A stretch of 64,000 nucleotides of DNA from an uncultured Gemmiger sp. (GTDB lineage Bacteria > Bacillota > Clostridia > Oscillospirales > Ruminococcaceae), in contig CALXHQ010000003.1 of the NCBI GenBank assembly GCA_944388145.1, positions 1 through 64,000 on the forward strand. Reading direction: 5' to 3'. This document shows, piece after piece, positions 1-64,000 of the stretch. The position numbers were made by a program, and so were the translations under genes. The stretch's first letter is position 1. The number at the start of each line of letters is the position of its first letter. Below the pieces are notes generated by a model. The model had not been told where the DNA came from and made no database searches. It saw only the letters and a list, made by a program, of their open reading frames with translations.

Positions 1-744
1 CGCTTCCATGACCGCGGAGAACAACCGCTCGGTATACAGCCGGCCCTGTTTGTTCACGATGCTGCGCACCTCGTCCGACAGGCTGCAGGGCTGGCCTGCC
101 AGTATCTGCTCGATCTGCGCATCGGTAAGCGAAAGTCCGGTTTCCTGGCGGACCCGCTCCCGGATCTCATCGATGCAGCGGATCATCCCCAGTTCCAGGC
201 TGTGTGCCGTTTCCGCTACCGGCAGGGCGTTGTCGATCCGCATCAAATCTACCGTCCAGCCGCCGATGTCCATGAGCAGCAACGACGGTTCATCGGTCAG
301 CAGGTCCGGCTCGGCCATCAGGGCCGCAAAACCCTGGGGAAACAACTGCACATCCGCGATGGTGATGCTGTATTCCACGCCCTCGTAACGGAACTGAACC
401 GGCTGGGAAGGACGAAGCAGATAGCTGCGAAACTTCGGCTTGTCCCGGCCATAGCTGGTCAGCGGCAGGCCCGCCGCGAGCCGCACCGTACACTCGGTGG
501 GTGCGCCCCGGCTGCGGATTTCCTGTGCCAATGCTGCCAGTGTCAGCAGGTAGTAGTTGTCGTTGATGGTTTTGTCGCGCTGAATCGGCTGCCGTCCTGT
601 TCCGCAAACAAAAAAACACCCGCCGGACTCAAGAAGTCCCTGGCGGGTGTAAGGTTCGTGGCTGCCGTAGGCTGTAAGACCGGCTGGGAAAGAACAGTGC
701 CGTGTCTTGATGGCATAGTAGCCGTGATCGATGCCAATGTTCAT
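1..744 (-). CDS. ParM/StbA-like actin-fold segregation ATPase (3' end outside window)
   Basis: The reading frame runs without a stop from an ATG (744-742) to the window edge, giving 248 residues with the C-terminus missing. It opens MNIGIDHGYYAIK, the actin-type phosphate-1 loop, and around residues 158-172 carries LLLMDIGGWTVDLMRI, the phosphate-2 loop of ParM/StbA proteins. A GAGG ribosome site precedes the ATG. Family members polymerise on ATP to separate plasmids or integrated elements, normally with a ParR adaptor and a centromere repeat next to the gene. Neither partner is visible here, but the leader upstream holds hairpins and a degenerate direct repeat. Its position beside a tRNA 3' end fits an integrated mobile element. 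An MreB- or Hsp70-type protein is less likely given the short N-terminus and the WTVD variant. Confidence 0.75.
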   Translation of the reverse strand, partial: MNIGIDHGYYAIKTRHCSFPAGLTAYGSHEPYTRQGLLESGGCFFVCGTGRQPIQRDKTINDNYYLLTLAALAQEIRSRGAPTECTVRLAAGLPLTSYGRDKPKFRSYLLRPSQPVQFRYEGVEYSITIADVQLFPQGFAALMAEPDLLTDEPSLLLMDIGGWTVDLMRIDNALPVAETAHSLELGMIRCIDEIRERVRQETGLSLTDAQIEQILAGQPCSLSDEVRSIVNKQGRLYTERLFSAVMEA

Positions 745-865
745 GGGTTTTGCCTCGCTTTCGTTTTTCGTTGAGATTTGTGAATCTATGTAAACGGCTG
801 GTAGATAACTTTTCTTCCCAGCCGGTAAATTTATACTTGGGGGAGAGGTGTGGAGAGGGGGAAAA

Positions 866-907
866 GCAAAAAGCCGCCCGGTCCGGCATTGCCAGAAACC
901 GAGCGGC
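866..907 (-). terminator. Terminator or attenuator ahead of the ParM-like gene
   Basis: A 10-bp GC-rich stem (873-882 with 898-907, one G-U) is followed on the minus strand by TTTTT. It sits about 125 bases upstream of the ParM-like start and in the same direction. It could stop transcription entering from the tRNA side or attenuate the gene. Confidence 0.5.
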
Positions 908-1085
908 TAAAAATGGGCGCACTTGTCCCCTGTATTTTGGCGTTGACATCGTAGTTAAAACGTTTAGCTGGATAACTTAGTTCTCCCCACCATTTTAATT
1001 GTGCGGGAGTTTCTTATGAAAACAAAAACTTTTGGCATCGAAAAATTTTCTATACTTCTGCGGCAAATTTTTCTCCCGAAACCGG

Positions 1086-1134
1086 AAACAGGCCGCCAGA
1101 CACCCGAAGCAGGGACATCTGACGGCCTGTTTTA
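1086..1134. terminator. Hairpin terminator, either direction
   Basis: A 13-bp stem with one mismatch (ACAGGCCGCCAGA at 1088-1100 against TCTGACGGCCTGT at 1118-1130) is flanked by A-rich and T-rich bases on both sides. Confidence 0.5.
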
Positions 1135-1232
1135 TGCGAAAAAGCCTGCCAAAACCGCCCGAAAGCAGGGATGACAGTAATGGAAAAAGCCTGCACGTAG
1201 CAGGCTTCAAATCGTCAATTTTTGACGTTATA

Positions 1233-1268
1233 ACAATAAAAAATTGGCCGGCAGTAAAACCGGCCAAT
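1233..1268 (-). terminator. Rho-independent terminator of the tRNA-Val gene
   Basis: A perfect 9-bp stem ATTGGCCGG / CCGGCCAAT (1260-1268 with 1243-1251) is followed by a T-run on the minus strand. It begins only 6 bases after the encoded CCA. Confidence 0.85.
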
Positions 1269-1273
1269 CAAGT

Positions 1274-1350
1274 TGGTGGAGAATTAGGGACTCGAACCCC
1301 AGACCCCTTGCGTGTGATGCAAATGCTCTAACCAGCTGAGCTAATCCTCC
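1274..1350 (-). tRNA. tRNA-Val (anticodon CAC)
   Basis: The 77-base cloverleaf is complete: acceptor GGAGGAT pairing with ATTCTCC, D-arm GCTC...GAGC, anticodon arm TTTGC-ATCACAC-GCAAG with U33 followed by CAC, T-arm TGGGG-TTCGAGT-CCCTA, discriminator A and encoded CCA. CAC reads GUG, so valine. It has its own consensus promoter and terminator. Its 3' end faces the ParM-like gene, which makes it a plausible attachment site for an integrated element. Confidence 0.9.
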
Positions 1351-1362
1351 GCGACAAGGGTA

Positions 1363-1392
1363 ATTATAGCACAGCTCATTCCGAAAAGTCAA
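1363..1392 (-). promoter_or_regulatory. Sigma-A promoter of tRNA-Val
   Basis: TTGACT, an 18-base spacer and TATAAT on the minus strand, 13 bases upstream of the tRNA. The -35 box abuts the terminator hairpin of the rnf operon. Confidence 0.8.
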
Positions 1393-1439
1393 GCCCCCGC
1401 CGCAGATTTTTTTGCAAAAGCAAACTCTGCGGCGGGGGC
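1393..1439 (-). terminator. Terminator of the rnf operon
   Basis: A perfect 14-bp stem GCCCCCGCCGCAGA / TCTGCGGCGGGGGC with a 19-base loop lies 48 bases beyond the rnfB stop. Its distal arm runs into the tRNA promoter. The U-tract after it is short. Confidence 0.7.
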
Positions 1440-1486
1440 CTGATACGAATTGTCGATGATGTGGCGATCAGCGCGCCGCGCGGGCG

Positions 1487-2326
1487 TTACAGCACCGCGT
1501 ACTCGGGCACCGGGGCATCCACACTGGTGGGTCCGCCGTCCATAAAGTGGATCACCTTCTTGGGGCATTTGCTCACGCAGGTGCCGCAGCCGTTGCACTT
1601 GGTGTAGTCGATACGTGCCACATTATTGTGCAGGAAGATCGCCTGCTGCGGGCAGTTCTTGACACAGAGGCCACAGGCAATGCAGCCGGTTTTGCACATC
1701 TTGACCACAGCGGCGCCGCGCTCCTTGTTGCGGCAGAGAACCGCCGGCTGGGGTGCCACGGGCTTCATCTTCAGCAGGCCGCGGGGGCAGGCTTTGGTGC
1801 AGGCAGTGCAGCCGGTGCACTTGGTACGATCCACCACAGCCACCCCGTGCTGCACGCTCAGGGCGCCAAACTTGCAGGCGCTGACACAATCGCCAAAGCC
1901 CAGACAGCCAAAAGCGCAGGCGGTGGGGCCGCCGGCCACGCCGGCGGCTGCAGCACAGCTCTTGATGCCGGAATAGTCAAACCGGACGCCACAGTTTTCG
2001 CCGCCATTGCAGGAAACAAATGCCCGCATGGCAGGGCGGTCGCCCGCCTCGGCACCCATGATGGCGGCAATGGAATCGGCAGCCTTGTCACCGCCGGGGG
2101 CGCACTTATGGATAGGCGCGCCATCCATCACGATGGCCTTGGCGTAATCGGCACAGCCGGCGTAACCGCAGCCGCCGCAATTGGCGCCGGCCAGGCAGGC
2201 CGTAACTTCGGCGATGCGGGGATCCTCGTAGACAGCCATGAACTTGGAGGCCAGCACCAGGATCAGGCCGCCGGCCAGGCCCAGCAGGGTCAGCACAACC
2301 ACCGCAAAAACGATCGGGTTATTCAT
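1487..2326 (-). CDS. rnfB: Rnf complex subunit B, multi-cluster ferredoxin subunit
   Basis: RnfB is the electron-entry subunit of the membrane Rnf complex, which oxidises reduced ferredoxin and passes electrons to NAD+ while pumping Na+ or H+. The 279 residues start with a membrane helix (4-28), then the typical 4Fe-4S loop with Cys44, 50, 53 and 58 (ANCGGCGYAGC). Further cysteine clusters follow, including CTGCTACTKACP, CIACGLCVKNCP and CNGCGTCVSKCP. It is the last gene of rnfCDGEAB, 15 bases after rnfA. Length and layout match clostridial RnfB. Confidence 0.96.
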   Translation of the reverse strand: MNNPIVFAVVVLTLLGLAGGLILVLASKFMAVYEDPRIAEVTACLAGANCGGCGYAGCADYAKAIVMDGAPIHKCAPGGDKAADSIAAIMGAEAGDRPAMRAFVSCNGGENCGVRFDYSGIKSCAAAAGVAGGPTACAFGCLGFGDCVSACKFGALSVQHGVAVVDRTKCTGCTACTKACPRGLLKMKPVAPQPAVLCRNKERGAAVVKMCKTGCIACGLCVKNCPQQAIFLHNNVARIDYTKCNGCGTCVSKCPKKVIHFMDGGPTSVDAPVPEYAVL

Positions 2327-2341
2327 TGTATCCTATCCCCC

Positions 2342-2983
2342 TTACAGCAATGCGGCGATGATATTCTCGACCAGACCGCCAAAGCCCATAAAGCTCAGCG
2401 AAGTGATGGCCGCGGACACCAGCGTGATGGGCAGCCCCTTAAAGCTCTCGGGCGGATCTGCATTCTCCACACGGGAGCGCACGCCACAGAACAGCACCAT
2501 GGCCAAAAGAAAGCCAATACCGGCGCCCGCCGCACAGACCAGAGCCTCAGCAAAAGCGAAGCCAAACCCATATTCGGCCACATCACCGCCGTAGTCCTGC
2601 ACGGCCAGGATGGCAACGCCCAGCACACAGCAGTTGGTGGTAATCAGCGGCAGGTAAACACCCAGCGCATTGTACAGCGCGGGAATGTAGCGCTTGAGGG
2701 TGATCTCAATCAGCTGGACCAGAACCGCAATCACCAGAATGAAGATAATGGTCTGCATATAGCCCAGGTTGTTGGCATCCAGCAGGAAGATCTGCATCGG
2801 GAAAGTGACGGCCGTGGCAATGACCATGACAACAATGACCGCCACGCCCATGCCCACCGAGGAGTCCAGCTTTTTGGAAACGCCCAGGAAGGGGCAGATG
2901 CCCAGGAACTGTACCAGCACATAGTTATTGACCAGGATCATGCTGAACAGGATGGTGGCAAAGGTTGCGATATTCGCGCTCAC
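2342..2983 (-). CDS. rnfA: Rnf complex subunit A, integral membrane
   Basis: A 213-residue, highly hydrophobic protein with about six membrane helices, of the RnfA/NqrE family. RnfA and RnfE form an inverted membrane pair that carries electrons across the bilayer. The start appears to be GTG at 2983, placed about 6 bases after GGGGGTG. The GTGA overlaps the rnfE stop by 4 bases, so translation is probably coupled. The early segment NNYVLVQFLGICPFLGVS is typical of the family. Confidence 0.95.
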   Translation of the reverse strand: MSANIATFATILFSMILVNNYVLVQFLGICPFLGVSKKLDSSVGMGVAVIVVMVIATAVTFPMQIFLLDANNLGYMQTIIFILVIAVLVQLIEITLKRYIPALYNALGVYLPLITTNCCVLGVAILAVQDYGGDVAEYGFGFAFAEALVCAAGAGIGFLLAMVLFCGVRSRVENADPPESFKGLPITLVSAAITSLSFMGFGGLVENIIAALL

Positions 2984-3675
2984 TGGTCAGCACCCCCTTC
3001 CGCTGTGGCCGGCTGTTTGGCGTCCTGCTCTTCCAGCAGCACCTCGCCGCAGGTCTTGCGCTCAATGGGTTTGTTGAGCTTGCGCTCCACCCAGATGCAG
3101 GCAGCCATCAGGCAGCCAAAGACGAAGAAGCCTCCGGGGGCCTGGTTCATCAGGCCGAATTTGTCCAGGCCTTCGGGCAGGATCTGGATGCCCAGCCAGC
3201 TGCCGCTGCCGATGATCTCGCGGATCGAGGACATGAGGAACATGGTCAGGATGTAGCCAAGCCCCATGCCCAGACCATCCAGCGCCGACTCGACAACGGT
3301 ATGTTTGCAGGCAAACATCTCGGCACGGCCGAGGATGATGCAGTTGACAACAATCAGCGCCAGGAACACGCCCAGTGTCTGGTACAGGTCTGCCATGTAC
3401 GCATGCAGCACCATATCCACGATGGTAACAAAGGTGGCAATGATGACAATGTAGCAGGGCAGGTGCACCTTATCGGGGATGACCTTGCGCAGCGCCGAGA
3501 TGACGATGTTGGAGCCCACCAGCACGAAGGTCATGGACAGGCCCATGCCCAGCGCGCCGGAGACGGTGGTGGTGATGGCCAGCGCCGAGCAGCAGCCCAG
3601 CACCAGGCGCAGCACCGGGTTTTCCCGGATAATGCCGGCGGTAAAAATTTTCCATTTGCTTTGCTTTTCCGCCAT
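2980..3675 (-). CDS. rnfE: Rnf complex subunit E, integral membrane
   Basis: 231 residues with about six membrane helices, homologous to RnfA/NqrD. The N-terminal ENPVLRLVLGCCSALAITTT and the central VVNCIILGRAEMFA are family hallmarks; cysteines of this kind hold the membrane iron-sulfur centre shared with RnfA. The C-terminal tail (about 195-231) is polar, cytoplasmic and a little longer than usual. It lies one base downstream of rnfG and overlaps rnfA by 4 bases. Confidence 0.95.
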   Translation of the reverse strand: MAEKQSKWKIFTAGIIRENPVLRLVLGCCSALAITTTVSGALGMGLSMTFVLVGSNIVISALRKVIPDKVHLPCYIVIIATFVTIVDMVLHAYMADLYQTLGVFLALIVVNCIILGRAEMFACKHTVVESALDGLGMGLGYILTMFLMSSIREIIGSGSWLGIQILPEGLDKFGLMNQAPGGFFVFGCLMAACIWVERKLNKPIERKTCGEVLLEEQDAKQPATAEGGADQ

Positions 3676-3676
3676 A

Positions 3677-4264
3677 TTATGCCGCCCCCTTCAGGTCATT
3701 GTTGTAGCAGTCGATGGCCGCGTTGACGGCGGTAAACACCGCCTTGGAGGAGACCGTCGCGCCGGCAATGGCGTCCACCGGGCTGCCGTCTGAGACGGGT
3801 GCCGAGGCGTTGTAGCCGATAAAGCCGGAGGTAAAGCTCTCCTCGCCGGTCTTGCTGCCGATGCCGGCCGTCTGGGTGGAGGCATCCACCAGCAGATTGG
3901 TAATGTTGCCGGAGACATCAAACGCCACATAGACGGTGAGCGCTTTGCCGGAATAGCCGCTGGCCGCCGCCTGTACGGCAATGGAGCCGTCCGGGGACTG
4001 CACCGCGCCGGACACACCCGCGTCGGTGCTGGCCTGGCTGACCGTCAGTTCGGTCAGGCTTTCGGCGGTTGTGCCCTCCGGCAGCACACTGACATAGGAT
4101 GCCAGCGTCTGCAGGCGGGCGTTTTCCTCAATAATAGGAGCGGTGACATTGTTCAGGGCTGCCAGGATGGCACTGCACACAACGCAGATGACCACCAGCA
4201 CCACAACCGGGACCACCATGGTCTTGACTGCGCTGTCCTGCGCAGCAGCTTGCTTTTTTGCCAT
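3677..4264 (-). CDS. rnfG: Rnf complex subunit G, covalent-FMN subunit
   Basis: 195 residues with one N-terminal membrane helix (16-37) and an extracytoplasmic FMN-binding domain. The FMN attachment motif reads AGATVSS, with Thr170 as the expected site of phosphoester-linked FMN, an ApbE-type modification. No apbE is in the window. Starts at an ATG that shares its A with the rnfD stop. Confidence 0.94.
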   Translation of the reverse strand: MAKKQAAAQDSAVKTMVVPVVVLVVICVVCSAILAALNNVTAPIIEENARLQTLASYVSVLPEGTTAESLTELTVSQASTDAGVSGAVQSPDGSIAVQAAASGYSGKALTVYVAFDVSGNITNLLVDASTQTAGIGSKTGEESFTSGFIGYNASAPVSDGSPVDAIAGATVSSKAVFTAVNAAIDCYNNDLKGAA

Positions 4265-5250
4265 TATGCTGCTCCTCCCTTCCCGGCGGAGGCGGCGGCC
4301 GCCTTTTCCTTCTTTGCCTTTTTCTGTTTTGTGCGCCCCAGGGGGATCTGATGGCTCCAGTCATTGAACCAGGGGGTGAGCAGGTTGCCCAGCAGAATGG
4401 CAAAGCTCATGCCCTCGTTCATGCTGCCAAAGTTGCGGATCAGGAAGGTCATCAAGCCGATAAAGATGCCATAGATGACCTTGCCGCCGGTGGTGAAGGG
4501 GCTGGTGACGTAGTCGGTGGCCATAAAAACCGCGCCGAACAGCAGGCCGCCTGCCATCAGCTCCACCAGGGTGGCGTGCAGGTCGCGGGTGGCGGCAAAG
4601 GTCAGCACAAACATGGTAATGACAATGCTGCCCGGGATGGCAAAGCCGATGGTACGGGTTGCCAGCAGGTAGGCCAGCCCCAGCAGAATGGCCAGGGCGC
4701 AGACCTCACCCATCATGCCGCCGTGCAGGCCCAGGAACATATCCAGCAGGCTGACGCCGCCGGCATCCACCGCCAGCGGGGTGGCAGTGGCCAGGGCGTC
4801 CACCGCCATATCAGGGTAGACGTAGTCGGTCATGCGGGTGGCAAAGCCCACAAACAGCGCAATGCGGCCGATCAGGGCCGGGTTGGCAAAGTTGTAGCCG
4901 ATGCCGCCGAACAGCTGCTTGACGATGACAATGGCGATAAAGGCCCCCACCACGCAGATCCACAGCGGCATATTCACCGGCACGTTGAGGGCCAGGATAA
5001 TGCCGGTGACCACGGCGGACAGGTCACCCACCGGGTTCGGCTTTTTCAACAGCAGGGTGTACAGATATTCAAATCCCACACAGGCCGCCACGGTCACACC
5101 CACAACCAGCAGCGACCGCATACCAAAGATAAAAGCCGCCGCCACAATGCTGGGCACCAGGGCGATGATCACATTGCCCATCAGGCCGCGGGTGGTGGAG
5201 TTGTCCCGGATATGCGGTGAGGCAGTTACGATCAGGCGTTGTTCTTCCAT
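4264..5250 (-). CDS. rnfD: Rnf complex subunit D, covalent-FMN membrane subunit
   Basis: 328 residues with about eight to ten membrane helices, of the RnfD/NqrB family. The second covalent-FMN motif appears as ATATPL with Thr157, and TDYVTSPFTTGG (245-256) is a conserved family block. The C-terminal tail is Lys/Ala-rich. It overlaps rnfG by one base and lies 3 bases after rnfC. Confidence 0.94.
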   Translation of the reverse strand: MEEQRLIVTASPHIRDNSTTRGLMGNVIIALVPSIVAAAFIFGMRSLLVVGVTVAACVGFEYLYTLLLKKPNPVGDLSAVVTGIILALNVPVNMPLWICVVGAFIAIVIVKQLFGGIGYNFANPALIGRIALFVGFATRMTDYVYPDMAVDALATATPLAVDAGGVSLLDMFLGLHGGMMGEVCALAILLGLAYLLATRTIGFAIPGSIVITMFVLTFAATRDLHATLVELMAGGLLFGAVFMATDYVTSPFTTGGKVIYGIFIGLMTFLIRNFGSMNEGMSFAILLGNLLTPWFNDWSHQIPLGRTKQKKAKKEKAAAASAGKGGAA

Positions 5251-5253
5251 GGG

Positions 5254-6594
5254 TCACTTTCCTGCCTTTCCGTTTTTCTCTTTCAGGTACCATGCCTTTG
5301 CCAGTGCCATGGTCTGGCTGACCGGGCGTTTGGCCGGGCAGACATAGGTACAGCTGCCGCAGGCGACACACAGGTCGATACAGCGGGCCTGGAGGGCGTC
5401 AAAGTCCCTGTTTTTGAAGTTTTCGGCGATGACCACCGGCTCCAAGCCCATGGGGCAGGCCTGGATGCAGCGGCCGCAGCGGATGCAGGGCTCTGCCTCG
5501 GGCAGGGCGGCGGCCTTGCGGCTGAGCAGCAGCAGGCCGTTATTCTGCTTGAGCACCGGGAAGTCGGCGCTGGGGGCGGCACCGCCCATCATGGGGCCGC
5601 CGAAGATGATCTTGCCCAGCTCCACATCCGGCTTGATGCCGCCGCAGGCCTCAATCACATCCCGGTACAGCGCGCCGATGGGCGCTTCCAGATTGCCGGG
5701 CTTGGCAATGGCGTCGCCGTCCACCGTAATCCGCTTGGTCACCAGCGGGATGCCGGTTTTGAGGTATTTGCCCAGGGTGGAAACGCTGGTCACATTCATC
5801 ACCACACAGCCGCAGTCGGCGGGGATGCCGCCCTTGCCGTTCGGCGCCGTCTGGGGCACCTCGCGGCCGGTGCAGGTCTCGATCAAGGTTTTCTCCGCGC
5901 CCTGGGGGTAGCGCATGGGCAGCGGTTTGACGGAGACGCCGGGCATATCCCGCGTCAGCGAGAACATCAGGTCGATGCACTCGGGCTTGTTGCGCTCGAT
6001 ACCGATGATGCAGTTGGGAATATCGCAGTATTTCATCACCGCATCAATGCCGGACAGGATGGTATCGCTGCACTCCAGCATCTCACGGGTATCGGTGGTC
6101 AGGTACGGCTCACACTCAGCCGCATTGATGACCAGGGTGTCGATGGTGTTGGCAGCCAGCTTGACCGCCGTGGGAAAGCCGGCGCCGCCCAAGCCAACCA
6201 GGCCGCAGGCGCGGATGGCAACCAGCAGGCTGTCCTTGTCGGTGACAACGGGCGGCGTACAGGCCGGGTCCAGCGTCTGGTGCCCGTCCGCCTTGATGGC
6301 CACTGCCTTGCACACAGTACCGTTGACCATGCGCATGGGCGCCACATCCAACACCGTGCCTGACACACTGGAGTGAATATCGGCGCTGATAAAGCCGCCG
6401 GCCTGCCCAATAAGGGTGCCCACCATGACAGTGTCCCCTTTCTTGACAACCGGTTGGGCCGGGGCGCCGATGTGCATCTGCATTGGAATGACCACGTGCT
6501 GCGGCACCGGCATTTTCACCGTTGCCATGCCTGCGGTGGCTTTCTCGTGCGGCACCCGCGCGCCCTTGGCGGAGCGTTTGAGTCCTTTCAGCAT
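5254..6594 (-). CDS. rnfC: Rnf complex subunit C, NADH/FMN-binding peripheral subunit
   Basis: RnfC is the cytoplasmic subunit that reduces NAD+. The chosen ATG (6594) follows GGGGGAGG and gives 446 residues, the usual length. An in-frame upstream start would add residues unlike the family. The N-terminus has the RnfC barrel-sandwich region, then the Complex I 51-kDa-like part with GLGGAGFPTAVK (134-145) and NAAECEPYL (158-166). Two 4Fe-4S sites follow: Cys370/373/376 with Cys419, and Cys409/412/415 with Cys380. It is the first gene of the operon. Confidence 0.95.
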   Translation of the reverse strand: MLKGLKRSAKGARVPHEKATAGMATVKMPVPQHVVIPMQMHIGAPAQPVVKKGDTVMVGTLIGQAGGFISADIHSSVSGTVLDVAPMRMVNGTVCKAVAIKADGHQTLDPACTPPVVTDKDSLLVAIRACGLVGLGGAGFPTAVKLAANTIDTLVINAAECEPYLTTDTREMLECSDTILSGIDAVMKYCDIPNCIIGIERNKPECIDLMFSLTRDMPGVSVKPLPMRYPQGAEKTLIETCTGREVPQTAPNGKGGIPADCGCVVMNVTSVSTLGKYLKTGIPLVTKRITVDGDAIAKPGNLEAPIGALYRDVIEACGGIKPDVELGKIIFGGPMMGGAAPSADFPVLKQNNGLLLLSRKAAALPEAEPCIRCGRCIQACPMGLEPVVIAENFKNRDFDALQARCIDLCVACGSCTYVCPAKRPVSQTMALAKAWYLKEKNGKAGK

Positions 6595-6681
6595 TGAGGT
6601 TCCTCCCCCTGATTTTAGAGAGCCGCATCTGGCAGCAACGCCGGCTGCGGCCGTACCATAAAACGGTAACATATGGCTATT

Positions 6682-6710
6682 ATTGTAACATTTTTGGGAA
6701 AGAAGTCAAC
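6682..6710 (-). promoter_or_regulatory. Candidate rnf operon promoter
   Basis: TTGACT, a 17-base spacer and ACAATA on the minus strand, about 90 bases upstream of rnfC. An ATGTTACAAT segment covers the -10 box. It resembles the ATGTAAAATGTAA stretch over the -10 of the neighbouring BlaI-like gene, so both may bind that repressor (inference). Confidence 0.45.
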
Positions 6711-6828
6711 CTTGTTGCCATTCGGGTTACATATAAAAATCGTGGCAGATTGTGGCAATTTGTACAATATTACAACAGCATTCCAGTTTGCAAGAAAAGG
6801 CGAAAGATCGCTGCAATGCTGCGGCGGA

Positions 6829-7248
6829 TCAATCGTAGTCATATTCGGGACTTTCAGCCGCTCGGGCATCCAGCCAGCGGGCAAGCGATTCCATCCCCGC
6901 AAAGCTCAGCCGCCCGGCGTCGGCCAGGGTGCGCACCAACTGCTGCACATCCCCGCCGTAAAGGGTGTCCAGGTGGACGGCAGTGGCCCGGGCACAGTAG
7001 TCCCGCCGGCGCACCAGAGGGGTGTACACATTTTTATTGCCCTGCCGGTCACGGCGCACAAACCCCCGGTGCTCCAGGCGGGCCAGAAAATTGAGCAGCG
7101 TTGCATCCGCCCAATGGCAGTGTTCCGGCAGGCAGGCGGCAATCTGGCGGCGGGTGGCCGGACGGCCGCAGGCCCACAGGGCAGCCATGACCTGCTCCTC
7201 ACTGGCAGGCAGCAGCGGCGGGTCGGCAGGGTTGATGGATTCCGGCAT
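6829..7248 (-). CDS. BlaI/MecI/CopY-family winged-helix repressor
   Basis: 139 residues with the BlaI-type layout: winged helix at about 15-80 (EEQVMAALWACGRPATRRQI, then LLNFLARLEHRGFVRR and NVYTPLV), followed by a short dimerisation tail. The ATG sits after AGGAGG. BlaI relatives repress by binding TACA/TGTA half-sites and are normally inactivated by a BlaR/MecR metallo-sensor or, for CopY, by copper. No sensor gene and no CopY-type CxC metal motif is present, so the signal is unknown. The next gene on the same strand is rnfC, 234 bases away. Confidence 0.85.
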   Translation of the reverse strand: MPESINPADPPLLPASEEQVMAALWACGRPATRRQIAACLPEHCHWADATLLNFLARLEHRGFVRRDRQGNKNVYTPLVRRRDYCARATAVHLDTLYGGDVQQLVRTLADAGRLSFAGMESLARWLDARAAESPEYDYD

Positions 7249-7287
7249 GGCAATTCCTCCTGCATTTGTCTTGATACGTTTTCTTAC

Positions 7288-7317
7288 ATTTTACATTTGC
7301 CGCAGTTTATTTGTCAA
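7288..7317 (-). promoter_or_regulatory. Promoter of the BlaI-like repressor with TGTAA half-sites
   Basis: TTGACA, an 18-base spacer and TAAAAT on the minus strand. The -10 region reads ATGTAAAATGTAAG, two tandem TGTAA words of the type BlaI proteins bind, consistent with autorepression (inference). Confidence 0.6.
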
Positions 7318-7481
7318 GTTCCTGCCCATGCCGGGTGTTTCGCCGATGCGAAAGCAGAATTTCGTCAATATTTGCGGCAATTGTAAAAGATTCTGTGTTT
7401 GTTGTACGCACAGTTGTGCGTTTTGTCGGCACATGGCAGATTTTTGGCGGCTTTTTCGGCAGTGTGACGGCGGTTTTCCCA

Positions 7482-7511
7482 TTGCAGCCGGCTGTCATCC
7501 GGTCGTATAAT
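7482..7511 (+). promoter_or_regulatory. serC-serA promoter
   Basis: TTGCAG, an 18-base spacer and a perfect TATAAT on the plus strand, about 100 bases upstream of serC. Confidence 0.65.
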
Positions 7512-7613
7512 GGAATCATCGCCCCGGCAGGGCGGCAGGCAGTATATTCCGGTCGTCTGTACGCTTTTACAATTGCCGTGGTTTCAGCATTCCATGAGAA
7601 AGGGAGTCAAACC

Positions 7614-8711
7614 ATGAATCGTGTCTACAACTTCAGCGCGGGGCCTTCGATGCTGCCGCTTCCCGTCCTTGAACGCGCCCAGGCGGAACTGCTGGATTAC
7701 CATGGTTCCGGCCAGAGCGTCATGGAGATGAGCCATCGCAGCAAGTGGTTTGACGACATCATCCAAAACACTGAGGCCGCCATCCGCCGGGTGCTGAATG
7801 TGCCGGGCAATTACAAGATCGGCTTTTTTCAGGGCGGCGCCACCCAGCAGTTTGCCATGGTTCCGCTGAACTTTATGACCACCGGCAAGGCTGACTATCT
7901 GGTGACCGGCAACTTTTCCAAGAAAGCCGCCGAGGAGGCCGCCAAATTTGGCGAGGCCCATGTGGTGGCCTCCAGCAAGGACAAAAACTTCACCTACATT
8001 CCCGACGTGAAGGCCATCGATTATGACGCCGACGCCAGCTATGTGCATATCTGCCAGAACAACACCATCTTCGGCACCCGCTTTGTGGAGGTTCCGCAGG
8101 TGCCCGGCCTGCCGCTGGTGGCGGACATGAGCTCGATGATTTTCTCGGAGCCGGTGGATGTTTCCAAATACGGCTGCATCTATTTCGGTGTGCAGAAAAA
8201 CGTCGCCCCCGCCGGCATGGCCATCGCCATCGTGCGGGAGGATCTGCTGGGCCACAGCGCCAAGGGCATCGCGCCCGAGCAGATCCCCACCATGATGAAC
8301 TACACCACCCTTCTGGACAAGGACAGCATGTACAATACCCCGCCCTGCTGGTGCATCTATATGACCGGCCTGGTGATGGACTATCTGGAACACGACATCG
8401 GCGGTCTGGCCGAGATGCAGCAGATCAACAAGGCCAAAGCCAAGGTGCTGTATGACTATCTGGACAGCCAGGATTTCTACCGCAATCCTGTGGAGCACAA
8501 ATACCGCAGTATGATGAACGTGACTTTCACCAGCCCCAGCCCGGAGTTGGACAAAAAGTTCTGTGCCGCCGCCACCGAGGCAGGCTTTGTCAACCTGAAG
8601 GGCCATCGCCTGGTGGGCGGCATGCGGGCCTCCATCTACAACGCCATGCCGCCGGAGGGCGTAGACAAACTGGTCGCCTTCATGGAGCAGTTCCGCAAAG
8701 AGAACGCCTGA
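7614..8711 (+). CDS. serC: Phosphoserine aminotransferase
   Basis: Converts 3-phosphohydroxypyruvate and glutamate to phosphoserine, the second step of serine synthesis; a PLP enzyme. 365 residues from an ATG following AAAGGGAG. The N-terminal NFSAGPSMLP is typical. The substrate-loop signature GGATQQF is at 74-80 and the PLP lysine is Lys195 in FGVQKNVAPAG. It lies 73 bases before serA. No serB is in the window. Confidence 0.96.
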   Translation: MNRVYNFSAGPSMLPLPVLERAQAELLDYHGSGQSVMEMSHRSKWFDDIIQNTEAAIRRVLNVPGNYKIGFFQGGATQQFAMVPLNFMTTGKADYLVTGNFSKKAAEEAAKFGEAHVVASSKDKNFTYIPDVKAIDYDADASYVHICQNNTIFGTRFVEVPQVPGLPLVADMSSMIFSEPVDVSKYGCIYFGVQKNVAPAGMAIAIVREDLLGHSAKGIAPEQIPTMMNYTTLLDKDSMYNTPPCWCIYMTGLVMDYLEHDIGGLAEMQQINKAKAKVLYDYLDSQDFYRNPVEHKYRSMMNVTFTSPSPELDKKFCAAATEAGFVNLKGHRLVGGMRASIYNAMPPEGVDKLVAFMEQFRKENA

Positions 8712-8784
8712 AAAGCTGTAATATTTCCAATTGAGCCTTCTCTTTCCAGCACAGAGCAAACCATCTTCTATCGAGGTGCTATTT

Positions 8785-9945
8785 ATGTATACAATCCAGA
8801 CGCTCAACGCCATCTCCCCCGCCGGACTGGCAAAACTGCCGCCCAACCTGTTTGAGGTGGACAACGATACCGACACGCCCCAGGGCATCCTGGTTCGCAG
8901 CGCCGACATGCACGAAAAGCCGCTGCCCGAAAGCCTGCTGGCCATCGCCCGGGCGGGCGCCGGCACCAACAACATCCCCATCGACAAGTGCACGGCGGCA
9001 GGCATCGTCGTGTTCAACACGCCGGGCGCCAACGCCAACGCGGTGGCCGAGCTGGTCGTCGGCGCGCTGGTGGCGGGCAGCCGCAACCTGCCCGATGCCA
9101 TCGCCTGGGCCCAGGGGCTGAAGGGCAGCCCCACTCTGGCCAAGGATGTGGAAAAGGGCAAAAAGCAGTTTGTCGGCCCGGAACTGCGGGGTAAAACACT
9201 GGGCGTCATCGGCCTGGGGGCCATCGGTGCCAGGGTGGCCAATGCCGCGGTTGCCCTGGGCATGGAGGTGCTGGGCTACGACCCCTACATCAGCATTGAC
9301 GCCGCCTGGAGCCTGTCCCGCAGTGTGCAGCACTGCGTGTCGCTGGCCGACATGCTGCCCCGGTGCGACTACCTGACCATCCATGTGCCTTATATGCCCT
9401 CCACCAAGCACACCATCAACGCTCAGACGTTGAACCTGTGCAAGGACGGCGTGCGGGTGCTGAACTTTGCCCGTGGCGAGCTGGCCGACAATGCCGCCGT
9501 GCTGGCCGCGCTGGACAGCGGCAAGGTGGCGCAATATTTCTGCGATTTTCCCAGCGAGGAGCTGCTGGGGGTCAAGGGGGCCTACTGCACGCCGCACCTG
9601 GGCGCCTCCACCCCCGAGAGCGAGACGAACTGCGCTGTGATGGCCGCCGCCGAACTGAGCGATTACCTGAAAAACGGCAACATCCTGCACAGCGTCAATC
9701 TGCCCGACGTGCAACAGCCCCGCGCCGGCGGCCGCCGTGTCTGCGTCATCCACAAAAACGAGCCGGGCGTTATCTCCTCCATCACCGGCGTGATGACCAG
9801 TGCCAACCTGAACATCGAAAATATGGTCAACAAGAGCAAAAAGGACGTGGCTTACACCATGCTGGACGTGACCGGCAATGTGGACGCCAGCCTGGCCGCC
9901 CAGCTGGCCGGCGTTGAGCCCATCATCCGGGTGCGCATCCTGTAA
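8785..9945 (+). CDS. serA: D-3-phosphoglycerate dehydrogenase
   Basis: First step of serine synthesis, NAD+-dependent oxidation of 3-phosphoglycerate. 386 residues from an ATG after GAGGTG. The nucleotide-binding loop GVIGLGAIG is at 140-148, the catalytic Arg230 lies in NFARGE, and the His is 271 in PHLGAST. An ACT regulatory domain follows (about 317-386), the short form without the intervening domain. ACT-containing forms are often inhibited by serine. Confidence 0.95.
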   Translation: MYTIQTLNAISPAGLAKLPPNLFEVDNDTDTPQGILVRSADMHEKPLPESLLAIARAGAGTNNIPIDKCTAAGIVVFNTPGANANAVAELVVGALVAGSRNLPDAIAWAQGLKGSPTLAKDVEKGKKQFVGPELRGKTLGVIGLGAIGARVANAAVALGMEVLGYDPYISIDAAWSLSRSVQHCVSLADMLPRCDYLTIHVPYMPSTKHTINAQTLNLCKDGVRVLNFARGELADNAAVLAALDSGKVAQYFCDFPSEELLGVKGAYCTPHLGASTPESETNCAVMAAAELSDYLKNGNILHSVNLPDVQQPRAGGRRVCVIHKNEPGVISSITGVMTSANLNIENMVNKSKKDVAYTMLDVTGNVDASLAAQLAGVEPIIRVRIL

Positions 9946-9983
9946 AAGCCCGGCTCACCCCGCTTTGCCCGCCCCGCAAGGGG

Positions 9984-10034
9984 AACGCCCGGCCGCGGAC
10001 GGAGGGAAGCCCCCTGCCCGCGGCCGGGCGTTTT
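9984..10034 (+). terminator. Terminator after serA
   Basis: Long GC-rich stem AACGCCCGGCCGCGG pairing with CCGCGGCCGGGCGTT, then TTTT on the plus strand. Confidence 0.8.
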
Positions 10035-10039
10035 GCGGT

Positions 10040-10216
10040 TCAGCGCACGTAATGCTGGACCATCCGGTCCAAATCCACCAGCGCCTTTTCAGCACTGCGG
10101 GCCATCTTGTGCACCGTCTTGCGCATTTTGTTCTGGTCGTGGGTGACGGTGTAGGCCACCGCGGCGCCCGCCGCCATGCCTGCTGCAATGGCGGCTGCCT
10201 GTGCCATGGATTTCAT
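10040..10216 (-). CDS. Small Ala/Gly-rich membrane-associated protein
   Basis: 58 residues from an ATG preceded by AAGGAGGATGCCCG, a strong ribosome site. The first half is one Ala/Gly-rich hydrophobic helix (about 4-23) and the second half a basic amphipathic helix (KMRKTVHKMARSAEKALVDL). The pattern recalls YtxH-like small membrane proteins, but I do not recognise the family. Longer frames reading through it lack a better start. Single gene convergent with serA. Confidence 0.6.
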   Translation of the reverse strand: MKSMAQAAAIAAGMAAGAAVAYTVTHDQNKMRKTVHKMARSAEKALVDLDRMVQHYVR

Positions 10217-10568
10217 CGGGCATCCTCCTTTGTGTGTCGGGGTTGGGATCGAGCCAAAAAGGGTCGGGCGGCGGCAGGGCCTGGCCTGTCCTTTCTGCAA
10301 ATTTGCAAGCCCCGGCACGGCACGCCGTCTGTCCCCCGCAGTAGCTACTCTGCCCCCATTCACCCCGTTTATACATCCGGGCACCGCCTGTTTTACCCGC
10401 AATCCGGGCCGTTTGCAGACAAAAAGTTTGCTTTCGCCGGGTTGCGCCTTTTTTTGCCAGGCGGGATGTGGTAAAATCGTGTCAGATTTGCAGCCGGCGG
10501 TACCACTGCGTTTTCGTCTGCGGCACCCCTGCATTCCGTTTGATTTTACAGAAAAGAGCGTTGTTGCC
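10217..10568. other. Intergenic region between the small protein and the pyridoxal kinase
   Basis: About 350 bases with no convincing gene. It has a GGTAAAAT -10-like word near 10471 but no good -35 for it. It must hold the diverging promoters of both neighbours. Confidence 0.4.
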
Positions 10569-11390
10569 ATGATCTCTGCCCCCAAAACTGTTCTCTGCAT
10601 CCATGACCTGCCCTGCTTCGGCCGGGCGGCGCTGTCGGTGATCATGCCGGTGCTGTCGGCGCTGGGCGTGCAGCCGGTGGCGCTGCCCACCGCCATCCTG
10701 TCCACCCACACCGGCGGCCTGGGCACCCCGGCGCGGATGTCCAACCCCGGTTACGGCCCCGCAGCGCTGGCCCATTACCATCGGCTGGGGCTGCGGTTCG
10801 ACTGCATCTACTCCGGTTATCTGGCCGATGCCAACCAGGCAAAGCTGGTGGAGCAGGCGATGGAGTTCTGGCCAAACGCGCTGACGGTGGTGGACCCGGT
10901 GCTGGGCGACCATGGGCGGATGTATGCCGGCCTGTCGGAGGACATGGTTCCCGCCATGCGGGCACTGTGTGCCAGGGCGGGCCTGATCCTGCCCAACCCC
11001 ACCGAGGCTGCCCTGCTGCTGGGCGAGGTGCCCGCCCCTGCCGTCACGCTGGAGGCCGCCTGCCAGCAGGCGGCCCGGCTGACCCGGCTTTGCCCCCAGG
11101 TGGTGGTGACCGGTGTGCCCGCCGGGCGCAGCATCGCCTGTGTGGGAACCAACCGGGACGGCAGCAGCTTTGTGACCCGCACGCCGCAGATCCCCCGGAT
11201 GTACCATGGCACCGGGGATATCTTCGGCGCGGTGGTCTGCGGCCGGCTGATGCAGGGCAATGTGACCGAGGCTGCCGTGCAGGCTGCCGCCGCTTTTGTG
11301 GCCGACTGCATCCGTGCCACCCCCGAGGGTGCCGACGAGCGGCTGGGCGTTTGGCTGGAGGCCGCCCTGCCCAACCTGACGGATCGATGA
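10569..11390 (+). CDS. pdxY: Pyridoxal/pyridoxamine kinase (PfkB-related)
   Basis: Phosphorylates B6 vitamers in the PLP salvage pathway. 273 residues from ATG 10569. The N-terminal VLCIHDLPCFGRAAL replaces the usual SIQSHVAYG-type start, as seen in Firmicutes members. The ATP-side block VVDPVLGDHG is at 107-116 and the catalytic GTGD anion hole at 214-217 (HGTGDIFGAV). The ribosome site is weak. Substrate preference among pyridoxal, pyridoxine and pyridoxamine cannot be told. Confidence 0.85.
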   Translation: MISAPKTVLCIHDLPCFGRAALSVIMPVLSALGVQPVALPTAILSTHTGGLGTPARMSNPGYGPAALAHYHRLGLRFDCIYSGYLADANQAKLVEQAMEFWPNALTVVDPVLGDHGRMYAGLSEDMVPAMRALCARAGLILPNPTEAALLLGEVPAPAVTLEAACQQAARLTRLCPQVVVTGVPAGRSIACVGTNRDGSSFVTRTPQIPRMYHGTGDIFGAVVCGRLMQGNVTEAAVQAAAAFVADCIRATPEGADERLGVWLEAALPNLTDR

Positions 11391-11479
11391 CCGGCCCTGT
11401 CCGTCAGGCCCGGTGTCTGGCGTGACCCATACTTTCGATTTTTGCTTCTTCGACGATAACTGAAACAGGATGTGAAACC

Positions 11480-12034
11480 ATGACCGAACCCGAACACTGC
11501 AATACATTGAACATTGTTCTGGTGGAACCGCGCATTCCCCAGAACACCGGCAACGTGGCCCGCACCTGTGCGGTGACCGGCGCGCGGCTGCATCTGGTAG
11601 GGCCGATGGGCTTTGCCATCGATGACCGCAAGCTCAAGCGCGCCGGGCTTGACTACTGGGGGCAGCTTGATATAACATATTATCAGGATTACAGGGATTT
11701 TTTGTCTAAAAATGCCGGCCCGTTATTCTATTTCACCTCAAAGGGCCTGCACCGGCACACCGACGTTTGCTACCCGGACGGTTGCTATCTGGTCTTTGGG
11801 CGGGAGGATGCCGGCCTGCCAGAGTCTCTGCTGGCCACCCACCCCGACCGCTGTGTGCGCTTTCCCATGCGAAAGGGAGAGCGCTGCCTGAACCTTTCCA
11901 ACTCGGTGGCGGTGGGCGTCTATGAGGTGCTGCGTCAATGGGATTTTGCCGGGCTTGAAACCCACGGCCAGTTAACAGAGTATACCTGGGGCGGCACCGC
12001 CCCCGAAAACACAGGAACGGATGTGAAACCATGA
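11480..12034 (+). CDS. trmL: tRNA (cytidine/uridine-34 2'-O)-methyltransferase
   Basis: SPOUT-class methyltransferase for the wobble ribose of tRNA-Leu. 184 residues; N-terminal VLVEPRIPQNTGNVARTC, and the C-terminal trefoil knot blocks LVFGREDAGLPESLL and LNLSNSVAVGVYEVLRQ that bind SAM. Slightly longer than the usual 155-160 residues because of the C-terminal tail. Its stop overlaps the next start (ATGA). Confidence 0.93.
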   Translation: MTEPEHCNTLNIVLVEPRIPQNTGNVARTCAVTGARLHLVGPMGFAIDDRKLKRAGLDYWGQLDITYYQDYRDFLSKNAGPLFYFTSKGLHRHTDVCYPDGCYLVFGREDAGLPESLLATHPDRCVRFPMRKGERCLNLSNSVAVGVYEVLRQWDFAGLETHGQLTEYTWGGTAPENTGTDVKP

Positions 12035-12933
12035 GCAAAGTAGCTTTTCTGACCGATTCCAGCAGTGATATCCCCGCCGAGCTGGCGGAAAAATACGGCA
12101 TCGAGATTGCCTGCTTCCCGGTCAACCTGGACGGCAGGGAATACATCGAGCGCAAGGACATGACCAACGACGAATTTTACGAGATGATGCGCCAGGCCGC
12201 CGGTTGCCCCACCACCGCGGCCATCACCTCGATCCAGTGGCTGGAATTCTACTCCCGCTTTGCCGACGAGGGTTACACTGACGTGGTGCACGTTTCCATC
12301 AACTCGGCAGGGTCCAGCACCTACGACAATGCCGTCGCCGCCGCCAAGATGCTGTATGAGGAGCGGCCCGACTGCCCGATGAAAATCCGCATCGTGGACA
12401 GCCACACCTACTCGATGGTGTTCGGCTGGTATCTGTGCGAATGCGCCCGCAAGGTGCGCAACGGCGCCAGCGTGGCCGATGCGGTGCTGGAGATGGAGGA
12501 AAAGTTTGCACGGGTGGAGGTCTGTCTGGCCGCGTTCAGCCTGAAACAGATGAAAAAGTCGGGGCGCATCTCGGCCGCGGCCGCCTTTGCGGGCGAACTG
12601 CTGGGCCTGCGGCCGATCATCAGCCTGAACGACGGCGTCAGCAAGGTGGAAGCCAAGGTCCGCGGTGACCAGAACGTGATGCCCGCCATGCTCAAGTGGG
12701 TGCACACCCGGGTAACAAACCTGAAGGATACCCCCTATATGGTTGCCTACACTGCCTCCACCGCCCGCCGGGACGAGCTGGTCAAGCTGTGCAAAAAAGA
12801 GTTTGGCCACGCACCGCTGTGTACCTTCCAGCTGGGCGCCGCCGTCAGCGCCAACACCGGCCCCGACGCCATTGCCGTGGTGTTTGAGGGCAAGCCCCGC
12901 CGGCTGTGCGACTATCTGCCGCCGCTGCCGTAA
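12031..12933 (+). CDS. DegV-family fatty-acid-binding protein
   Basis: 300 residues with the two-domain DegV fold. TDSSSDIPAEL (9-19) and NSAGSSTYDNA are the residues that hold the fatty-acid carboxylate. DegV/FakB proteins present fatty acids to the kinase FakA for phosphorylation and entry into phospholipid. No fakA is in the window. Translationally coupled to trmL, probably only by operon layout. Confidence 0.9.
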   Translation: MSKVAFLTDSSSDIPAELAEKYGIEIACFPVNLDGREYIERKDMTNDEFYEMMRQAAGCPTTAAITSIQWLEFYSRFADEGYTDVVHVSINSAGSSTYDNAVAAAKMLYEERPDCPMKIRIVDSHTYSMVFGWYLCECARKVRNGASVADAVLEMEEKFARVEVCLAAFSLKQMKKSGRISAAAAFAGELLGLRPIISLNDGVSKVEAKVRGDQNVMPAMLKWVHTRVTNLKDTPYMVAYTASTARRDELVKLCKKEFGHAPLCTFQLGAAVSANTGPDAIAVVFEGKPRRLCDYLPPLP

Positions 12934-12936
12934 CCG

Positions 12937-12991
12937 CAAAAAACACCCCCGCCAGGATGTGCTGTACCACAACATCCGGGCGGGAGTGTTG
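12937..12991 (-). terminator. Terminator hairpin between converging genes
   Basis: Stem AACACCCCCGCCAGGATGT against ACATCCGGGCGGGAGTGTT with small bulges. The T6 run is on the minus strand, so it terminates the leftward membrane-protein gene. It may also slow the rightward degV transcript. Confidence 0.7.
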
Positions 12992-13004
12992 GCGTGTCGC
13001 CCTG

Positions 13005-13291
13005 TTATTTTTTGCTCTGGTTCCGCTGTTCACTCTCATTTGGATGCAGCTCTCTCCATGCCCGGCGGCCGCTGCTCCACTCGCCGAACAGCAGCACCGC
13101 CAGGATGCCGAAGGGCATCAGGGTTTGCAGATTCATCGGCAGTCTCCCCACCATGAAAACACCGATGGCCGCGATCAGTGTGCCCACCGGCAGGATCGCG
13201 CCCCACAGCGGCTGCGCACCTTGACGGTGAGAAAATACTCCAGAACAATCATTACCAGGCCAGCCACAAACCACACAACCGGTTCAAGCAT
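13005..13291 (-). pseudogene. Small three-span membrane protein broken by a frameshift
   Basis: An ATG at 13291 after AGGAGGG begins a good membrane helix (VVWFVAGLVMIVLEYFLTVK) but hits a stop after 38 residues. The other frame, from about 13225 to 13005, continues with two more helices (GAILPVGTLIAAIGVFMVG and QTLMPFGILAVLLFGEW) and a basic tail. A single-base change near 13210-13230 would join them into about 95 residues. It is either a real pseudogene or a sequencing error. Family not recognised. Confidence 0.6.
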
Positions 13292-13369
13292 GGGCGTATC
13301 CCTCCTGTAAAAAGATGCTGCCGCCATTGTACCGCCTGCCTTTGTGGCGGGTCAACCACCCGGGCAGGT

Positions 13370-13398
13370 TTGTAATTTTGCGCCGCACATGGTACAAT
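13370..13398 (+). promoter_or_regulatory. Promoter of the polysaccharide operon
   Basis: TTGTAA, a 17-base spacer and TACAAT, about 95 bases upstream of the permease gene. Confidence 0.65.
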
Positions 13399-13493
13399 AG
13401 AATGCATATGAAAATTGCCCCGGAACGGGGCGCCCGGACACCGATCCCAACGCCGGGCCACCGAAAACGATCCATACAGCAGGAGAATCCGTT

Positions 13494-14369
13494 ATGCCAA
13501 ATTCTTCCAAAAACAGCGGCAGCCAGGGCGAGTGGACCACCATCATCCGTCCCCGCACCGGCTGGTTCGATATTGATCTGCGGGAGCTGTGGCGCTACCG
13601 CGATTTGATTGTGATGTTCGTCAAGCGCAACTTCGCGGTTTTGTACAAGCAGACCATCCTGGGACCCGCCTGGGTGCTTTTGAACCCGCTGCTGACCAGC
13701 GTGCTGTTTAATGTGGTGTTCGGCGGCATCGCCGGCCTGTCCACCGACGGCACCCCAAGTTTCCTGTTCTACATGGCAGGCAACACGGTGTGGACCTTCT
13801 TTTCCACCTGCATCAACAACACCGCCAACACCTTTGTGGCCAACAGCCAGGTGTTCGGCAAGGTGTATTTTCCCCGCCTGACCACCCCCATCAGCCAGGT
13901 GCTGACCAGCCTGATCAACTTTTTTATCCAGGCGGCCATGTTCGTGGTGTTCTGGCTCTACTTCTGGCTGACCGGCGCCCAGATGCACCTGACGGTCTGG
14001 ATGTGGGCGCTGCCGCTGGTCATCCTGCAGGTGATGCTGCTGGGGCTGGGCGTGGGCATCATTGTGTCCAGCCTGACCACTAAGTACCGGGACCTGGCCA
14101 TCGCTGTCAGCTTCGGCGTGCAGCTGTGGATGTACATTTCCCCTGTGGTCTATCCGCTGTCCACCCTGGGCGACAGCCCCCGCCTGGCCTTCCTGATGCG
14201 GCTGAACCCCATGACCGCGCCGGTGGAAATTTTCCGCACCGCCACGCTGGGCACCGGCTCGGCAGACCTCGGGATGTTTGTTTACAGCCTGGTGTTCACG
14301 GCGGTGGCGCTGTTCATCGGTGTGATTCTGTTCAGCCGCATCGAAAAGACCTTTATGGATACCGTGTAA
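13494..14369 (+). CDS. ABC-2 type polysaccharide exporter, membrane subunit (Wzm/TagG-like)
   Basis: 291 residues with six membrane helices and the ABC-2 layout. The N-terminal block WFDIDLRELWRYRDLIVMFV and the following KRNFAVLYKQTILGPAWVLL are typical of Wzm/TagG/RfbD permeases. Such permeases, with a Wzt-like ATPase, push a finished lipid-linked glycan across the membrane. An ATPase follows after 10 bases, so the pair is complete. First gene of a ten-gene operon. Confidence 0.92.
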   Translation: MPNSSKNSGSQGEWTTIIRPRTGWFDIDLRELWRYRDLIVMFVKRNFAVLYKQTILGPAWVLLNPLLTSVLFNVVFGGIAGLSTDGTPSFLFYMAGNTVWTFFSTCINNTANTFVANSQVFGKVYFPRLTTPISQVLTSLINFFIQAAMFVVFWLYFWLTGAQMHLTVWMWALPLVILQVMLLGLGVGIIVSSLTTKYRDLAIAVSFGVQLWMYISPVVYPLSTLGDSPRLAFLMRLNPMTAPVEIFRTATLGTGSADLGMFVYSLVFTAVALFIGVILFSRIEKTFMDTV

Positions 14370-14379
14370 GGGGGCTGCC

Positions 14380-15669
14380 ATGTCTGTTACCGAAAAGAAC
14401 CCCGTGATCGAAGTGCGGGGGCTGAAAAAACAATACAAACTGGGGCAGATCGGCGGCGGCACCCTGACCCACGACCTGCAGAGCTGGTGGGCCCGCGTCC
14501 GCGGCAAGGAGGACCCCAACACCATCATCGGCACCGACCAGCGGCTGTTCGGCCAGACCTTTATGGCCTTGAACGGCGTGGACCTGACCGTCTACCAGGG
14601 CGAGGCGCTGGGCATCATCGGCCGCAACGGCGCGGGAAAGTCCACCCTGCTGAAAATTTTGTCCCGCATCACCGCCCCCACCGAGGGCGAGATCCGGCTG
14701 AAAGGCCGGGTGGCCAGTATGCTGGAGGTGGGCACCGGCTTCAACAACGAGATGACCGGCCGGGAAAACATCTACATGAACGGCGCGATCCTGGGCATGA
14801 CCAAGGCCGAGATCGACGCCAAGGTGGATGAGATCATCGCCTTTTCCGAGTGCGGCGACTTCATCGATACGCCGGTCAAGCGGTATTCCAGCGGCATGTT
14901 CGTCAAGCTGGCCTTTGCGGTGGCCGCCCATCTGGACAGCGAGATCATGGTCATGGACGAGGTGCTGGCCGTGGGCGACATGAAGTTCCAGCAGAAATGC
15001 CTGGGCAAGATGAGCGACGTGGCCGGCCAGGAGGGCCGCACCGTGCTGTATGTCAGCCACAATATGTCCACCATCCGGCAGCTGTGCACCCGCTGCGTAG
15101 TGCTGGACAAGGGCCGCGTTATCTTTGACGGCGACGTGGAGCAGGCCATTGCCATCTACATGGACACCACCGACGTGAACGTGGTGCACTATGATTTGAA
15201 GGACGTATCCCGCATGAACCAGAGCGCCGGCAAGCGACTGCGGCTGGAAAGCCTGGACTTTGTGGGCAAGGAATCCAGCGTGTTTGCCGACACCGAGAAG
15301 ATGCGCATCCGCATCACCTGGCGGGTGTCGGAGCCCTTTGCCGGCGTCAATTTGAAGATGAACCTGCATTACCGGGATTCCACGCCGGTGGGCATCACCC
15401 ACCCGGTCAACCTGGGTGCCGCCGAGCCGGGGCGCCTGTACGCCACCGAGTTCGAGTTTGACCCGTCCCTTTTGGGCGAGGGGCAGTATTTCTTCTACCT
15501 GGACATCTTTGACGGCGCACTGGCCCAGGCCGTCTGCCTGGACAAGCCGGTGACCGAGTTTGCCTTTGAGGTGACCAGCGCCGACCTGTCCATGCCCACC
15601 TGGGCGGCGGGCTGGGGGCGGGTACACTTCCCCGCTGTCAAGCTGCTCTCGACCGAAACGGAGGGCTGA
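14380..15669 (+). CDS. ABC-type polysaccharide exporter ATPase with C-terminal glycan-recognition domain (Wzt-like)
   Basis: 429 residues. The N-terminal ATPase (1-260) has Walker A GRNGAGKST at 81-89, a YSSGM signature at 169-173 and Walker B EIMVMDE at 188-194. The insertion before Walker A (LTHDLQSWW) is common in TagH/Wzt. The extra domain (about 280-429) fits the Wzt C-terminal beta-sandwich, which in O9a-type systems binds the capped end of the glycan before export. That implies a terminal modification on this polymer, possibly the keto-sugar acid made by the genes downstream (inference). Confidence 0.92.
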   Translation: MSVTEKNPVIEVRGLKKQYKLGQIGGGTLTHDLQSWWARVRGKEDPNTIIGTDQRLFGQTFMALNGVDLTVYQGEALGIIGRNGAGKSTLLKILSRITAPTEGEIRLKGRVASMLEVGTGFNNEMTGRENIYMNGAILGMTKAEIDAKVDEIIAFSECGDFIDTPVKRYSSGMFVKLAFAVAAHLDSEIMVMDEVLAVGDMKFQQKCLGKMSDVAGQEGRTVLYVSHNMSTIRQLCTRCVVLDKGRVIFDGDVEQAIAIYMDTTDVNVVHYDLKDVSRMNQSAGKRLRLESLDFVGKESSVFADTEKMRIRITWRVSEPFAGVNLKMNLHYRDSTPVGITHPVNLGAAEPGRLYATEFEFDPSLLGEGQYFFYLDIFDGALAQAVCLDKPVTEFAFEVTSADLSMPTWAAGWGRVHFPAVKLLSTETEG

Positions 15670-15672
15670 GCA

Positions 15673-16671
15673 ATGGCCAAGCCGGACCTTTTTATCTGCC
15701 ACACCGCCTACCATGTGCTGATCGCGCTGGTGCGGGCACTGCGGGCAGGCGGCGGCCAGGCGGCGGTCCTGTCGGCCCAGGTGCCGGGTGCCGAGCGGCT
15801 GGCAGAACAGCTGACCGCCTGCGGCGCCTTTGCCGAGGTACGGATTGTGGACGAGCGCCGCTGCCCCGGCATTGTCCCCGCCGGGCCGCTGCAGCACTGG
15901 CAGGGCCGGCGGATGTTCGAGCGCCAGTGCGGCTGGACGCTGGATGCCGCCCGGTACGGCACCCTCTATATCTGCAACGACTGGAGCGCCCTGGGCCGCT
16001 ATTTGCAGGACTGCCATGCCGCCTACACCCTGTGCGAGGACACGGTGGGCGGCACGCTGGACCCCGACCAGCACCTGCTGGACGAGCAGCGCGCCGCGCC
16101 GGACTTTGCCGCCCGAAAGCGGGGCAAGGGTTACCTGTACTGGGGCGACAGCCCCTGGTGCCGGGTGGTGGAGAGCGAGGACGCGGCGAAGTGCGGTATT
16201 TTCCCGCCGGAAAAGCTGGTGACCTTCTCAAAAAAGGCGTTGCTGGAAAGCCTGACCCCCGCCGAGAAGGCCGCGGTGCGCGGAGTGTTTTTGACCCGCC
16301 CGCTGCCCGATGACCCCGCCGCGCTGGCGGACGCCACCCTGCTTTTGCCCCGCAGCTTTGTGGCGGACGGATTGATGACCCAGGCCGAGCAGAACGCCAT
16401 GTTCCGGGCCGTGGCGGCAAAATACGCCGATGGCCCTTTGTATATCAAGACCCATCCTCGGGACGAAACCGATTACGGGGCGCTGTTCCCCGATGCCGTG
16501 GTTTTGGAGCGCACCATGCCCAGCGAGGTGCTGAACTTCTGTCTGCCCGGCAAATTCAAGCGCGCCGTGACAGTGCAGAGCTGGGTGCTGCGGGGGTTTA
16601 CCGCAGCGGAGGAGAATATTTTCATCGGGCTGGACGAGGCAAAGCGGATGATCCCAAATGAGGTCGGATGA
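15673..16671 (+). CDS. Putative CMP-sugar-dependent GT-B glycosyltransferase, sialyltransferase-like
   Basis: 332 residues starting LFICHTAYHVLIALVRAL, the opening seen in bacterial GT52-type sialyltransferases. Residues 257-264 read YIKTHPRD; the KxHPR block is the HP motif of GT52/GT38-type enzymes, where the His supports CMP loss. The downstream TMPSEVLNF and AVTVQSW match the following conserved positions. The next gene encodes a CMP-sugar synthetase, which supports a CMP-activated donor. The acceptor is unknown and the family call is moderate. Confidence 0.65.
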   Translation: MAKPDLFICHTAYHVLIALVRALRAGGGQAAVLSAQVPGAERLAEQLTACGAFAEVRIVDERRCPGIVPAGPLQHWQGRRMFERQCGWTLDAARYGTLYICNDWSALGRYLQDCHAAYTLCEDTVGGTLDPDQHLLDEQRAAPDFAARKRGKGYLYWGDSPWCRVVESEDAAKCGIFPPEKLVTFSKKALLESLTPAEKAAVRGVFLTRPLPDDPAALADATLLLPRSFVADGLMTQAEQNAMFRAVAAKYADGPLYIKTHPRDETDYGALFPDAVVLERTMPSEVLNFCLPGKFKRAVTVQSWVLRGFTAAEENIFIGLDEAKRMIPNEVG

Positions 16672-16723
16672 AGCGTTGCCTTTTTTCGCATTCCGAATTG
16701 CAAGAAATTTTGAGGTGCAAGTT

Positions 16724-17464
16724 ATGAAAACCATCGCAGTGATCCCCGCGCGGTATCAGAGCTCCCGCATGCCGGGCAAACCGCTGGCGGATATTCTGGG
16801 CCGGCCCATGATCTGGTGGGTCTGGCAGGAGGCCAAAAAGTGCCCGGCGCTCTCCGGCGTGGTCATCGCCACCGATGACGAGCGCATTGCTGACGCCTGC
16901 AAAGCCTACGGCATGGACTACTGCATGACCAGCCCCGACCATGATACCCCCACCGGCCGCATCTGGGAGGTCAGCACGAAATTGGAGGCCGACCTCTATC
17001 TGCAGGTCATGGGGGACGAGCCGCTGATCAACGCCGCCGCCTTTGACCTGATTTTGCCCAAGGCCCTGCCGGAAGACCCATACTATGTGGCAGTGCTGAC
17101 CAACGTCATGGAGCACCCCGCTGATGTGATCGACTTTTCCAACCAGAAGGTGGTCACCAACGCAGCGCGGGAGATTCTGATGATCTCCCGCAGCCCCATC
17201 CCCTACCCCAAGGGCACCCTGGACTTCGAGTACGAGAAGGTCACCGGCATCCAGCTGTACAGCCGCCGGGCGCTGGCCTTCTACCACGACACCCCCAAAT
17301 CGCTGCTGGAAAAGGCCGAGGAAAACGACATGATGCGCTTTGTGGAAAACGGCCACAAGGTGCATGCCATCACAAGCCCCTACAAGACTGTCAGCGTGGA
17401 CACCCCGAAAGATCTGGAGCTGGTGGCCCGCATACTGCGGGAGCGGGGCGAACAGGCGGAGTGA
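16724..17464 (+). CDS. CMP-KDO synthetase-like cytidylyltransferase
   Basis: 246 residues from the ATG at 16724 (GAGGTG upstream). KdsB-type sequence throughout: VIPARYQSSRMPGKPL (7-21) with Arg10 and Lys19, VIATDDERI, and MGDEPL (96-101) with the metal-binding Asp. It activates a 3-deoxy-2-ulosonic acid with CTP. KDO is a Gram-negative sugar, and no kdsA is visible here. The substrate may therefore be KDO made another way or a related acid. It sits between the transferase and a DRE-TIM aldolase. Confidence 0.88.
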   Translation: MKTIAVIPARYQSSRMPGKPLADILGRPMIWWVWQEAKKCPALSGVVIATDDERIADACKAYGMDYCMTSPDHDTPTGRIWEVSTKLEADLYLQVMGDEPLINAAAFDLILPKALPEDPYYVAVLTNVMEHPADVIDFSNQKVVTNAAREILMISRSPIPYPKGTLDFEYEKVTGIQLYSRRALAFYHDTPKSLLEKAEENDMMRFVENGHKVHAITSPYKTVSVDTPKDLELVARILRERGEQAE

Positions 17465-17476
17465 AAGGAGATTCCC

Positions 17477-19054
17477 ATGCCCAACGTCAAACTTTTGGAC
17501 TGCACCCTGCGCGACGGCGGCTATGTCAATGACTGGCGCTGGGGTTTTGCCCCCGCCCGCGAGATCGTCCGCACCCTGACCCGCGCCGGCACCGACATCG
17601 TCGAGGTGGGTTTTCTGCGCAATGTGGGCGAGTATAACCCCGATGTGACTGTCTGCAACACCATCGAGGAGCTCAACCGCCTGCTGCCGGAGGACACCCG
17701 CCATACCATGTATTCCGGCATGGCCATGCGCTCCAACTACGACATTGCCAAATTGAGCGAATACTCCGGCCGCGGCATCGAGATGATCCGCATCACCGCC
17801 CACGACTACGACATCCGTGAGGGCATGGACTTTGCCCGCGAGGTCAAGGCCCGGGGCTATAAGCTGTCCATCAACCCCATCAACATCATGGGGTACAGCG
17901 ATCGGGACATCCTGTGGATTCTCGATCAGGTCAACGCCATCCTGCCCTATCAGTTTTCTATTGTGGACACCTTCGGCAGCATGCGGCGGCGGGATTTGGA
18001 GCGCATCGTCAGCCTGGTGGACCACAACCTGGACCCCAGCATCCGCGTCGGCCTGCACCTGCACGAGAACATGGCGCTGAGCTTCTGCCTGGCGCAGGAG
18101 TTCATCGACAAGCATCTGCGGCGGGACACCACCGTGGACGCCAGCCTGATGGGCATGGGGCGCATCCCCGGCAACCTGCCCATCGAGCTGGTGGCCGACT
18201 ATATGAACGATACCCTGGGCACCCACTATGACATCGACGAGCTGATGGACGCCATCCAGGACTATATCGCCCCCCTGAAGGGTGAGACCCAGTGGGGCTA
18301 CACCCCCGCCTATTTCCTGTCGGCGCGGTTCAACCTGCACCGGGATTACGCCGAGCACTACCTGGCCAAAGGCGACCTGACCAACCGGGACATCAACCAT
18401 ATTCTGTCCGGGTTCGATCACGCCAAGGCCACCGCCTATGACCCGGCCTATGCCGACCGGCTCTATGCCGAGTACCAGGACCGCCGTGTGGATGATGCCG
18501 CCGCGCTGGAACAACTGAAAGCCGCCTTTGGCGGCAAGCGGGTGCTGGTGCTGGCCCCCGGCGCCACACTGGCCGACCCGGCCACCCAGGCCCGTGTGGC
18601 CACCCTGCGGGGTGCGGCCGATGGCGCCGATGTGACAATCTCGGCCAACTTTGTGCCGGAGTTTACGGTGCCGGACTACGCCTTTTTCACCAACTCCAAG
18701 CGGCTGGACAAGATGGCAGCTTTTCCCTGCCCGGTGATTTTGACCAGCAACCTGCGCCCCCAGGTGCAGCCGGCCCGCTGCTGCGTGGTGGGCTATGACC
18801 GGGTTGCCGGCGCCTTTGCCCAGGGCAGCAACAGCGTTATCATGCTGCTGCGGCTGCTGGCCGGGTGCGGCGCCAAAGCGGTGCTGCTGGCCGGCGCCGA
18901 CGGCTACGCCGAGGGCAGGCCCGCCTACGCGGATGCCAGCCTGCACGCCCACACCGGGCGGGGGCCGGCTTTCCACGCCGCCATGGCCGAGGCCATCCGC
19001 GGCTGCGGGGTGCCTGTCACCTTTGTGACACCCAGCGCCTACGAGCGGGCGTAA
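17477..19054 (+). CDS. DRE-TIM aldolase fused to a Rossmann-like DUF115/MptE-type domain
   Basis: 525 residues. The N-terminal half (1-290) is an HMG-CoA-lyase/4-hydroxy-2-oxovalerate-aldolase type barrel with LLDCTLRDGGYVNDW (6-20) and the metal ligands Asp13, His194 and His196 (GLHLHEN). The second half (about 353-525) begins GGKRVLVLAPGATL and resembles the nucleotide-binding fold of DUF115/6-hydroxymethylpterin-kinase-like proteins (moderate). Pyruvate-class DRE-TIM enzymes make or break 4-hydroxy-2-keto acids, so this could form the keto-deoxy acid without PEP. It lies between kdsB-like and kdsC-like genes with short gaps (12 and 44 bases). Confidence 0.8.
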   Translation: MPNVKLLDCTLRDGGYVNDWRWGFAPAREIVRTLTRAGTDIVEVGFLRNVGEYNPDVTVCNTIEELNRLLPEDTRHTMYSGMAMRSNYDIAKLSEYSGRGIEMIRITAHDYDIREGMDFAREVKARGYKLSINPINIMGYSDRDILWILDQVNAILPYQFSIVDTFGSMRRRDLERIVSLVDHNLDPSIRVGLHLHENMALSFCLAQEFIDKHLRRDTTVDASLMGMGRIPGNLPIELVADYMNDTLGTHYDIDELMDAIQDYIAPLKGETQWGYTPAYFLSARFNLHRDYAEHYLAKGDLTNRDINHILSGFDHAKATAYDPAYADRLYAEYQDRRVDDAAALEQLKAAFGGKRVLVLAPGATLADPATQARVATLRGAADGADVTISANFVPEFTVPDYAFFTNSKRLDKMAAFPCPVILTSNLRPQVQPARCCVVGYDRVAGAFAQGSNSVIMLLRLLAGCGAKAVLLAGADGYAEGRPAYADASLHAHTGRGPAFHAAMAEAIRGCGVPVTFVTPSAYERA

Positions 19055-19098
19055 CCGTTTGGCACGGGCCGATATTGGAGCAAAAGGATGTGACGCGG

Positions 19099-19605
19099 AT
19101 GATCCGGCTGCTGGTTCTGGATGTGGACGGCACCATGACCGACGGCGGCGTTTACTATGACGCCGCCGGCAACGAGCTGAAAAAGTTTGCCATCAAGGAC
19201 GGGGCCGGCATTGTGCTGGCCCATGCGGCGGGCATTGCCGTCATGATCTGCACCGGCCGCGAGTGCGAGGCCGTCCGCCGCCGGGCGGCTGAGCTGAAGG
19301 TGGATTTTCTCCACCAGGACGTGAAGGACAAGTCCGCATTCCTGCGGGATTTTATGGCGGCGCAGGGCTATGCCCGTGAGGAGGTCGCCTACTGCGGCGA
19401 CGACCTGAACGATTTGGCTGCCATGGCGCTGTGCGGCTTTGTCGCCTGCCCGGCCGACGCCGCCCCGGAGGTTGCCGCCCGCGCAAGTTGCCGCCTGCCC
19501 CAGAAGGGCGGCGAGGGTGCCGTGCGGGGCGCCGTGGAGGCGATTCTGCGCCGGGACGGCCGCTGGGCCGGAGCCGTGCGCGCCGCTTTTGGCGCCGAAG
19601 TATAA
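19099..19605 (+). CDS. KdsC-like HAD phosphatase
   Basis: 168 residues from the ATG at 19099. HAD motif I is VLDVDGTMTDGG with Asp8 and Asp10, motif II is ICTGRE, and motif IV is YCGDDLNDL. This is the compact, cap-less KdsC form, which removes phosphate from KDO-8-phosphate or a nonulosonic acid phosphate. With the aldolase and cytidylyltransferase it completes a three-step route to a CMP-linked sugar acid (inference from context). The start is not certain; AAAGGA lies about 10 bases upstream. Confidence 0.87.
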   Translation: MIRLLVLDVDGTMTDGGVYYDAAGNELKKFAIKDGAGIVLAHAAGIAVMICTGRECEAVRRRAAELKVDFLHQDVKDKSAFLRDFMAAQGYAREEVAYCGDDLNDLAAMALCGFVACPADAAPEVAARASCRLPQKGGEGAVRGAVEAILRRDGRWAGAVRAAFGAEV

Positions 19606-19618
19606 ACAGGGGGCTTTT

Positions 19619-22207
19619 ATGTCAAGAAACGCTCGGAAACAGACCTTTCAACAGCATCAGCACACCATCGCGGCTTTTGTGGCAGCGGCGGTGTGCTTTG
19701 CCGTTTTTGTGCTGGCCTGGTTCACCGCTGTGCGCGGCCAGGGAAGCAAAGCCCTGTCGCAGCGTATCAGCGATGATTACTCTGTTTACACCACGGTGCA
19801 GGCCGGTGCCAGCCAGACCTTTTCTTTTGACGATGACCTGATCGCCATGGCCTTTGTTTTCGGCGTGGAGGGCGAACAGCCCGCCGGCACACTGGAACTG
19901 ACGCTGGCCGACGCCGCCACCGGCGAGGTACTGGCCCAAAGCACCGGCGATATGGCAAGCATCCTTCCGGGGCAGTACACCGGCCTTGGCCTGGACCGGG
20001 TGGTGGAGGGCACCGCCGGGCGCAGCTATACCGTGACCCTGACCCCCCACTATGAGGGGGAGGGCCGGCTGAGTGTCGGCCACTCTGACGGCACGGCGCT
20101 TTGGCAACAGAATGCCCTGCTGGACGGCAGCGAGATCGACGGCACCCTGGCGCTGCTGGTTACCTACCGGCAGATCGGCAGCTTTTTGACCCGATATTTC
20201 TGGCTTGTAGCTGCCATAGCGCTGGCGGTGGTCTTTTTCGGGGTGCGCAGCGCTCTGCGGGGCAAGCTGCCCCTGCACCGGCTGGTCTGTCTGCTGGTGC
20301 TGGCGCTGGGCATCGCCTACACCTTCGCCATCCCGCCCTACGGCGCGCCGGACGAGAAGTACCACATCAACCAGTCTTTTACCCTGGCCTGCCGCTGGGC
20401 CAACATTTTCTCGGACGAGGACTGGCGGATGGGCACGGTGCCCATCAATGTCAGCTACCGGCGGGAGCACGACGCCGACCCGGCGCTGCAGAACCAGGAG
20501 GACGGTACCACCGTTTGGACCTGGCAGGCCTTTGCCGAGGATCTGTTCACCCTGTCCCCCGACAGCTTTGACAGCCACGCCGAATATCAGGAAGCCCAGA
20601 CCGACCAGAATCCCACCCTCTACCTGCCCAGCGCGGCGGCGGTGTTTGCGGCCTTTGTGCTGCATCTGGGCTTTGTACCCGCACTGGTGTTGGGGCGGTT
20701 AGCCAATCTGCTCTGCTTTGCGCTGTTGGCCATGGCGGCCGTCCAATATGCGCCCCTTGGCCGGCGGGTGTTTGCCGCCGCGGCGCTTTTGCCCATGACG
20801 CTGCACCTGGCAGCCTCCTTCAGCCGGGATGCGCTGCTGCTGGGGTTGTGTTTTCTGTTCGCGGCGCTGGCAATGCGGGCGGCCTTCTCCGATGCACCGG
20901 TGGGGCGCCGGCTGCTGGCAGCTTTGGCGGCGGCGGGGCTGCTGCTCTGCCCCGGCAAGGCGGCGTATCTGCCATTGGCGGCGCTGGTGCTGCTGATCCC
21001 CGCAAAGCGCCTTGCCCTGCCCCGGCCCGGCCTGTGGAAGGCTGTTTTTTTGGCGGCATGCCTGGTGCTGACACTGCTGATGAACGGCACCATGCTGCAA
21101 TCGGCGGTCAGCGGTGCGCCACAGTCCGTGTCTCAGCCCGTCGGGACAAGCCTGCTGTTGACCGGCAGCGGCCGCACCGCCCACAGTGCCCCGGCGGATA
21201 CTGCCACCCCGGTTCCCGGGACCTCTGCCCTGACCTACCGGGAGGACCTGGCTGAAAACACGGTGGAAAACTATGTACGGCGGCTGTTCTGGTACGTGGA
21301 GGGCGCCGACGCCCCCGAGGCGGAGGTCACCTTCTGGGCGGACGCGCTGCGCAGCGGGGATACCACCGCCGCGGTGCTGGCCCAAAGCTTTTTTTTCAGC
21401 CCGCAGGCCATGGCCGACCCGCAGCTGAGCGATGCCGACACCGCCCGGGCCATGGTGCTGTGCCTGTATGACCGGGATGCCTCCGCCGACGAGTGCGCCG
21501 GCTATGCGGCCCAGATCGAGGCAAAAGGCATGCAGATGGTGTTCAAGCAGTTTTACTCTGACAGCGAGGCTGCAAATCTGTTTGACCAGCTGGGCGTGAC
21601 CCTGGGCATTGAGGATGCCGATCACTACCCCCTGGACCGCAGCGAGCTGGCCACCCGGGTGGAACAGGCCGCCGCCGTGCGGGAAAGCCAGAGCGTTGCC
21701 ACCGGCGATGACGCCATCTGCTACACACCGGGTTATCTGCTGACCCATCTGCCCGATGCAGTGCGGCTGCTGGTAAACTCGTTGATCCGGTATGGTGACC
21801 ACTACCTGAGCACGCTGGTGGGCGGCAGCCTGGGCTACTATACTCTGGACCTGGCATGGTTCTGGGTGGTGGCGCTCTATCTGCTGCTGGCCTGGGCCAC
21901 GGTGCCCGCCGCCGGCGAGGTCCTTCCCGGCCGCGCCGGGCGCGTTGGCCTGCTGGTCACCGGCGGGCTGTGCTGCGCCCTGGCGGTGGCCGGCTGCCTG
22001 ACCTGGACGCCCATCAGCTACGATGCGCTGTATGGGCTGCAGGGGCGGTACTTTCTGCCGGTGCTGCCGGTGCTGCTGGCGGCGCTGATGCCCCGCCGGC
22101 TGCAGGCTGCCAGCGCCCGCCATGCCGAGGCCGGGCTGATCTGCGCGCTGTGCGTAGCAAACGCCGGCGTGTTGCTGAACACCATGCTGGCCATCATTGC
22201 GCTGTGA
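19619..22207 (+). CDS. DUF2142-family multispanning membrane protein, probable GT-C glycosyltransferase
   Basis: 862 residues with about 12 membrane helices. The N-terminal helix and extracytoplasmic region (40-185) are followed by the membrane domain, which opens with PPYGAPDEKYHI. The acidic pair after the first loop and the proline-rich lead are the DUF2142 hallmark, comparable to the catalytic loop of GT-C enzymes. A long extracytoplasmic stretch lies at about 490-700. Such proteins are usually in polysaccharide clusters and are thought to use lipid-phosphate sugars. The two genes further on could make such a donor. Confidence 0.82.
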   Translation: MSRNARKQTFQQHQHTIAAFVAAAVCFAVFVLAWFTAVRGQGSKALSQRISDDYSVYTTVQAGASQTFSFDDDLIAMAFVFGVEGEQPAGTLELTLADAATGEVLAQSTGDMASILPGQYTGLGLDRVVEGTAGRSYTVTLTPHYEGEGRLSVGHSDGTALWQQNALLDGSEIDGTLALLVTYRQIGSFLTRYFWLVAAIALAVVFFGVRSALRGKLPLHRLVCLLVLALGIAYTFAIPPYGAPDEKYHINQSFTLACRWANIFSDEDWRMGTVPINVSYRREHDADPALQNQEDGTTVWTWQAFAEDLFTLSPDSFDSHAEYQEAQTDQNPTLYLPSAAAVFAAFVLHLGFVPALVLGRLANLLCFALLAMAAVQYAPLGRRVFAAAALLPMTLHLAASFSRDALLLGLCFLFAALAMRAAFSDAPVGRRLLAALAAAGLLLCPGKAAYLPLAALVLLIPAKRLALPRPGLWKAVFLAACLVLTLLMNGTMLQSAVSGAPQSVSQPVGTSLLLTGSGRTAHSAPADTATPVPGTSALTYREDLAENTVENYVRRLFWYVEGADAPEAEVTFWADALRSGDTTAAVLAQSFFFSPQAMADPQLSDADTARAMVLCLYDRDASADECAGYAAQIEAKGMQMVFKQFYSDSEAANLFDQLGVTLGIEDADHYPLDRSELATRVEQAAAVRESQSVATGDDAICYTPGYLLTHLPDAVRLLVNSLIRYGDHYLSTLVGGSLGYYTLDLAWFWVVALYLLLAWATVPAAGEVLPGRAGRVGLLVTGGLCCALAVAGCLTWTPISYDALYGLQGRYFLPVLPVLLAALMPRRLQAASARHAEAGLICALCVANAGVLLNTMLAIIAL

Positions 22208-22256
22208 CCGGCCCCGAACCGGGTACCGGCAATCCTTTTTAGGGGGTCCGCTTGCC

Positions 22257-23384
22257 TTGACCATCTGTTTTTTCTCCGCTCAGTACCTGCCCACACCGGG
22301 CGGCGTGGAGCGCTACACCTGGAACCTGGCCCGCAAGGCGGTACAGCACGGCCACCGCGCCATCGTGGTGACCAGCGCCCTTCCCGGTCTGGCCGACCGG
22401 GAATTGGACCCGGACGGCATCGAGATTGTCCGCCTTCCCGTCTGGCCGGTGATGAAGGGTCGCTTTCCAGTGATAAAGCCGGGGCCGGGGCTCTCCCGCG
22501 CGGCGAGGGAGCTGTTTGCCGGCCCCATCGACCTGTGCGTGGTGCAGACCCGCATGTATGCCGAGAGCGTCTGGGCTGCCCGCGCCGCCAAAAAGCATGG
22601 CGTCCCCGCTGTGGTGATTGACCACTCCACCGGCTATATGCCCATGGGCGGCGGGGTGGCCGGCCTGGCCGGCCGCCTGTACGAGCACGCCGCCTGCGCC
22701 CTGGTCCGCCGCACCGGTGCCCCCTTTTACGGCGTATCATTGGCCAGCTGCCGGTGGCTGCGCACCTTCGGCGTCACTGCCGCCGGGACAATGCCCAACG
22801 CCATCGACCCCGCGGCCCTGGCCGCCGAGCTGGCAGCGCCGCAGCCCGAACCACTGACCCGGCGGGCTCTCTGCCCGGGCGGAGAAAAGCTGGTGGTGTT
22901 TTTGGGCCGGATGATCCCGGAGAAGGGTATCTGCGAGCTGTCCGAAGCAGTGGCCGGGATGCCGGGCGTGGTGCTGGCCGCCGCGGGGGACGGCCCGCTG
23001 CTGGCGGAACTTCGGGCCGGTGCCCCCGCCAATGTGCGTTATCTGGGTGCCATTGACCATGGCCAGGCAGTGCGGCTGCTGGGGGCGGCCGACTGCTACT
23101 GCCTGCCCACCCGCTATGCCGAGGGCCTGCCCACTACCCTGCTGGAGGCGGCGGGCTGCGGCTGCCCCATCCTGTGCACCCCCACCGCCGGCACCGAGGA
23201 GCTGCTGCCTGGCAAAAGCGCCTGGTTTTTGCCTGACACCGCCCCCCCTACCATCCAAACCTGCCTGCAAACTCTGCTGGGTGCCCCCGCCGAGGCCGCT
23301 GCCCGGGCCGCCGCCGCCCGGCAAAACGCGCTGGCCCACTTTACATGGGACGCCGTGTTTGATAAACTGATACAGAGTATGTGA
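22257..23384 (+). CDS. GT4-family glycosyltransferase
   Basis: 375 residues if it begins at the TTG 22257, placed 8 bases after AGGGGG. No ATG gives a better N-terminus, which then reads TICFFSAQYLPTPGGVERYTW, exactly a GT4 opening. The C-terminal Rossmann domain has FLGRMIPEKGI and the E-x7-E nucleotide-sugar motif EGLPTTLLEA. Adds a sugar from an NDP donor on the cytoplasmic side. Donor and acceptor unknown. Confidence 0.88.
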   Translation: MTICFFSAQYLPTPGGVERYTWNLARKAVQHGHRAIVVTSALPGLADRELDPDGIEIVRLPVWPVMKGRFPVIKPGPGLSRAARELFAGPIDLCVVQTRMYAESVWAARAAKKHGVPAVVIDHSTGYMPMGGGVAGLAGRLYEHAACALVRRTGAPFYGVSLASCRWLRTFGVTAAGTMPNAIDPAALAAELAAPQPEPLTRRALCPGGEKLVVFLGRMIPEKGICELSEAVAGMPGVVLAAAGDGPLLAELRAGAPANVRYLGAIDHGQAVRLLGAADCYCLPTRYAEGLPTTLLEAAGCGCPILCTPTAGTEELLPGKSAWFLPDTAPPTIQTCLQTLLGAPAEAAARAAAARQNALAHFTWDAVFDKLIQSM

Positions 23385-23433
23385 GCTGTGCGCCGTGCCT
23401 CCGGGCAAACCTGCGGCGCGCCAAGGAGTTAAA

Positions 23434-24153
23434 ATGTCAAAACTGTTGATCGTCATTCCCGCCCACAATGAGGAGGAAAACATCGTCCGCGTGGTGGGGG
23501 AACTGACCGAAAAATATCCCCAGTATGACTATGTGGTGGTCAACGACGGCAGCCGCGACAAGACGGCCGCCATCTGCCGCGCCCATGGCTTCCACCTGAT
23601 CGACCTGCCCATCAACCTGGGCCTGGCGGGCGCCTTCCAGACCGGGCTGCGCTATGCGGCTGAGAATGGTTACGACTGTGCCATGCAGCTGGACGCCGAC
23701 GGCCAGCATCTGCCCCAGTACATTGCCCCCATGCTGGAAGCTCTGGAAAGCGGCGCGGACATTGTGATCGGCAGCCGGTTTTTGACGGTGAAAAAGCCCA
23801 AAACGCTGCGGATGCTGGGCAGCTACATCATCAGCTGGTCCATCCGGCTGACCACCGGCCGGGCCATCTGCGACCCCACCAGCGGCATGCGGATGTTCAA
23901 CCGCGCCATGGTGGAGGAGTTTGCCCAGAACCTGAACTACGGCCCCGAGCCGGATACCATCAGCTACCTGATCAAAAACGGCGCCAAGGTCAAGGAGGTG
24001 CAGGTCACCATGGCCGAGCGCACCGCCGGGCACAGCTACCTGAACCTTTGGAGAAGCGCCCAGTATATGATCAAGATGTCCATCTCGATCCTGCTGATCC
24101 AGTGGTTCCGCAAACGCGACACCGAGAACCCTTATCCCGAAAGGAGAATGTGA
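23434..24153 (+). CDS. GT2 polyprenyl-phosphate sugar transferase (DPM1-like)
   Basis: 239 residues from the ATG after AAGGAG. GT2 signatures: VIPAHNEEENI, VVNDGSRDKTA and the metal-binding QLDADGQH. The size, with no C-terminal membrane pair, matches dolichol/undecaprenyl-phosphate mannose or glucose synthases. The product would feed a GT-C enzyme such as the DUF2142 protein here or the PIG-V-like protein at 25.1-26.4 kb. DUF2304 follows after one base, a common partnership. Confidence 0.9.
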   Translation: MSKLLIVIPAHNEEENIVRVVGELTEKYPQYDYVVVNDGSRDKTAAICRAHGFHLIDLPINLGLAGAFQTGLRYAAENGYDCAMQLDADGQHLPQYIAPMLEALESGADIVIGSRFLTVKKPKTLRMLGSYIISWSIRLTTGRAICDPTSGMRMFNRAMVEEFAQNLNYGPEPDTISYLIKNGAKVKEVQVTMAERTAGHSYLNLWRSAQYMIKMSISILLIQWFRKRDTENPYPERRM

Positions 24154-24154
24154 G

Positions 24155-24514
24155 ATGTTGGACCAGCCGATCATCCGGGTCTGCCTGATTTTGGGCAGCC
24201 TGTTCACCGCATTTTTTGTGCTGCGCCGCATCCGCCAAGCCAAGGTCCAGATTGAGGACACCATCTACTGGCTGGCGGTGGCCTTTGTGCTGCTGGTGCT
24301 GGCCATTTTCCCGGACATTGCCTTCTGGGCGTCGCGGATGCTGGGGTTTGTCAGCCCCATCAACTTTGTCTACATCGTCATCATCTTTTTCCTCATCGTC
24401 AAGCAGTTCTTTATGGCCATCAAGATCAGCCAGCTGGACTCCAAGGTGCGCATCCTGACCCAGCGCATCGCTTTGAATGAGGAAAAGGCCGAGCGGGACA
24501 AACTGGACCTGTGA
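24155..24514 (+). CDS. DUF2304 membrane protein
   Basis: 119 residues with three membrane helices (about 8-24, 38-60 and 67-90) and a charged C-terminal helix (SQLDSKVRILTQRIALNEEKAERDK). The size and helix pattern fit DUF2304, usually encoded directly after a DPM1-like GT2 as it is here. Probably anchors or assists the transferase. Last gene of the operon. Confidence 0.85.
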   Translation: MLDQPIIRVCLILGSLFTAFFVLRRIRQAKVQIEDTIYWLAVAFVLLVLAIFPDIAFWASRMLGFVSPINFVYIVIIFFLIVKQFFMAIKISQLDSKVRILTQRIALNEEKAERDKLDL

Positions 24515-24523
24515 CCTGCTTTT

Positions 24524-24553
24524 CCTGCCGTGCAGCGGCGCGGCAGGTTTTTT
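24524..24553 (+). terminator. Terminator of the polysaccharide operon
   Basis: CCTGCCG / CGGCAGG stem followed by TTTTTT on the plus strand, 10 bases after the DUF2304 stop. Confidence 0.85.
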
Positions 24554-24587
24554 GTACCGGTTTTGTGTTCGCGCCGGTGTCATTTGG

Positions 24588-24616
24588 TTGTAATGGACGC
24601 GCAAATCTGCTATAAT
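24588..24616 (+). promoter_or_regulatory. Promoter of the 97-residue protein gene
   Basis: TTGTAA, a 17-base spacer and perfect TATAAT, about 105 bases before the ATG. Confidence 0.75.
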
Positions 24617-24723
24617 AAAATATAATCTACCCGTTTGATGGTTTCTGAACCGGCGCGCGGTCTGCACGCCGGCGGAGTTCTGTTCGCCCTGTCGGGCGGG
24701 CAATACAGGAAGGATGGTTCCAC

Positions 24724-25017
24724 ATGGCTTACACCCCCAAATTAACCTACAAGGGCCGCCCGCTGGTGCGCTGCGGCAATGACATCTATTACGGCTCGCT
24801 GAAGGACCCCTACGTCATCTATCTGCAAGTACTGAACACCAAGAAGGAGAATGGCATTGACGTGGCGGACAAGGTACACATTGTGCTGCTTTCCACCGAC
24901 ACTGCCAAGCCCCTGCCGGAGCGCATTGTCCGCCAGGCCAACAAAGTGGGGCTGTACAACGCCCTGAGCTTTGGCGACATCATGCTGCGCGGCCAGCTCA
25001 AGGGCGGCAAGGGCTGA
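24724..25017 (+). CDS. Conserved-looking 97-residue cytoplasmic protein, unknown function
   Basis: 97 residues, no membrane segment or cysteine motif (single Cys). It reads like a small alpha/beta protein: PKLTYKGRPLVRCGNDIYYG, then DPYVIYLQVL and DKVHIVLLSTD. A clear promoter upstream, a good start after GGAAGGATGG and a terminator downstream make it a genuine single-gene unit. I do not recognise the family. Confidence 0.75.
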   Translation: MAYTPKLTYKGRPLVRCGNDIYYGSLKDPYVIYLQVLNTKKENGIDVADKVHIVLLSTDTAKPLPERIVRQANKVGLYNALSFGDIMLRGQLKGGKG

Positions 25018-25047
25018 TCCATTCCCGCCCACGACCCTCAGACAAGC

Positions 25048-25093
25048 AAAGACCGGCACAGTCCCTTCCATCAGGGCTGTGCCGGTCTTTTGT
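25048..25093. terminator. Bidirectional terminator between converging genes
   Basis: Near-perfect AAAGACCGGCACAGTCCC / GGGCTGTGCCGGTCTTT stem with an 8-base loop. It has T-runs in both directions and serves the 97-residue gene and the leftward mannosyltransferase gene. Confidence 0.9.
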
Positions 25094-25113
25094 TTGTATT
25101 CGTTCGGCATCGG

Positions 25114-26358
25114 TTAATAGATCGGCGCATGGGCGGCAAAGGCGGCAAAGTACCCCCACCACAGCACCGCCAGCGCCGTCGGTATCAGGGCCCGCAGCAG
25201 CGGGCGGCGGGCCAGGGCCGCCAGTGCAGAGGGCAGCACGGGCATCCCCAGGGCATAGCGCTGGGCACTGATCAGCCAGGTCTGGCCGTTCATCATGGCC
25301 ACACCGGCCAGGCCCAGCAGCAGCCATTCCGGCGGCAGGCGGCGGGCGGCCAGCAACAGCAGGACAAGCTCTGCCAGGATCAATACCACCGTCCACAGAC
25401 CAATGAAAATCCCCGCATCATCCGTGCCGATATAGCGGCTCATGATGGCAACCGCCCGGGGAAACAGGCAAAAACTGTGGTTCCAGTGTTCCTGCTGGTA
25501 CACGGTAAATTGAAAGGCATTGCCGTACACCGCCCAGTTGATCCCCAGATACACCCCCAGCCCCGCAGCGGGCCCGATGACAGGCAGCAGCCACCCCGGG
25601 CGAAAACGGCGCTTTTGCATCAGTGCCGCCAGCAGCCACAACACCGCGTAACCGGCCAGCAGCACACCGTTGGCCCGGCAGAGAGAGGCAAGCAGCCCAA
25701 ACAGCCCGGCCTGAGCCGTTTTTCCCCGCTGCATGGCATCCAAAAAAGCAAAGTTTAGGCAGAAGAACAGCGCCTCGGTTTGGGGCAGCACCAGAAAGAA
25801 GCTGCCCGGCAAAAGCAGCTGCACTGCGCAGGCGAAACCTGCCGCACGCCCGCTGCCGAACAAACGGAAGGCACACCGGTACAGAAGCATCGTGCCCACC
25901 GCCGTGAGCGCCACCGCCAGCGCCGTGCCGGCCAGCCACAGGTCCGCCCCCAGTAGGGCGAAGGGCCGCAGCAGCCAGGGCCACAGCGGGAAAAAGACGA
26001 TCATCAGGTACTGTTCGGGGAAGCCCGCCTCGGCGGCATCGTAGCCCCAGCGGGCCAGGTCCAGATAATGCCGGGCGTCCAAACTGCCGCACAGGCTGGA
26101 CGCCACCGCCTGCAGCGGCGGCAAATCCGGCGCATAGCGGCGGGCCGCCAGGCAGAGCAGCGCCAGCATGACCAGGCACCAGGCCGCCGCCCCCAGGGCA
26201 GCCAGGCACTGCCCCCGGCGGTCCGGGTTTGGCGGAGAGTCCCCGGGCCGGACGGATGCCGGACGGCGGAAAAGCCGCCACAGCCCGATGCCCGCCCCTG
26301 CCAGAAAAAGCAGTGCACTGGCCACCGCCAGCATCTGCCCCAGAAGTTGCCGTGTCAT
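25114..26358 (-). CDS. PIG-V-like (GPI-mannosyltransferase 2 family) membrane glycosyltransferase
   Basis: 414 residues with about ten membrane helices. LDARHYLDLARWGYD (93-107) places an acidic-Arg-His block in the first extracytoplasmic loop as in PIG-V enzymes. FFPLWPWLLRPF and LPQTEALFFCLNFAFLDA follow as in the family. These GT-C enzymes take mannose from a polyprenyl-phosphate donor. The nearby DPM1-like enzyme could supply it. A single gene converging on the 97-residue gene; the ATG is preceded by AAGGAG. Confidence 0.78.
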   Translation of the reverse strand: MTRQLLGQMLAVASALLFLAGAGIGLWRLFRRPASVRPGDSPPNPDRRGQCLAALGAAAWCLVMLALLCLAARRYAPDLPPLQAVASSLCGSLDARHYLDLARWGYDAAEAGFPEQYLMIVFFPLWPWLLRPFALLGADLWLAGTALAVALTAVGTMLLYRCAFRLFGSGRAAGFACAVQLLLPGSFFLVLPQTEALFFCLNFAFLDAMQRGKTAQAGLFGLLASLCRANGVLLAGYAVLWLLAALMQKRRFRPGWLLPVIGPAAGLGVYLGINWAVYGNAFQFTVYQQEHWNHSFCLFPRAVAIMSRYIGTDDAGIFIGLWTVVLILAELVLLLLAARRLPPEWLLLGLAGVAMMNGQTWLISAQRYALGMPVLPSALAALARRPLLRALIPTALAVLWWGYFAAFAAHAPIY

Positions 26359-26383
26359 GGTTGGCGCTCCTTTTTTGCAGAAG

Positions 26384-26430
26384 AAAAAACTGCCTCGGCA
26401 GGCGCCCCAAAAAGAGGCCCGCCGGGGCAG
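26384..26430 (-). terminator. Terminator of the zinc-ribbon gene
   Basis: CTGCCCCGGCGGGC pairing with GCCTGCCGAGGCAG around a 13-base loop, then TTTTTT on the minus strand. Confidence 0.85.
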
Positions 26431-26445
26431 AAACAGATCAAGAAA

Positions 26446-26889
26446 TTACTCGATGGGGATCTCGCCGTTGTCCGGCTTGGCGGGGGCATCCTCGTCCTCG
26501 TCGGTCAGCTCAATACCGAACGCCGCGCCACAGTTGGGGCAAACCAGCTCATTGTTCAGCAGCTCATCCTCACCCACAGTGCTCACCGCACCACAGTTGG
26601 GGCAGGTCACCTCATAGGTGGCGTCGCCGTCTTCGTCTTCGTCCTCATCCTCCTCATCGTCCACATCAAAAACGATGTTGATCAGGTCGGTCAGGTCCTC
26701 GTCGAGGTTGTCCACATCCTCATACACCTGGTCCAGGGCGTCGTCATGTTCGGTGACGGTGGCAGCCATTTCCTCCAGCAGATCCATCATTGCGGCAATG
26801 ATCTTGCCGTTTTTGGATTCGGGATCAAACTCCATCCCGGTCATCAGTCCCCGGATATAGGCGGCCTTTGCATTCAGATCCATAGCCAT
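26446..26889 (-). CDS. Acidic zinc-ribbon protein (CD1247 N-terminal-domain type)
   Basis: 147 residues from the ATG at 26889 (GAAGGAGGGG upstream). The N-terminal part, starting LNAKAAYIRGLMTGMEFD and ending near 70, is helical and matches the clostridial CD1247 N-terminal domain. Then come a very acidic linker (DDEEDEDEDEDGD) and a C-terminal ribbon with two CPNCGA pairs about 30 residues apart, plus a short acidic tail. Function unknown in the family; a nucleic-acid or protein adaptor is possible. Confidence 0.8.
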   Translation of the reverse strand: MAMDLNAKAAYIRGLMTGMEFDPESKNGKIIAAMMDLLEEMAATVTEHDDALDQVYEDVDNLDEDLTDLINIVFDVDDEEDEDEDEDGDATYEVTCPNCGAVSTVGEDELLNNELVCPNCGAAFGIELTDEDEDAPAKPDNGEIPIE

Positions 26890-26952
26890 AGGGTATTCCC
26901 CTCCTTCTGTCTGTGCTGAAAGCAGCATTCCGCTGCGCAACGCTTTGTTCGA

Positions 26953-27510
26953 TCAGACGCGCTCCATGTACTCGCCGGTGCGGGTATCGATGCGGATCTT
27001 GTCGCCCTCGTTGATGAACAGGGGCACACGGATCTCGGCGCCGGTTTCAACCTTGGCGGGCTTGAGGGTGTTGGTGGCGGTGTTGCCCTTGAAGCCGGGC
27101 TCCGTCTCGGTGACTTCCAGCTCGATGAAGTTGGGGATCTCGACGCTGAAGACCTTGCCCTTGTAGCTCAGCAGCTTGCAGACCTCGTTCTCCTTGCAGA
27201 ACTTGAAGTTATCCGGCACGTCAGAGGCGTTGACCGGGATGTCGTCGTAGGTTTCGTTGTCCATAAAGTGGTACAGGTCACCATCGGCGTAGCTGTAAGT
27301 GACTTCCTTGCGCTCAATGAACGCCTGGGGGAACTTGGCGGTGGGGTTGTAGCTGGTTTCGGTCACGGCGCCGGTGATCACGTTCTTGGTCTTGGTGCGC
27401 ACGAAGGCCGCGCCCTTGCCGGGCTTGACGTGCTGGAACTCGACGACCTGAAGAACCTGGCCGTCCTGTTCAAAAGTAACGCCGTTGCGGAACTCGCCTG
27501 CAGAGATCAT
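26953..27510 (-). CDS. efp: Elongation factor P
   Basis: 185 residues, the three-domain EF-P. It rescues ribosomes stalled on polyproline. The tip loop reads [10 protein letters not shown] with Lys32 as the modified position. It is flanked by Pro and Gly as in bacteria using EpmA/YmfI-type or no modification. No modification enzyme is nearby. Own promoter. Confidence 0.97.
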
Positions 27511-27561
27511 ATTTTAATTCCTCCATGTGTGATAAAGTTGGATAAAGCATACCTGTAATAT

Positions 27562-27590
27562 ATTTTACCCGAAAAGGCTTGCAGTTGCAA
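27562..27590 (-). promoter_or_regulatory. efp promoter overlapping a palindrome
   Basis: TTGCAA, 17 bases and TAAAAT on the minus strand. The -35 lies inside an 18-base perfect palindrome GGCTTGCAACTGCAAGCC (27576-27593) followed by TTTTC. That palindrome could be an operator or the terminator of the nfo transcript coming from upstream. Confidence 0.6.
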
Positions 27591-27708
27591 GCCCTGCGGC
27601 CGGATTTTAAGGGGATTTTCGTCAAAAAGCCTCTGCTAACTGTTGTTTTTTGCAGAATCCGCGCACTTCTGCAGGGGCGGCGGGCAGACAAGGTGCCTTC
27701 GCTGCCGG

Positions 27709-28563
27709 TCAGGCCTGCTCGTAGGCAAGGCGCAGGGTGCGGGCGTCCTCGGCCTGGGTGCCGGCCGACTCGCAGATGATGGTGGGGGCCAGCTGCCGTT
27801 CCTTCAGCAGCTGCATCAGCGGCTGATGGGGCGGACCAAACTGGGTATCGGCAAAGGTCAGGTGGCATTTTTCGCCGCCGGCGGTGTACTCAATGCGGGA
27901 AAAATGGGCGTGGAAATGCACCGCCCGGTCATCCCCCAGCACCTCGGCCATGCGGTCCAAAATGGCGGCATAATCTTCCCGGCCGGTGATACCGCCGTGG
28001 GTGCGGGCGTACAGGTGGCCGAAATCGATGCAGGGGGTGATGCGGCTGTCCACACCGCACAGGGCAAGCACCTCGTCCAGGGTGCCCAGCTGATTCACCT
28101 TGCCCATGGTTTCGGGGCAGAGGATACAGTCGCCGTAGCCGGCCTCATCCACTGCCTCCACCGCCCGGCGCATGGTATCCAGCGCCTTTTCCAGCGCGGC
28201 CTCCCGGCTTTGCTTGCCGCAGCTGCCGGCGTGGAAGATTACCCGCCGGCCGCCCAGGGCCTTGACCAGGGCGCAGCTTTGCAGCAGGTAATCCACGCTG
28301 TGCAGGCGTTTGTCCTCCTCCAGGCTGCTCATGCTGATATAGTAGGGCGCATGCACCGACAGGGCGATATTGACCTGGGCACACTGTGCCCCCAGCACGG
28401 CTGCCTTGTCGTGGGGCATACGCACACCGCGGCCGCACTGCACCTCAAAGGCGGTCAGGCCAAACCCTGCGTGGTAGGCCGCAATATCCCGGGGACTTTT
28501 ATAGCCGCCGGCCGCAAAGCTGTCCGACAGGCCGGCAGCGCCAAAACGGGGCGTATCACTCAT
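27709..28563 (-). CDS. nfo: Endonuclease IV-type AP endonuclease/TIM-barrel protein
   Basis: 284 residues from the ATG at 28563 (AAAGGTGG upstream). Conserved metal-binding blocks of the family: SVHAPYYISM, FHAGS, CPETMGK, CIDFGHLYAR and HFHAHFS. Endonuclease IV cuts abasic DNA using three zinc ions. The protein is at the short end and lacks the longest loops, so a related sugar-isomerase-like role is not fully excluded. It overlaps the yqeG stop by 8 bases. Confidence 0.85.
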   Translation of the reverse strand: MSDTPRFGAAGLSDSFAAGGYKSPRDIAAYHAGFGLTAFEVQCGRGVRMPHDKAAVLGAQCAQVNIALSVHAPYYISMSSLEEDKRLHSVDYLLQSCALVKALGGRRVIFHAGSCGKQSREAALEKALDTMRRAVEAVDEAGYGDCILCPETMGKVNQLGTLDEVLALCGVDSRITPCIDFGHLYARTHGGITGREDYAAILDRMAEVLGDDRAVHFHAHFSRIEYTAGGEKCHLTFADTQFGPPHQPLMQLLKERQLAPTIICESAGTQAEDARTLRLAYEQA

Positions 28564-29065
28564 GAAGCTTACCACCTTTCCTGTAATAGTTTCGGATGAA
28601 GGGCGGCTCAAATTTGCGTTTAAGCCGGACCCCGCGGTTGCGCTCGTGAGGGGTGCGGGGCATCACATACAGGCAGCGGATGCCGAACAGCCCCGCCGCC
28701 AGCCGGTCGGTGAAAATCTGATCCCCCACCATGGCCATCTGGTGTTTGGTCACGCCTAGCCGCCGCCGGGCTGCCATCAGGCCGATGGGCAGCGGCTTGC
28801 AGGCCATGGATACAAAAGCCAGCCCGATGCGCTGGGCAAAAGGGGATACCCGCTTGGCAGTGTTGTTGGAAACGATGGTCAGGCTGACCCCCGCCGCCCG
28901 CATGGTGTCCAGCCAGGCAGAGACGCTTGGGTCCAGCTGCTGGCTGCCGTCACCGGTCAGGGTGTTGTCCACATCCAACACCAGCGCGGTGACGCCCAGC
29001 TCTTGCAGAAAATCGGGGGTGATGGCCTCCACATTTTTGAAGATATATTCCGGGGTGAGCAGCAT
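28556..29065 (-). CDS. yqeG: YqeG-family HAD-IIIA phosphatase
   Basis: 169 residues from the ATG at 29065 after AAGGAGG. HAD motifs: LVLDVDNTLTG, SNN in TIVSNNTAKR, and MVGDQIFTD. Related to mitochondrial PGP phosphatase, so phosphatidylglycerol-phosphate dephosphorylation is a reasonable guess. In Bacillus it sits near yqeH/aroE; here it is next to nfo and rpsU. Confidence 0.9.
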   Translation of the reverse strand: MLLTPEYIFKNVEAITPDFLQELGVTALVLDVDNTLTGDGSQQLDPSVSAWLDTMRAAGVSLTIVSNNTAKRVSPFAQRIGLAFVSMACKPLPIGLMAARRRLGVTKHQMAMVGDQIFTDRLAAGLFGIRCLYVMPRTPHERNRGVRLKRKFEPPFIRNYYRKGGKLHE

Positions 29066-29111
29066 GGGGCAGCCCTCCTTCCAATGGGGTAGGTATTGCG
29101 GCCCGGCGGGC

Positions 29112-29144
29112 AACAAAAAAGCAGGCCCGACCATGCGGGCCTGC
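29112..29144 (-). terminator. Terminator after rpsU
   Basis: GCAGGCCCG / CGGGCCTGC stem with a 7-base loop and TTTTTT on the minus strand, between rpsU and yqeG. Confidence 0.85.
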
Positions 29145-29188
29145 CCATCCGCTGCGCGCATGACGGCGCAGTTCAGTAAGGCAATAGC

Positions 29189-29365
29189 TTACTTATACTT
29201 GCGCTTGCGGGCGGCTTCGGACTTCTTTTTGCGGCGAACGGAAGGCTTCTCGTAAGCCTCGCGCTTGCGCACCTCGGCGAGCACACCGCTGCGAGCAGTG
29301 CTGCGCTTGAAGCGGCGCAGGGCGCTCTCGAGGGATTCGCCCTCCTTGACACGGATCTCCGACAT
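29189..29365 (-). CDS. rpsU: 30S ribosomal protein S21
   Basis: 58 residues from the ATG at 29365, preceded by AAGGGAGGG. The sequence starts [20 protein letters not shown] and ends in the basic [13 protein letters not shown] tail, standard S21. It is a separate unit with its own promoter and terminator. Confidence 0.97.
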
Positions 29366-29506
29366 CTTGCTTTCCCTCCCTTGGTCCTACTGACAGGAGT
29401 TTGCCGGTCAATGTTTCAGCACGGAATGCAAGGTCCCGGGCGGCGGTTTTGTCCACACGGCGCATGGGTTTGGTTTGCATCGGCTACTAGTCAACCAGTA
29501 TTGGTA

Positions 29507-29536
29507 ATTATACTATACCTGCAAGGGAAATGTCAA
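29507..29536 (-). promoter_or_regulatory. rpsU promoter
   Basis: Consensus TTGACA, 18 bases and TATAAT on the minus strand. The remaining leader to rpsU (about 140 bases) shows no strong hairpin. Confidence 0.8.
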
Positions 29537-29621
29537 CCACATTTGCCCTGTGCGGGCGATTGTTTACAAATAATTCAAGTTATCTGCACAGCGTTGCTGG
29601 TATTGCCTTTTGTGCAGCTGC

Positions 29622-32165
29622 TCAGCCCTTGGCGGCCAGATTGACCAGCTTGCCCTTCACATAGATTTCCTTGACAAGGGTCTTGCCGGCCAGGGCTTCC
29701 TGCACGTTGGGCTCGGCCTTGGCCCGAGCGATGGCGTCGGCCTGGTCGATGTCGGCAGGCACATCGATGCGGGCCTTGACCTTGCCGTTGACCTGCACAG
29801 CGATCTGGATGGTCTGCTCCACGCACTTGGCCTCGTCGTACTGGGGCCAGGGGGTGTAGGCCAGCTGCTGGGTGTGGCCCAGCTGCTGCCACAGTTCCTC
29901 GGTCATGTGGGGGGCAAAGGGATTGAGCAGCTGCAGCAGGATCTCAAACTCAGCGCGGGTAGCGCCGCCGTTGTCGTACAGGGTGTTGACGTAGATCATC
30001 AACTGGGCGATGGCGGTGTTGGCTTTCAGCGCATCGATGTCCTCCCCCACCTTCTTGATGGTGCGGTGGGCGACCGCCTCGATGGCGGGGCGGATGCCGT
30101 CCCCGTCCACAATCTTCTCGGACAGGCCCCAGATACGCTCCAAAAAGCGCTTGCAGCCCTTGATGGAGCTGGTGTTCCAGGGGGCGGCCTTCTCAAAGTC
30201 GCCGATGAACATTTCGTACAGGCGCAGGGTGTCGGCGCCGTACTCGTTCACCACGTCATCGGGGTTGACCACGTTGCCCAGAGATTTCGACATCTTGACG
30301 ATGGGATGCTCGGCCATCTCGCCGTATTTTTCCACCAGATGGGCGCGGGCGGCCTTCTCGCTGCCGAACTCGGCAACCAGGCGCTTGCGCTCAGCATCGG
30401 GCTGATTCTCAAAGGCGTGGGGGTTCAGGCCCAGGATCATGCCGTGGCTGGTGCGCTTCTGGTAGGGCTCCTTGGTGGGCACCACGCCGATGTCATACAG
30501 GAACTTGTGCCAGAACCGGCTGTACAAAAGGTGCAGGGTGGTGTGCTCCATACCGCCGTTGTACCAGTCCACCGGGGTCCAGTATTCCAGGGCCTCCTTG
30601 CTGGCCAGCTCCTTGTCGTTGTGGGGGTCGCAGTAGCGCAGGAAGTACCAGCTGGAACCTGCCCACTGGGGCATGGTGTCAGTCTCCCGGCGGGCGGGGC
30701 CGCCGCAGCAGGGGCAGGTGGTATTGACCCACTCGGTGTGGCGGGCCAGCGGGCTTTCGCCGTCGGGGCCGGGCTCAAAGTCCTTGATCTCGGGCAGGCG
30801 CAGGGGCAGCTCGCTCTCGGGCAGGGGCTGCCAGCCGCACTTTTCGCAGTAAACCATGGGGATCGGCTCGCCCCAGTAGCGCTGGCGGCTGAACACCCAG
30901 TCGCGCAGCTTGAAGTTGACCTTCTTCTGGCCTTTGTGGTTCTCCTCCAGCCAGGCATACATCTTGTTCTTGGCGTCCTCCACCGAGAGGCCGTCCAGGA
31001 AGCCGGAGTTCACCAGCGTGCCGGTGGCCACATCGGTGAAGGCCTCCTTGTCCAGGTTGCTCTCGGTCTGGCCCTTGACCACCTCGACGATGGGCAGGCC
31101 GAACTTTTTGGCGAACTCCCAGTCGCGGGTGTCGTGGGCGGGCACGGCCATGATGGCGCCGGTGCCATAGGTTGCCAAGACATAGTCGGAGATGAAGATG
31201 GGCACCTGCTTGCCGTTGACCGGGTTGACGGCCTGGATGCCATCGATGCGGACGCCGGTCTTTTCCTTGTTCAGCTCGGTGCGCTCAAAGTCGGACTTGC
31301 GGGCGGCCTCGGCCTGGTAGGCGCGGACCTCGTCTGCATTCTTCAGCAGGCCGGCATCAATCCACTTCTGCACATAGGCGTGCTCGGGGGAGACGACCAT
31401 ATAGGTGCAGCCGAACAGCGTGTCGGCGCGGGTGGTGTAAACGGTCAGCACATCGCCGGCGGTGGTGTCGAAGTTAATCTCGGCGCCGTGGCTGCGGCCG
31501 ATCCAGTTTTTCTGCTGGACCTTGACCCGGTCAATGTAGTCCACATCGTCCAGGTCGTCGATCAGGCGGTCGGCATAGGCGGTGATTTTGAGCATCCACT
31601 GGCTCTTGACCTTGTGGACCACCGGGCTGCCGCATCGCTCGCAGACGCCGTTGACGACCTCCTCGTTGGCCAGAACCACCTTGCAGCCGGTGCAGTAGTT
31701 GACGGTCATCTCCTTTTTGTAGGCAAGGCCGTGCTTGTACAGCTGCAAGAAAATCCACTGGGTCCACTTGTAGTAGTCGGGGGCGGTGGTATTGATCTCC
31801 CGATCCCAGTCAAAGGACAGGCCCAGGCTTTTGAGCTGGCTTTTGAAGCGGGCCACATTCTTGGCGGTGACAATTTCGGGATTGATGTGGTTTTTCAGGG
31901 CGTAGTTCTCGGTGGGCAGGCCGAAGGCGTCCCAACCCATGGGGTACAGCACATTGTAACCGCACTGGCGCTTTTTGCGGGCAACGATGTCCAGCGCGGT
32001 GTAGCTGCGCGGATGCCCCACGTGCAGGCCGGCGGCGGAAGGGTACGGGAACTCCACCAGGGCGTAGAACTTGGGTTTGGTGCGGTCAATTTCGGCGTGG
32101 AAGGTATGCTCGTCCTCCCAGACCTTTTGCCATTTTGCCTCAACGGCTTTGAAGTCGTATTTCAC
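29622..32165 (-). CDS. leuS: Leucyl-tRNA synthetase
   Basis: 847 residues from a GTG at 32165 (GGGAGAG upstream); the protein then begins [17 protein letters not shown], the normal LeuRS start. HIGH-type motif [10 protein letters not shown] near 45, the editing domain in the middle, the KMSKS motif as VKMSKSLGN, and a C-terminal domain. No T-box leader is seen upstream, which is notable for a Firmicutes synthetase. rsfS lies 152 bases upstream. Confidence 0.97.
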
Positions 32166-32269
32166 GGTTTGATCTCTCCCCAAATGCGGGTTTGCCCCGC
32201 CAAATTTGATACTGTTTGATCCGGCTGCACCGTTTTCGGCCGCCGGTGATGCCATTTGGGACACAACGA

Positions 32270-32309
32270 GGCAGGCCCCCGCGCACCGTTGCGCTGATTG
32301 GGGCCTGCC
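32270..32309 (-). terminator. Hairpin between rsfS and leuS
   Basis: GGCAGGCCCC pairs with GGGGCCTGCC around an inner GCGCAACGGTGCGC stem. It lacks a T-run, so it may be a processing or partial stop site between rsfS and leuS rather than a true terminator. Confidence 0.45.
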
Positions 32310-32317
32310 GCGCAGGT

Positions 32318-32719
32318 TTACTGTTGCTGCCGGGATGCCTCGGGCTGCGGTTCTGTCGCATCCGCAGGCTTCATCCATTCGTTGGCGGGCATCGGCTCAC
32401 CGTCTGCCCACAGATGCTCCAGGTCATAGAAATCATGGGCTTCCTGGGTGAACACGTGGACAATGACGCTGCCGTAATCCAGCAGGATCCACCGCTTGCC
32501 CTCGTGGCCCTCGGTGCGCAGGACGTTGACGCCCTGGCGCCCCAGCTGGAAGTCGGCTTCATCAGCCAGGGCGGCCACATGGGTGGTGGAGGTGCCGGTA
32601 GCGATGACAAAGTAGTCAGTGACAGTGGTCAGGTCATGCACACGGATAATGCGAATATCCCGCGCCTTTTTGGCATCCAGTGCGCGTGCCAGCTGGATTG
32701 CCAGTTCTCTGCTTTCCAT
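32318..32719 (-). CDS. rsfS: Ribosomal silencing factor RsfS
   Basis: 133 residues from the ATG at 32719 (AAGGGGG upstream). Core sequence [33 protein letters not shown] and [11 protein letters not shown] is diagnostic. RsfS binds L14 and blocks subunit joining in starvation. A short Gln-rich C-terminal tail is extra. Classical order nadD-yqeK-LCP-rsfS. Confidence 0.95.
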
Positions 32720-32774
32720 GGGTTTCCCCCTTGTTTTGATTTTCAGGCCGGCCGGGCAGCCGCCCGGCATAGCG

Positions 32775-34721
32775 TCAAGCTGCATTGTCCTGCGAGGAAG
32801 TTCCGGCGTCGCCATCCGCCGTACCGCTGTCGTCCGGCGCCGGGCTGGCGGAGGGCGAGGGCAGGTCATAGCTGGCGTTGGGGTCGATCTCGGTGCCGTT
32901 CTCACCCGCAGCGTTGACAACTTCCTCGTTCAGGCTGCCCATATACTGGACATTGGGGTCGGTTGGACTGTAACCGCTGATATCCAAAACGTTATCGCAG
33001 ACATTCAGCTGGTCGGCGGCCACCTGCGTTTCCGGCGTGCGGAAGTAGGTGTTAAGCAGGTCGGCAGTCTCCTGCCGGGCCACCACATCGACATCCTGCT
33101 TCTGATACATGATGCCGCCCATATACACCGGCATTTGGCAGAGCATGATGTGGTCACTGCTCACCGTCAGCAGGCTGACTGCCGCGCTGACCAGCTTCGA
33201 CACCGGCAGGTCGGTTTCCATATAATTCATCACGACCGGCAGGATCTTGGCAATGTCCCACACGGTCATATCCCGCAGGCGGGCAAACATAGCCGAGTAG
33301 AAATACCGCTGCACGTTCAAACGCTGGATATCGCTTTGGGCATAAGTCTTGCGGGCGCGCAGGAAGAACTCGGCGGTGGCGCCGTCCATCCACTGCAGGC
33401 CCTGGTCCAGGTGGCTGGTGGGATTGCCATACTTGTCGGTGTAGGTGATCTCCTCCGGCACATAAACCTGGATGGGGCCCAGGGTGTCCACCAGCTGCAC
33501 CAGGGCTTCCAGCCGGATGGCCACATAGCCATCGGTGTACAGGCCGAACTGGTCGTAAATCAGCTGGCGCAGGGCGTCATAGTTGTTGTTGCCATCGCTG
33601 CCCTGGGTGATCGCCACATTGTTGATCTGATAGTTGTGCGAGACATCATAGTCGGTTGTGACCATAATGTTGCGGGGGATCTGCAGCATACGGACTTCGT
33701 TGTTGACAAAATCCAGCTGCACGTACATGATCATATCGGTATTGCCATCGTTGGACTGGCTGTCGCCGACCGTGCCGGCGGCCATATCGCCGCCCTCGCT
33801 GCTGCGGTCAATGCCCAGCACCAGAATGTTCAGCTGCTGGCCATCCAGGCCTTCCGGGGTGTTGAGCAGCTGGCTGAGGGTCAGGTTGCTGCCGCCCTCC
33901 GGCCGGATGGCATTGAGGATCACGGCAAATGTACCGCCAAAGATCAGGGCGATGACCAGCACGGTGCCCAGCAGGATCTTCCACCACAGGCCCTTGCGCT
34001 TTTTCTTGCCCTTTTTGCCCTTGCCGCCGTCATCGCCGCCGCCCTTGCCGCGGCGGCCGCGGGGCGGTTTGCCGCCCGTTCCGCCGCCAGAGGCGGAACC
34101 GCGGCCCCGGCTGCTGCCGGAAGCGCCGCCCTCCTCCATGCGGATGGAGCTGCGGCCATAGCGGCTGGCTTGGGCCACCTCCGGATGGGGGATCACCGGC
34201 TGATCGGCTGTGGCTGTTGCCGCAGCGGCACGGGCCGGCGCCGCCTGGGCGGTGGGCTGGGCCCGGTGGATGGTGCGGCCGGTATTGTGGTTCTGGCCGG
34301 ACGCCGCCCGGTGGATCTGCCGCGGGGCGGATGCCTGGGCGGCGGGGGCTGCCGGCTGGACCGGGCGGGCAGCAGGCTGGGCAGCAGATGCCGCCTGGGC
34401 CGCCCTGCGGCGCTGGCGCTCGGCAAAATCGGCGTCGTTGTGGAGATCGTAGGCAGGGCGGCTGCCCTGGGTCCGGTTCAGGTCCAGCCGACGCACCTGG
34501 GCGCCGGCAGCGGGCGCCTGCTGCTGCGTCACCCGCGGGAACTGCTGGCTGCGGCGCAGGCGGGCGGCCTCGGCGTCCGCGCGGGCGCGGGCGCGGGCCT
34601 CGTCCAGCCGGGGATCGTTGTAGGCCGATGTAGTCCCGCCGGTGTGCACTGTGCGCGCCGTGCCGGCAGATGTGGCAGACGTGTGGTTGCCGCTGATATG
34701 AATCTTGCGAGGCTCGCTCAT
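32775..34721 (-). CDS. LytR-CpsA-Psr family wall-glycopolymer ligase with a long cytoplasmic N-terminus
   Basis: 648 residues. Residues 1-245 are cytoplasmic and low in complexity: Ala/Gln/Arg-rich repeats, then a Gly/Lys-rich stretch (KPPRGRRGKGGGDDGGKGKKG). One membrane helix lies at 246-270, then the LCP domain with LNILVLGIDR, TDMIMYVQLD, PRNIMVTT and FFLRARKTYAQSDIQRLNVQRYF. The tail (from about 610) is Ser/Pro/Asp-rich. LCP enzymes attach lipid-linked glycans such as the one made at 13-24 kb to peptidoglycan. The 245-residue head is unusual. Confidence 0.92.
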   Translation of the reverse strand: MSEPRKIHISGNHTSATSAGTARTVHTGGTTSAYNDPRLDEARARARADAEAARLRRSQQFPRVTQQQAPAAGAQVRRLDLNRTQGSRPAYDLHNDADFAERQRRRAAQAASAAQPAARPVQPAAPAAQASAPRQIHRAASGQNHNTGRTIHRAQPTAQAAPARAAAATATADQPVIPHPEVAQASRYGRSSIRMEEGGASGSSRGRGSASGGGTGGKPPRGRRGKGGGDDGGKGKKGKKKRKGLWWKILLGTVLVIALIFGGTFAVILNAIRPEGGSNLTLSQLLNTPEGLDGQQLNILVLGIDRSSEGGDMAAGTVGDSQSNDGNTDMIMYVQLDFVNNEVRMLQIPRNIMVTTDYDVSHNYQINNVAITQGSDGNNNYDALRQLIYDQFGLYTDGYVAIRLEALVQLVDTLGPIQVYVPEEITYTDKYGNPTSHLDQGLQWMDGATAEFFLRARKTYAQSDIQRLNVQRYFYSAMFARLRDMTVWDIAKILPVVMNYMETDLPVSKLVSAAVSLLTVSSDHIMLCQMPVYMGGIMYQKQDVDVVARQETADLLNTYFRTPETQVAADQLNVCDNVLDISGYSPTDPNVQYMGSLNEEVVNAAGENGTEIDPNASYDLPSPSASPAPDDSGTADGDAGTSSQDNAA

Positions 34722-34760
34722 TCGCTGGCTCCTCCTGATTTTGACATGGTGTATGGGTCG

Positions 34761-35336
34761 TCAGCTGCGCGCGGCAAGCTGCCGACGCATATCGTCCAGT
34801 GCGGCCTGACTTTCCGGATCCACCGGTTTGCCGCTGTCCTTGACAAATTGAATACTCTGCTCCAGCGCTGCACAGATGGCCTTGTCCAGGTCCTCAAACT
34901 CCAGCTTGCGCAGCTGCTCCACACCGGGATAGTCCCGCTCGGCGCTGGTCATATCCGCCAGATAGAGGATCTTGTCCAGCTTGCCCATGTCCGGTTTGCC
35001 GGTGGTGTGGCAGCGGATGGCGGACAGGATCTCGGGGTCGGTAACCCCCCATTGAGTCTGGCAGAGAATTGCCGCCGCCAGCCCGTGCCAGATCGGTGCA
35101 GGCCGCTGGGCGGCATTATCTGCTATTATAGCATTGTCGGCAAAAATCTGCAACAGTTCGGCTTTGGGCAGCTCCTTGGCGCTGTCGTGCAAAAGTGCCG
35201 CCAGTTCGGCCTTTTCCGGGTCGGCACCCCAGCGTTCCGCCAGGGCGACAGCCATCTTTTTCACGTTGATGGTGTGGCGGTAGCGCTTGTCGCTCAACCG
35301 GCCTTTCACCAACGCTTTGGCTTCCTTGCAGGTCAT
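34761..35336 (-). CDS. yqeK: YqeK-type HD-domain diadenosine tetraphosphatase
   Basis: 191 residues. HD signature: RYRHTINVKKMAVALAERWG, AALLHDSAKEL and CHTTGKPDMGKLDKILYLAD, as in YqeK, which splits Ap4A to two ADP. 18 bases after nadD, the usual order. Confidence 0.93.
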   Translation of the reverse strand: MTCKEAKALVKGRLSDKRYRHTINVKKMAVALAERWGADPEKAELAALLHDSAKELPKAELLQIFADNAIIADNAAQRPAPIWHGLAAAILCQTQWGVTDPEILSAIRCHTTGKPDMGKLDKILYLADMTSAERDYPGVEQLRKLEFEDLDKAICAALEQSIQFVKDSGKPVDPESQAALDDMRRQLAARS

Positions 35337-35354
35337 GCAGATTCCCCTCCGTTA

Positions 35355-36038
35355 TTATTTTCCATCACAATACAGATTGTACTTTTTGATGTAGACAGCC
35401 ACCTCGTCGGGCAGCAGTTTCATGGTAGCGGTATCCCCGGCAGCCAGGCGGGCGCGCAGGTCACTGCTGGCGCAGACAAAGGCGGGCGCACGGGCAAACA
35501 GGATACGCCCGCCCGCCGCAGCCAGACTGCGGGCCATGGCCTGCAGGCGGGGTTCGTCGCCGGTCTGGCGGCTTTCCACCACCAGCGAAGCCAGCTGCAA
35601 AATGCGCTGCCAGTCCCGCCACTGGCGGAAGGTCAACAGCATATCGCTGCCCACCGCCAGATACAGGTCGGCTGCCGGCCAGGCGGCCCGCAGCATTTCC
35701 AGTGTGTTAACGGTATAGCTGCGCCCGCCCTGGTCCATCTCCCACCGGCTGACGGTGATACTGCGCCCCAGTGCGTGGAAGCAGCGGCACATGGCCAGCC
35801 GGTGGCGGGCCGGGGTTGCACTGGCCGCCTTATGGGGCGGGATGCCCGCCGGCATAACCACCACCCGGTCAGGGTGAACGGCGGCCATGGCTGCCCGCAG
35901 GTTGTTCATGTGCCCCAGATGGGGCGGGTCAAAGGTGCCGCCGTAAAGCAGGATGCGGGGCGGATTGCTGCCGCCGTAGGGCACTGCCGGGGCCTGCGCC
36001 CGGGCGGGCAGAAAACTGTCAGCCCCTGGGCGGGTCAT
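35355..36038 (-). CDS. nadD: Nicotinate-nucleotide adenylyltransferase
   Basis: 227 residues. The nucleotidyltransferase motif GGTFDPPHLGHMNNL (33-47) and the C-terminal CASSDLRARL (ISSTxIR variant) define NadD, which makes deamido-NAD. The N-terminal 25 residues before ILLYGG are extra. A later start cannot be excluded, but ATG 36038 overlaps the yhbY stop (ATGA), which favours it. Confidence 0.93.
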   Translation of the reverse strand: MTRPGADSFLPARAQAPAVPYGGSNPPRILLYGGTFDPPHLGHMNNLRAAMAAVHPDRVVVMPAGIPPHKAASATPARHRLAMCRCFHALGRSITVSRWEMDQGGRSYTVNTLEMLRAAWPAADLYLAVGSDMLLTFRQWRDWQRILQLASLVVESRQTGDEPRLQAMARSLAAAGGRILFARAPAFVCASSDLRARLAAGDTATMKLLPDEVAVYIKKYNLYCDGK

Positions 36039-36334
36039 CTGGCCAGCACTGCGTCAAAGGCAGAGTCCTTCTTCTTTTTCAAAAACAGGACGAACTTGCG
36101 GCCGATGACCTGCACGCAGTCGGCGCCGGTGGCCTGGCTGAGGATGTCGGCAGCCTCGCGGGCGGAATACTCGCTGGTCTCCAGCACCTTCAGCTTGATC
36201 AATTCCCGGGCGGCCAGACAATCGGCCACGGCGGCAGTGAGGGTCGCGTCAATCTCGCCCTTGCCGATCTGGAACACCGGTTCCAGGGGGTTGGCGGCGG
36301 CGCGCAGGGCAGCGCGCTGTTTGCTTGTCAGCAT
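36035..36334 (-). CDS. yhbY: YhbY-family RNA-binding protein
   Basis: 99 residues, a single CRM domain: KQRAALRAAANPLEPVFQIG, then the GxxG-type loop IGKGEID and a basic C-terminus (VIGRKFVLFLKKKK). Associates with pre-50S ribosomes in E. coli. First gene of the yhbY-nadD-yqeK-LCP-rsfS group. Confidence 0.92.
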   Translation of the reverse strand: MLTSKQRAALRAAANPLEPVFQIGKGEIDATLTAAVADCLAARELIKLKVLETSEYSAREAADILSQATGADCVQVIGRKFVLFLKKKKDSAFDAVLAR

Positions 36335-36508
36335 GGGGGTTCTCCTTTATTGTGGGCTGCGGGGCAGCACGGCACACCGCAGCTGGTTTTTAGTTAAGCA
36401 CAAATTCATTACAAAATTGTGACAAACTTGCAAAAATCCGATCTTTTTGGGGTGCATCTGCACCATCCAAAGGGCCGGGGATTTTTCAGGGACGCCCAAG
36501 GCGCCTTT

Positions 36509-37150
36509 TCACAGTCCGGTCCCGCCCAACAGTTCCGGCAGAGCTTTGGCCATGGCGGCCATGGCGCGGCCCCGGTGGCTGATGGCGTCCTTCTCGCCGT
36601 CCGCCAGCTGGGCGTAGGTGCGGCCTTCGGCATTGGGGCTGGTGGCGCCGTCCGGCAGGCCCACCCAATCGGGGATAAACAGCGGATCATAACCAAACCC
36701 GTTTGTACCCTGCTCCGCAAAGCCGATACGGCCGGGGCATTCGCCGGTAAAGATGTGGCAGGCACCGCCGGGCAGCAGCACACAAACCGCCGAGACAAAT
36801 TTGGCAGCGCGGTTCCCTTCCGGCACTGCGGCCAGGTTTTCCAGCAGTTTGCGGTTGTTGGCGGCATCATCGCCGTGGCGGCCGCAGTAGCGGGCGCTGT
36901 ACACGCCGGGGGCACCGCCCAGTGCCTCCACGCACAGGCCGGAGTCGTCCGCCACGGTGGGCAGGCCGCTGGCCCGGCAGAAAGCCTCCGCCTTGATGCG
37001 GGCATTCTCGGCAAAGGTGGTGCCGGTCTCCTCCGGGTCCAGGTCCAGGCCCAGCTCCCGGGGGCTGGTAACGGTGTGGCCCATGCGTTCCAGGATGCGG
37101 CGCAGCTCCTTCAGCTTGCCGGCGTTGTTGGTAGCCGCGAGCACTTTCAT
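36509..37150 (-). CDS. rdgB: XTP/dITP diphosphatase (RdgB/HAM1)
   Basis: 213 residues. ATNNAGKLKELRRIL at the N-terminus, DDSGLCVEALGGAPGVYSAR with the catalytic acids, and SHRGRAMAAM at the C-terminus. Removes deaminated purine nucleotides. Overlaps ftsY by 4 bases (ATGA). Confidence 0.95.
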   Translation of the reverse strand: MKVLAATNNAGKLKELRRILERMGHTVTSPRELGLDLDPEETGTTFAENARIKAEAFCRASGLPTVADDSGLCVEALGGAPGVYSARYCGRHGDDAANNRKLLENLAAVPEGNRAAKFVSAVCVLLPGGACHIFTGECPGRIGFAEQGTNGFGYDPLFIPDWVGLPDGATSPNAEGRTYAQLADGEKDAISHRGRAMAAMAKALPELLGGTGL

Positions 37151-38094
37151 TGGGCATCCTCCTCATGTTTGGGCAGCTCCGGCAGCAGGGCCTCGGAGAA
37201 ATCGGTTGCGGAGAAGAAGAGCAGATCGTCAATCTTTTCGCCCACGCCCACAAAGCGGATGGGCAGGCCCAGCTTTTGCTTGACACCGATGACGCAGCCG
37301 CCCTTGGGGGTACCATCCAGCTTGGTCAGCACAATGCCGGTGGCGCCGGCGGCACGGCAGAATTCCTGTGCCTGGCTGATAGCGTTCTGGCCGGTGATGG
37401 CGTCCAGCACCAAAAGCACCTCCAGGCTGGCCTCAGGGCTGGCCTTTTTGACGCTGCGGGTGATCTTGGACAGCTCGTCCATCAGGCCCTTTTTGTTGTG
37501 CAGGCGGCCGGCGGTATCAGCGATGACCATATCGTAACCGCGGGCGGTGGCGCTCTGGACCGCGTCGAAGATGACGGCGGCGGGGTCGGCCCCCTCCCCC
37601 GCCTTGACCAGGGGCACCCCGGCGCGATCAGCCCACAGCTCCAGCTGCTCGCTGGCGGCGGCGCGGAAGGTATCGCCGGCAGCCAGCATAACCTTGCGGC
37701 CCAGATCCTTGTACAGATAAGCCAGCTTGGCGATGGTGGTGGTTTTGCCCACGCCGTTGACGCCGATGACCAGGATCACGGCGGGCTTGCCGGAGATGTC
37801 CATGTCATCGGTGGGGCTCATCTCCAGGCGGATAATCTCCCGCAGCGCCTTCAGGGCCTGTTCGCCGGTTTTCAGGTGGTCTTTCTGCACCTGGTCCCGC
37901 AGCTCGTCCACCAGGCGGATGGCGCAGTCGGGGCCGACGTCGGCCAGGATCAGCTGTTCCTCCAGGTCGTTGTAGAGGTCATCGTCGATCTGGGAGTGGG
38001 TCAGGGTATTGACAATGTTGGCGAAAAAGCCGGTGCGGGTCTTTTCCAGACCGTCATTGATTTTTTTCTTGCGAAATGCGTCAAACAGGCCCAT
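37147..38094 (-). CDS. ftsY: Signal recognition particle receptor FtsY
   Basis: 315 residues from the ATG at 38094; an upstream GTG overlaps the AAAGGAGG site and is unlikely. No acidic A domain, as in short Firmicutes forms, only MGLFDAFRKKK, then the N and G domains. GTPase motifs GVNGVGKTTTIAKLAY, DTAGRLHNK and TKLDGTPKGG are intact. 52 bases after smc. Confidence 0.96.
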   Translation of the reverse strand: MGLFDAFRKKKINDGLEKTRTGFFANIVNTLTHSQIDDDLYNDLEEQLILADVGPDCAIRLVDELRDQVQKDHLKTGEQALKALREIIRLEMSPTDDMDISGKPAVILVIGVNGVGKTTTIAKLAYLYKDLGRKVMLAAGDTFRAAASEQLELWADRAGVPLVKAGEGADPAAVIFDAVQSATARGYDMVIADTAGRLHNKKGLMDELSKITRSVKKASPEASLEVLLVLDAITGQNAISQAQEFCRAAGATGIVLTKLDGTPKGGCVIGVKQKLGLPIRFVGVGEKIDDLLFFSATDFSEALLPELPKHEEDAQ

Positions 38095-38145
38095 TGCGGG
38101 CACCTCCTTTGGTGGGTGGCGGATCTGCGGGTTATCGGCGGCCGG

Positions 38146-41100
38146 TCAGGAGATCAGGTCTGCGCTGACATTGTTCAAATCCAGGCGCAGGATTTTGGAC
38201 ACACCGTCCTCCTGCATGGTCACGCCGTACAGCACGTCGGCGGCCTCCATGGTGCCGCGGCGGTGGGTGATGACGATAAACTGGGTCTTGTCGGTCAGGC
38301 GGCGCAGGTACTGGGCGTAACGCACCACGTTGACATCGTCCAGCGCGGCCTCGATCTCGTCCAGGATACAGAAGGGCGAGGGGTTGACCGCCAGGATGGC
38401 AAAATAGATGGAGATGGCCACCAGCGCCTGCTCGCCGCCGGACAGCGCCGACAGGTTCTTGATGACCTTGCCCGGGGGTGAAACCTCGATCTCGATGCCG
38501 CTTTCCAGCACATCGTCGGGGTCGGACAGATACAGCCTTGCGCTGCCGCCGCCGAACAGTTCCCGGAAGATATGGATGAAATTTTCGTTGATGCGCTTGA
38601 AGCTGTCCGAGAAGAGTGTGCGCATCTCCTCGCAGAGTTCGCCGATCATGCGGTGCAGCTCGGCGCGGGATTTCTCCACATCGGTGACCTGCGCCTTCAT
38701 GAAGTCGTAGCGCTCCTTGACTTCCTTGTACTCGTCGATGGCGCCCACGTTGACGTTGCCCAGGGCACGGATCTTGCCCCGGACCTCGGCCACCTGGCGG
38801 CGCAGGTCGGTGACGTTTGAAAATTCGACGCAGAGCTTTTCCGCCTCGCTCTCGGCCAGCTGGTACTCCTCCCACAGCTTGGCGGCGGTGGTGTTCAGCT
38901 CGGTCTCGGCGGCAGTGCGGCGTTCAGCCAGGCGGGCCATCTCGCCGCTCATCTTTTCCCGCTCATCGGTCAGGGTGCGGTTTTCCTGGGCCAGGCGGGT
39001 AGTCTCAGCTTCGGCCTGCATACGGGCGGCATTGGCGTCCTGGATGGCTTTCTCGCAATCGGCAATGCGCTGGCGGTTTTCCTCCCGCTGGCGGCGGATG
39101 TTCTCGATGCTCAGCTCGTTGGCGCGGATGCGCTGTTCGCAGGCCTCAATGCCGGCGTTCAGTTCCCGGGCGCGGGCTTGTGCCTCGCCGGTGCGGCCGG
39201 CCAGCGTCTCCAATGCGGCGTGGTGCAGGCTGCGGTCCTTCTCGGCGGTCAGGCGGGCCAGGCGGTTGTCATTGACCGCGGCGGTCAGCTCCTCCCGCCT
39301 GGCGGTCAAGCTGTCGGCGTTCTCGCCTAAAGCGGCCAGTTCCTGCTCTTTGGCGGCCTGTTCGGTCTCGGCGGCGGCGGTGTCCTTGCCGGCCTGGTCG
39401 GCGGCGGCGCGGCTTTCGGCCAGCTGGGCCTCGAACAGGGCGATCTCCTTGTCCAGGCGCTCCCGCTCCTTGCCGGCGTTGTCCGCGGCGGCGGCCAGCC
39501 GGTCCACTTCCAGGGAGGCCCGCAGGCGATCGGCGGCGGCGGTCATGCTCTCACTGTCCGCGCCGGTGAGCTGGGCCTGCAGGGTATCCGCCTCGGCCTT
39601 GCGGTCATGGGCGGCTTGGGCGGCGGCGTCCCGGTCCTTCTGCAATGCGGTCTGCCGGGCTCGCAGCTCCTCCAGCTCCTGCTTGCGGCTGAACACGCCC
39701 ACACTGCGGGCGGTGGAGCCGCCGGTAAAACTGCCGCCTGCGTTGATGACCTGGCCATCCAGCGTGACGATGCGGTTGCGGTAGCCCAAGTTCCGCGCCA
39801 CGGCGGAGGCTTCGGCCAAATCCTCCACCACAATGATGCGGCCCAACAGGTTGTTGACGATATTTTGGTAGCGGGGGTCGGCTTCCACCAGGTCGGCGGC
39901 CACCTCGGCGGTGCCGGTCAGGCTGCCGTGAAAGCGGTTGCCCTGGATGGTGTCCAGCGGCAGGAAGGTAGCGCGGCCGCCCTTTTCCGCTTTCAAAAAG
40001 CCGATGGCGGCGCGGGCGGCTTTCTCGTCCTCCACCACAATGTTCTGCAAAGCAAAGCCGAGGGCGGTCTCGATGGCCACCTCATACCCCTTGCGCACCG
40101 TCAGGATGCCTGCCACCGGGCCGATAATGCCCCGCAGGCGGCCGGACGCAGCGGCGCGCATGACAGTCTTGACGCTCTGCTGATAGCCGTCCATGTTGCG
40201 CTCCAGATCCTCCAGGATGTGGATGCGCTGGGAGGCGGCGCTCAGGTTCCGCTCCGCCTTTTGCAAGGTGTCGGCAGCTTCGGCCTGCTGGCGCTTGCGG
40301 CTTTCCAGCTTCAGGCGCAGGCCGGCGCGGATGTTGTCCAGCCGGGTCACCGCCTCCTCGGCCTGTTTCAGCCGGTCAGCGGCCTCGGCCTGCTGGGCGG
40401 CGGCAGTCTCGGCATCGGCGTCCAGCTGCTGCTTCTGGGTGCGGGCATCCTGCAGCCGGGATTCGGCGGCCCGGGCGGCGGTGGCCGCGGTGGCGGCCTG
40501 CACCCGGGCGGCGTTGGCTGCCTGCTGGCAATGCAGGATAGCCGCGTTAAGCTGGTCCCGCTGCCGGCCGCTCTGGGCCGCCTGTTGTTCCAGCTCGCTC
40601 AGCTGGCGTTCCAGGTCCTTGGCCGTCTCGTCCGCCTGGGCGATGCGGGCATCCATCTGGGCGATGGCGGCGTGGTGGCCCTCGGCTTCCAGCTCGATGC
40701 CCTTCTGTCCTTCCCCGGCGCGGGAGAGCTCGGCCTTTGCCTCCTCGATCTGACGGCGGCTGTGCTCGTTCTCGTTGTTGAGGACGGCGATCTGGCTCTC
40801 GCTGCCGGCGTTCTTTTCGGTGATGGAGCGGATCTCGGCGTTTGCCTCCTCCACCTGGACCATCAGCTGCTGGGTGCGGGCGCGCAGGGCTTCGCTCTTG
40901 GCGTCGTACTCGTCCAGGCTGCGGCTCAGGCGGTCGTAGTCGGCCTGGGCGGCCTCGTACTTGCGCTGCTGGTCCCGGACGGTGTCCTTGGCACGGCGGA
41001 TGGAATCCACCCACAGGGTGACTTCCAGGCTTTTGCGCTGCTCGGACAGCTCCAGGAACTGCTGGGCCTTCTCGCTGTCCCGCTTGAGGGGACCGACCCG

Positions 41101-41703
41101 GCGTTCCAGCTCGCCCAGGATGTCCCGCAGGCGTTCCAGGTTGCCCTCGGCGGCAGCCAGGCGGCGCTCGGCCTCGTTTTTGCGGTAGCGGTAGCGGGCA
41201 ATGCCGGAGGCTTCCTCAAAGATTTCCCGCCGCTCGCCGGACTTGGCGGCGACAATCTCGGCGATGCGGCCCTGGCCGACGATGGCGTAGCCGTCCCGGC
41301 CCAGGCCGGTGTCAAGAAGCAGCTCGTAAATATCTTTCAGGCGGACGCTCTGGCCGTTGATGCTGTACTCGCTCTCTCCGCTGCGGTAGTAGCGGCGGCC
41401 GATGGTGACCTCCTCGGCGTCCATGTCCAGGCCGTGATCCGAGTTGTCGATGGTCAGGCTGACCGAGGCATAGCCCATGGCGCCGCGGGTCTGGGTACCG
41501 CCGAAGATGACATCCTCCATTTTGCCCGCGCCGCGCAGCTGCTTGGAGCTGGTCTCGCCCATGACCCAGCGGATGGCGTCTGAAATGTTGCTCTTGCCGC
41601 TGCCGTTGGGGCCGACGATGCCGGTGATACCCTCGCCGATGGTCAGGCGGGTCTTGTCCGGGAAGCTCTTGAAGCCTTGGATTTCCAGTTCTTTCAGGCG
41701 CAT
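38146..41703 (-). CDS. smc: Chromosome segregation protein SMC
   Basis: 1185 residues with the full SMC layout: Walker A GPNGSGKSNISDAI (31-44), coiled coil to about 500, hinge around 515-640 (IIGPVAGILTVRKGYEVAIE), returning coiled coil, signature LSGGEQALVAI and Walker B FCILDEIEAALDD. The coil regions are unusually Ala/Gln-rich, as expected at high GC. No scpA/scpB in the window. Confidence 0.97.
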   Translation of the reverse strand: MRLKELEIQGFKSFPDKTRLTIGEGITGIVGPNGSGKSNISDAIRWVMGETSSKQLRGAGKMEDVIFGGTQTRGAMGYASVSLTIDNSDHGLDMDAEEVTIGRRYYRSGESEYSINGQSVRLKDIYELLLDTGLGRDGYAIVGQGRIAEIVAAKSGERREIFEEASGIARYRYRKNEAERRLAAAEGNLERLRDILGELERRVGPLKRDSEKAQQFLELSEQRKSLEVTLWVDSIRRAKDTVRDQQRKYEAAQADYDRLSRSLDEYDAKSEALRARTQQLMVQVEEANAEIRSITEKNAGSESQIAVLNNENEHSRRQIEEAKAELSRAGEGQKGIELEAEGHHAAIAQMDARIAQADETAKDLERQLSELEQQAAQSGRQRDQLNAAILHCQQAANAARVQAATAATAARAAESRLQDARTQKQQLDADAETAAAQQAEAADRLKQAEEAVTRLDNIRAGLRLKLESRKRQQAEAADTLQKAERNLSAASQRIHILEDLERNMDGYQQSVKTVMRAAASGRLRGIIGPVAGILTVRKGYEVAIETALGFALQNIVVEDEKAARAAIGFLKAEKGGRATFLPLDTIQGNRFHGSLTGTAEVAADLVEADPRYQNIVNNLLGRIIVVEDLAEASAVARNLGYRNRIVTLDGQVINAGGSFTGGSTARSVGVFSRKQELEELRARQTALQKDRDAAAQAAHDRKAEADTLQAQLTGADSESMTAAADRLRASLEVDRLAAAADNAGKERERLDKEIALFEAQLAESRAAADQAGKDTAAAETEQAAKEQELAALGENADSLTARREELTAAVNDNRLARLTAEKDRSLHHAALETLAGRTGEAQARARELNAGIEACEQRIRANELSIENIRRQREENRQRIADCEKAIQDANAARMQAEAETTRLAQENRTLTDEREKMSGEMARLAERRTAAETELNTTAAKLWEEYQLAESEAEKLCVEFSNVTDLRRQVAEVRGKIRALGNVNVGAIDEYKEVKERYDFMKAQVTDVEKSRAELHRMIGELCEEMRTLFSDSFKRINENFIHIFRELFGGGSARLYLSDPDDVLESGIEIEVSPPGKVIKNLSALSGGEQALVAISIYFAILAVNPSPFCILDEIEAALDDVNVVRYAQYLRRLTDKTQFIVITHRRGTMEAADVLYGVTMQEDGVSKILRLDLNNVSADLIS

Positions 41704-41776
41704 AGGCGTGGGGTTCTCTCCTTCTGTGGTGTGCGATGGGACGGGAAATTTTGTTATGCCCGGGCAGGGCGGGGGC

Positions 41777-42466
41777 TTACTTTTCGTCCTTGTTGATCAG
41801 GCCCATCAGGCGCAGGGCCTCGCGGGCGGCGTGCTGCTCGGCGGCCTTTTTGCTGCGGCCCTCGCCCCGGGCGATGCAGTTGGAATTCAGGTAGACCGCC
41901 ACCCCGAACCGCTTGTCGTGATCGGGGCCGGACTCGCTCTCCACCTCGTAGTGGAGTTTTTCCTCGGGGTTTTGCTGGATGACCTCCTGCAGGCGGGTCT
42001 TGTAGTCCTCCTCGGCGGTCTTGCCCTCGGTGAGGAAGGGCAGGATGAAGCCGCGGGCAGCCTCCAGCCCGCCGTCCAGGTAGAGCGCGGCAATCAGCGC
42101 CTCGAAGGCGTCGGACACCACGCTGGGGCGGGTGCGGCCGCCGCCCAGCTCCTCGCCGCGGCCCAGCCGCAAAAAGGTGCCCAGCTCGATCTCCTGGGCA
42201 AACTGGAACAGGGCATCCTCGCTGACCAGGGACGCCCGCATGCGGGTCAATTCACCCTCCGGGCGGGTGGAGTGGTGGAACAGATAGTCCGCCGCCACCA
42301 CCGACAGCACGCTGTCACCCAAAAATTCCAGCCGCTCGTTGTGCTGCACGGGGGTGCGGCTCTCGTTGGCGTAGCTGGTGTGGGTCAGCGCGGTTGTCAG
42401 CAACGTTTTGTCTTTGAAACGGTAGCCCAGTTTTTCTTCCAGCTGGGCGGGATTCCGAAACTTCAT
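41777..42466 (-). CDS. rnc: Ribonuclease III
   Basis: 229 residues from the ATG at 42466. Catalytic block ERLEFLGDSVLSVVAADYLF near 40-60, SDAFEALIAALYLDGG with the second acidic site, and a C-terminal dsRNA-binding domain with KKAAEQHAAREAL. It starts one base past the plsX stop. Confidence 0.96.
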   Translation of the reverse strand: MKFRNPAQLEEKLGYRFKDKTLLTTALTHTSYANESRTPVQHNERLEFLGDSVLSVVAADYLFHHSTRPEGELTRMRASLVSEDALFQFAQEIELGTFLRLGRGEELGGGRTRPSVVSDAFEALIAALYLDGGLEAARGFILPFLTEGKTAEEDYKTRLQEVIQQNPEEKLHYEVESESGPDHDKRFGVAVYLNSNCIARGEGRSKKAAEQHAAREALRLMGLINKDEK

Positions 42467-42467
42467 T

Positions 42468-43496
42468 TCATTCGCTCTTTTCTGCCTTGGTTTGGTTGGC
42501 TTCCAGGGCGGCCAGGGCGGTCTGCATGGTGCCGCACAGATCGCCCTCCACACAGAGCCGCGCCTGGCGGATGGCGTTCTTGATGCCCTTGGCGGTGCTG
42601 GAGCCGTGGGCCTTGATGACCGGCTTGGCCGTGCCCAGCAGCGGCGCGCCGCCCACCTCCTCGGAGTCCATCTTGTGTTTCAGGCCGCGCAGGCCGTTCT
42701 TGACGCCCAAAAAGCACAGCTTGGTGACAATGTTTTCCAAAAACACGCCCTTGAGCAGGTCGAACAGGGTGCGGGCGGTGCCCTCCATCAATTTCAGGAT
42801 GACGTTGCCCACAAAGCCGTCGCATACCACCACGTCCACCTCGCCGGCGGGGACCTCGCGGGGTTCGATGTTGCCCACAAAGTGGATGACATGATTATCC
42901 CGCATCAGGGCGTGGGCCTCCCGGTAGATGGGGGTACCCTTGGTGTCCTCGGTTCCGTTGTTGACCAGCGCGACGCTGGGGTTTTGGCGGCCCATGACCT
43001 TCTCGGCATAGACGCTGCCCATGACGGCGAAGGCGTTCAGGGTGGTGGCGCGGCATTCCACATTGGCGCCGCAGTCCAAAAGCAGGAAGTTCTGCTTCTG
43101 GCCGGGCATCTGGGTAGCCAGCGCCGGGCGCTTGATGCCCTTGACAGTGCGCACGATCAGGCTGGAAGCCACGTGCAGCGCACCGGTGGAACCGGCGCTG
43201 ACAAAGGCGTCGCCCTCGCCGTTTTTCAGCATGGTCAGGCCGCGCACCATGCTGGAGTCGGTCTTTTTGCGGGCGTTGACCGGGTCATCGTGCATGGTGA
43301 CAACCTGGCGGCAGTCCACAATCTCCATGCCGTCCAGGGAAATGCTGTTTTCCCTGGCGGTCTGCTCGATCACTTCTTTCTGGCCCAGCAGCACCAGCTG
43401 CATGCCGCTGCCAAACTCCCGCAGGGCATCGGCTGCGCCCTGCAGCACACACTGCGGCGCGTTATCGCCGCCCATGGCGTCCACAAGAATTTTCAT
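42468..43496 (-). CDS. plsX: Phosphate acyltransferase PlsX
   Basis: 342 residues starting MKILVDAMGGDNAP, diagnostic of PlsX, which makes acyl-phosphate from acyl-ACP for phosphatidic-acid synthesis. The middle SAGSTGALHVASSLIV and the C-terminal GSSTAKGIKNAIRQA are conserved. Leads the plsX-rnc-smc-ftsY group. Confidence 0.96.
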   Translation of the reverse strand: MKILVDAMGGDNAPQCVLQGAADALREFGSGMQLVLLGQKEVIEQTARENSISLDGMEIVDCRQVVTMHDDPVNARKKTDSSMVRGLTMLKNGEGDAFVSAGSTGALHVASSLIVRTVKGIKRPALATQMPGQKQNFLLLDCGANVECRATTLNAFAVMGSVYAEKVMGRQNPSVALVNNGTEDTKGTPIYREAHALMRDNHVIHFVGNIEPREVPAGEVDVVVCDGFVGNVILKLMEGTARTLFDLLKGVFLENIVTKLCFLGVKNGLRGLKHKMDSEEVGGAPLLGTAKPVIKAHGSSTAKGIKNAIRQARLCVEGDLCGTMQTALAALEANQTKAEKSE

Positions 43497-43593
43497 GGTA
43501 GTTGCCTCGCTTTCCTGTTGTCACAGCTGTTGTTCAAAATCCGGCATGATCTTTCGGCCTTCCACGCTCCAAAAAAGGGCCTGCGGCGGGGCG

Positions 43594-44895
43594 TCAGTCC
43601 TGTTCCGCCACCCACCCGGCCATGGCGGCCTGGGCGGTCTCGGACAGGGCTGCGTAGCGGGCCCGCTTGTCGCGGATGTCATGCCGCGGCGGCAGGATGC
43701 CCATATTGGCGCCCATGGGCTGGAAGTCCTTGTTGGGCGTGGTGATGTAGGCAAGCAGCGCGCCGCACATGGTGTCGGCCGGCGGCGGCGTCCAGGGACG
43801 GCCGGCCAGCCGGGCGTAGACGCTGCGGGCCGCCAGCAGGCCGCTGGCAGCGCTTTCCATATAGCCCTCAAAGCCGGTGATCTGCCCGGCAAAAAAGACG
43901 TTGGGGTGCTCTTTCAGGTACAGCCCGTCGGTGAGCACCGCGGGGCTTTCCAAAAAGGTGTTGCGGTGCATGACGCCGTAACGCACAAATTCGGCCCGTT
44001 CCAGGCCGGGGATCATCGAAAAGACCCGCTTCTGTTCCCCCCATTTGAGGTTGGTCTGGAAGCCCACCAGGTTGTACAGCGTGCGGCCGGCATTTTCGGC
44101 CCGCAGCTGGACGTTGGCCCAGGGGCGGTGGCCGGTGCGGGGGTCCCGCAGGCCCACCGGGCGTAAGGGCCCATAGCGGATGGTATCGGCGCCGCGGGCC
44201 GCCATGACCTCGATGGGCATGCAGCCCTCGTAGACGGTGAGCGGCGTGTCAAAATCGTGCAGCGGGGCCCGCTCAGCCGAGATGAGCGCCGCGTAGAAGG
44301 CCTCGTACTCTTCCTTATTGAACGGGCAGTTCAGGTAGTCGGCTTCGCCGCGGCCATAGCGGGAGGCGGCAAAAATTTTGTCCATGTCCAGGCTGTCGGC
44401 GGTGACGATGGGGGCCACCGCATCGTAAAAGCTCAGCCGGTGGCTGCCGGTCAGGGCGGCGACAGCCTCGCCCAGTTTGCCGTCGGTCAGGGGGCCGGTG
44501 GCCACCAGGATGGGCTCGCTCTCATCGATTCGCGTCACTTCCTGCCGGTGGACGGTGATGTTGGGTTCGTCCTCCACCATGGCGGTAACCGCCTGAGAGA
44601 ACCTGTCCCGGTCCACGGCCAGGGCGCCGCCGGCAGCCACGCGGGCAGTCTCGGCGGCGGGCAGCAGATGGGAGCCCATGGCGCGCATCTCCAGCTTGAG
44701 CAGGCCGGAGGCGGAGTCGGGGCGCTCGGCCTTCAGCGAGTTGGAACAGACCAGCTCGGCAAAGCCGGCGCTCTTGTGGGCGGGGGAAAAGCGGGCGGGC
44801 TTTTGCTCGTACAGATCCACGGCAACGCCGCGTCCCGCCAGCCAGAGGGCAGCCTCACACCCGGCCAGGCCGGCGCCCAGAACAGTAATATGCAT
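43594..44895 (-). CDS. trmFO: Methylene-THF-dependent tRNA (uracil-54) methyltransferase
   Basis: 433 residues. FAD-binding VLGAGLAGCEAALWLAGRG at the N-terminus, ELVCSNSLKAE and, further on, FFAGQITGFEGYMESAASGL. Makes T54 of tRNA using 5,10-methylene-THF, the Firmicutes route. Directly after topA, 18 bases apart, a common pair. Confidence 0.96.
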   Translation of the reverse strand: MHITVLGAGLAGCEAALWLAGRGVAVDLYEQKPARFSPAHKSAGFAELVCSNSLKAERPDSASGLLKLEMRAMGSHLLPAAETARVAAGGALAVDRDRFSQAVTAMVEDEPNITVHRQEVTRIDESEPILVATGPLTDGKLGEAVAALTGSHRLSFYDAVAPIVTADSLDMDKIFAASRYGRGEADYLNCPFNKEEYEAFYAALISAERAPLHDFDTPLTVYEGCMPIEVMAARGADTIRYGPLRPVGLRDPRTGHRPWANVQLRAENAGRTLYNLVGFQTNLKWGEQKRVFSMIPGLERAEFVRYGVMHRNTFLESPAVLTDGLYLKEHPNVFFAGQITGFEGYMESAASGLLAARSVYARLAGRPWTPPPADTMCGALLAYITTPNKDFQPMGANMGILPPRHDIRDKRARYAALSETAQAAMAGWVAEQD

Positions 44896-44913
44896 GTCGT
44901 TTCCTTTCCGCTG

Positions 44914-46992
<2,079 letters not shown>

Positions 46993-47050
46993 GTCTGTGT
47001 TACTCCTGTTTCTATTGCCCCGGCAGTCGGGGCGCTGGATCGTTGCCGGA

Positions 47051-48154
47051 TCAGCGGGCCGCCGACAGGGTGCGCCCGGGTCCGGGGATGGCGGCGCCGG
47101 CCAATTCCAGTTCGGTGTAGGCGGCCAGCACCTGGGGCGCAGGCAGCCCGGCTGCCTGACAGATCTGTTGCAGGTACATCGGTTCCGGGCCCAGCACGGC
47201 CAGCACCTTCTGTGCAGCGGGCGACAGGCCGGGGACCGATGCTTCCTCTGGGTCATTTTGCCACAGATTTTCCTTTGGCGCAAGCCCCAAAGCGCAGCCC
47301 ACATCCCCCGCGGTGCAGAGCATTCGGGCCTGACCGGTACGCAGCAGGTCGTTGGTGCCCTCGCTGGCACGGCTGAAAATGCTGCCGGGCACCGCGAACA
47401 CCGGACGGCCATAGCGGCGGGCGTGGCCCACCGTGTTCATGGTGCCACTGCGGGCACTGGCCTCAGCCACGCAGAGGACCTCCCCCATGGCGGCGATGAG
47501 CCGGTTGCGGCAGAGGAAGGTGCTGTGCATCTTGGCGGCGAAGCCGGGCGGGTACTCGCTGAGGACCGCGCCGCCCATCCGCTCGATGTCCGCCCGCAGG
47601 CCCGCGTTGGCGGCCGGGTAGGTTTTGTCGATGGGGGTGCCCAGAAAGGCGATGGTGGGGCGGCCGGCCTCCACCGCCGCCGCCTGCGCCACCCCGTCCA
47701 GGCCGTCAGCCATACCGCTGACAAGGACCACCCCCTGCCTGGCCAGTTCCAGCGAGAGTTCCCGGCAGGCCCGCGTCCCGTAGGGGGTGGGGCGCCGGGT
47801 GCCCACCATGGCCACATATCGCCCGTCGTTCAGGCAGGCGGTGCTGCCTGTGGCGTAAAGCACCAGCGGCAGATCCGGAAGGGAGAGAAAACGCCGGGGA
47901 TAGTCCGGGTCATCCGGGGTCAGGATGGCGGCGCCGGCGCGCCGGCAATCGGCCAGGCGGCGTTCCAGTTCCTGCGGCTGCAACGTCCCGGCACGCTCCA
48001 GCATGGCGCGGCGGAGGAACTTCGGCCTCCGGCCGGCCTGCAGTGCCTGGTAAAAGTTGCGGGCATCACCGCCCCAGGCCAAAGCCTGCCCGGCATACTT
48101 GCTGCCGTAGCCCAGCACCTCGACCATCCAAAGCCAGTAGAGTATCTCGTCCAT
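47051..48154 (-). CDS. dprA: DNA-processing protein DprA
   Basis: 367 residues from the ATG at 48154. Rossmann core: YVAMVGTRRPTPYGTRA, VVLVSGMADGLDGVAQAAA, AFLGTPIDKTYPAAN and FLCRNRLIAAMGEVLCVAEA. A C-terminal winged-helix-like tail follows (about 305-367). Loads RecA on incoming single strands in transformation. Located before topA as in many Firmicutes. Confidence 0.95.
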   Translation of the reverse strand: MDEILYWLWMVEVLGYGSKYAGQALAWGGDARNFYQALQAGRRPKFLRRAMLERAGTLQPQELERRLADCRRAGAAILTPDDPDYPRRFLSLPDLPLVLYATGSTACLNDGRYVAMVGTRRPTPYGTRACRELSLELARQGVVLVSGMADGLDGVAQAAAVEAGRPTIAFLGTPIDKTYPAANAGLRADIERMGGAVLSEYPPGFAAKMHSTFLCRNRLIAAMGEVLCVAEASARSGTMNTVGHARRYGRPVFAVPGSIFSRASEGTNDLLRTGQARMLCTAGDVGCALGLAPKENLWQNDPEEASVPGLSPAAQKVLAVLGPEPMYLQQICQAAGLPAPQVLAAYTELELAGAAIPGPGRTLSAAR

Positions 48155-48192
48155 GGTGTGCCCCCAGTTTTCAGGTTGTGCGGGCGGAAAAT

Positions 48193-48975
48193 TCAGCCGC
48201 CCACACCGCGGAAATGCCACAGCAGCACGCTGCCGGCCACGGCGGCGTTCAGGCTCTCGGCCAGGTCCGTCATGGGGATGCGCACTGCACGGTCGCAGGC
48301 ATCAATGGCGGCATCGGTCAGGCCCTGGCCCTCGCTGCCAATAACAACGCACACCCCACCGGGAAAGTTGCGCCCGGCAGCGTCCAGGCTGACCGCCCCC
48401 CGCAGCGCCGCGGCCAGGCAGGTCATCCCCCGGGCACGCAGTGTGCCCAGAGCCGCGGGCAGGTCGGCGGTTTCAAACACCGGCATGCGCACCGCAGCGC
48501 CCATCGAGGCCCGCAGCGTGCGGGGCGAATAGGGCGCCGCGCACCCCGGCCCCAGCAGCACCGCGTCAAAGCCAAAAGCCGCCGCACTGCGGATCAGGGT
48601 GCCCACGTTGCCAGGGTCCTGCACACATTCCAGCGCCAGGATGCGCCGGGCCGCGGCAAGCAGCGCCGGGGCAGGCACAGGCAGCGCAAACAGGCCAAAG
48701 ACGCCTTGGCTGTTTTTGGTGGAAGAGAGCTTGTCCGCCACCGGGTCAGACACGGGGATGGTCACTGCGTCCAGCGATGCCAGCGCTGGGGTGTGTTCCA
48801 GCGCGGGGCGGGTGGCGTACAGCGCCAGGCACCGGCAGGCCTTGGCCGCTTCCAGGCAGAGCTTGGGGCCCTCGGCAAAGAAAAGCCCCGCCTGCCGCCG
48901 GGCAGCGTCCGCATCACGCAGGCGGCAGGCCTGCTTGATCTTATCGTTTTCGCGGCTGGTGATGGGGGAAAGCAT
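48193..48975 (-). CDS. TrmH/SpoU-family RNA 2'-O-methyltransferase
   Basis: 260 residues from the ATG at 48975. An N-terminal substrate-binding domain (ENDKIKQACRLRDADAARRQ, FFAEGPK) is followed by the SPOUT knot: LECVQDPGNVGTLIRSAAAF, VVIGSEGQGLTD and ESLNAAVAGSVLLWHF. RlmB/TsnR-like; the rRNA target cannot be told. Confidence 0.92.
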   Translation of the reverse strand: MLSPITSRENDKIKQACRLRDADAARRQAGLFFAEGPKLCLEAAKACRCLALYATRPALEHTPALASLDAVTIPVSDPVADKLSSTKNSQGVFGLFALPVPAPALLAAARRILALECVQDPGNVGTLIRSAAAFGFDAVLLGPGCAAPYSPRTLRASMGAAVRMPVFETADLPAALGTLRARGMTCLAAALRGAVSLDAAGRNFPGGVCVVIGSEGQGLTDAAIDACDRAVRIPMTDLAESLNAAVAGSVLLWHFRGVGG

Positions 48976-49061
48976 ACAGATTGCCTGCCTTTCTGGATGG
49001 AAATTGTGTCGGTTTGAAAGAGCCCTGCCGGGACGGCCCGGCGCAAAACGCCCATATACAC

Positions 49062-49095
49062 AAAAGCGACGCACGCGGGCGCGTGCGTCAGCTTT
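49062..49095 (-). terminator. Terminator of infC-rpmI-rplT
   Basis: GACGCACGC / GCGTGCGTC 9-bp stem then GCTTTTG on the minus strand, just beyond rplT. Confidence 0.85.
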
Positions 49096-49103
49096 CAGTC
49101 TGT

Positions 49104-49460
49104 TCAGGCCAGGGCCTTCTTGGCGGTCTCGACCAGAGCGTTGAAGCTCTGGGGATCGTGGATGGCCATCTCGCTGAGCATCTTGCGGTTCAGCTCAATG
49201 CCGGACTTCTTCAGGGCGTTCATGAAGCTGGAGTAGTTCAGGCCCTGGGGACGGACGGCGTTGTTGATGCGGGTGATCCACAGGGTGCGGAACTGGCGCT
49301 TTTTCAGCTTGCGGCCGACGAAGGCGTAATTGCCGCTCTTCATAACAGCCTGCTTGGCCATGCGGAAATGCTTGCTCTTGCTGCCGTAGTAGCCCTTGGC
49401 GAGCTTGAGGGTCTTGGTGCGACGCTTGTGCGTCATGGTAGCGCCTTTGATACGTGCCAT
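49104..49460 (-). CDS. rplT: 50S ribosomal protein L20
   Basis: 118 residues, typical L20: [20 protein letters not shown] and [21 protein letters not shown]20 represses its own operon in Firmicutes by binding the infC leader. Confidence 0.97.
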
Positions 49461-49517
49461 GGTATTCTATCTCCTTTATAACTCTCGAAATCAGTTCCCG
49501 GTATGTGCGTGCGCAGA

Positions 49518-49724
49518 TCAGCCGCCGTAGGGCATCATCTTGCGGACGGTGGCCTCGTTGGTCTTGTCCACGTAGTGGTTCATGCGCAGGCCGCGGGTGA
49601 GTTTGGTGGTCTTTTTGGTCAGGATATGGCGGCGCTTGGACGCATTGCGCTTGATCTTGCCGCTGGCAGTCATCTTGAAGCGCTTTTTGGCGCCGGAAAG
49701 GGTCTTCAGCTTCATTTTAGCCAT
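49518..49724 (-). CDS. rpmI: 50S ribosomal protein L35
   Basis: 68 residues from the ATG after TTAGGAGG: KLKTLSGAKKRFKMTASGK and the basic core KRRHILTKKTTKLTRGL. Slightly longer than the usual 64-66. Between infC and rplT. Confidence 0.96.
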   Translation of the reverse strand: MAKMKLKTLSGAKKRFKMTASGKIKRNASKRRHILTKKTTKLTRGLRMNHYVDKTNEATVRKMMPYGG

Positions 49725-49806
49725 TTCAGTTTCCTCCTAAATTTGGGCGGCGGCGCCGCGGCCGGATCTGGCCGCGTTGAAAGGAGCGGTGCCGCCTGGA
49801 TGAGTT

Positions 49807-50337
49807 TTATTTGTTCGGGGTGGGCGAAAGGAACATCATCATGCTGCGGCCTTCCAGCTTGGGCTGCTTGTCGATCACAGCCTGGCCGGCCAAAGCCTCG
49901 GCAAAGCGCTTGTGCACGTCGATGCCCAGGTTGGTGTGTGCCATCTCGCGGCCGCGGAACCGGATGGAGACCTTGACCTTGTGGCCCTGCTGCAGGAACT
50001 TGGCAGCCTGGTTCACCTTGGTGTTAAAGTCATTGGTATCGATATTGAGAGACAGCCGGATCTCCTTCAGCTCGACAACCTTCTGGTTTTTGCGGGCTTC
50101 CTTTTCCTTTTTCTGCATCTCAAACCGGTACTTGCCGTAATCCAGAATCTTGCAGACAGGGGGTTTGGCCTGCGGGGCGACCTTGACCAAGTCCAGGTCC
50201 CGCTCCCGGGCGATGCGCAGAGCATCGCGGGGGCTCATCACGCCCATCTGCTGGCCGTCCACACCGATCAGGCGGACTTCCTTGTCACGGATACGCTCAT
50301 TGATTTCCAGTTCTTTGGAATTGCTGTTGCTGGCGAT
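49807..50337 (-). CDS. infC: Translation initiation factor IF-3, ATC start
   Basis: 176 residues if translation begins at the ATC (50337), 9 bases after GGAGG. No ATG, GTG or TTG lies near that site, and the protein then reads ASNSNSKELEINERIRDKEV, the normal IF-3 beginning. Later blocks are YGKYRFEMQKKEKEARKNQK and VKVSIRFRGREMAHTNLG. Non-AUG starts on infC are a known device: IF-3 rejects such starts, so the protein limits its own synthesis. Leads infC-rpmI-rplT. Confidence 0.93.
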   Translation of the reverse strand: MASNSNSKELEINERIRDKEVRLIGVDGQQMGVMSPRDALRIARERDLDLVKVAPQAKPPVCKILDYGKYRFEMQKKEKEARKNQKVVELKEIRLSLNIDTNDFNTKVNQAAKFLQQGHKVKVSIRFRGREMAHTNLGIDVHKRFAEALAGQAVIDKQPKLEGRSMMMFLSPTPNK

Positions 50338-50375
50338 TGGGATACACCTCCAAACAAATCTTTGTATATGGTATG

Positions 50376-50405
50376 CAAAAGCGGCTGCCCGAAAGCAGCC
50401 GCCAA
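50376..50405 (-). promoter_or_regulatory. infC leader attenuator hairpin (L20-leader type)
   Basis: GCGGCTGC-6-GCAGCCGC followed by TTTTGC on the minus strand, 40 bases before infC and about 130 bases into the leader. In Bacillus, L20 stabilises the equivalent terminator. The rest of the leader is GC-rich and could form the competing fold. Confidence 0.65.
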
Positions 50406-50535
50406 ACTCCACAGGAAGACGCAGCCCAAACGCCGTTTGCAGGCAGATGGAACGCGCAAGCTGTATGACCCGGGGCTGGATGCCCGCAAGGTGAGCCGAC
50501 GGCAGATGCCGGTCGCTGCTTTTTTTACGTACAGT

Positions 50536-50564
50536 ATTATAGCCCGGCCCACAGCGGCTGTCAA
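50536..50564 (-). promoter_or_regulatory. Consensus promoter of infC-rpmI-rplT
   Basis: Perfect TTGACA and TATAAT with a 17-base spacer on the minus strand, about 200 bases upstream of infC. Confidence 0.9.
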
Positions 50565-50656
50565 GGGGGCAGGGCGGATTTTTTTTGCGTTTTGGGGGCA
50601 TTTTCCGGCAGAGATCGCGCCGGCCGGCGCTTTTGGGACCTTTTTTTCTGTTTTGC

Positions 50657-50685
50657 TTGACCCCTGTGGGCGCAAGTGTTATTTT
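50657..50685 (+). promoter_or_regulatory. ptb-buk promoter
   Basis: TTGACC, 17 bases and TATTTT on the plus strand, about 93 bases before ptb. Confidence 0.55.
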
Positions 50686-50693
50686 ATTAACAG
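50676..50693. promoter_or_regulatory. Candidate Rex operator over the ptb-buk -10 box
   Basis: GTGTTATTTTATTAACAG fits the Rex consensus TTGTTAA-N4-TTAACAA at 11 of 14 defined positions and covers the -10 box. Rex represses fermentation genes at high NAD+/NADH. No rex gene is in the window. Confidence 0.5.
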
Positions 50694-50777
50694 ACAGCGC
50701 CCCAGACCTGTGGCTGTAATTTGGCAGGGGGTGCGGTTTTCCACTTTGAACAGGAATTTACAGCGAGGTGCATGAAG

Positions 50778-51698
50778 ATGAGTGCAAGTTTTGAGGACCT
50801 GATCGCCCGCGTGAAGCAGTGTGACAAAAAGACCATTGCCGTGGCTGCCGCCGCCGATGACGCCGTACTGGAGGCTGTGGCTGCCGCCCATGCCCAGGGC
50901 ATTGCCGATGCCATCCTGGTGGGTGACGAGGCCAAGATCCGGCAGATTGCCGCCGGGCTGAACATCGACCTGACCGGCTGGCGCGTCATCGATGAGCCGG
51001 ACCTGGTACAGGCTTCGCTGAAGGCCGTCAAGCTGGCCCATGACGGCGAGGCTGATATGTATATGAAGGGCCTGATTGATACAAAAACCTTCCTGAAGAG
51101 CATTCTGGACAAGGAGGTCGGCCTGCGCACCGGCAAAATGCTCTCCCATGTGGCGGTGTTCCAGGTCAAGGGCATCGAACAGCTGCTGTTCTTGACCGAT
51201 GTGGCCTTTGTCACCTACCCCACCCTGGAGGACAAGGTCCAGCTGATTGAGAACGCCGTGGAGGTGGCCCACGCCTGCGGCGTTGCCTGCCCGAAGGTTG
51301 CCCCGCTGGCCGCCGTGGAGGTGGTCAACCCCAAGATGCCCTGCACCGTGGATGCCGATGAGCTGCGCAAGATGAACGCCGACGGCCGCATCACCGGCTG
51401 TGTGGTGGACGGCCCGCTGTCCATGGACATTGCCATCGACCCCGAGGCCGCCGCCCATAAGGGCGCCCAGGACCGCCCCGCCGCCGGCCATGCCGATATC
51501 CTGCTGTTCCCCGACATCCAGGCCGGCAACATCTGCTACAAGACGCTGGTGCACACCGCCCAGTGCGAGAACGGCTGCATCCTGGTGGGCACCAAGGCTC
51601 CCGCCATCCTGACCAGCCGCTCCGACTCGTTCCAGACCAAGGTCAACTCCATCGCCCTGGCTGCCGTTGTGGCCGAGGCGCTGAAAAACCAGCAGTAA
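50778..51698 (+). CDS. ptb: Phosphate butyryltransferase
   Basis: 306 residues from the ATG at 50778; an ATG 6 bases earlier is too close to GAGG. Pta/Ptb family, shorter than Pta: AVAAAADDAVLEAVAAAHAQ, GLIDTKTFLKSILDKEVGLR, DGPLSMDIAIDPEAA and HADILLFPDIQAGN. Converts butyryl-CoA to butyryl-phosphate. The butyrate kinase follows after 51 bases, which settles butyrate over acetate. Confidence 0.94.
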   Translation: MSASFEDLIARVKQCDKKTIAVAAAADDAVLEAVAAAHAQGIADAILVGDEAKIRQIAAGLNIDLTGWRVIDEPDLVQASLKAVKLAHDGEADMYMKGLIDTKTFLKSILDKEVGLRTGKMLSHVAVFQVKGIEQLLFLTDVAFVTYPTLEDKVQLIENAVEVAHACGVACPKVAPLAAVEVVNPKMPCTVDADELRKMNADGRITGCVVDGPLSMDIAIDPEAAAHKGAQDRPAAGHADILLFPDIQAGNICYKTLVHTAQCENGCILVGTKAPAILTSRSDSFQTKVNSIALAAVVAEALKNQQ

Positions 51699-51749
51699 TC
51701 TGCCCGGGTCCCCGGCCCTGCCGGCACTGCATAAAAGGAGAGAAGTTTC

Positions 51750-52817
51750 ATGTCCATCAAGAGCCTGATTATCAATCCCGGTTCCACCTCCACCAAGATC
51801 GCGGTGTTTGAGGATGAGACCCAGCTGTTTGAAGAAACGCTGCGCCACCCCACTGAGGAGATTGCCAAGTACGCCACCATCATCGACCAGAAGGATTTCC
51901 GCAAGCAGATCATCCTGGACTTTTTGAAGGAGAAGGACTGCGACGTCCACTCGCTGGATGTGATCATTGGCCGCGGCGGGCTGCTCAAGCCCATCCCCGG
52001 CGGTACCTACGCCGTCAGCGATGCGCTGCTGGCCGACCTGAAAAAGGGCGTGCAGGGGCAGCACGCCTCCAATCTGGGCGGCATCCTGGCCCGGGAGATC
52101 GGCGACGCCATCGGCAAGCCCAGCTACATTGTCGACCCGGTGGTGGTGGATGAGCTGACCGACGTGGCCCGCATCTCCGGTATGCCGGAACTGCCGCGGC
52201 GCAGCATCTTCCACGCACTGAACCAGAAGGCCGTTGCCCGCCGCTTTGCCAAAGAGCACGGCACCACCTACGAGGCGCTGAACCTGATCGTCATCCATAT
52301 GGGCGGCGGCGTTTCGGTGGGTGCTCACAGCAAGGGCAAGGTTGTGGATGTGAACAACATTCTGGACGGCGAGGGCTGCTTCAGCCCCGAGCGCGCCGGT
52401 ACTGTGCCCGTGGGCGATCTGATCAAGATGTGCTTCTCCGGCAAGTACACCCAGCAGGAGATCTACAAAAAGATCTGCGGCAACGGCGGCTTCAACGCCT
52501 ACCTGCACACCAACGACGCCCGCGTGGTGGAGAAGATGGTGGAGCAGGGCGACGAGTACGCCAAGCTGATCCAGGACGCCTTTTACTACCAGATTGCCAA
52601 GGATACCGGCGCCATGGCCGCCGTTCTGCACGGCAAGGTGGACCAGATCATCCTGACCGGCGGCATTGCCTACGCCCAGCTGACGGTGGACAAGCTGACC
52701 GAGAGCATCGGCTGGATTGCCCCCATCACCGTCTACCCCGGTGAGGACGAGATGCTGGCCCTGGCCCAGGGCGGCCTGCGCGTGATGACCGGCGAGGAGG
52801 AAGCCAAGGTCTACTGA
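51750..52817 (+). CDS. buk: Butyrate kinase
   Basis: 355 residues, ASKHA family: [18 protein letters not shown], then [20 protein letters not shown] and [17 protein letters not shown]. Makes ATP and butyrate from butyryl-phosphate. With Ptb this is the kinase route of butyrate formation, less common in gut Clostridia than the CoA-transferase route. Confidence 0.96.
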
Positions 52818-52843
52818 GCCATACATCAAACCCAATATGCAAT

Positions 52844-52883
52844 AGCGCCGGCCGTCGGGAACTTCCCGCCGGCCGGCGTTTGT
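52844..52883 (+). terminator. Terminator after buk
   Basis: CGCCGGCCG-14-CGGCCGGCG type stem with an inner CGGGAA/TTCCCG, then TTTGTGTTTTG. Confidence 0.75.
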
Positions 52884-53008
52884 GTTTTGTACAGGAAGAA
52901 AAATGCTCAGGGCAGTGTGCCGCTGGGCGAGCAGGTGAGCGAGAGGCCGACCGGGAAGCTGACCGGGCCGGAGACAGTGGCGGTCAGATGGGCGGTCGCA
53001 CCGCTGCA

Positions 53009-53101
53009 TCAGGTGGACTGGCCGCTGTACGACCAGCCGGAGGCAAGCAGACTGCCGGCGCGCCGGCAGTAATCCTTCACTTCCCTTTCATACATGGTCA
53101 T
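53009..53101 (-). pseudogene. Truncated partner gene of the PadR regulator
   Basis: ATG 53101 overlaps the padR stop (ATGA) after AAGGAGG, so translation would be coupled. The peptide begins MTMYEREVKDYCRRAGSLLA, like the start of the small signalling or membrane proteins usually encoded after such PadR genes. It runs into a stop after 30 residues. An 18-base perfect palindrome CTGCCGGCGCGCCGGCAG (53052-53069) lies in it. Probably the remains of a deletion. Confidence 0.5.
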
Positions 53102-53487
53102 TCCTCCTTGTACAGCTTGCCATCCTGCGCCAGCAGGGAATCCAGCGCGCCGATCATCTCGCGGTAGGTGGGCAGAAGCTCGTCCAGATACCGCTGCCCG
53201 GCGTCCGTCAGCTTGAAGTAGACCCTGAGGCGGTTGCCCGCCTCCTGCTTGCCGGCCTCGGTGATGTAGCCATGTTCCTGCAGGCGGTAGATGGCAAGAT
53301 ACAGCGTATTGAAGGTATAAACGCCGTCCGTCAGCCGCGTAAGCTCCTGTGACATCTCGTAGGTATACATCGGCTTTTGGCGCAGCAAAAATAGGACCAT
53401 CATCTCGGTGACGGCCTTTTTAATTGACTCCCGCATACCAGCGGTGGTGCCGCTGCGGGAAGCTCGGGGAGAGTTGGTATTTGCCAT
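53098..53487 (-). CDS. PadR-family transcriptional regulator
   Basis: 129 residues. Winged helix at about 25-105: EMMVLFLLRQKPMYTYEMSQ, FNTLYLAIYRLQEHGYIT and YFKLTDAGQRYLDELLPTY, the short PadR-s2 type. The N-terminal 18 residues are Ser/Arg-rich. Divergent from the secreted-protein gene, which may be its target. Its usual downstream partner is truncated here. Confidence 0.9.
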   Translation of the reverse strand: MANTNSPRASRSGTTAGMRESIKKAVTEMMVLFLLRQKPMYTYEMSQELTRLTDGVYTFNTLYLAIYRLQEHGYITEAGKQEAGNRLRVYFKLTDAGQRYLDELLPTYREMIGALDSLLAQDGKLYKEE

Positions 53488-53730
53488 TGTTCTGCCTTTA
53501 TCTGTTATAGGTTTGGTTCGACTGTATTTAGTTTATCATTGTAGTTATAAATTTTCAATGCTTTTTATTGACAAAATTTGTCCAATGACGTATACTCTAA
53601 CCAAGATAACACGGAAAAGGGGCCGCCGGGGCGGCTCGAATGATTACGGTACAAGCGCCAGCGCGCGGGCGCTTTGCAGTACGGCTCGAAACCCAACCCA
53701 AACAAAACCTTTGAAAAGGAGGGCATCGAA
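53488..53730. other. AT-rich divergent promoter region
   Basis: Holds the rightward promoter below and an imperfect inverted repeat AAATTTTCAAT ... ATTGACAAAATTT (53549-53579) overlapping its -35, a plausible PadR operator. The base composition is far more AT-rich than the rest of the window. Confidence 0.5.
53568..53596 (+). promoter_or_regulatory. Promoter of the interrupted secreted-protein gene
   Basis: TTGACA, 17 bases and TATACT on the plus strand; near consensus although the gene behind it is broken. Confidence 0.75.
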
Positions 53731-54624
53731 ATGACAAAAGCAAAGAAACGCCTGCTTACCTTGTTGCTGGCTATGTTGATGGCTGTTGGTATGGCCGTGC
53801 CGACGTTTGCGGCTACACCCCAAGCGTCAACATTCCGCTCAACCAACAAGGCCAGATCTGTACAGGCATATGCGAAAGCCACAACAAATATTTTGGAAAA
53901 TGTATCGTAAAATGAGGTACCTGAAGTTTGCGATTTAATGCTTGCTATGAAAGCCGCTGACTCCAGTAAAGTAATTATTGGCAGTGTAAGTCAAAATGTT
54001 GCCGACCAAATCAATGAAGAATTTTATTTTTCGGGCGTAGGAATCCTGACAGAAGCCACGAAAACAGCAAGAACAAATAGCGGAAAAATGTATACGTTAG
54101 ACCTGTATCAGTTTGAAGATAACGAGGGTCTGATTTCCCCAGCTGAAGCTTTGACCGTGGCAAGATCACGCCCCATGACAGACACTTATGAGGATGGAAT
54201 GGACGAATACCATGTTGCCGGTGCAGTAAGAATCAATTTGGTATACAAAGAAGAGCTGATGCGAGATGAAATCACAATCACACAAGTATCTGCCATGACA
54301 TCGTGGACAGGATCCGTTCGCACCACTAAACTTGTTATGGTTGCCGTCGCAAGCCAGGGATTTAATACTTATACACACCGTATTCCGAATCCGGTTTCCA
54401 ATCCCAGCCAAAACAGATGGTATAGTATGCAAACCGATTTTGTTGAAGAAGGTCTGTATAATAATTTGGGCCTTATAACTGATTAGTTACAAGGCGGCGC
54501 AAATTTCTATCTATCGAACGGGCACAGCTTCAGTCTCGGTATTGATGTACGTGATAGTGATACCATAATACCGTACGATCATCTGATTCAATACGACGAT
54601 CCCTGGAGCGAAGAACGGGAGTAA
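53731..54624 (+). pseudogene. Secreted protein gene interrupted by two in-frame stops
   Basis: ATG 53731 follows AAAGGAGG and starts a clear Sec signal peptide (KKRLLTLLLAMLMAVGMAVP, cleavage near TFAA). The frame stops at TAA (53908-53910) but continues in the same frame for 191 codons, is cut by TAG (54484-54486), and continues again for 45 codons to TAA (54622-54624). The three parts read as one protein of about 297 codons with consistent composition, low GC unlike the neighbours, and no frameshift. Two nonsense changes in an acquired gene are the simplest reading. Family not recognised. Confidence 0.75.
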
Positions 54625-54708
54625 ACGGAAGTCCACTTAAAAACTACGTTTAACTGTTCTTTTTTTGCCGCATGACCACATTGTTGACAGAGAGGATGAC
54701 TTTACCAC

Positions 54709-55437
54709 ATGAGACGATTTGTTCGTGGTTTCCTTACCATGTTTCTGGCAATCTCGCTGGCCGGGTGCGAGAGCAGCGCCCCGACCTGGGACATGGAGGT
54801 GCCGGAGTATCCCTGGACGCTGACCTGTGACGAGTTTGCCGCCACCTTGCAGGAGCAGGGCGCCGACTATACCCGGCAGCAGAGCGGCACCGGGTACAGC
54901 ATCACCCTGCTGGAGGGGACCCTTTACGCGGTCCCGATGGACGCCGTCGCACTGTATTTCAACGCCGACCAGATACTGGAGAGCGTCTCGGCCAGCGTGC
55001 CGGCCGCCAGCCGGAACGATCTGCTGGCGGCACTGCAGGACGCCCTGGGCGAGCCGGTGGACAGCTACCGCCCCGCCGTTATCAGCGGGATGAGCCAGAA
55101 GTTTTCGGTCTACTGTTCCAGCGAGACGGTGCAGGAGGGGCTGTCATATGTCTGGCACAGCGCCCAGCCGCTGTCGGAAAGCTGGAGCGATGATCTGCGC
55201 GCCCAGTTTGCCGAGCAGCTCCAGTACAACTATGAGGAGGTCGGCCTATCGTTTGAGGAGCAGGACGCCGGCACCATCACGGTGAACGGCGAAGATCAGC
55301 CCCAGTGGTACGGCAGCGAAGCGTTTGACCACTACTTTGCCAACAACTGGGAGTTTGTGGCCATGTTCCAGGGCGCCGAGGGCGAAGACGGGCGCTTTAC
55401 CATGACCCGCATCCTGCCGCCGGAGCAGCAGGGGTAA
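54709..55437 (+). CDS. Secreted lipoprotein, unknown function
   Basis: 242 residues. The N-terminal RRFVRGFLTMFLAISLAGC has a lipobox LAGC with Cys19. The mature part is mixed alpha/beta, repeating themes such as SITLLEGTLYAVPMDAVALY and GSEAFDHYFANNWEF. GC and codon use return to the local norm, in contrast to the preceding pseudogene. No family recognised. A T-run (54660-54666) and weak hairpin precede it. Confidence 0.78.
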   Translation: MRRFVRGFLTMFLAISLAGCESSAPTWDMEVPEYPWTLTCDEFAATLQEQGADYTRQQSGTGYSITLLEGTLYAVPMDAVALYFNADQILESVSASVPAASRNDLLAALQDALGEPVDSYRPAVISGMSQKFSVYCSSETVQEGLSYVWHSAQPLSESWSDDLRAQFAEQLQYNYEEVGLSFEEQDAGTITVNGEDQPQWYGSEAFDHYFANNWEFVAMFQGAEGEDGRFTMTRILPPEQQG

Positions 55438-55526
55438 CGGTATCCCCCCGCGGCGCTCTGCGGGTGGCTGACGTTTCCAGGTTGCCACAGTGTCCCCGGG
55501 TGATCTGCACCGCACATATCACATAA

Positions 55527-55570
55527 ACCGAAAAAGCGCCGCCCCCATTTGGCCGGGGGACGGCGCTTTG
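55527..55570 (-). terminator. Terminator of the M23 peptidase gene
   Basis: AAAGCGCCG-TCCCCC ... GGGGG-CGGCGCTTTTT on the minus strand. Confidence 0.85.
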
Positions 55571-55595
55571 CGGCTTGTGTGTGGCGTCCGGCGCA

Positions 55596-56324
55596 TCATC
55601 CGGCAATGATCTCTGCCGGGTCCAGCCAGGTCTCGCCGTCAAGGCATTCCAGATGCAAATGCAGGCTGCCGGCCTCGGTGGGGATGGCGCCCGCTTTGCC
55701 CAGCAGCGCGCCGGTCTGCACCGCGTCCCCCTGCTGCACTGCGGCATCGTCCACGCCGCAGTATTTCCAAACACGGCCCTCGGCGTCGGTCACCTCCACC
55801 ACGCCCCCCCACAGGGCGTCGCTGTACACGGCTGTCACCTGCCCCGCCGCGGCGGTCTGGATGCTGTCGCCGGAGACACAGGCGTAGTCGGTACCGTTGT
55901 GGGTGCGCCAGTCGCCCAGCGTCTCGTTGTAGACCAGGTCGTCGCCGCTGAAGGCCAGCAGCACCTCACCATTCACCGGCAATCCGTAGGAGGCGGCCGG
56001 CTGTGCGGAGGAGTCGGCATCCGTGCCAGACCTGCCCGACCCTGCGCCCGACTGTGATGACGCCCCAGAGGGCGAGGAGGACGCAGCCGGCGGTGCAGAG
56101 GGCCGCGGCGTGGTCTGCGGCACGTTGGATGCCGGGTTGTTTACGGTGGTATCGGGTGCTGTCCATGGGGATTCCTCCTGTGCGGGGTCAGATGCGCCCA
56201 GCATCTCGACGCCGCGCATCACATTGCGGATGGCCCAGATGCTGGTAACTGTGGCGGCCAGGATCAGCCCCAGGCAGACCAGGTACAGGCCCTTTTCCTT
56301 CAGGAACGTTTTCAAGCTGTCCAT
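55596..56324 (-). CDS. Membrane-anchored M23 (LytM) metallopeptidase, SpoIIQ-like
   Basis: 242 residues: one N-terminal membrane helix (13-33), a Ser/Pro/Ala linker (55-112), then an M23 domain with zinc ligands His142 and Asp146 (HNGTDYA) and His222-x-His224 (HLHLE). All metal ligands are present, so it may cut peptidoglycan. Size and layout resemble SpoIIQ/StcA of the sporulation channel. No other sporulation gene is in the window, so the role is open. Confidence 0.85.
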   Translation of the reverse strand: MDSLKTFLKEKGLYLVCLGLILAATVTSIWAIRNVMRGVEMLGASDPAQEESPWTAPDTTVNNPASNVPQTTPRPSAPPAASSSPSGASSQSGAGSGRSGTDADSSAQPAASYGLPVNGEVLLAFSGDDLVYNETLGDWRTHNGTDYACVSGDSIQTAAAGQVTAVYSDALWGGVVEVTDAEGRVWKYCGVDDAAVQQGDAVQTGALLGKAGAIPTEAGSLHLHLECLDGETWLDPAEIIAG

Positions 56325-56609
56325 TGTGTCCCATCCTTTTTGGCATAAATTGGTCGACGGTCGGGGGGGTGTTTCCCGGCGCGCTACAACTGACCTTAGT
56401 GTGGCGCCGGCAGGGCGGTTTTATGCAGAGTTCACCAAAAAAGCAGCGGGAATCGCTCCGCGATTTGTGCCAAAAAACGGCAATTTTCTATGGTTCCCAC
56501 TGCCAGGATGGAGTATAATAGGTCGGGTGGTGCCCGGCCTTTCCCCCGGATGCCGGCCGCATACGGGAGTGTATGCCATTTTGTGTCATGGAAAAGGATG
56601 GAACCGAAA

Positions 56610-57467
56610 ATGAAATTTGATCGCAAAAAAGACCCGCTTCGGCTGCTGGTGGTCTGCCTGGCCGCCGTGTTGATGGCGCTGAACATCAAATCCTTTGTGC
56701 GGACCGGTGGGCTGTACCCCGGCGGTGCCAACGGACTGACCCTGCTGCTGCAGCGCATTTTCGAGATGTTTGGCATCGCCATCCCCTTCACCTTTGTCAA
56801 CCTGGTGCTCAATGCCTTCCCGGTTTATCTGGGCTTTCGGTACATCGGCAAAAAGTTTACGCTGTTGTCGCTGCTGATGATCATGCTGACCAACGTGCTG
56901 ACCGACCTGCTGCCCTCCCTCCCCATCACCTACGACACGCTGCTCATCAGCATCTTCGGCGGTTTGATCAACGGCTTCTGCATCAGCCTCTGCCTGGCCA
57001 TGAACGCCACCAGCGGCGGCACTGATTTTATCGCCATCTACTTATCTGAGAAAAAGGGCATTGATTCCTGGAACATGGTCTTTGGCCTGAACGCCGTCAT
57101 CCTGCTGGCGGCCGGCCTGCTGTTCGGCTGGGACAAGGCGCTTTACTCCATCATTTTCCAGTTCACTTCCACCCAGGTGCTGCATATGACCTACAAGCGC
57201 TACCAGCAGCAGACGCTGTTTGTGGTCACCAACCGGCCCGACATGGTGGCTGAGGTCATCTCCCACCTGAGCCATCACGGTGCCACCGTCATTGACGCCC
57301 AGGGCTCCTATGAGCACGCCGACCGCAAGATCGTCTACTCGGTAGTGTCCAGCGAGGAGAGCAAGTCGGTCATCCACGCCGTCAAGACCGCCGACCCCAA
57401 AGCCTTTATCAATGTGGTCAAGACCCAGCAGATTTCCGGCCGCTTCTACCAAAAGCCCAACGACTGA
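56610..57467 (+). CDS. YitT-family membrane protein
   Basis: 285 residues from the ATG at 56610 (AAGGATGG upstream). Five or six membrane helices (DUF161: TGGLYPGGANGLTLLLQ, NATSGGTDFIA), then the cytoplasmic DUF2179 domain (about 205-285, LFVVTNRPDMVAEVISHL). Function unproven; a transporter is likely. A TATAAT word at 56514 may be its -10. The 284-base leader holds nothing else I can name. Confidence 0.9.
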   Translation: MKFDRKKDPLRLLVVCLAAVLMALNIKSFVRTGGLYPGGANGLTLLLQRIFEMFGIAIPFTFVNLVLNAFPVYLGFRYIGKKFTLLSLLMIMLTNVLTDLLPSLPITYDTLLISIFGGLINGFCISLCLAMNATSGGTDFIAIYLSEKKGIDSWNMVFGLNAVILLAAGLLFGWDKALYSIIFQFTSTQVLHMTYKRYQQQTLFVVTNRPDMVAEVISHLSHHGATVIDAQGSYEHADRKIVYSVVSSEESKSVIHAVKTADPKAFINVVKTQQISGRFYQKPND

Positions 57468-57476
57468 ACCTTTGCG

Positions 57477-57513
57477 CCGCGCATCCCGGGCCACCGGGTG
57501 CGCGGCTTTTTCC
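57477..57513 (+). terminator. Terminator after the YitT gene
   Basis: GCCGCGCA-TCCCGG-CCA-CCGGG-TGCGCGGC then TTTTTC on the plus strand. Confidence 0.85.
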
Positions 57514-57558
57514 ATGCCGAACCCCGGCAGTTTTGCTGCGCCAAGCGCACAGTTTGCA

Positions 57559-57587
57559 TTGTATTTCCCCCCGGTGCATGCTATAAT
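57559..57587 (+). promoter_or_regulatory. Promoter of the radical SAM three-gene operon
   Basis: TTGTAT, 17 bases and perfect TATAAT, about 85 bases before the radical SAM gene. Confidence 0.65.
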
Positions 57588-57673
57588 ATCCACAAATCAT
57601 GCCATCTGCGCCGCGCCCTGTCCGCCCTGCTGCCGGGTGGGATGCGGCATCCTTTTTTGCTGGAGTGTTTTTT

Positions 57674-59059
57674 ATGCCTTTTCTTTCCCGTGCGGAGAGC
57701 CGCTTTCTCCGCCACCGGCTGAGTGTCGTGCGCCATGTCACGCTGGACCCGGGCGGGCCCGGTGTGGTTCGCATTCATCTGGTACCCTGTCGCCGCAGCC
57801 TGCGGGAAGTTCCCTATATCGCCATCCTCAACGGGCGGGACATCCTGCCGCTGAGCGTCTCCTGGGCGATTCTGCTGGTCTGCCTGATCGACGCCCTGCA
57901 GCCCTTTGAGGGGCAGGAACTGCAGACCGGCCAGTGGAACGCCGTGGTGGAGCAGGCGGTAGGCGACACCCGCACTGTCTATTCCCACACGCCGGCGGAA
58001 CAGATCCGCGCCGACCTGTCCGCCATGGTGGAGGCGTTCCAGGACATTGCCCAGGGCCGCACCCCCCAGCTGCCGGTGGAGCGGATGGACCTGGGGCAGT
58101 ATGCGCCCCACATGCTGGCTCCCCACCGCATGGATCTGATGATCAGCTCCATGCAGAAGGACGGCGCCTGGCAGTGCAACCAGAAATGCCTGCACTGCTA
58201 CGCCGCCAACCAGCCCTACGGCAAGACGGCGGAGCTGGACACCGACCAATGGCTGGCCGTACTGCAGAAATGCCGGGATGCCGGCATCCCGCAGGTAACC
58301 TTCACCGGCGGCGAGCCCACCCTGCGCAACGACCTGGTCAAGCTGGTGCGGGCTGCCCAGTGGTTTGTAACCCGGCTGAACACCAATGGCCGCCTGCTGA
58401 CCATCCCGCTCTGCCGCGAACTGTATGAGGCCAGCCTGGACGCTGTACAGGTCACGCTATATTCCGCCGACCCGGCCGTCCACAACGCGCTGGTTGGTGC
58501 CCCCGGTTTTGAGGACACGGTCAGCGGCATCCGCAACGCGGTGGCTGCCGGCCTGAACGTGAGCATCAACACACCGCTGTGCCGCCGCAACTGCGACCTT
58601 GCCGCCACACTGGCGTTTGTCCACAGTCTGGGGGTGCGCTATTGCACCTGCAGCGGGCTGATCCCCGCCGGCGGCGCTGTGACCGGCAGCAGCGTTTCCA
58701 CCCGGCTGTCCACCGCGGAGCTGACCGACGTGCTGCGCCAGGGCAAGCAGTATGCCGACGCAAACGGCATGGAGCTGGAGTTTACCAGTCCCGGCTGGCT
58801 GGATGACCGGACGCTGGAAAACCTTGGCTTTACGCTGATTCCCAGCTGCGGGGCCTGCCTGTCCAACATGGCGGTGGCGCCGGACGGCACCGTACTGCCC
58901 TGCCAGAGCTGGCTGTCCGGCCCGGGGCTGGGCAATATCCTGCACCAGCCCTGGAGCCGGATCTGGAACAGCACCGATTGCCGCCGCATCCGCCACGTCA
59001 GTGCGCGGATGGAGCACATCTGCCAACTGGGGGACCCCCGCCGGAAGGAGGACGCATGA
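57674..59059 (+). CDS. Radical SAM/SPASM-domain protein, putative tail-modifying enzyme
   Basis: 461 residues from the ATG after GGAGTG. The N-terminal 150 residues include VPYIAILNGRDILPLSVSW, not part of the catalytic barrel and perhaps a substrate-binding domain. The radical SAM site is CNQKCLHC with Cys168, 172 and 175, followed by TGGEPTLRN. The C-terminal auxiliary-cluster region has Cys392, 395, 410, 436 and 450 (SCGACL, VLPCQSW), a SPASM arrangement as in peptide-modifying enzymes. The stop overlaps the next start (ATGA), so it is coupled to the Cys-Ala-tailed membrane protein, its likely substrate (inference). Confidence 0.88.
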   Translation: MPFLSRAESRFLRHRLSVVRHVTLDPGGPGVVRIHLVPCRRSLREVPYIAILNGRDILPLSVSWAILLVCLIDALQPFEGQELQTGQWNAVVEQAVGDTRTVYSHTPAEQIRADLSAMVEAFQDIAQGRTPQLPVERMDLGQYAPHMLAPHRMDLMISSMQKDGAWQCNQKCLHCYAANQPYGKTAELDTDQWLAVLQKCRDAGIPQVTFTGGEPTLRNDLVKLVRAAQWFVTRLNTNGRLLTIPLCRELYEASLDAVQVTLYSADPAVHNALVGAPGFEDTVSGIRNAVAAGLNVSINTPLCRRNCDLAATLAFVHSLGVRYCTCSGLIPAGGAVTGSSVSTRLSTAELTDVLRQGKQYADANGMELEFTSPGWLDDRTLENLGFTLIPSCGACLSNMAVAPDGTVLPCQSWLSGPGLGNILHQPWSRIWNSTDCRRIRHVSARMEHICQLGDPRRKEDA

Positions 59060-60207
59060 AAGCACAAGTTCAGCACCGCACTGCCGTTGCGGCGAGCCTG
59101 CTGGCCGGCCTGATGCTGGCCGCCACGGTCTGTGCGCCGGCCGCTCTGGCCGATGCCGGCGATTATGACGAGATCACCAGCTATGTGGTCACGGTGGACC
59201 CCCGCCAGGACGGCAGCGCCGACATCACCTATGCGATCGACTGGAGCGTGGTGGGCGGCGGCGAGGACGACTATCTTTCCTGGGTGAACATCGGCCTGGC
59301 CAACGAGTACGCCGACGAGTTTGTGAACCTGACCCCTGACACGGTGGAGGATGTATGCCTGTACACTGAAAACGGCAGCTACGCCCAGGTGACCTTTCTG
59401 GACCGGTACTATGCCCCCGACGTAGCCCGGCGCAACGGCGGCGAAAGTCAGGTGCATTTTGCCTTTCAGGTACACCAGAGCCATCTGTTCACCGAAAATG
59501 CCGACAACACCGCCAGCTTTGCCTTCACCCCCGGGTGGTTTGATGAGATCTGCGTGGACAGCCTGACGGTGCGCTGGCGCAATTATGCGGGCTTTGAGGC
59601 GGACAACCAATCCGTGGAGGGAGACTATCTGGTGTGGCAGTTCGGCCCGCTGGACCACGGCGAGCAGGTGACCGTCAACGTGAAGGTGCCGGTCACCACC
59701 GCCCAGGTGTTTGACCCCGCTGCCGCCCAAACCGGCGAGGAGCTGACCCCCGACGCTCCCAGGCACAGCAGCAGCGACGCGGGCGAGATCGCCAGCGCCC
59801 TGGTGCTGATCTTCCTGGCGCTGTTTGTCATCAGTGTGGTGTTCGCCGCCCGCCCGGCCCGCTGGCGGGGCGGTTTTGGCGCCTCCTACGACCCGATGGC
59901 CTGGGTCTGGTTTTATAACGGCAGCCAGTATCTGCGCATGCGCCGCGGCGCTGCGCCGCCGCCGGGCTACCACGCATCCTCGCCGCCGCCGGGCTTTCAT
60001 GCAGGCGGCGGCAAAACCCGCGGCGGCGGCGCCGGGCGGGATACCAGCCACCACGGCAGTTGTGTGTGCGCCTGTGCCTGCGTATCTTGCGCCTGCGCCT
60101 GTGCCTGTGCCGGCGGCGGCCGCGCCGGGTGCAGCGTGAAGAATTTCTACCGCGTCGGCCTGCCCCGGAAGGCCCGCCCCGATGAGGAACCCTACAATGA
60201 GCATTGA
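59056..60207 (+). CDS. Single-span membrane protein with a Cys-Ala repeat tail
   Basis: 383 residues. Signal peptide (about 1-32, ending AALA-DA), an extracytoplasmic beta-rich domain (33-240) with a DUF2207-like feel, a membrane helix at 245-265, and a cytoplasmic tail. The tail has PPPGYH/PPPGFH repeats (301-315), a Gly-rich spacer and CVCACACVSCACACACA at 336-352, then GGGRAGC. Cysteines 336, 338, 340, 342, 345, 347, 349, 351 and 359 alternate with Ala. Such a tail could take thioether cross-links or bind a metal cluster. It overlaps both neighbours, ATGA with the radical SAM gene and 11 bases with the ATPase. The topology puts the tail where the enzyme can reach it. Confidence 0.85.
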   Translation: MKAQVQHRTAVAASLLAGLMLAATVCAPAALADAGDYDEITSYVVTVDPRQDGSADITYAIDWSVVGGGEDDYLSWVNIGLANEYADEFVNLTPDTVEDVCLYTENGSYAQVTFLDRYYAPDVARRNGGESQVHFAFQVHQSHLFTENADNTASFAFTPGWFDEICVDSLTVRWRNYAGFEADNQSVEGDYLVWQFGPLDHGEQVTVNVKVPVTTAQVFDPAAAQTGEELTPDAPRHSSSDAGEIASALVLIFLALFVISVVFAARPARWRGGFGASYDPMAWVWFYNGSQYLRMRRGAAPPPGYHASSPPPGFHAGGGKTRGGGAGRDTSHHGSCVCACACVSCACACACAGGGRAGCSVKNFYRVGLPRKARPDEEPYNEH

Positions 60208-62260
60208 AAGCCAGTATGACGCCTGGGTGCGGGGCCTGGTGGGCTCCGCCCGGTCCGGCAACCGCCAGGATGCGGATGCCGCCGCCCAGAGTGTACAGGA
60301 GATGCAGAAAGCGCTGGACGAGCTGTCTGCCCAAAACACCCGGCACCGCACAGCCGCCGATCAGGCTGCCGGGGCCGTGAGCCGCGCCGCCGGAGCCACC
60401 ATGGAACAGGTGCGCCGCATGAGTGATGAGCTGACCGCCTCGCTGCAGCGGGACGGATTGTTGGGCAAGACCGCCTCTGCCGCCCAGGCCGCGCCCGCAG
60501 CACCCCAGACCGCCGCCCACGGCAGCTTTGCAGGCCTGGCGGATCGGGTGCGCACCCGGGTGTTGGGGCAGGACGCCTTTGTCGGTGCCATTGTCAAGGC
60601 CTTCCGCCGCCCCTTTGTGATGGGTGTGCCGGACGCCGCCCACGCCCGCAGCGTAATGCTGTTGTGCGGTGCCGAGGGCACCGGCCGCCACTACGCCCTG
60701 CGCTGCGTGGCGGAGGAACTGGCCGCCCGGGGGCTGATCTCCACCGCCCGCATCGAGACGATGGACCTGGCCCTGTACCCCGGTCCCGCGCAGGAAAAGC
60801 TGTTTTTGCAGGACCTGTACGCCGCCCTGACCTGTGACGCTGAGATTCTGGCCTTTGACCATTACGAGGGTTGTGCCTCGGCCTACCTGAACATGCTGGC
60901 CACCCTGGCCATCGACGGCACACTGGCGCTGAACAGCCGGTATGTGCTGCAGCGGGGCATCCTGGTGGATGTGGGCACCGCACTGGCGCCCGACGCGGTG
61001 GGCGAACTGCAGGCGCGGGGCAAATATTTTGTCTTTTTCTCCGCCAACGGACCCGAAGCCCTGGCAGAACGGTTCGGCGCCCGGTTTGTGGATGCACTTT
61101 CCGGCGACATCTGCCGTACCGAGCCTTTCACCCCCGAAAGTCTGAATGCCATCGCCGCCCGGGAGCTGAACGCCCTGGCCCAGAAGGTCAAGGCCCAGTG
61201 CCACCTGACCCTGACCGCCGGCAGCGAGGTGCGTGACCTGCTGGCGGGGCAGTATGGCCGCACCACCGGCGTGGACGCCATTCAGGAGTACGCCGGCAAC
61301 GCCTACCGCGCGGTGGTGGAGTATGTGCTGGACCACGAGGCCCCGCTGCCGGAAGGGACCACCATCCGGCTGAGCGTGGCGGACGGCCGCCTGATGGCTG
61401 CCGTAAATGAGGGCGAAGCCTTTGACCTTTTGAATCTGCTGCCCCAGCAGTACCGGGGCGATGTGGCCGCGGTGGAGGCCGAGCTGAACGCCATTGTGGG
61501 CCTGGATGAAGTCAAAGCCTTTGTGCGGGATATTGCCAGCAACGTGCAGGCCCAGCAGCGGCGCAAAGCTCAGGGGCTGAAAGCCGCCACCGTCAACCTG
61601 CACATGATCTTTACCGGCAACCCGGGCACCGGCAAAACCACCATTGCCCGCATCCTGTCCAAGTATCTGAAGTCCATCGGCGCGCTGCGGGGCGGCCAGC
61701 TGGTGGAGGTGACCCGGGCCGACCTGGTGGGCCGGTATGTGGGCCACACGGCGCCGCTGACCAATCAGGTGATCCGCAGCGCCCTGGGCGGCGTGCTGTT
61801 CATCGATGAAGCGTACAGCCTTTACCGCGGCCGGGAGGACAGCTTTGGCCTGGAGGCCATCGACACGCTGGTCAAGGGCATTGAGGACCACCGGGACGAC
61901 CTGGTGGTGATCCTGGCCGGCTATACCCATGAGATGCAGCAGTTTTTGACCGCCAACTCAGGGCTGGCCAGCCGGTTTCCCAACCAGATCGAGTTCCCCG
62001 ATTACACCGCCGGCCAGCTGTGGCAAATCAGCCAGTCCGTCGCCAAGGGCAAGGGTTACGTGCTGGACGCCGCCTGCGAGCCCCCGCTGAAGGCCTACTT
62101 TGCCCGCAAGCAGACTGAAAATCCGGGCAAAAACGGCAACGGCCGCATGGCCCGCAATGTGGTGGAACGCGCCATTCTGAACCAATCCAAACGGCTGGTG
62201 GCCGACCCGGACGCCTCGATGGAGCTGCTGCTGCCCGGTGACTTTGACCTGGATGACTGA
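60197..62260 (+). CDS. Two-module AAA+ ATPase (ClpB-like degenerate module plus CbbX/SpoVK-like module)
   Basis: 687 residues. Residues 1-110 are helical and Ala/Gln-rich. Module 1 (about 115-345) begins RVLGQDAFVGAIVKAFRRPF like a Clp module, but its Walker A reads CGAEGTGRHY (157-166), with the Lys-Thr/Ser replaced by Arg-His, and Walker B reads LAFDHYE, so it is probably not hydrolytic. Module 2 (about 430-687) is a CbbX/SpoVK AAA domain with GNPGTGKTT (474-482), VLFIDEA (533-539), a likely Arg finger in SGLASRF and sensor GNGRMARN. The 11-base overlap ties it to the Cys-tailed protein. It may load, remodel or extract it (inference). Confidence 0.88.
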   Translation: MSIESQYDAWVRGLVGSARSGNRQDADAAAQSVQEMQKALDELSAQNTRHRTAADQAAGAVSRAAGATMEQVRRMSDELTASLQRDGLLGKTASAAQAAPAAPQTAAHGSFAGLADRVRTRVLGQDAFVGAIVKAFRRPFVMGVPDAAHARSVMLLCGAEGTGRHYALRCVAEELAARGLISTARIETMDLALYPGPAQEKLFLQDLYAALTCDAEILAFDHYEGCASAYLNMLATLAIDGTLALNSRYVLQRGILVDVGTALAPDAVGELQARGKYFVFFSANGPEALAERFGARFVDALSGDICRTEPFTPESLNAIAARELNALAQKVKAQCHLTLTAGSEVRDLLAGQYGRTTGVDAIQEYAGNAYRAVVEYVLDHEAPLPEGTTIRLSVADGRLMAAVNEGEAFDLLNLLPQQYRGDVAAVEAELNAIVGLDEVKAFVRDIASNVQAQQRRKAQGLKAATVNLHMIFTGNPGTGKTTIARILSKYLKSIGALRGGQLVEVTRADLVGRYVGHTAPLTNQVIRSALGGVLFIDEAYSLYRGREDSFGLEAIDTLVKGIEDHRDDLVVILAGYTHEMQQFLTANSGLASRFPNQIEFPDYTAGQLWQISQSVAKGKGYVLDAACEPPLKAYFARKQTENPGKNGNGRMARNVVERAILNQSKRLVADPDASMELLLPGDFDLDD

Positions 62261-62288
62261 CGGCATCTCTATCTAGACAGAACTGCAC

Positions 62289-62337
62289 AAAAACATCCCC
62301 GGCAGAACCATAGGGTTCCGTCGGGGATGTTTTTTGT
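62289..62337. terminator. Bidirectional terminator between converging operons
   Basis: AAAACATCCCCGGCAGAACC / GGTTCCGTCGGGGATGTTTT stem with a 4-base loop. T-runs in both directions. Confidence 0.9.
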
Positions 62338-62352
62338 GCCGCGCGGCGGCAG

Positions 62353-64000
62353 TCAGCCAGCCGGCACCGTCAGCAATGCGGGGAAATAGTCGGCCGCAGG
62401 CGGGATGTCCTCCTCGCCGGGCTGGAAGAGCGGTACCCTGCTGGCAAAGGGGCTGTCTGCACCGTCCAGCCGCAGCCAGCTGCACCCGGTCAGTGCGTCG
62501 GGGGCACAGGCCTGCAGCAGCGGATAATCAAAGGTCCGATCGTTGGGCAGGGCCCTGTTCACATCCTCGGCGAGATACAGCACCCCCACCGCTTGCACCT
62601 GCCCTGCCACAGGTGAGCGGGAACTTTCCAGCAGGGCGGCGAAGGTCTGGTACTCGTCCTCGCCCCGCTCGGTCAGGGCGGTGGCGGAGGCCATCTTCAG
62701 GCTGAAATCCCCAAGGAAGCAGGCATCCTCCGGCAAAAGATCCTCAAATCGGCAGAAATTTTCATACATTTGCCGGGCGCGCTGCCCCTCGGTGCCGGTA
62801 CCGTCCCGGAAGGATGCACTCGCCCCGGCATTGTCCGCCAGCAGGTCTGCCAAAGGCAGGCTGTCGCCAAACAGGGACGCCAGCGTGTCGCTGCTGCCCT
62901 GTTCCTGTTCCAGGCGCAGCAACAGATACTCGCCGGCCGTGACGGTGGGCTGTACGGCGCTCTGCCGCAGCCAGTAGTCGATGTCCTCTGTTTCTGCATT
63001 GGGCACGGCGGACGGGCTGCGCAACAGGGCAAGGGCGGCGGCGGTCATCCGGGGGGAGGTGTCCGGTCCAAGCCCCAGCAGATGCAGCTGCTCCCGGGGC
63101 TGCCGGTTGCTGTTAAACGCCCGCAGCCAGGTGTAAAATTCCCGCTGCAAATCGGTCACGTCCGTTTCCTGAAGGTCCGTGTACAGATCCAGCAGGGCCT
63201 CGTCGCCGCCGGTGATATAGGCGTCCAGCAAAACGCCGCCGGCCATGCTGTCCTCTGTCAGCAGGCAGCGCACGCCCGCATCTGCCAGCTGCTGAACCAT
63301 TGCCTGGCGCACCTGTGCGCCGGCAGCCGCGGTGAAGTCATCGCCCAGCAGCCAAACGCGTGTCTGGTCCATCGCGCTGCCGCTCTCTGCGTCGGTTCGG
63401 CCCGGCCCGGCGCCGCTTTCCGGGGTTTCCAGGCGGGCGAAATCGGCATCTGTCGGCCACAGTCCGGACCCGTCGGTCAAGTTCACCGCCAATGTATTGG
63501 CGGCCAGGTACGCCCCAAAGTCCTCCAGCTGTTCCCCGGTGTAATCGCCCAAGGCAGTCTCGACGGTCTGACCGCGGGGATATGTATCGCTGTCACTGTC
63601 CTCATCATAGAGGAAATCGTGCAGGATGGCGATATTTTCGGCCCAGTCAGGGTCGTACATCTGCCGGTTGTCCATGCCGGTGCGCACACCGTAGGTGCCC
63701 TGGGCCGGCAGCGACATCTGCTCCGCCGTCACCCCCAGAAAGCCCGGCAGCTGCACCAACAGCGCGGCGATCTCCGACTTGGTAAAGTTGGTCTGCACAA
63801 GCGGCAGCACGGTGTCCAGCAGGGTGTTCAATTCCAGCGGTGAGGCCGACTTGATCTGATCCAGCACCGCCTGGATGACCGTGCGCTGGCGCTGGATGCG
63901 CATCCAGTCGCTGTCGATGGCCCGCAGCCGGGCGTACTGCAGGGCGGTATAGCCGTCCATGTGGTTGAGGCCGGGGGTAACCTTGTTGACGATCAGCATT
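62353..64000 (-). CDS. LCP-family protein with a C-terminal erythromycin-esterase-like domain (N-terminus outside window)
   Basis: About 549 codons remain. The first part is the end of an LCP catalytic domain: GLNHMDGYTALQYARLRAID and SDWMRIQRQRTVIQAVLDQI, with the Arg residues that bind the lipid diphosphate. After a linker, the last 330 residues start TRVWLLGDDF and include VRCLLTEDS, YTWLRAFNSNRQPREQLHLL and GLGPDTSP. They resemble the EreA/EreC fold in which LGE.xH, a Glu and later His are catalytic; those positions look lost. The combination is unusual and must act outside the cell. The start and membrane anchor are beyond the edge. Confidence 0.75.
   Translation of the reverse strand, partial: MLIVNKVTPGLNHMDGYTALQYARLRAIDSDWMRIQRQRTVIQAVLDQIKSASPLELNTLLDTVLPLVQTNFTKSEIAALLVQLPGFLGVTAEQMSLPAQGTYGVRTGMDNRQMYDPDWAENIAILHDFLYDEDSDSDTYPRGQTVETALGDYTGEQLEDFGAYLAANTLAVNLTDGSGLWPTDADFARLETPESGAGPGRTDAESGSAMDQTRVWLLGDDFTAAAGAQVRQAMVQQLADAGVRCLLTEDSMAGGVLLDAYITGGDEALLDLYTDLQETDVTDLQREFYTWLRAFNSNRQPREQLHLLGLGPDTSPRMTAAALALLRSPSAVPNAETEDIDYWLRQSAVQPTVTAGEYLLLRLEQEQGSSDTLASLFGDSLPLADLLADNAGASASFRDGTGTEGQRARQMYENFCRFEDLLPEDACFLGDFSLKMASATALTERGEDEYQTFAALLESSRSPVAGQVQAVGVLYLAEDVNRALPNDRTFDYPLLQACAPDALTGCSWLRLDGADSPFASRVPLFQPGEEDIPPAADYFPALLTVPAG

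Follow-up and report, generated by a model that had tools for sequence, protein, structure and literature searches.

What does a radical SAM enzyme do beside a membrane protein whose tail carries alternating cysteine and alanine residues, and does the ATPase encoded behind them belong to the same system? This question is raised by a locus in the window analysed here, a stretch of 64,000 nucleotides from an uncultured Gemmiger sp. (contig CALXHQ010000003.1 of assembly GCA_944388145.1). The first-pass annotation had read three overlapping genes on the plus strand at positions 57674-62260, and both these genes and their overlaps of 4 and 11 bases were confirmed (Table 1). As to the single promoter that it had proposed, a consensus scan found no sigma-70 promoter ahead of the operon, but a weak extended -10 element could be seen by eye. 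The hairpin behind the third gene was recognised by its folding score and was absent from the output of the terminator scan. The trio is flanked by a YitT-family gene upstream and by a LytR-CpsA-Psr gene downstream, the latter on the opposite strand.

Table 1. Features of the three-gene locus, with positions in the window
Feature	Position	Strand	Remarks
Extended -10-like element TGCTATAAT	57579..57587	+	upstream of the operon; spotted by eye; weak
Radical SAM / SPASM-Twitch enzyme P0001, 461 aa	57674..59059	+	gene call and Pfam
Membrane protein P0002 with Cys-Ala ladder, 383 aa	59056..60207	+	signal segment, ectodomain about 36-222, one transmembrane helix, predicted cytoplasmic tail
Predicted transmembrane helix of P0002, residues 243-264	59782..59847	+	
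Cys-Ala ladder CVCACACVSCACACACA, P0002 residues 336-352	60061..60111	+	
Conserved post-ladder motif GGGRAGCSVKNFYR, P0002 residues 353-366	60112..60153	+	
Two-module AAA+ protein P0003, 687 aa	60197..62260	+	lineage-specific accessory, judged by its distribution
Hairpin followed by a T tract	about 62290..62335	+	probable operon terminator; MFE -34.6 kcal/mol, z -7.14

All three genes were found in the same order in each of 11 close-relative loci, ten of which are labelled Gemmiger and one Faecalibacterium sp. When up to 6 kb on each side was searched by tblastn, the YitT neighbour was present in 2 and the LytR-type neighbour in 4 of these 11 loci. As the flanking genes are seldom kept, the trio is conserved beyond general synteny. 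In total, we opened 43 loci with a ladder, comprising the window, the 11 close-relative loci, ten from the class, three from the family, 15 further ones, two from another class and one labelled as phage. In 40 of them, the enzyme and ladder genes are direct neighbours on one contig. Contig ends truncate the other three (G196, G235 and G1119); for G196 and G235, the enzyme gene was found next to the beginning of a ladder-type protein, the remainder of which is lost at a contig end. No case among the 43 loci combined an unbroken contig and a ladder gene with a missing enzyme gene.

Furthermore, of 391 genomes of the class, 11 were matched by a profile built from only the ladder. The radical SAM profile, for which up to four candidates per genome were scored, yielded family members in exactly these 11 genomes: ten scored 500-809 bits and one, cut by a contig end, 193.5 bits. 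The 11 genomes are not independent, since G000, G128 and G241 fed both profiles and four belong to one genus. The tail gene was thus not found widely without the enzyme gene, and the initial proposal that the two belong together was borne out. Another 15 genomes were found at E<=1e-50, with scores of 176-199 bits and alignments that start only at position 165 or 166; two of these SPASM enzymes that were scanned (L083 and L090) reached no model's cut-off among the matches listed. In an all-against-all comparison of the frames from 23 loci, the enzyme recurred in all 23, and the ladder protein was linked across up to 20. No third gene family was common to the 23 loci (frames of at least 80 aa, shorter peptide genes being missed; 76 rows, down to 5 loci), and the remaining rows were antisense frames over the enzyme and ladder genes. 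Judged from these comparisons, the core unit is the first two genes, encoding the enzyme and the ladder protein.

Within the genus, the membrane-protein profile matched 31 of 35 genomes (own genome included), and all 19 genomes with a completeness of 90% or more and a contamination of 5% or less were among them. Of the 31 matches, 30 span the ladder and reach model position 366 or further. Outside Gemmiger, the distribution of the ladder is patchy. With the full-length profile, 6 of 291 genomes of the class and 7 of 148 of the family were found, the own genome being counted in both; three of these (G172, G330 and G366) are weak partial matches and were rejected, as no Cys ladder was seen in their loci. 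With the ladder-only profile, matches were obtained in 13 of 170 genomes of one other family, 7 of 16 of a second other family and 2 of 5 genomes of another class of the phylum. A phylum-wide draw (E<=0.001) gave 3 of 398 genomes, namely the own genome, G474 and G760. The last was judged to be a chance match, no ladder being found in any start-to-stop frame of at least 60 aa in its locus. This search missed G581, which was found at E 0.0027 by a slightly different profile, so that distant ladders can be missed. The pairing of enzyme and ladder protein, carried by some gut bacteria, thus far spans several Clostridia families and reaches one further class.

We also considered whether the locus is of mobile or defensive nature. 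A plasmid origin was rejected with 0 matches at E<=1e-40, and a viral origin with 39 pattern matches in viral contigs, none of which was confirmed. One unverified record of 7.4 kb named 'Bacteriophage sp.' holds all three genes and looks like bacterial DNA. A defence system was rejected as well, since only generic viperin, IetA and TRIP13-type domain matches were obtained.

The third gene had been annotated as a CbbX/SpoVK-like ATPase, in agreement with the Pfam matches of P0003 to AAA (E 6.3e-21) and AAA_lid_6 (E 9.2e-11). P0003 contains two P-loop-like motifs, of which the one at residue 158 (GAEGTGRH) is degenerate, with Arg for Lys, and the one at 474 (GNPGTGKT) is intact. Its C-terminal module, which is shared with SpoVK, CbbX and EccA (NCBIfam scores of 307.7, 248.2 and 250.1 bits, respectively), matches the CbbX structure with E 1.2e-69. 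P0003 differs from these proteins by the extra N-terminal module with the degenerate P-loop and by scores below the NCBIfam equivalog cut-offs, which are 422.95 bits for SpoVK and 459.25 bits for CbbX. Its place as a component of the system did not hold up. Among the loci examined, the AAA+ gene accompanies the pair solely in the window, the 11 close-relative loci, G309, G347 and the phage-labelled record, and it was not seen in the other ladder loci compared. Matches over most of the protein (>680 bits) were found in 7 of 54 chosen genomes. In three of these it adjoins the pair (G343, judged from the position of its ladder match, G309 and G347), in two (G298 and G302) the full-length ladder-protein profile found nothing, and in two (G1021 and G1079) it lies on a different contig from the pair. 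We therefore rejected the AAA+ protein as a core member; as it was seen next to the pair only in Gemmiger and near relatives and also occurs without the pair, it is a lineage-specific accessory of the operon. The chaperone help that had been proposed would accordingly be at most a lineage-specific add-on.

The first gene product, P0001, is a SPASM radical SAM enzyme, as claimed at first sight, with Pfam matches to Radical_SAM (E 3.8e-20; 73.2 bits, cut-off 29.5) and SPASM (E 1.4e-8; 35.3 bits, cut-off 21.5). The CX3CX2C cluster motif (Cys168/172/175) is invariant in 10 divergent rows, and Cys392, Cys410 and Cys450, plus 395 and 436, are candidate auxiliary-cluster cysteines. The SPASM/Twitch motif CX9-15GX4C is present as C392-X12-G405-X4-C410. 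The second SPASM motif, CX2CX5CX3C, occurs in the relative L049 and is missing from P0001, which is therefore Twitch-like. The predicted strand-helix order of the N-terminal domain fits an RRE, but no known RRE was among its PDB or Pfam matches at E<=10, so that an RRE identity was unsupported by sequence. In a tree of 48 enzyme sequences, a fully supported group unites the 38 paired enzymes of the main family. The remaining two paired enzymes (L065 and L066) are distant from it, on the side of the 8 unpaired outgroup enzymes, so that the pairing may either date back very far or have originated on two occasions.

The partner, P0002, had no Pfam match at E<=1, and no Pfam or NCBIfam model names the ladder membrane protein in scans of P0002 and its relatives. 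A signal-like segment (residues 9-27) and one transmembrane helix, placed at residues 245-263 in this analysis, were found, with a net charge of -2 before and +3 after the helix, and the C-terminal tail is therefore predicted to lie in the cytoplasm. For the ectodomain, a ribophorin-I/DUF2207-like beta fold was predicted. Cysteines are located at positions 26, 101, 166, 336, 338, 340, 342, 345, 347, 349, 351 and 359, and the C-terminal ladder reads CVCACACVSCACACACA-GGGRAGC. The earlier description of the tail as almost pure Cys-Ala applies to the 17 residues of the ladder and not to the whole tail of about 119 residues. The stretch 336-354 also exceeds a simple hydropathy cut (1.98), which we take as an effect of the scale values of Cys and Ala.

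The ladder motif was present in 41 of 42 loci scanned, the remaining one being cut at a contig end. Among 17 divergent membrane proteins, several of which were found with the ladder profile, so that the comparison favours the ladder, mean pairwise identity was 96% for the ladder plus GRAGC versus 35% for the ectodomain, 18% for the transmembrane helix and 12% for the last residues. In addition, the exact motif CACACAGGGRAGC is encoded with two to six different codons per residue across 33 loci chosen by this motif. Because the codons vary while the residues are fixed, and because the ladder is so much more conserved than the ectodomain, the ladder is not a product of chance. The KDFY motif is absent from two lineages, and KNFYR was rejected as substrate, as L071, L072, L065 and L066 lack it. 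In the divergent pair from another class, only the ladder and the following GGC are kept, which makes the ladder the probable substrate of the enzyme. The protein of the most divergent pair stops directly after the ladder; the ectodomains of this pair are homologous to the others in a profile comparison (probability 98.4, 168 columns, 14% identity).

On balance, we lean towards a two-gene post-translational modification system in which a thioether-cross-linked ladder would be kept at the cytoplasmic end of a membrane protein. In the cytoplasm, the SPASM/Twitch-type radical SAM enzyme would attack its partner's C-terminal Cys-Ala ladder by abstracting the Calpha hydrogen of Ala or of a neighbouring small residue. 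A Cys sulfur would then be joined to that Calpha, giving one or more thioether (sactionine) cross-links inside the ladder and turning a flexible tail into a rigid element. The product would be neither cleaved nor exported and would remain the cytoplasmic end of the membrane protein, the ectodomain of which may sense or bind something outside the cell. The thioether chemistry is the best supported of those considered, at a little short of an even chance, while any role of the AAA+ protein and the biological function of the system are suggested only weakly. In Gemmiger and close relatives, the SpoVK/CbbX-like AAA+ protein would have joined the operon, where it may remodel the tail or exert a pull on it. 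CbbX, the activase of red-type Rubisco, appears to thread the C-terminal peptide of its target (PMC5437159), the Rubisco large subunit, and the AAA+ protein might conceivably treat the ladder tail in a similar way. Neither Rubisco nor type VII genes were seen in the operon.

It is unlikely, in our view, that the ladder instead serves as a thiolate strip for holding metal ions or iron-sulfur clusters, with the alternating cysteines of an extended strand all facing one side, the enzyme modifying few positions or aiding assembly, and the metallated tail being functional. Tails with 6-10 cysteines in the 17 membrane proteins compared, neighbouring ladder cysteines and a distal GC that are invariant or nearly so, and the copper binding of MNIO-modified bufferins described in excerpts of PMC12452194 would all suit such a strip. 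However, simple metal binding needs no radical SAM enzyme, yet the enzyme is present wherever the contig is intact, and in one tandem copy (L036) a Tyr replaces a ladder Cys.

Another modification of the ladder, such as Cys oxidation (anSME), Cys-Cbeta thioethers (ranthipeptides) or C-C cross-links, is improbable as well. The lower-scoring PDB relatives of P0001 include PqqE, SuiB, 5wgg (a thioether-forming maturase) and anSME, and no NCBIfam model was reached at cut-off among the 25 matches listed for P0001; both points leave room for other chemistries. In contrast, SkfB is the nearest solved enzyme both by sequence and, narrowly, by structure, and none of the acceptor residues Asp, Glu and Thr occurs in the ladder.

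SPASM enzymes require electrons, which a Cys strip could carry, and the tail might thus recruit or electronically support the enzyme at the membrane while the true substrate lies elsewhere. This is very unlikely, given that the 23-locus comparison, listed down to 5 loci, offered no other shared gene family and that the ladder is far more conserved than the remaining protein. Although the ladder is encoded by short-period repetitive DNA, and the G760 match was of such kind, a low-complexity repeat or frame artefact is refuted for the window gene by the codon variation at the motif-selected loci, by the full-protein matches within the genus and by the recurrence of the ladder in another class.

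Returning to the cross-linked ladder, SkfB resembles P0001 in its radical SAM core and SPASM/Twitch region. Excerpts of PMC6231123 describe it as a Cys-to-Calpha thioether synthase that is reported to accept alanine. The sactisynthase equivalog model TIGR04403 rSAM_skfB gave 52.5 bits for P0001 versus a cut-off of 300. SkfB acts on a short peptide, whereas the partner here is a membrane protein of about 300-480 aa. A sactipeptide-type short precursor with leader and protease or exporter was not found: P0002 has 383 aa, and the 23 loci (frames of at least 80 aa) share no third family. QhpD and anSME have different targets, with Asp and Glu as acceptors of thioethers or with oxidation of Cys or Ser, and no membrane tail or Cys-Ala ladder is known among these targets. 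Both are radical SAM enzymes that act on proteins and not on free peptides, forming the thioethers of QHNDH and the formylglycine of sulfatases, respectively, as far as excerpts of PMC8326336 go.

The closest described arrangement, within the excerpts of PMC12452194, is that of the TIGR04222 membrane proteins with MNIO enzymes. These are integral membrane proteins that end in a low-complexity region containing Cys, and a RiPP-type modifying enzyme is often encoded beside them; their tail modification is likewise inferred, and about a third of the genomes have no MNIO genes (PMC12452194). There the enzyme is an MNIO and the tail, according to the same excerpts, is Ser/Gly-rich with interspersed Cys and predicted to be extracytoplasmic, whereas here the enzyme is a radical SAM protein and the Cys-Ala ladder is predicted on the opposite side of the membrane. 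The TIGR04222 model had no match at E<=1 in P0002 or seven relatives. DUF2207 proteins and the ribophorin-I domain lack a Cys ladder, and the function of ribophorin I is unrelated. P0002 had no match at E<=1 to DUF2207 (PF09972), and three of five relatives scored 12.4-14.8 bits versus a gathering cut-off of 24.4.

A published description of the pairing of this enzyme with a Cys-Ala ladder was not found in open-licence PMC papers, the literature covered by our search. Radical SAM peptide maturases are known mainly for released peptides, and the strict pairing with a membrane protein suggests that membrane proteins, too, may receive lasting parts through this type of chemistry. Possibly, anaerobic Bacillota have a class of membrane proteins in which a cytoplasmic Cys-Ala strip, cross-linked by a radical SAM enzyme, stays in place for good, so that a RiPP-like modification would serve an integral membrane protein as a built-in structural, redox or metal device and would not yield a released peptide; we hold this with somewhat less than even confidence. 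The pair would be a radical SAM counterpart to the TIGR04222/MNIO proteins, and it offers a defined enzyme-substrate pair of two genes with an unusually repetitive substrate for studying cross-link patterning.

Finally, single loci carry irregular copies of the two genes. The contig of G920 holds only the C-terminal part of the enzyme gene, and a stop codon lies within the enzyme frame of G235. In G878, transposase-like frames break up the ladder gene, and in G347 this gene reads as two open pieces.

The ladder protein, whose tail carries a strip of alternating Cys and Ala, varies among the related loci. One locus (L036) has a single radical SAM gene alongside two ladder proteins in tandem, and in one of the two copies a ladder Cys is changed to Tyr (CAYACACA). 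In some ladder proteins an additional zinc-ribbon-like CxxC segment was found between the transmembrane segment and the ladder. In genome G878 the ladder-protein gene is split by transposase-like reading frames, and in G347 it appears as two open pieces, one encoding the ectodomain and one the ladder part.

In two DUF2207-like membrane proteins of L039, the place of the Cys-Ala tail is taken by one rich in Gly and Ser; these proteins are possibly related to the ancestor of the ladder family.

All three genes were present in MT837216.1 (radical SAM enzyme 65.8% identical), an unverified 7.4 kb 'Bacteriophage sp.' entry from human faeces, which is probably bacterial DNA deposited under a phage label. 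The two-module AAA+ family was also found without the radical SAM/ladder pair, or at a distance from it (L136-L139).

Coordinates of features, each in its own record
Locus	Position	Feature
L033	6463-7719	ladder protein, extra CxxC
L068	393-1694	ladder protein, extra CxxC
L117	674-1990	ladder protein, extra CxxC
L125	5712-7094	ladder protein, extra CxxC
L036	7782-9709	tandem ladder proteins
L072 (G878)	8660-11592	split gene
L041 (G347)	7149-9107	two-piece gene
L039	3153-7744	DUF2207-like proteins
L099 (MT837216.1)	2479-7138	three-gene locus
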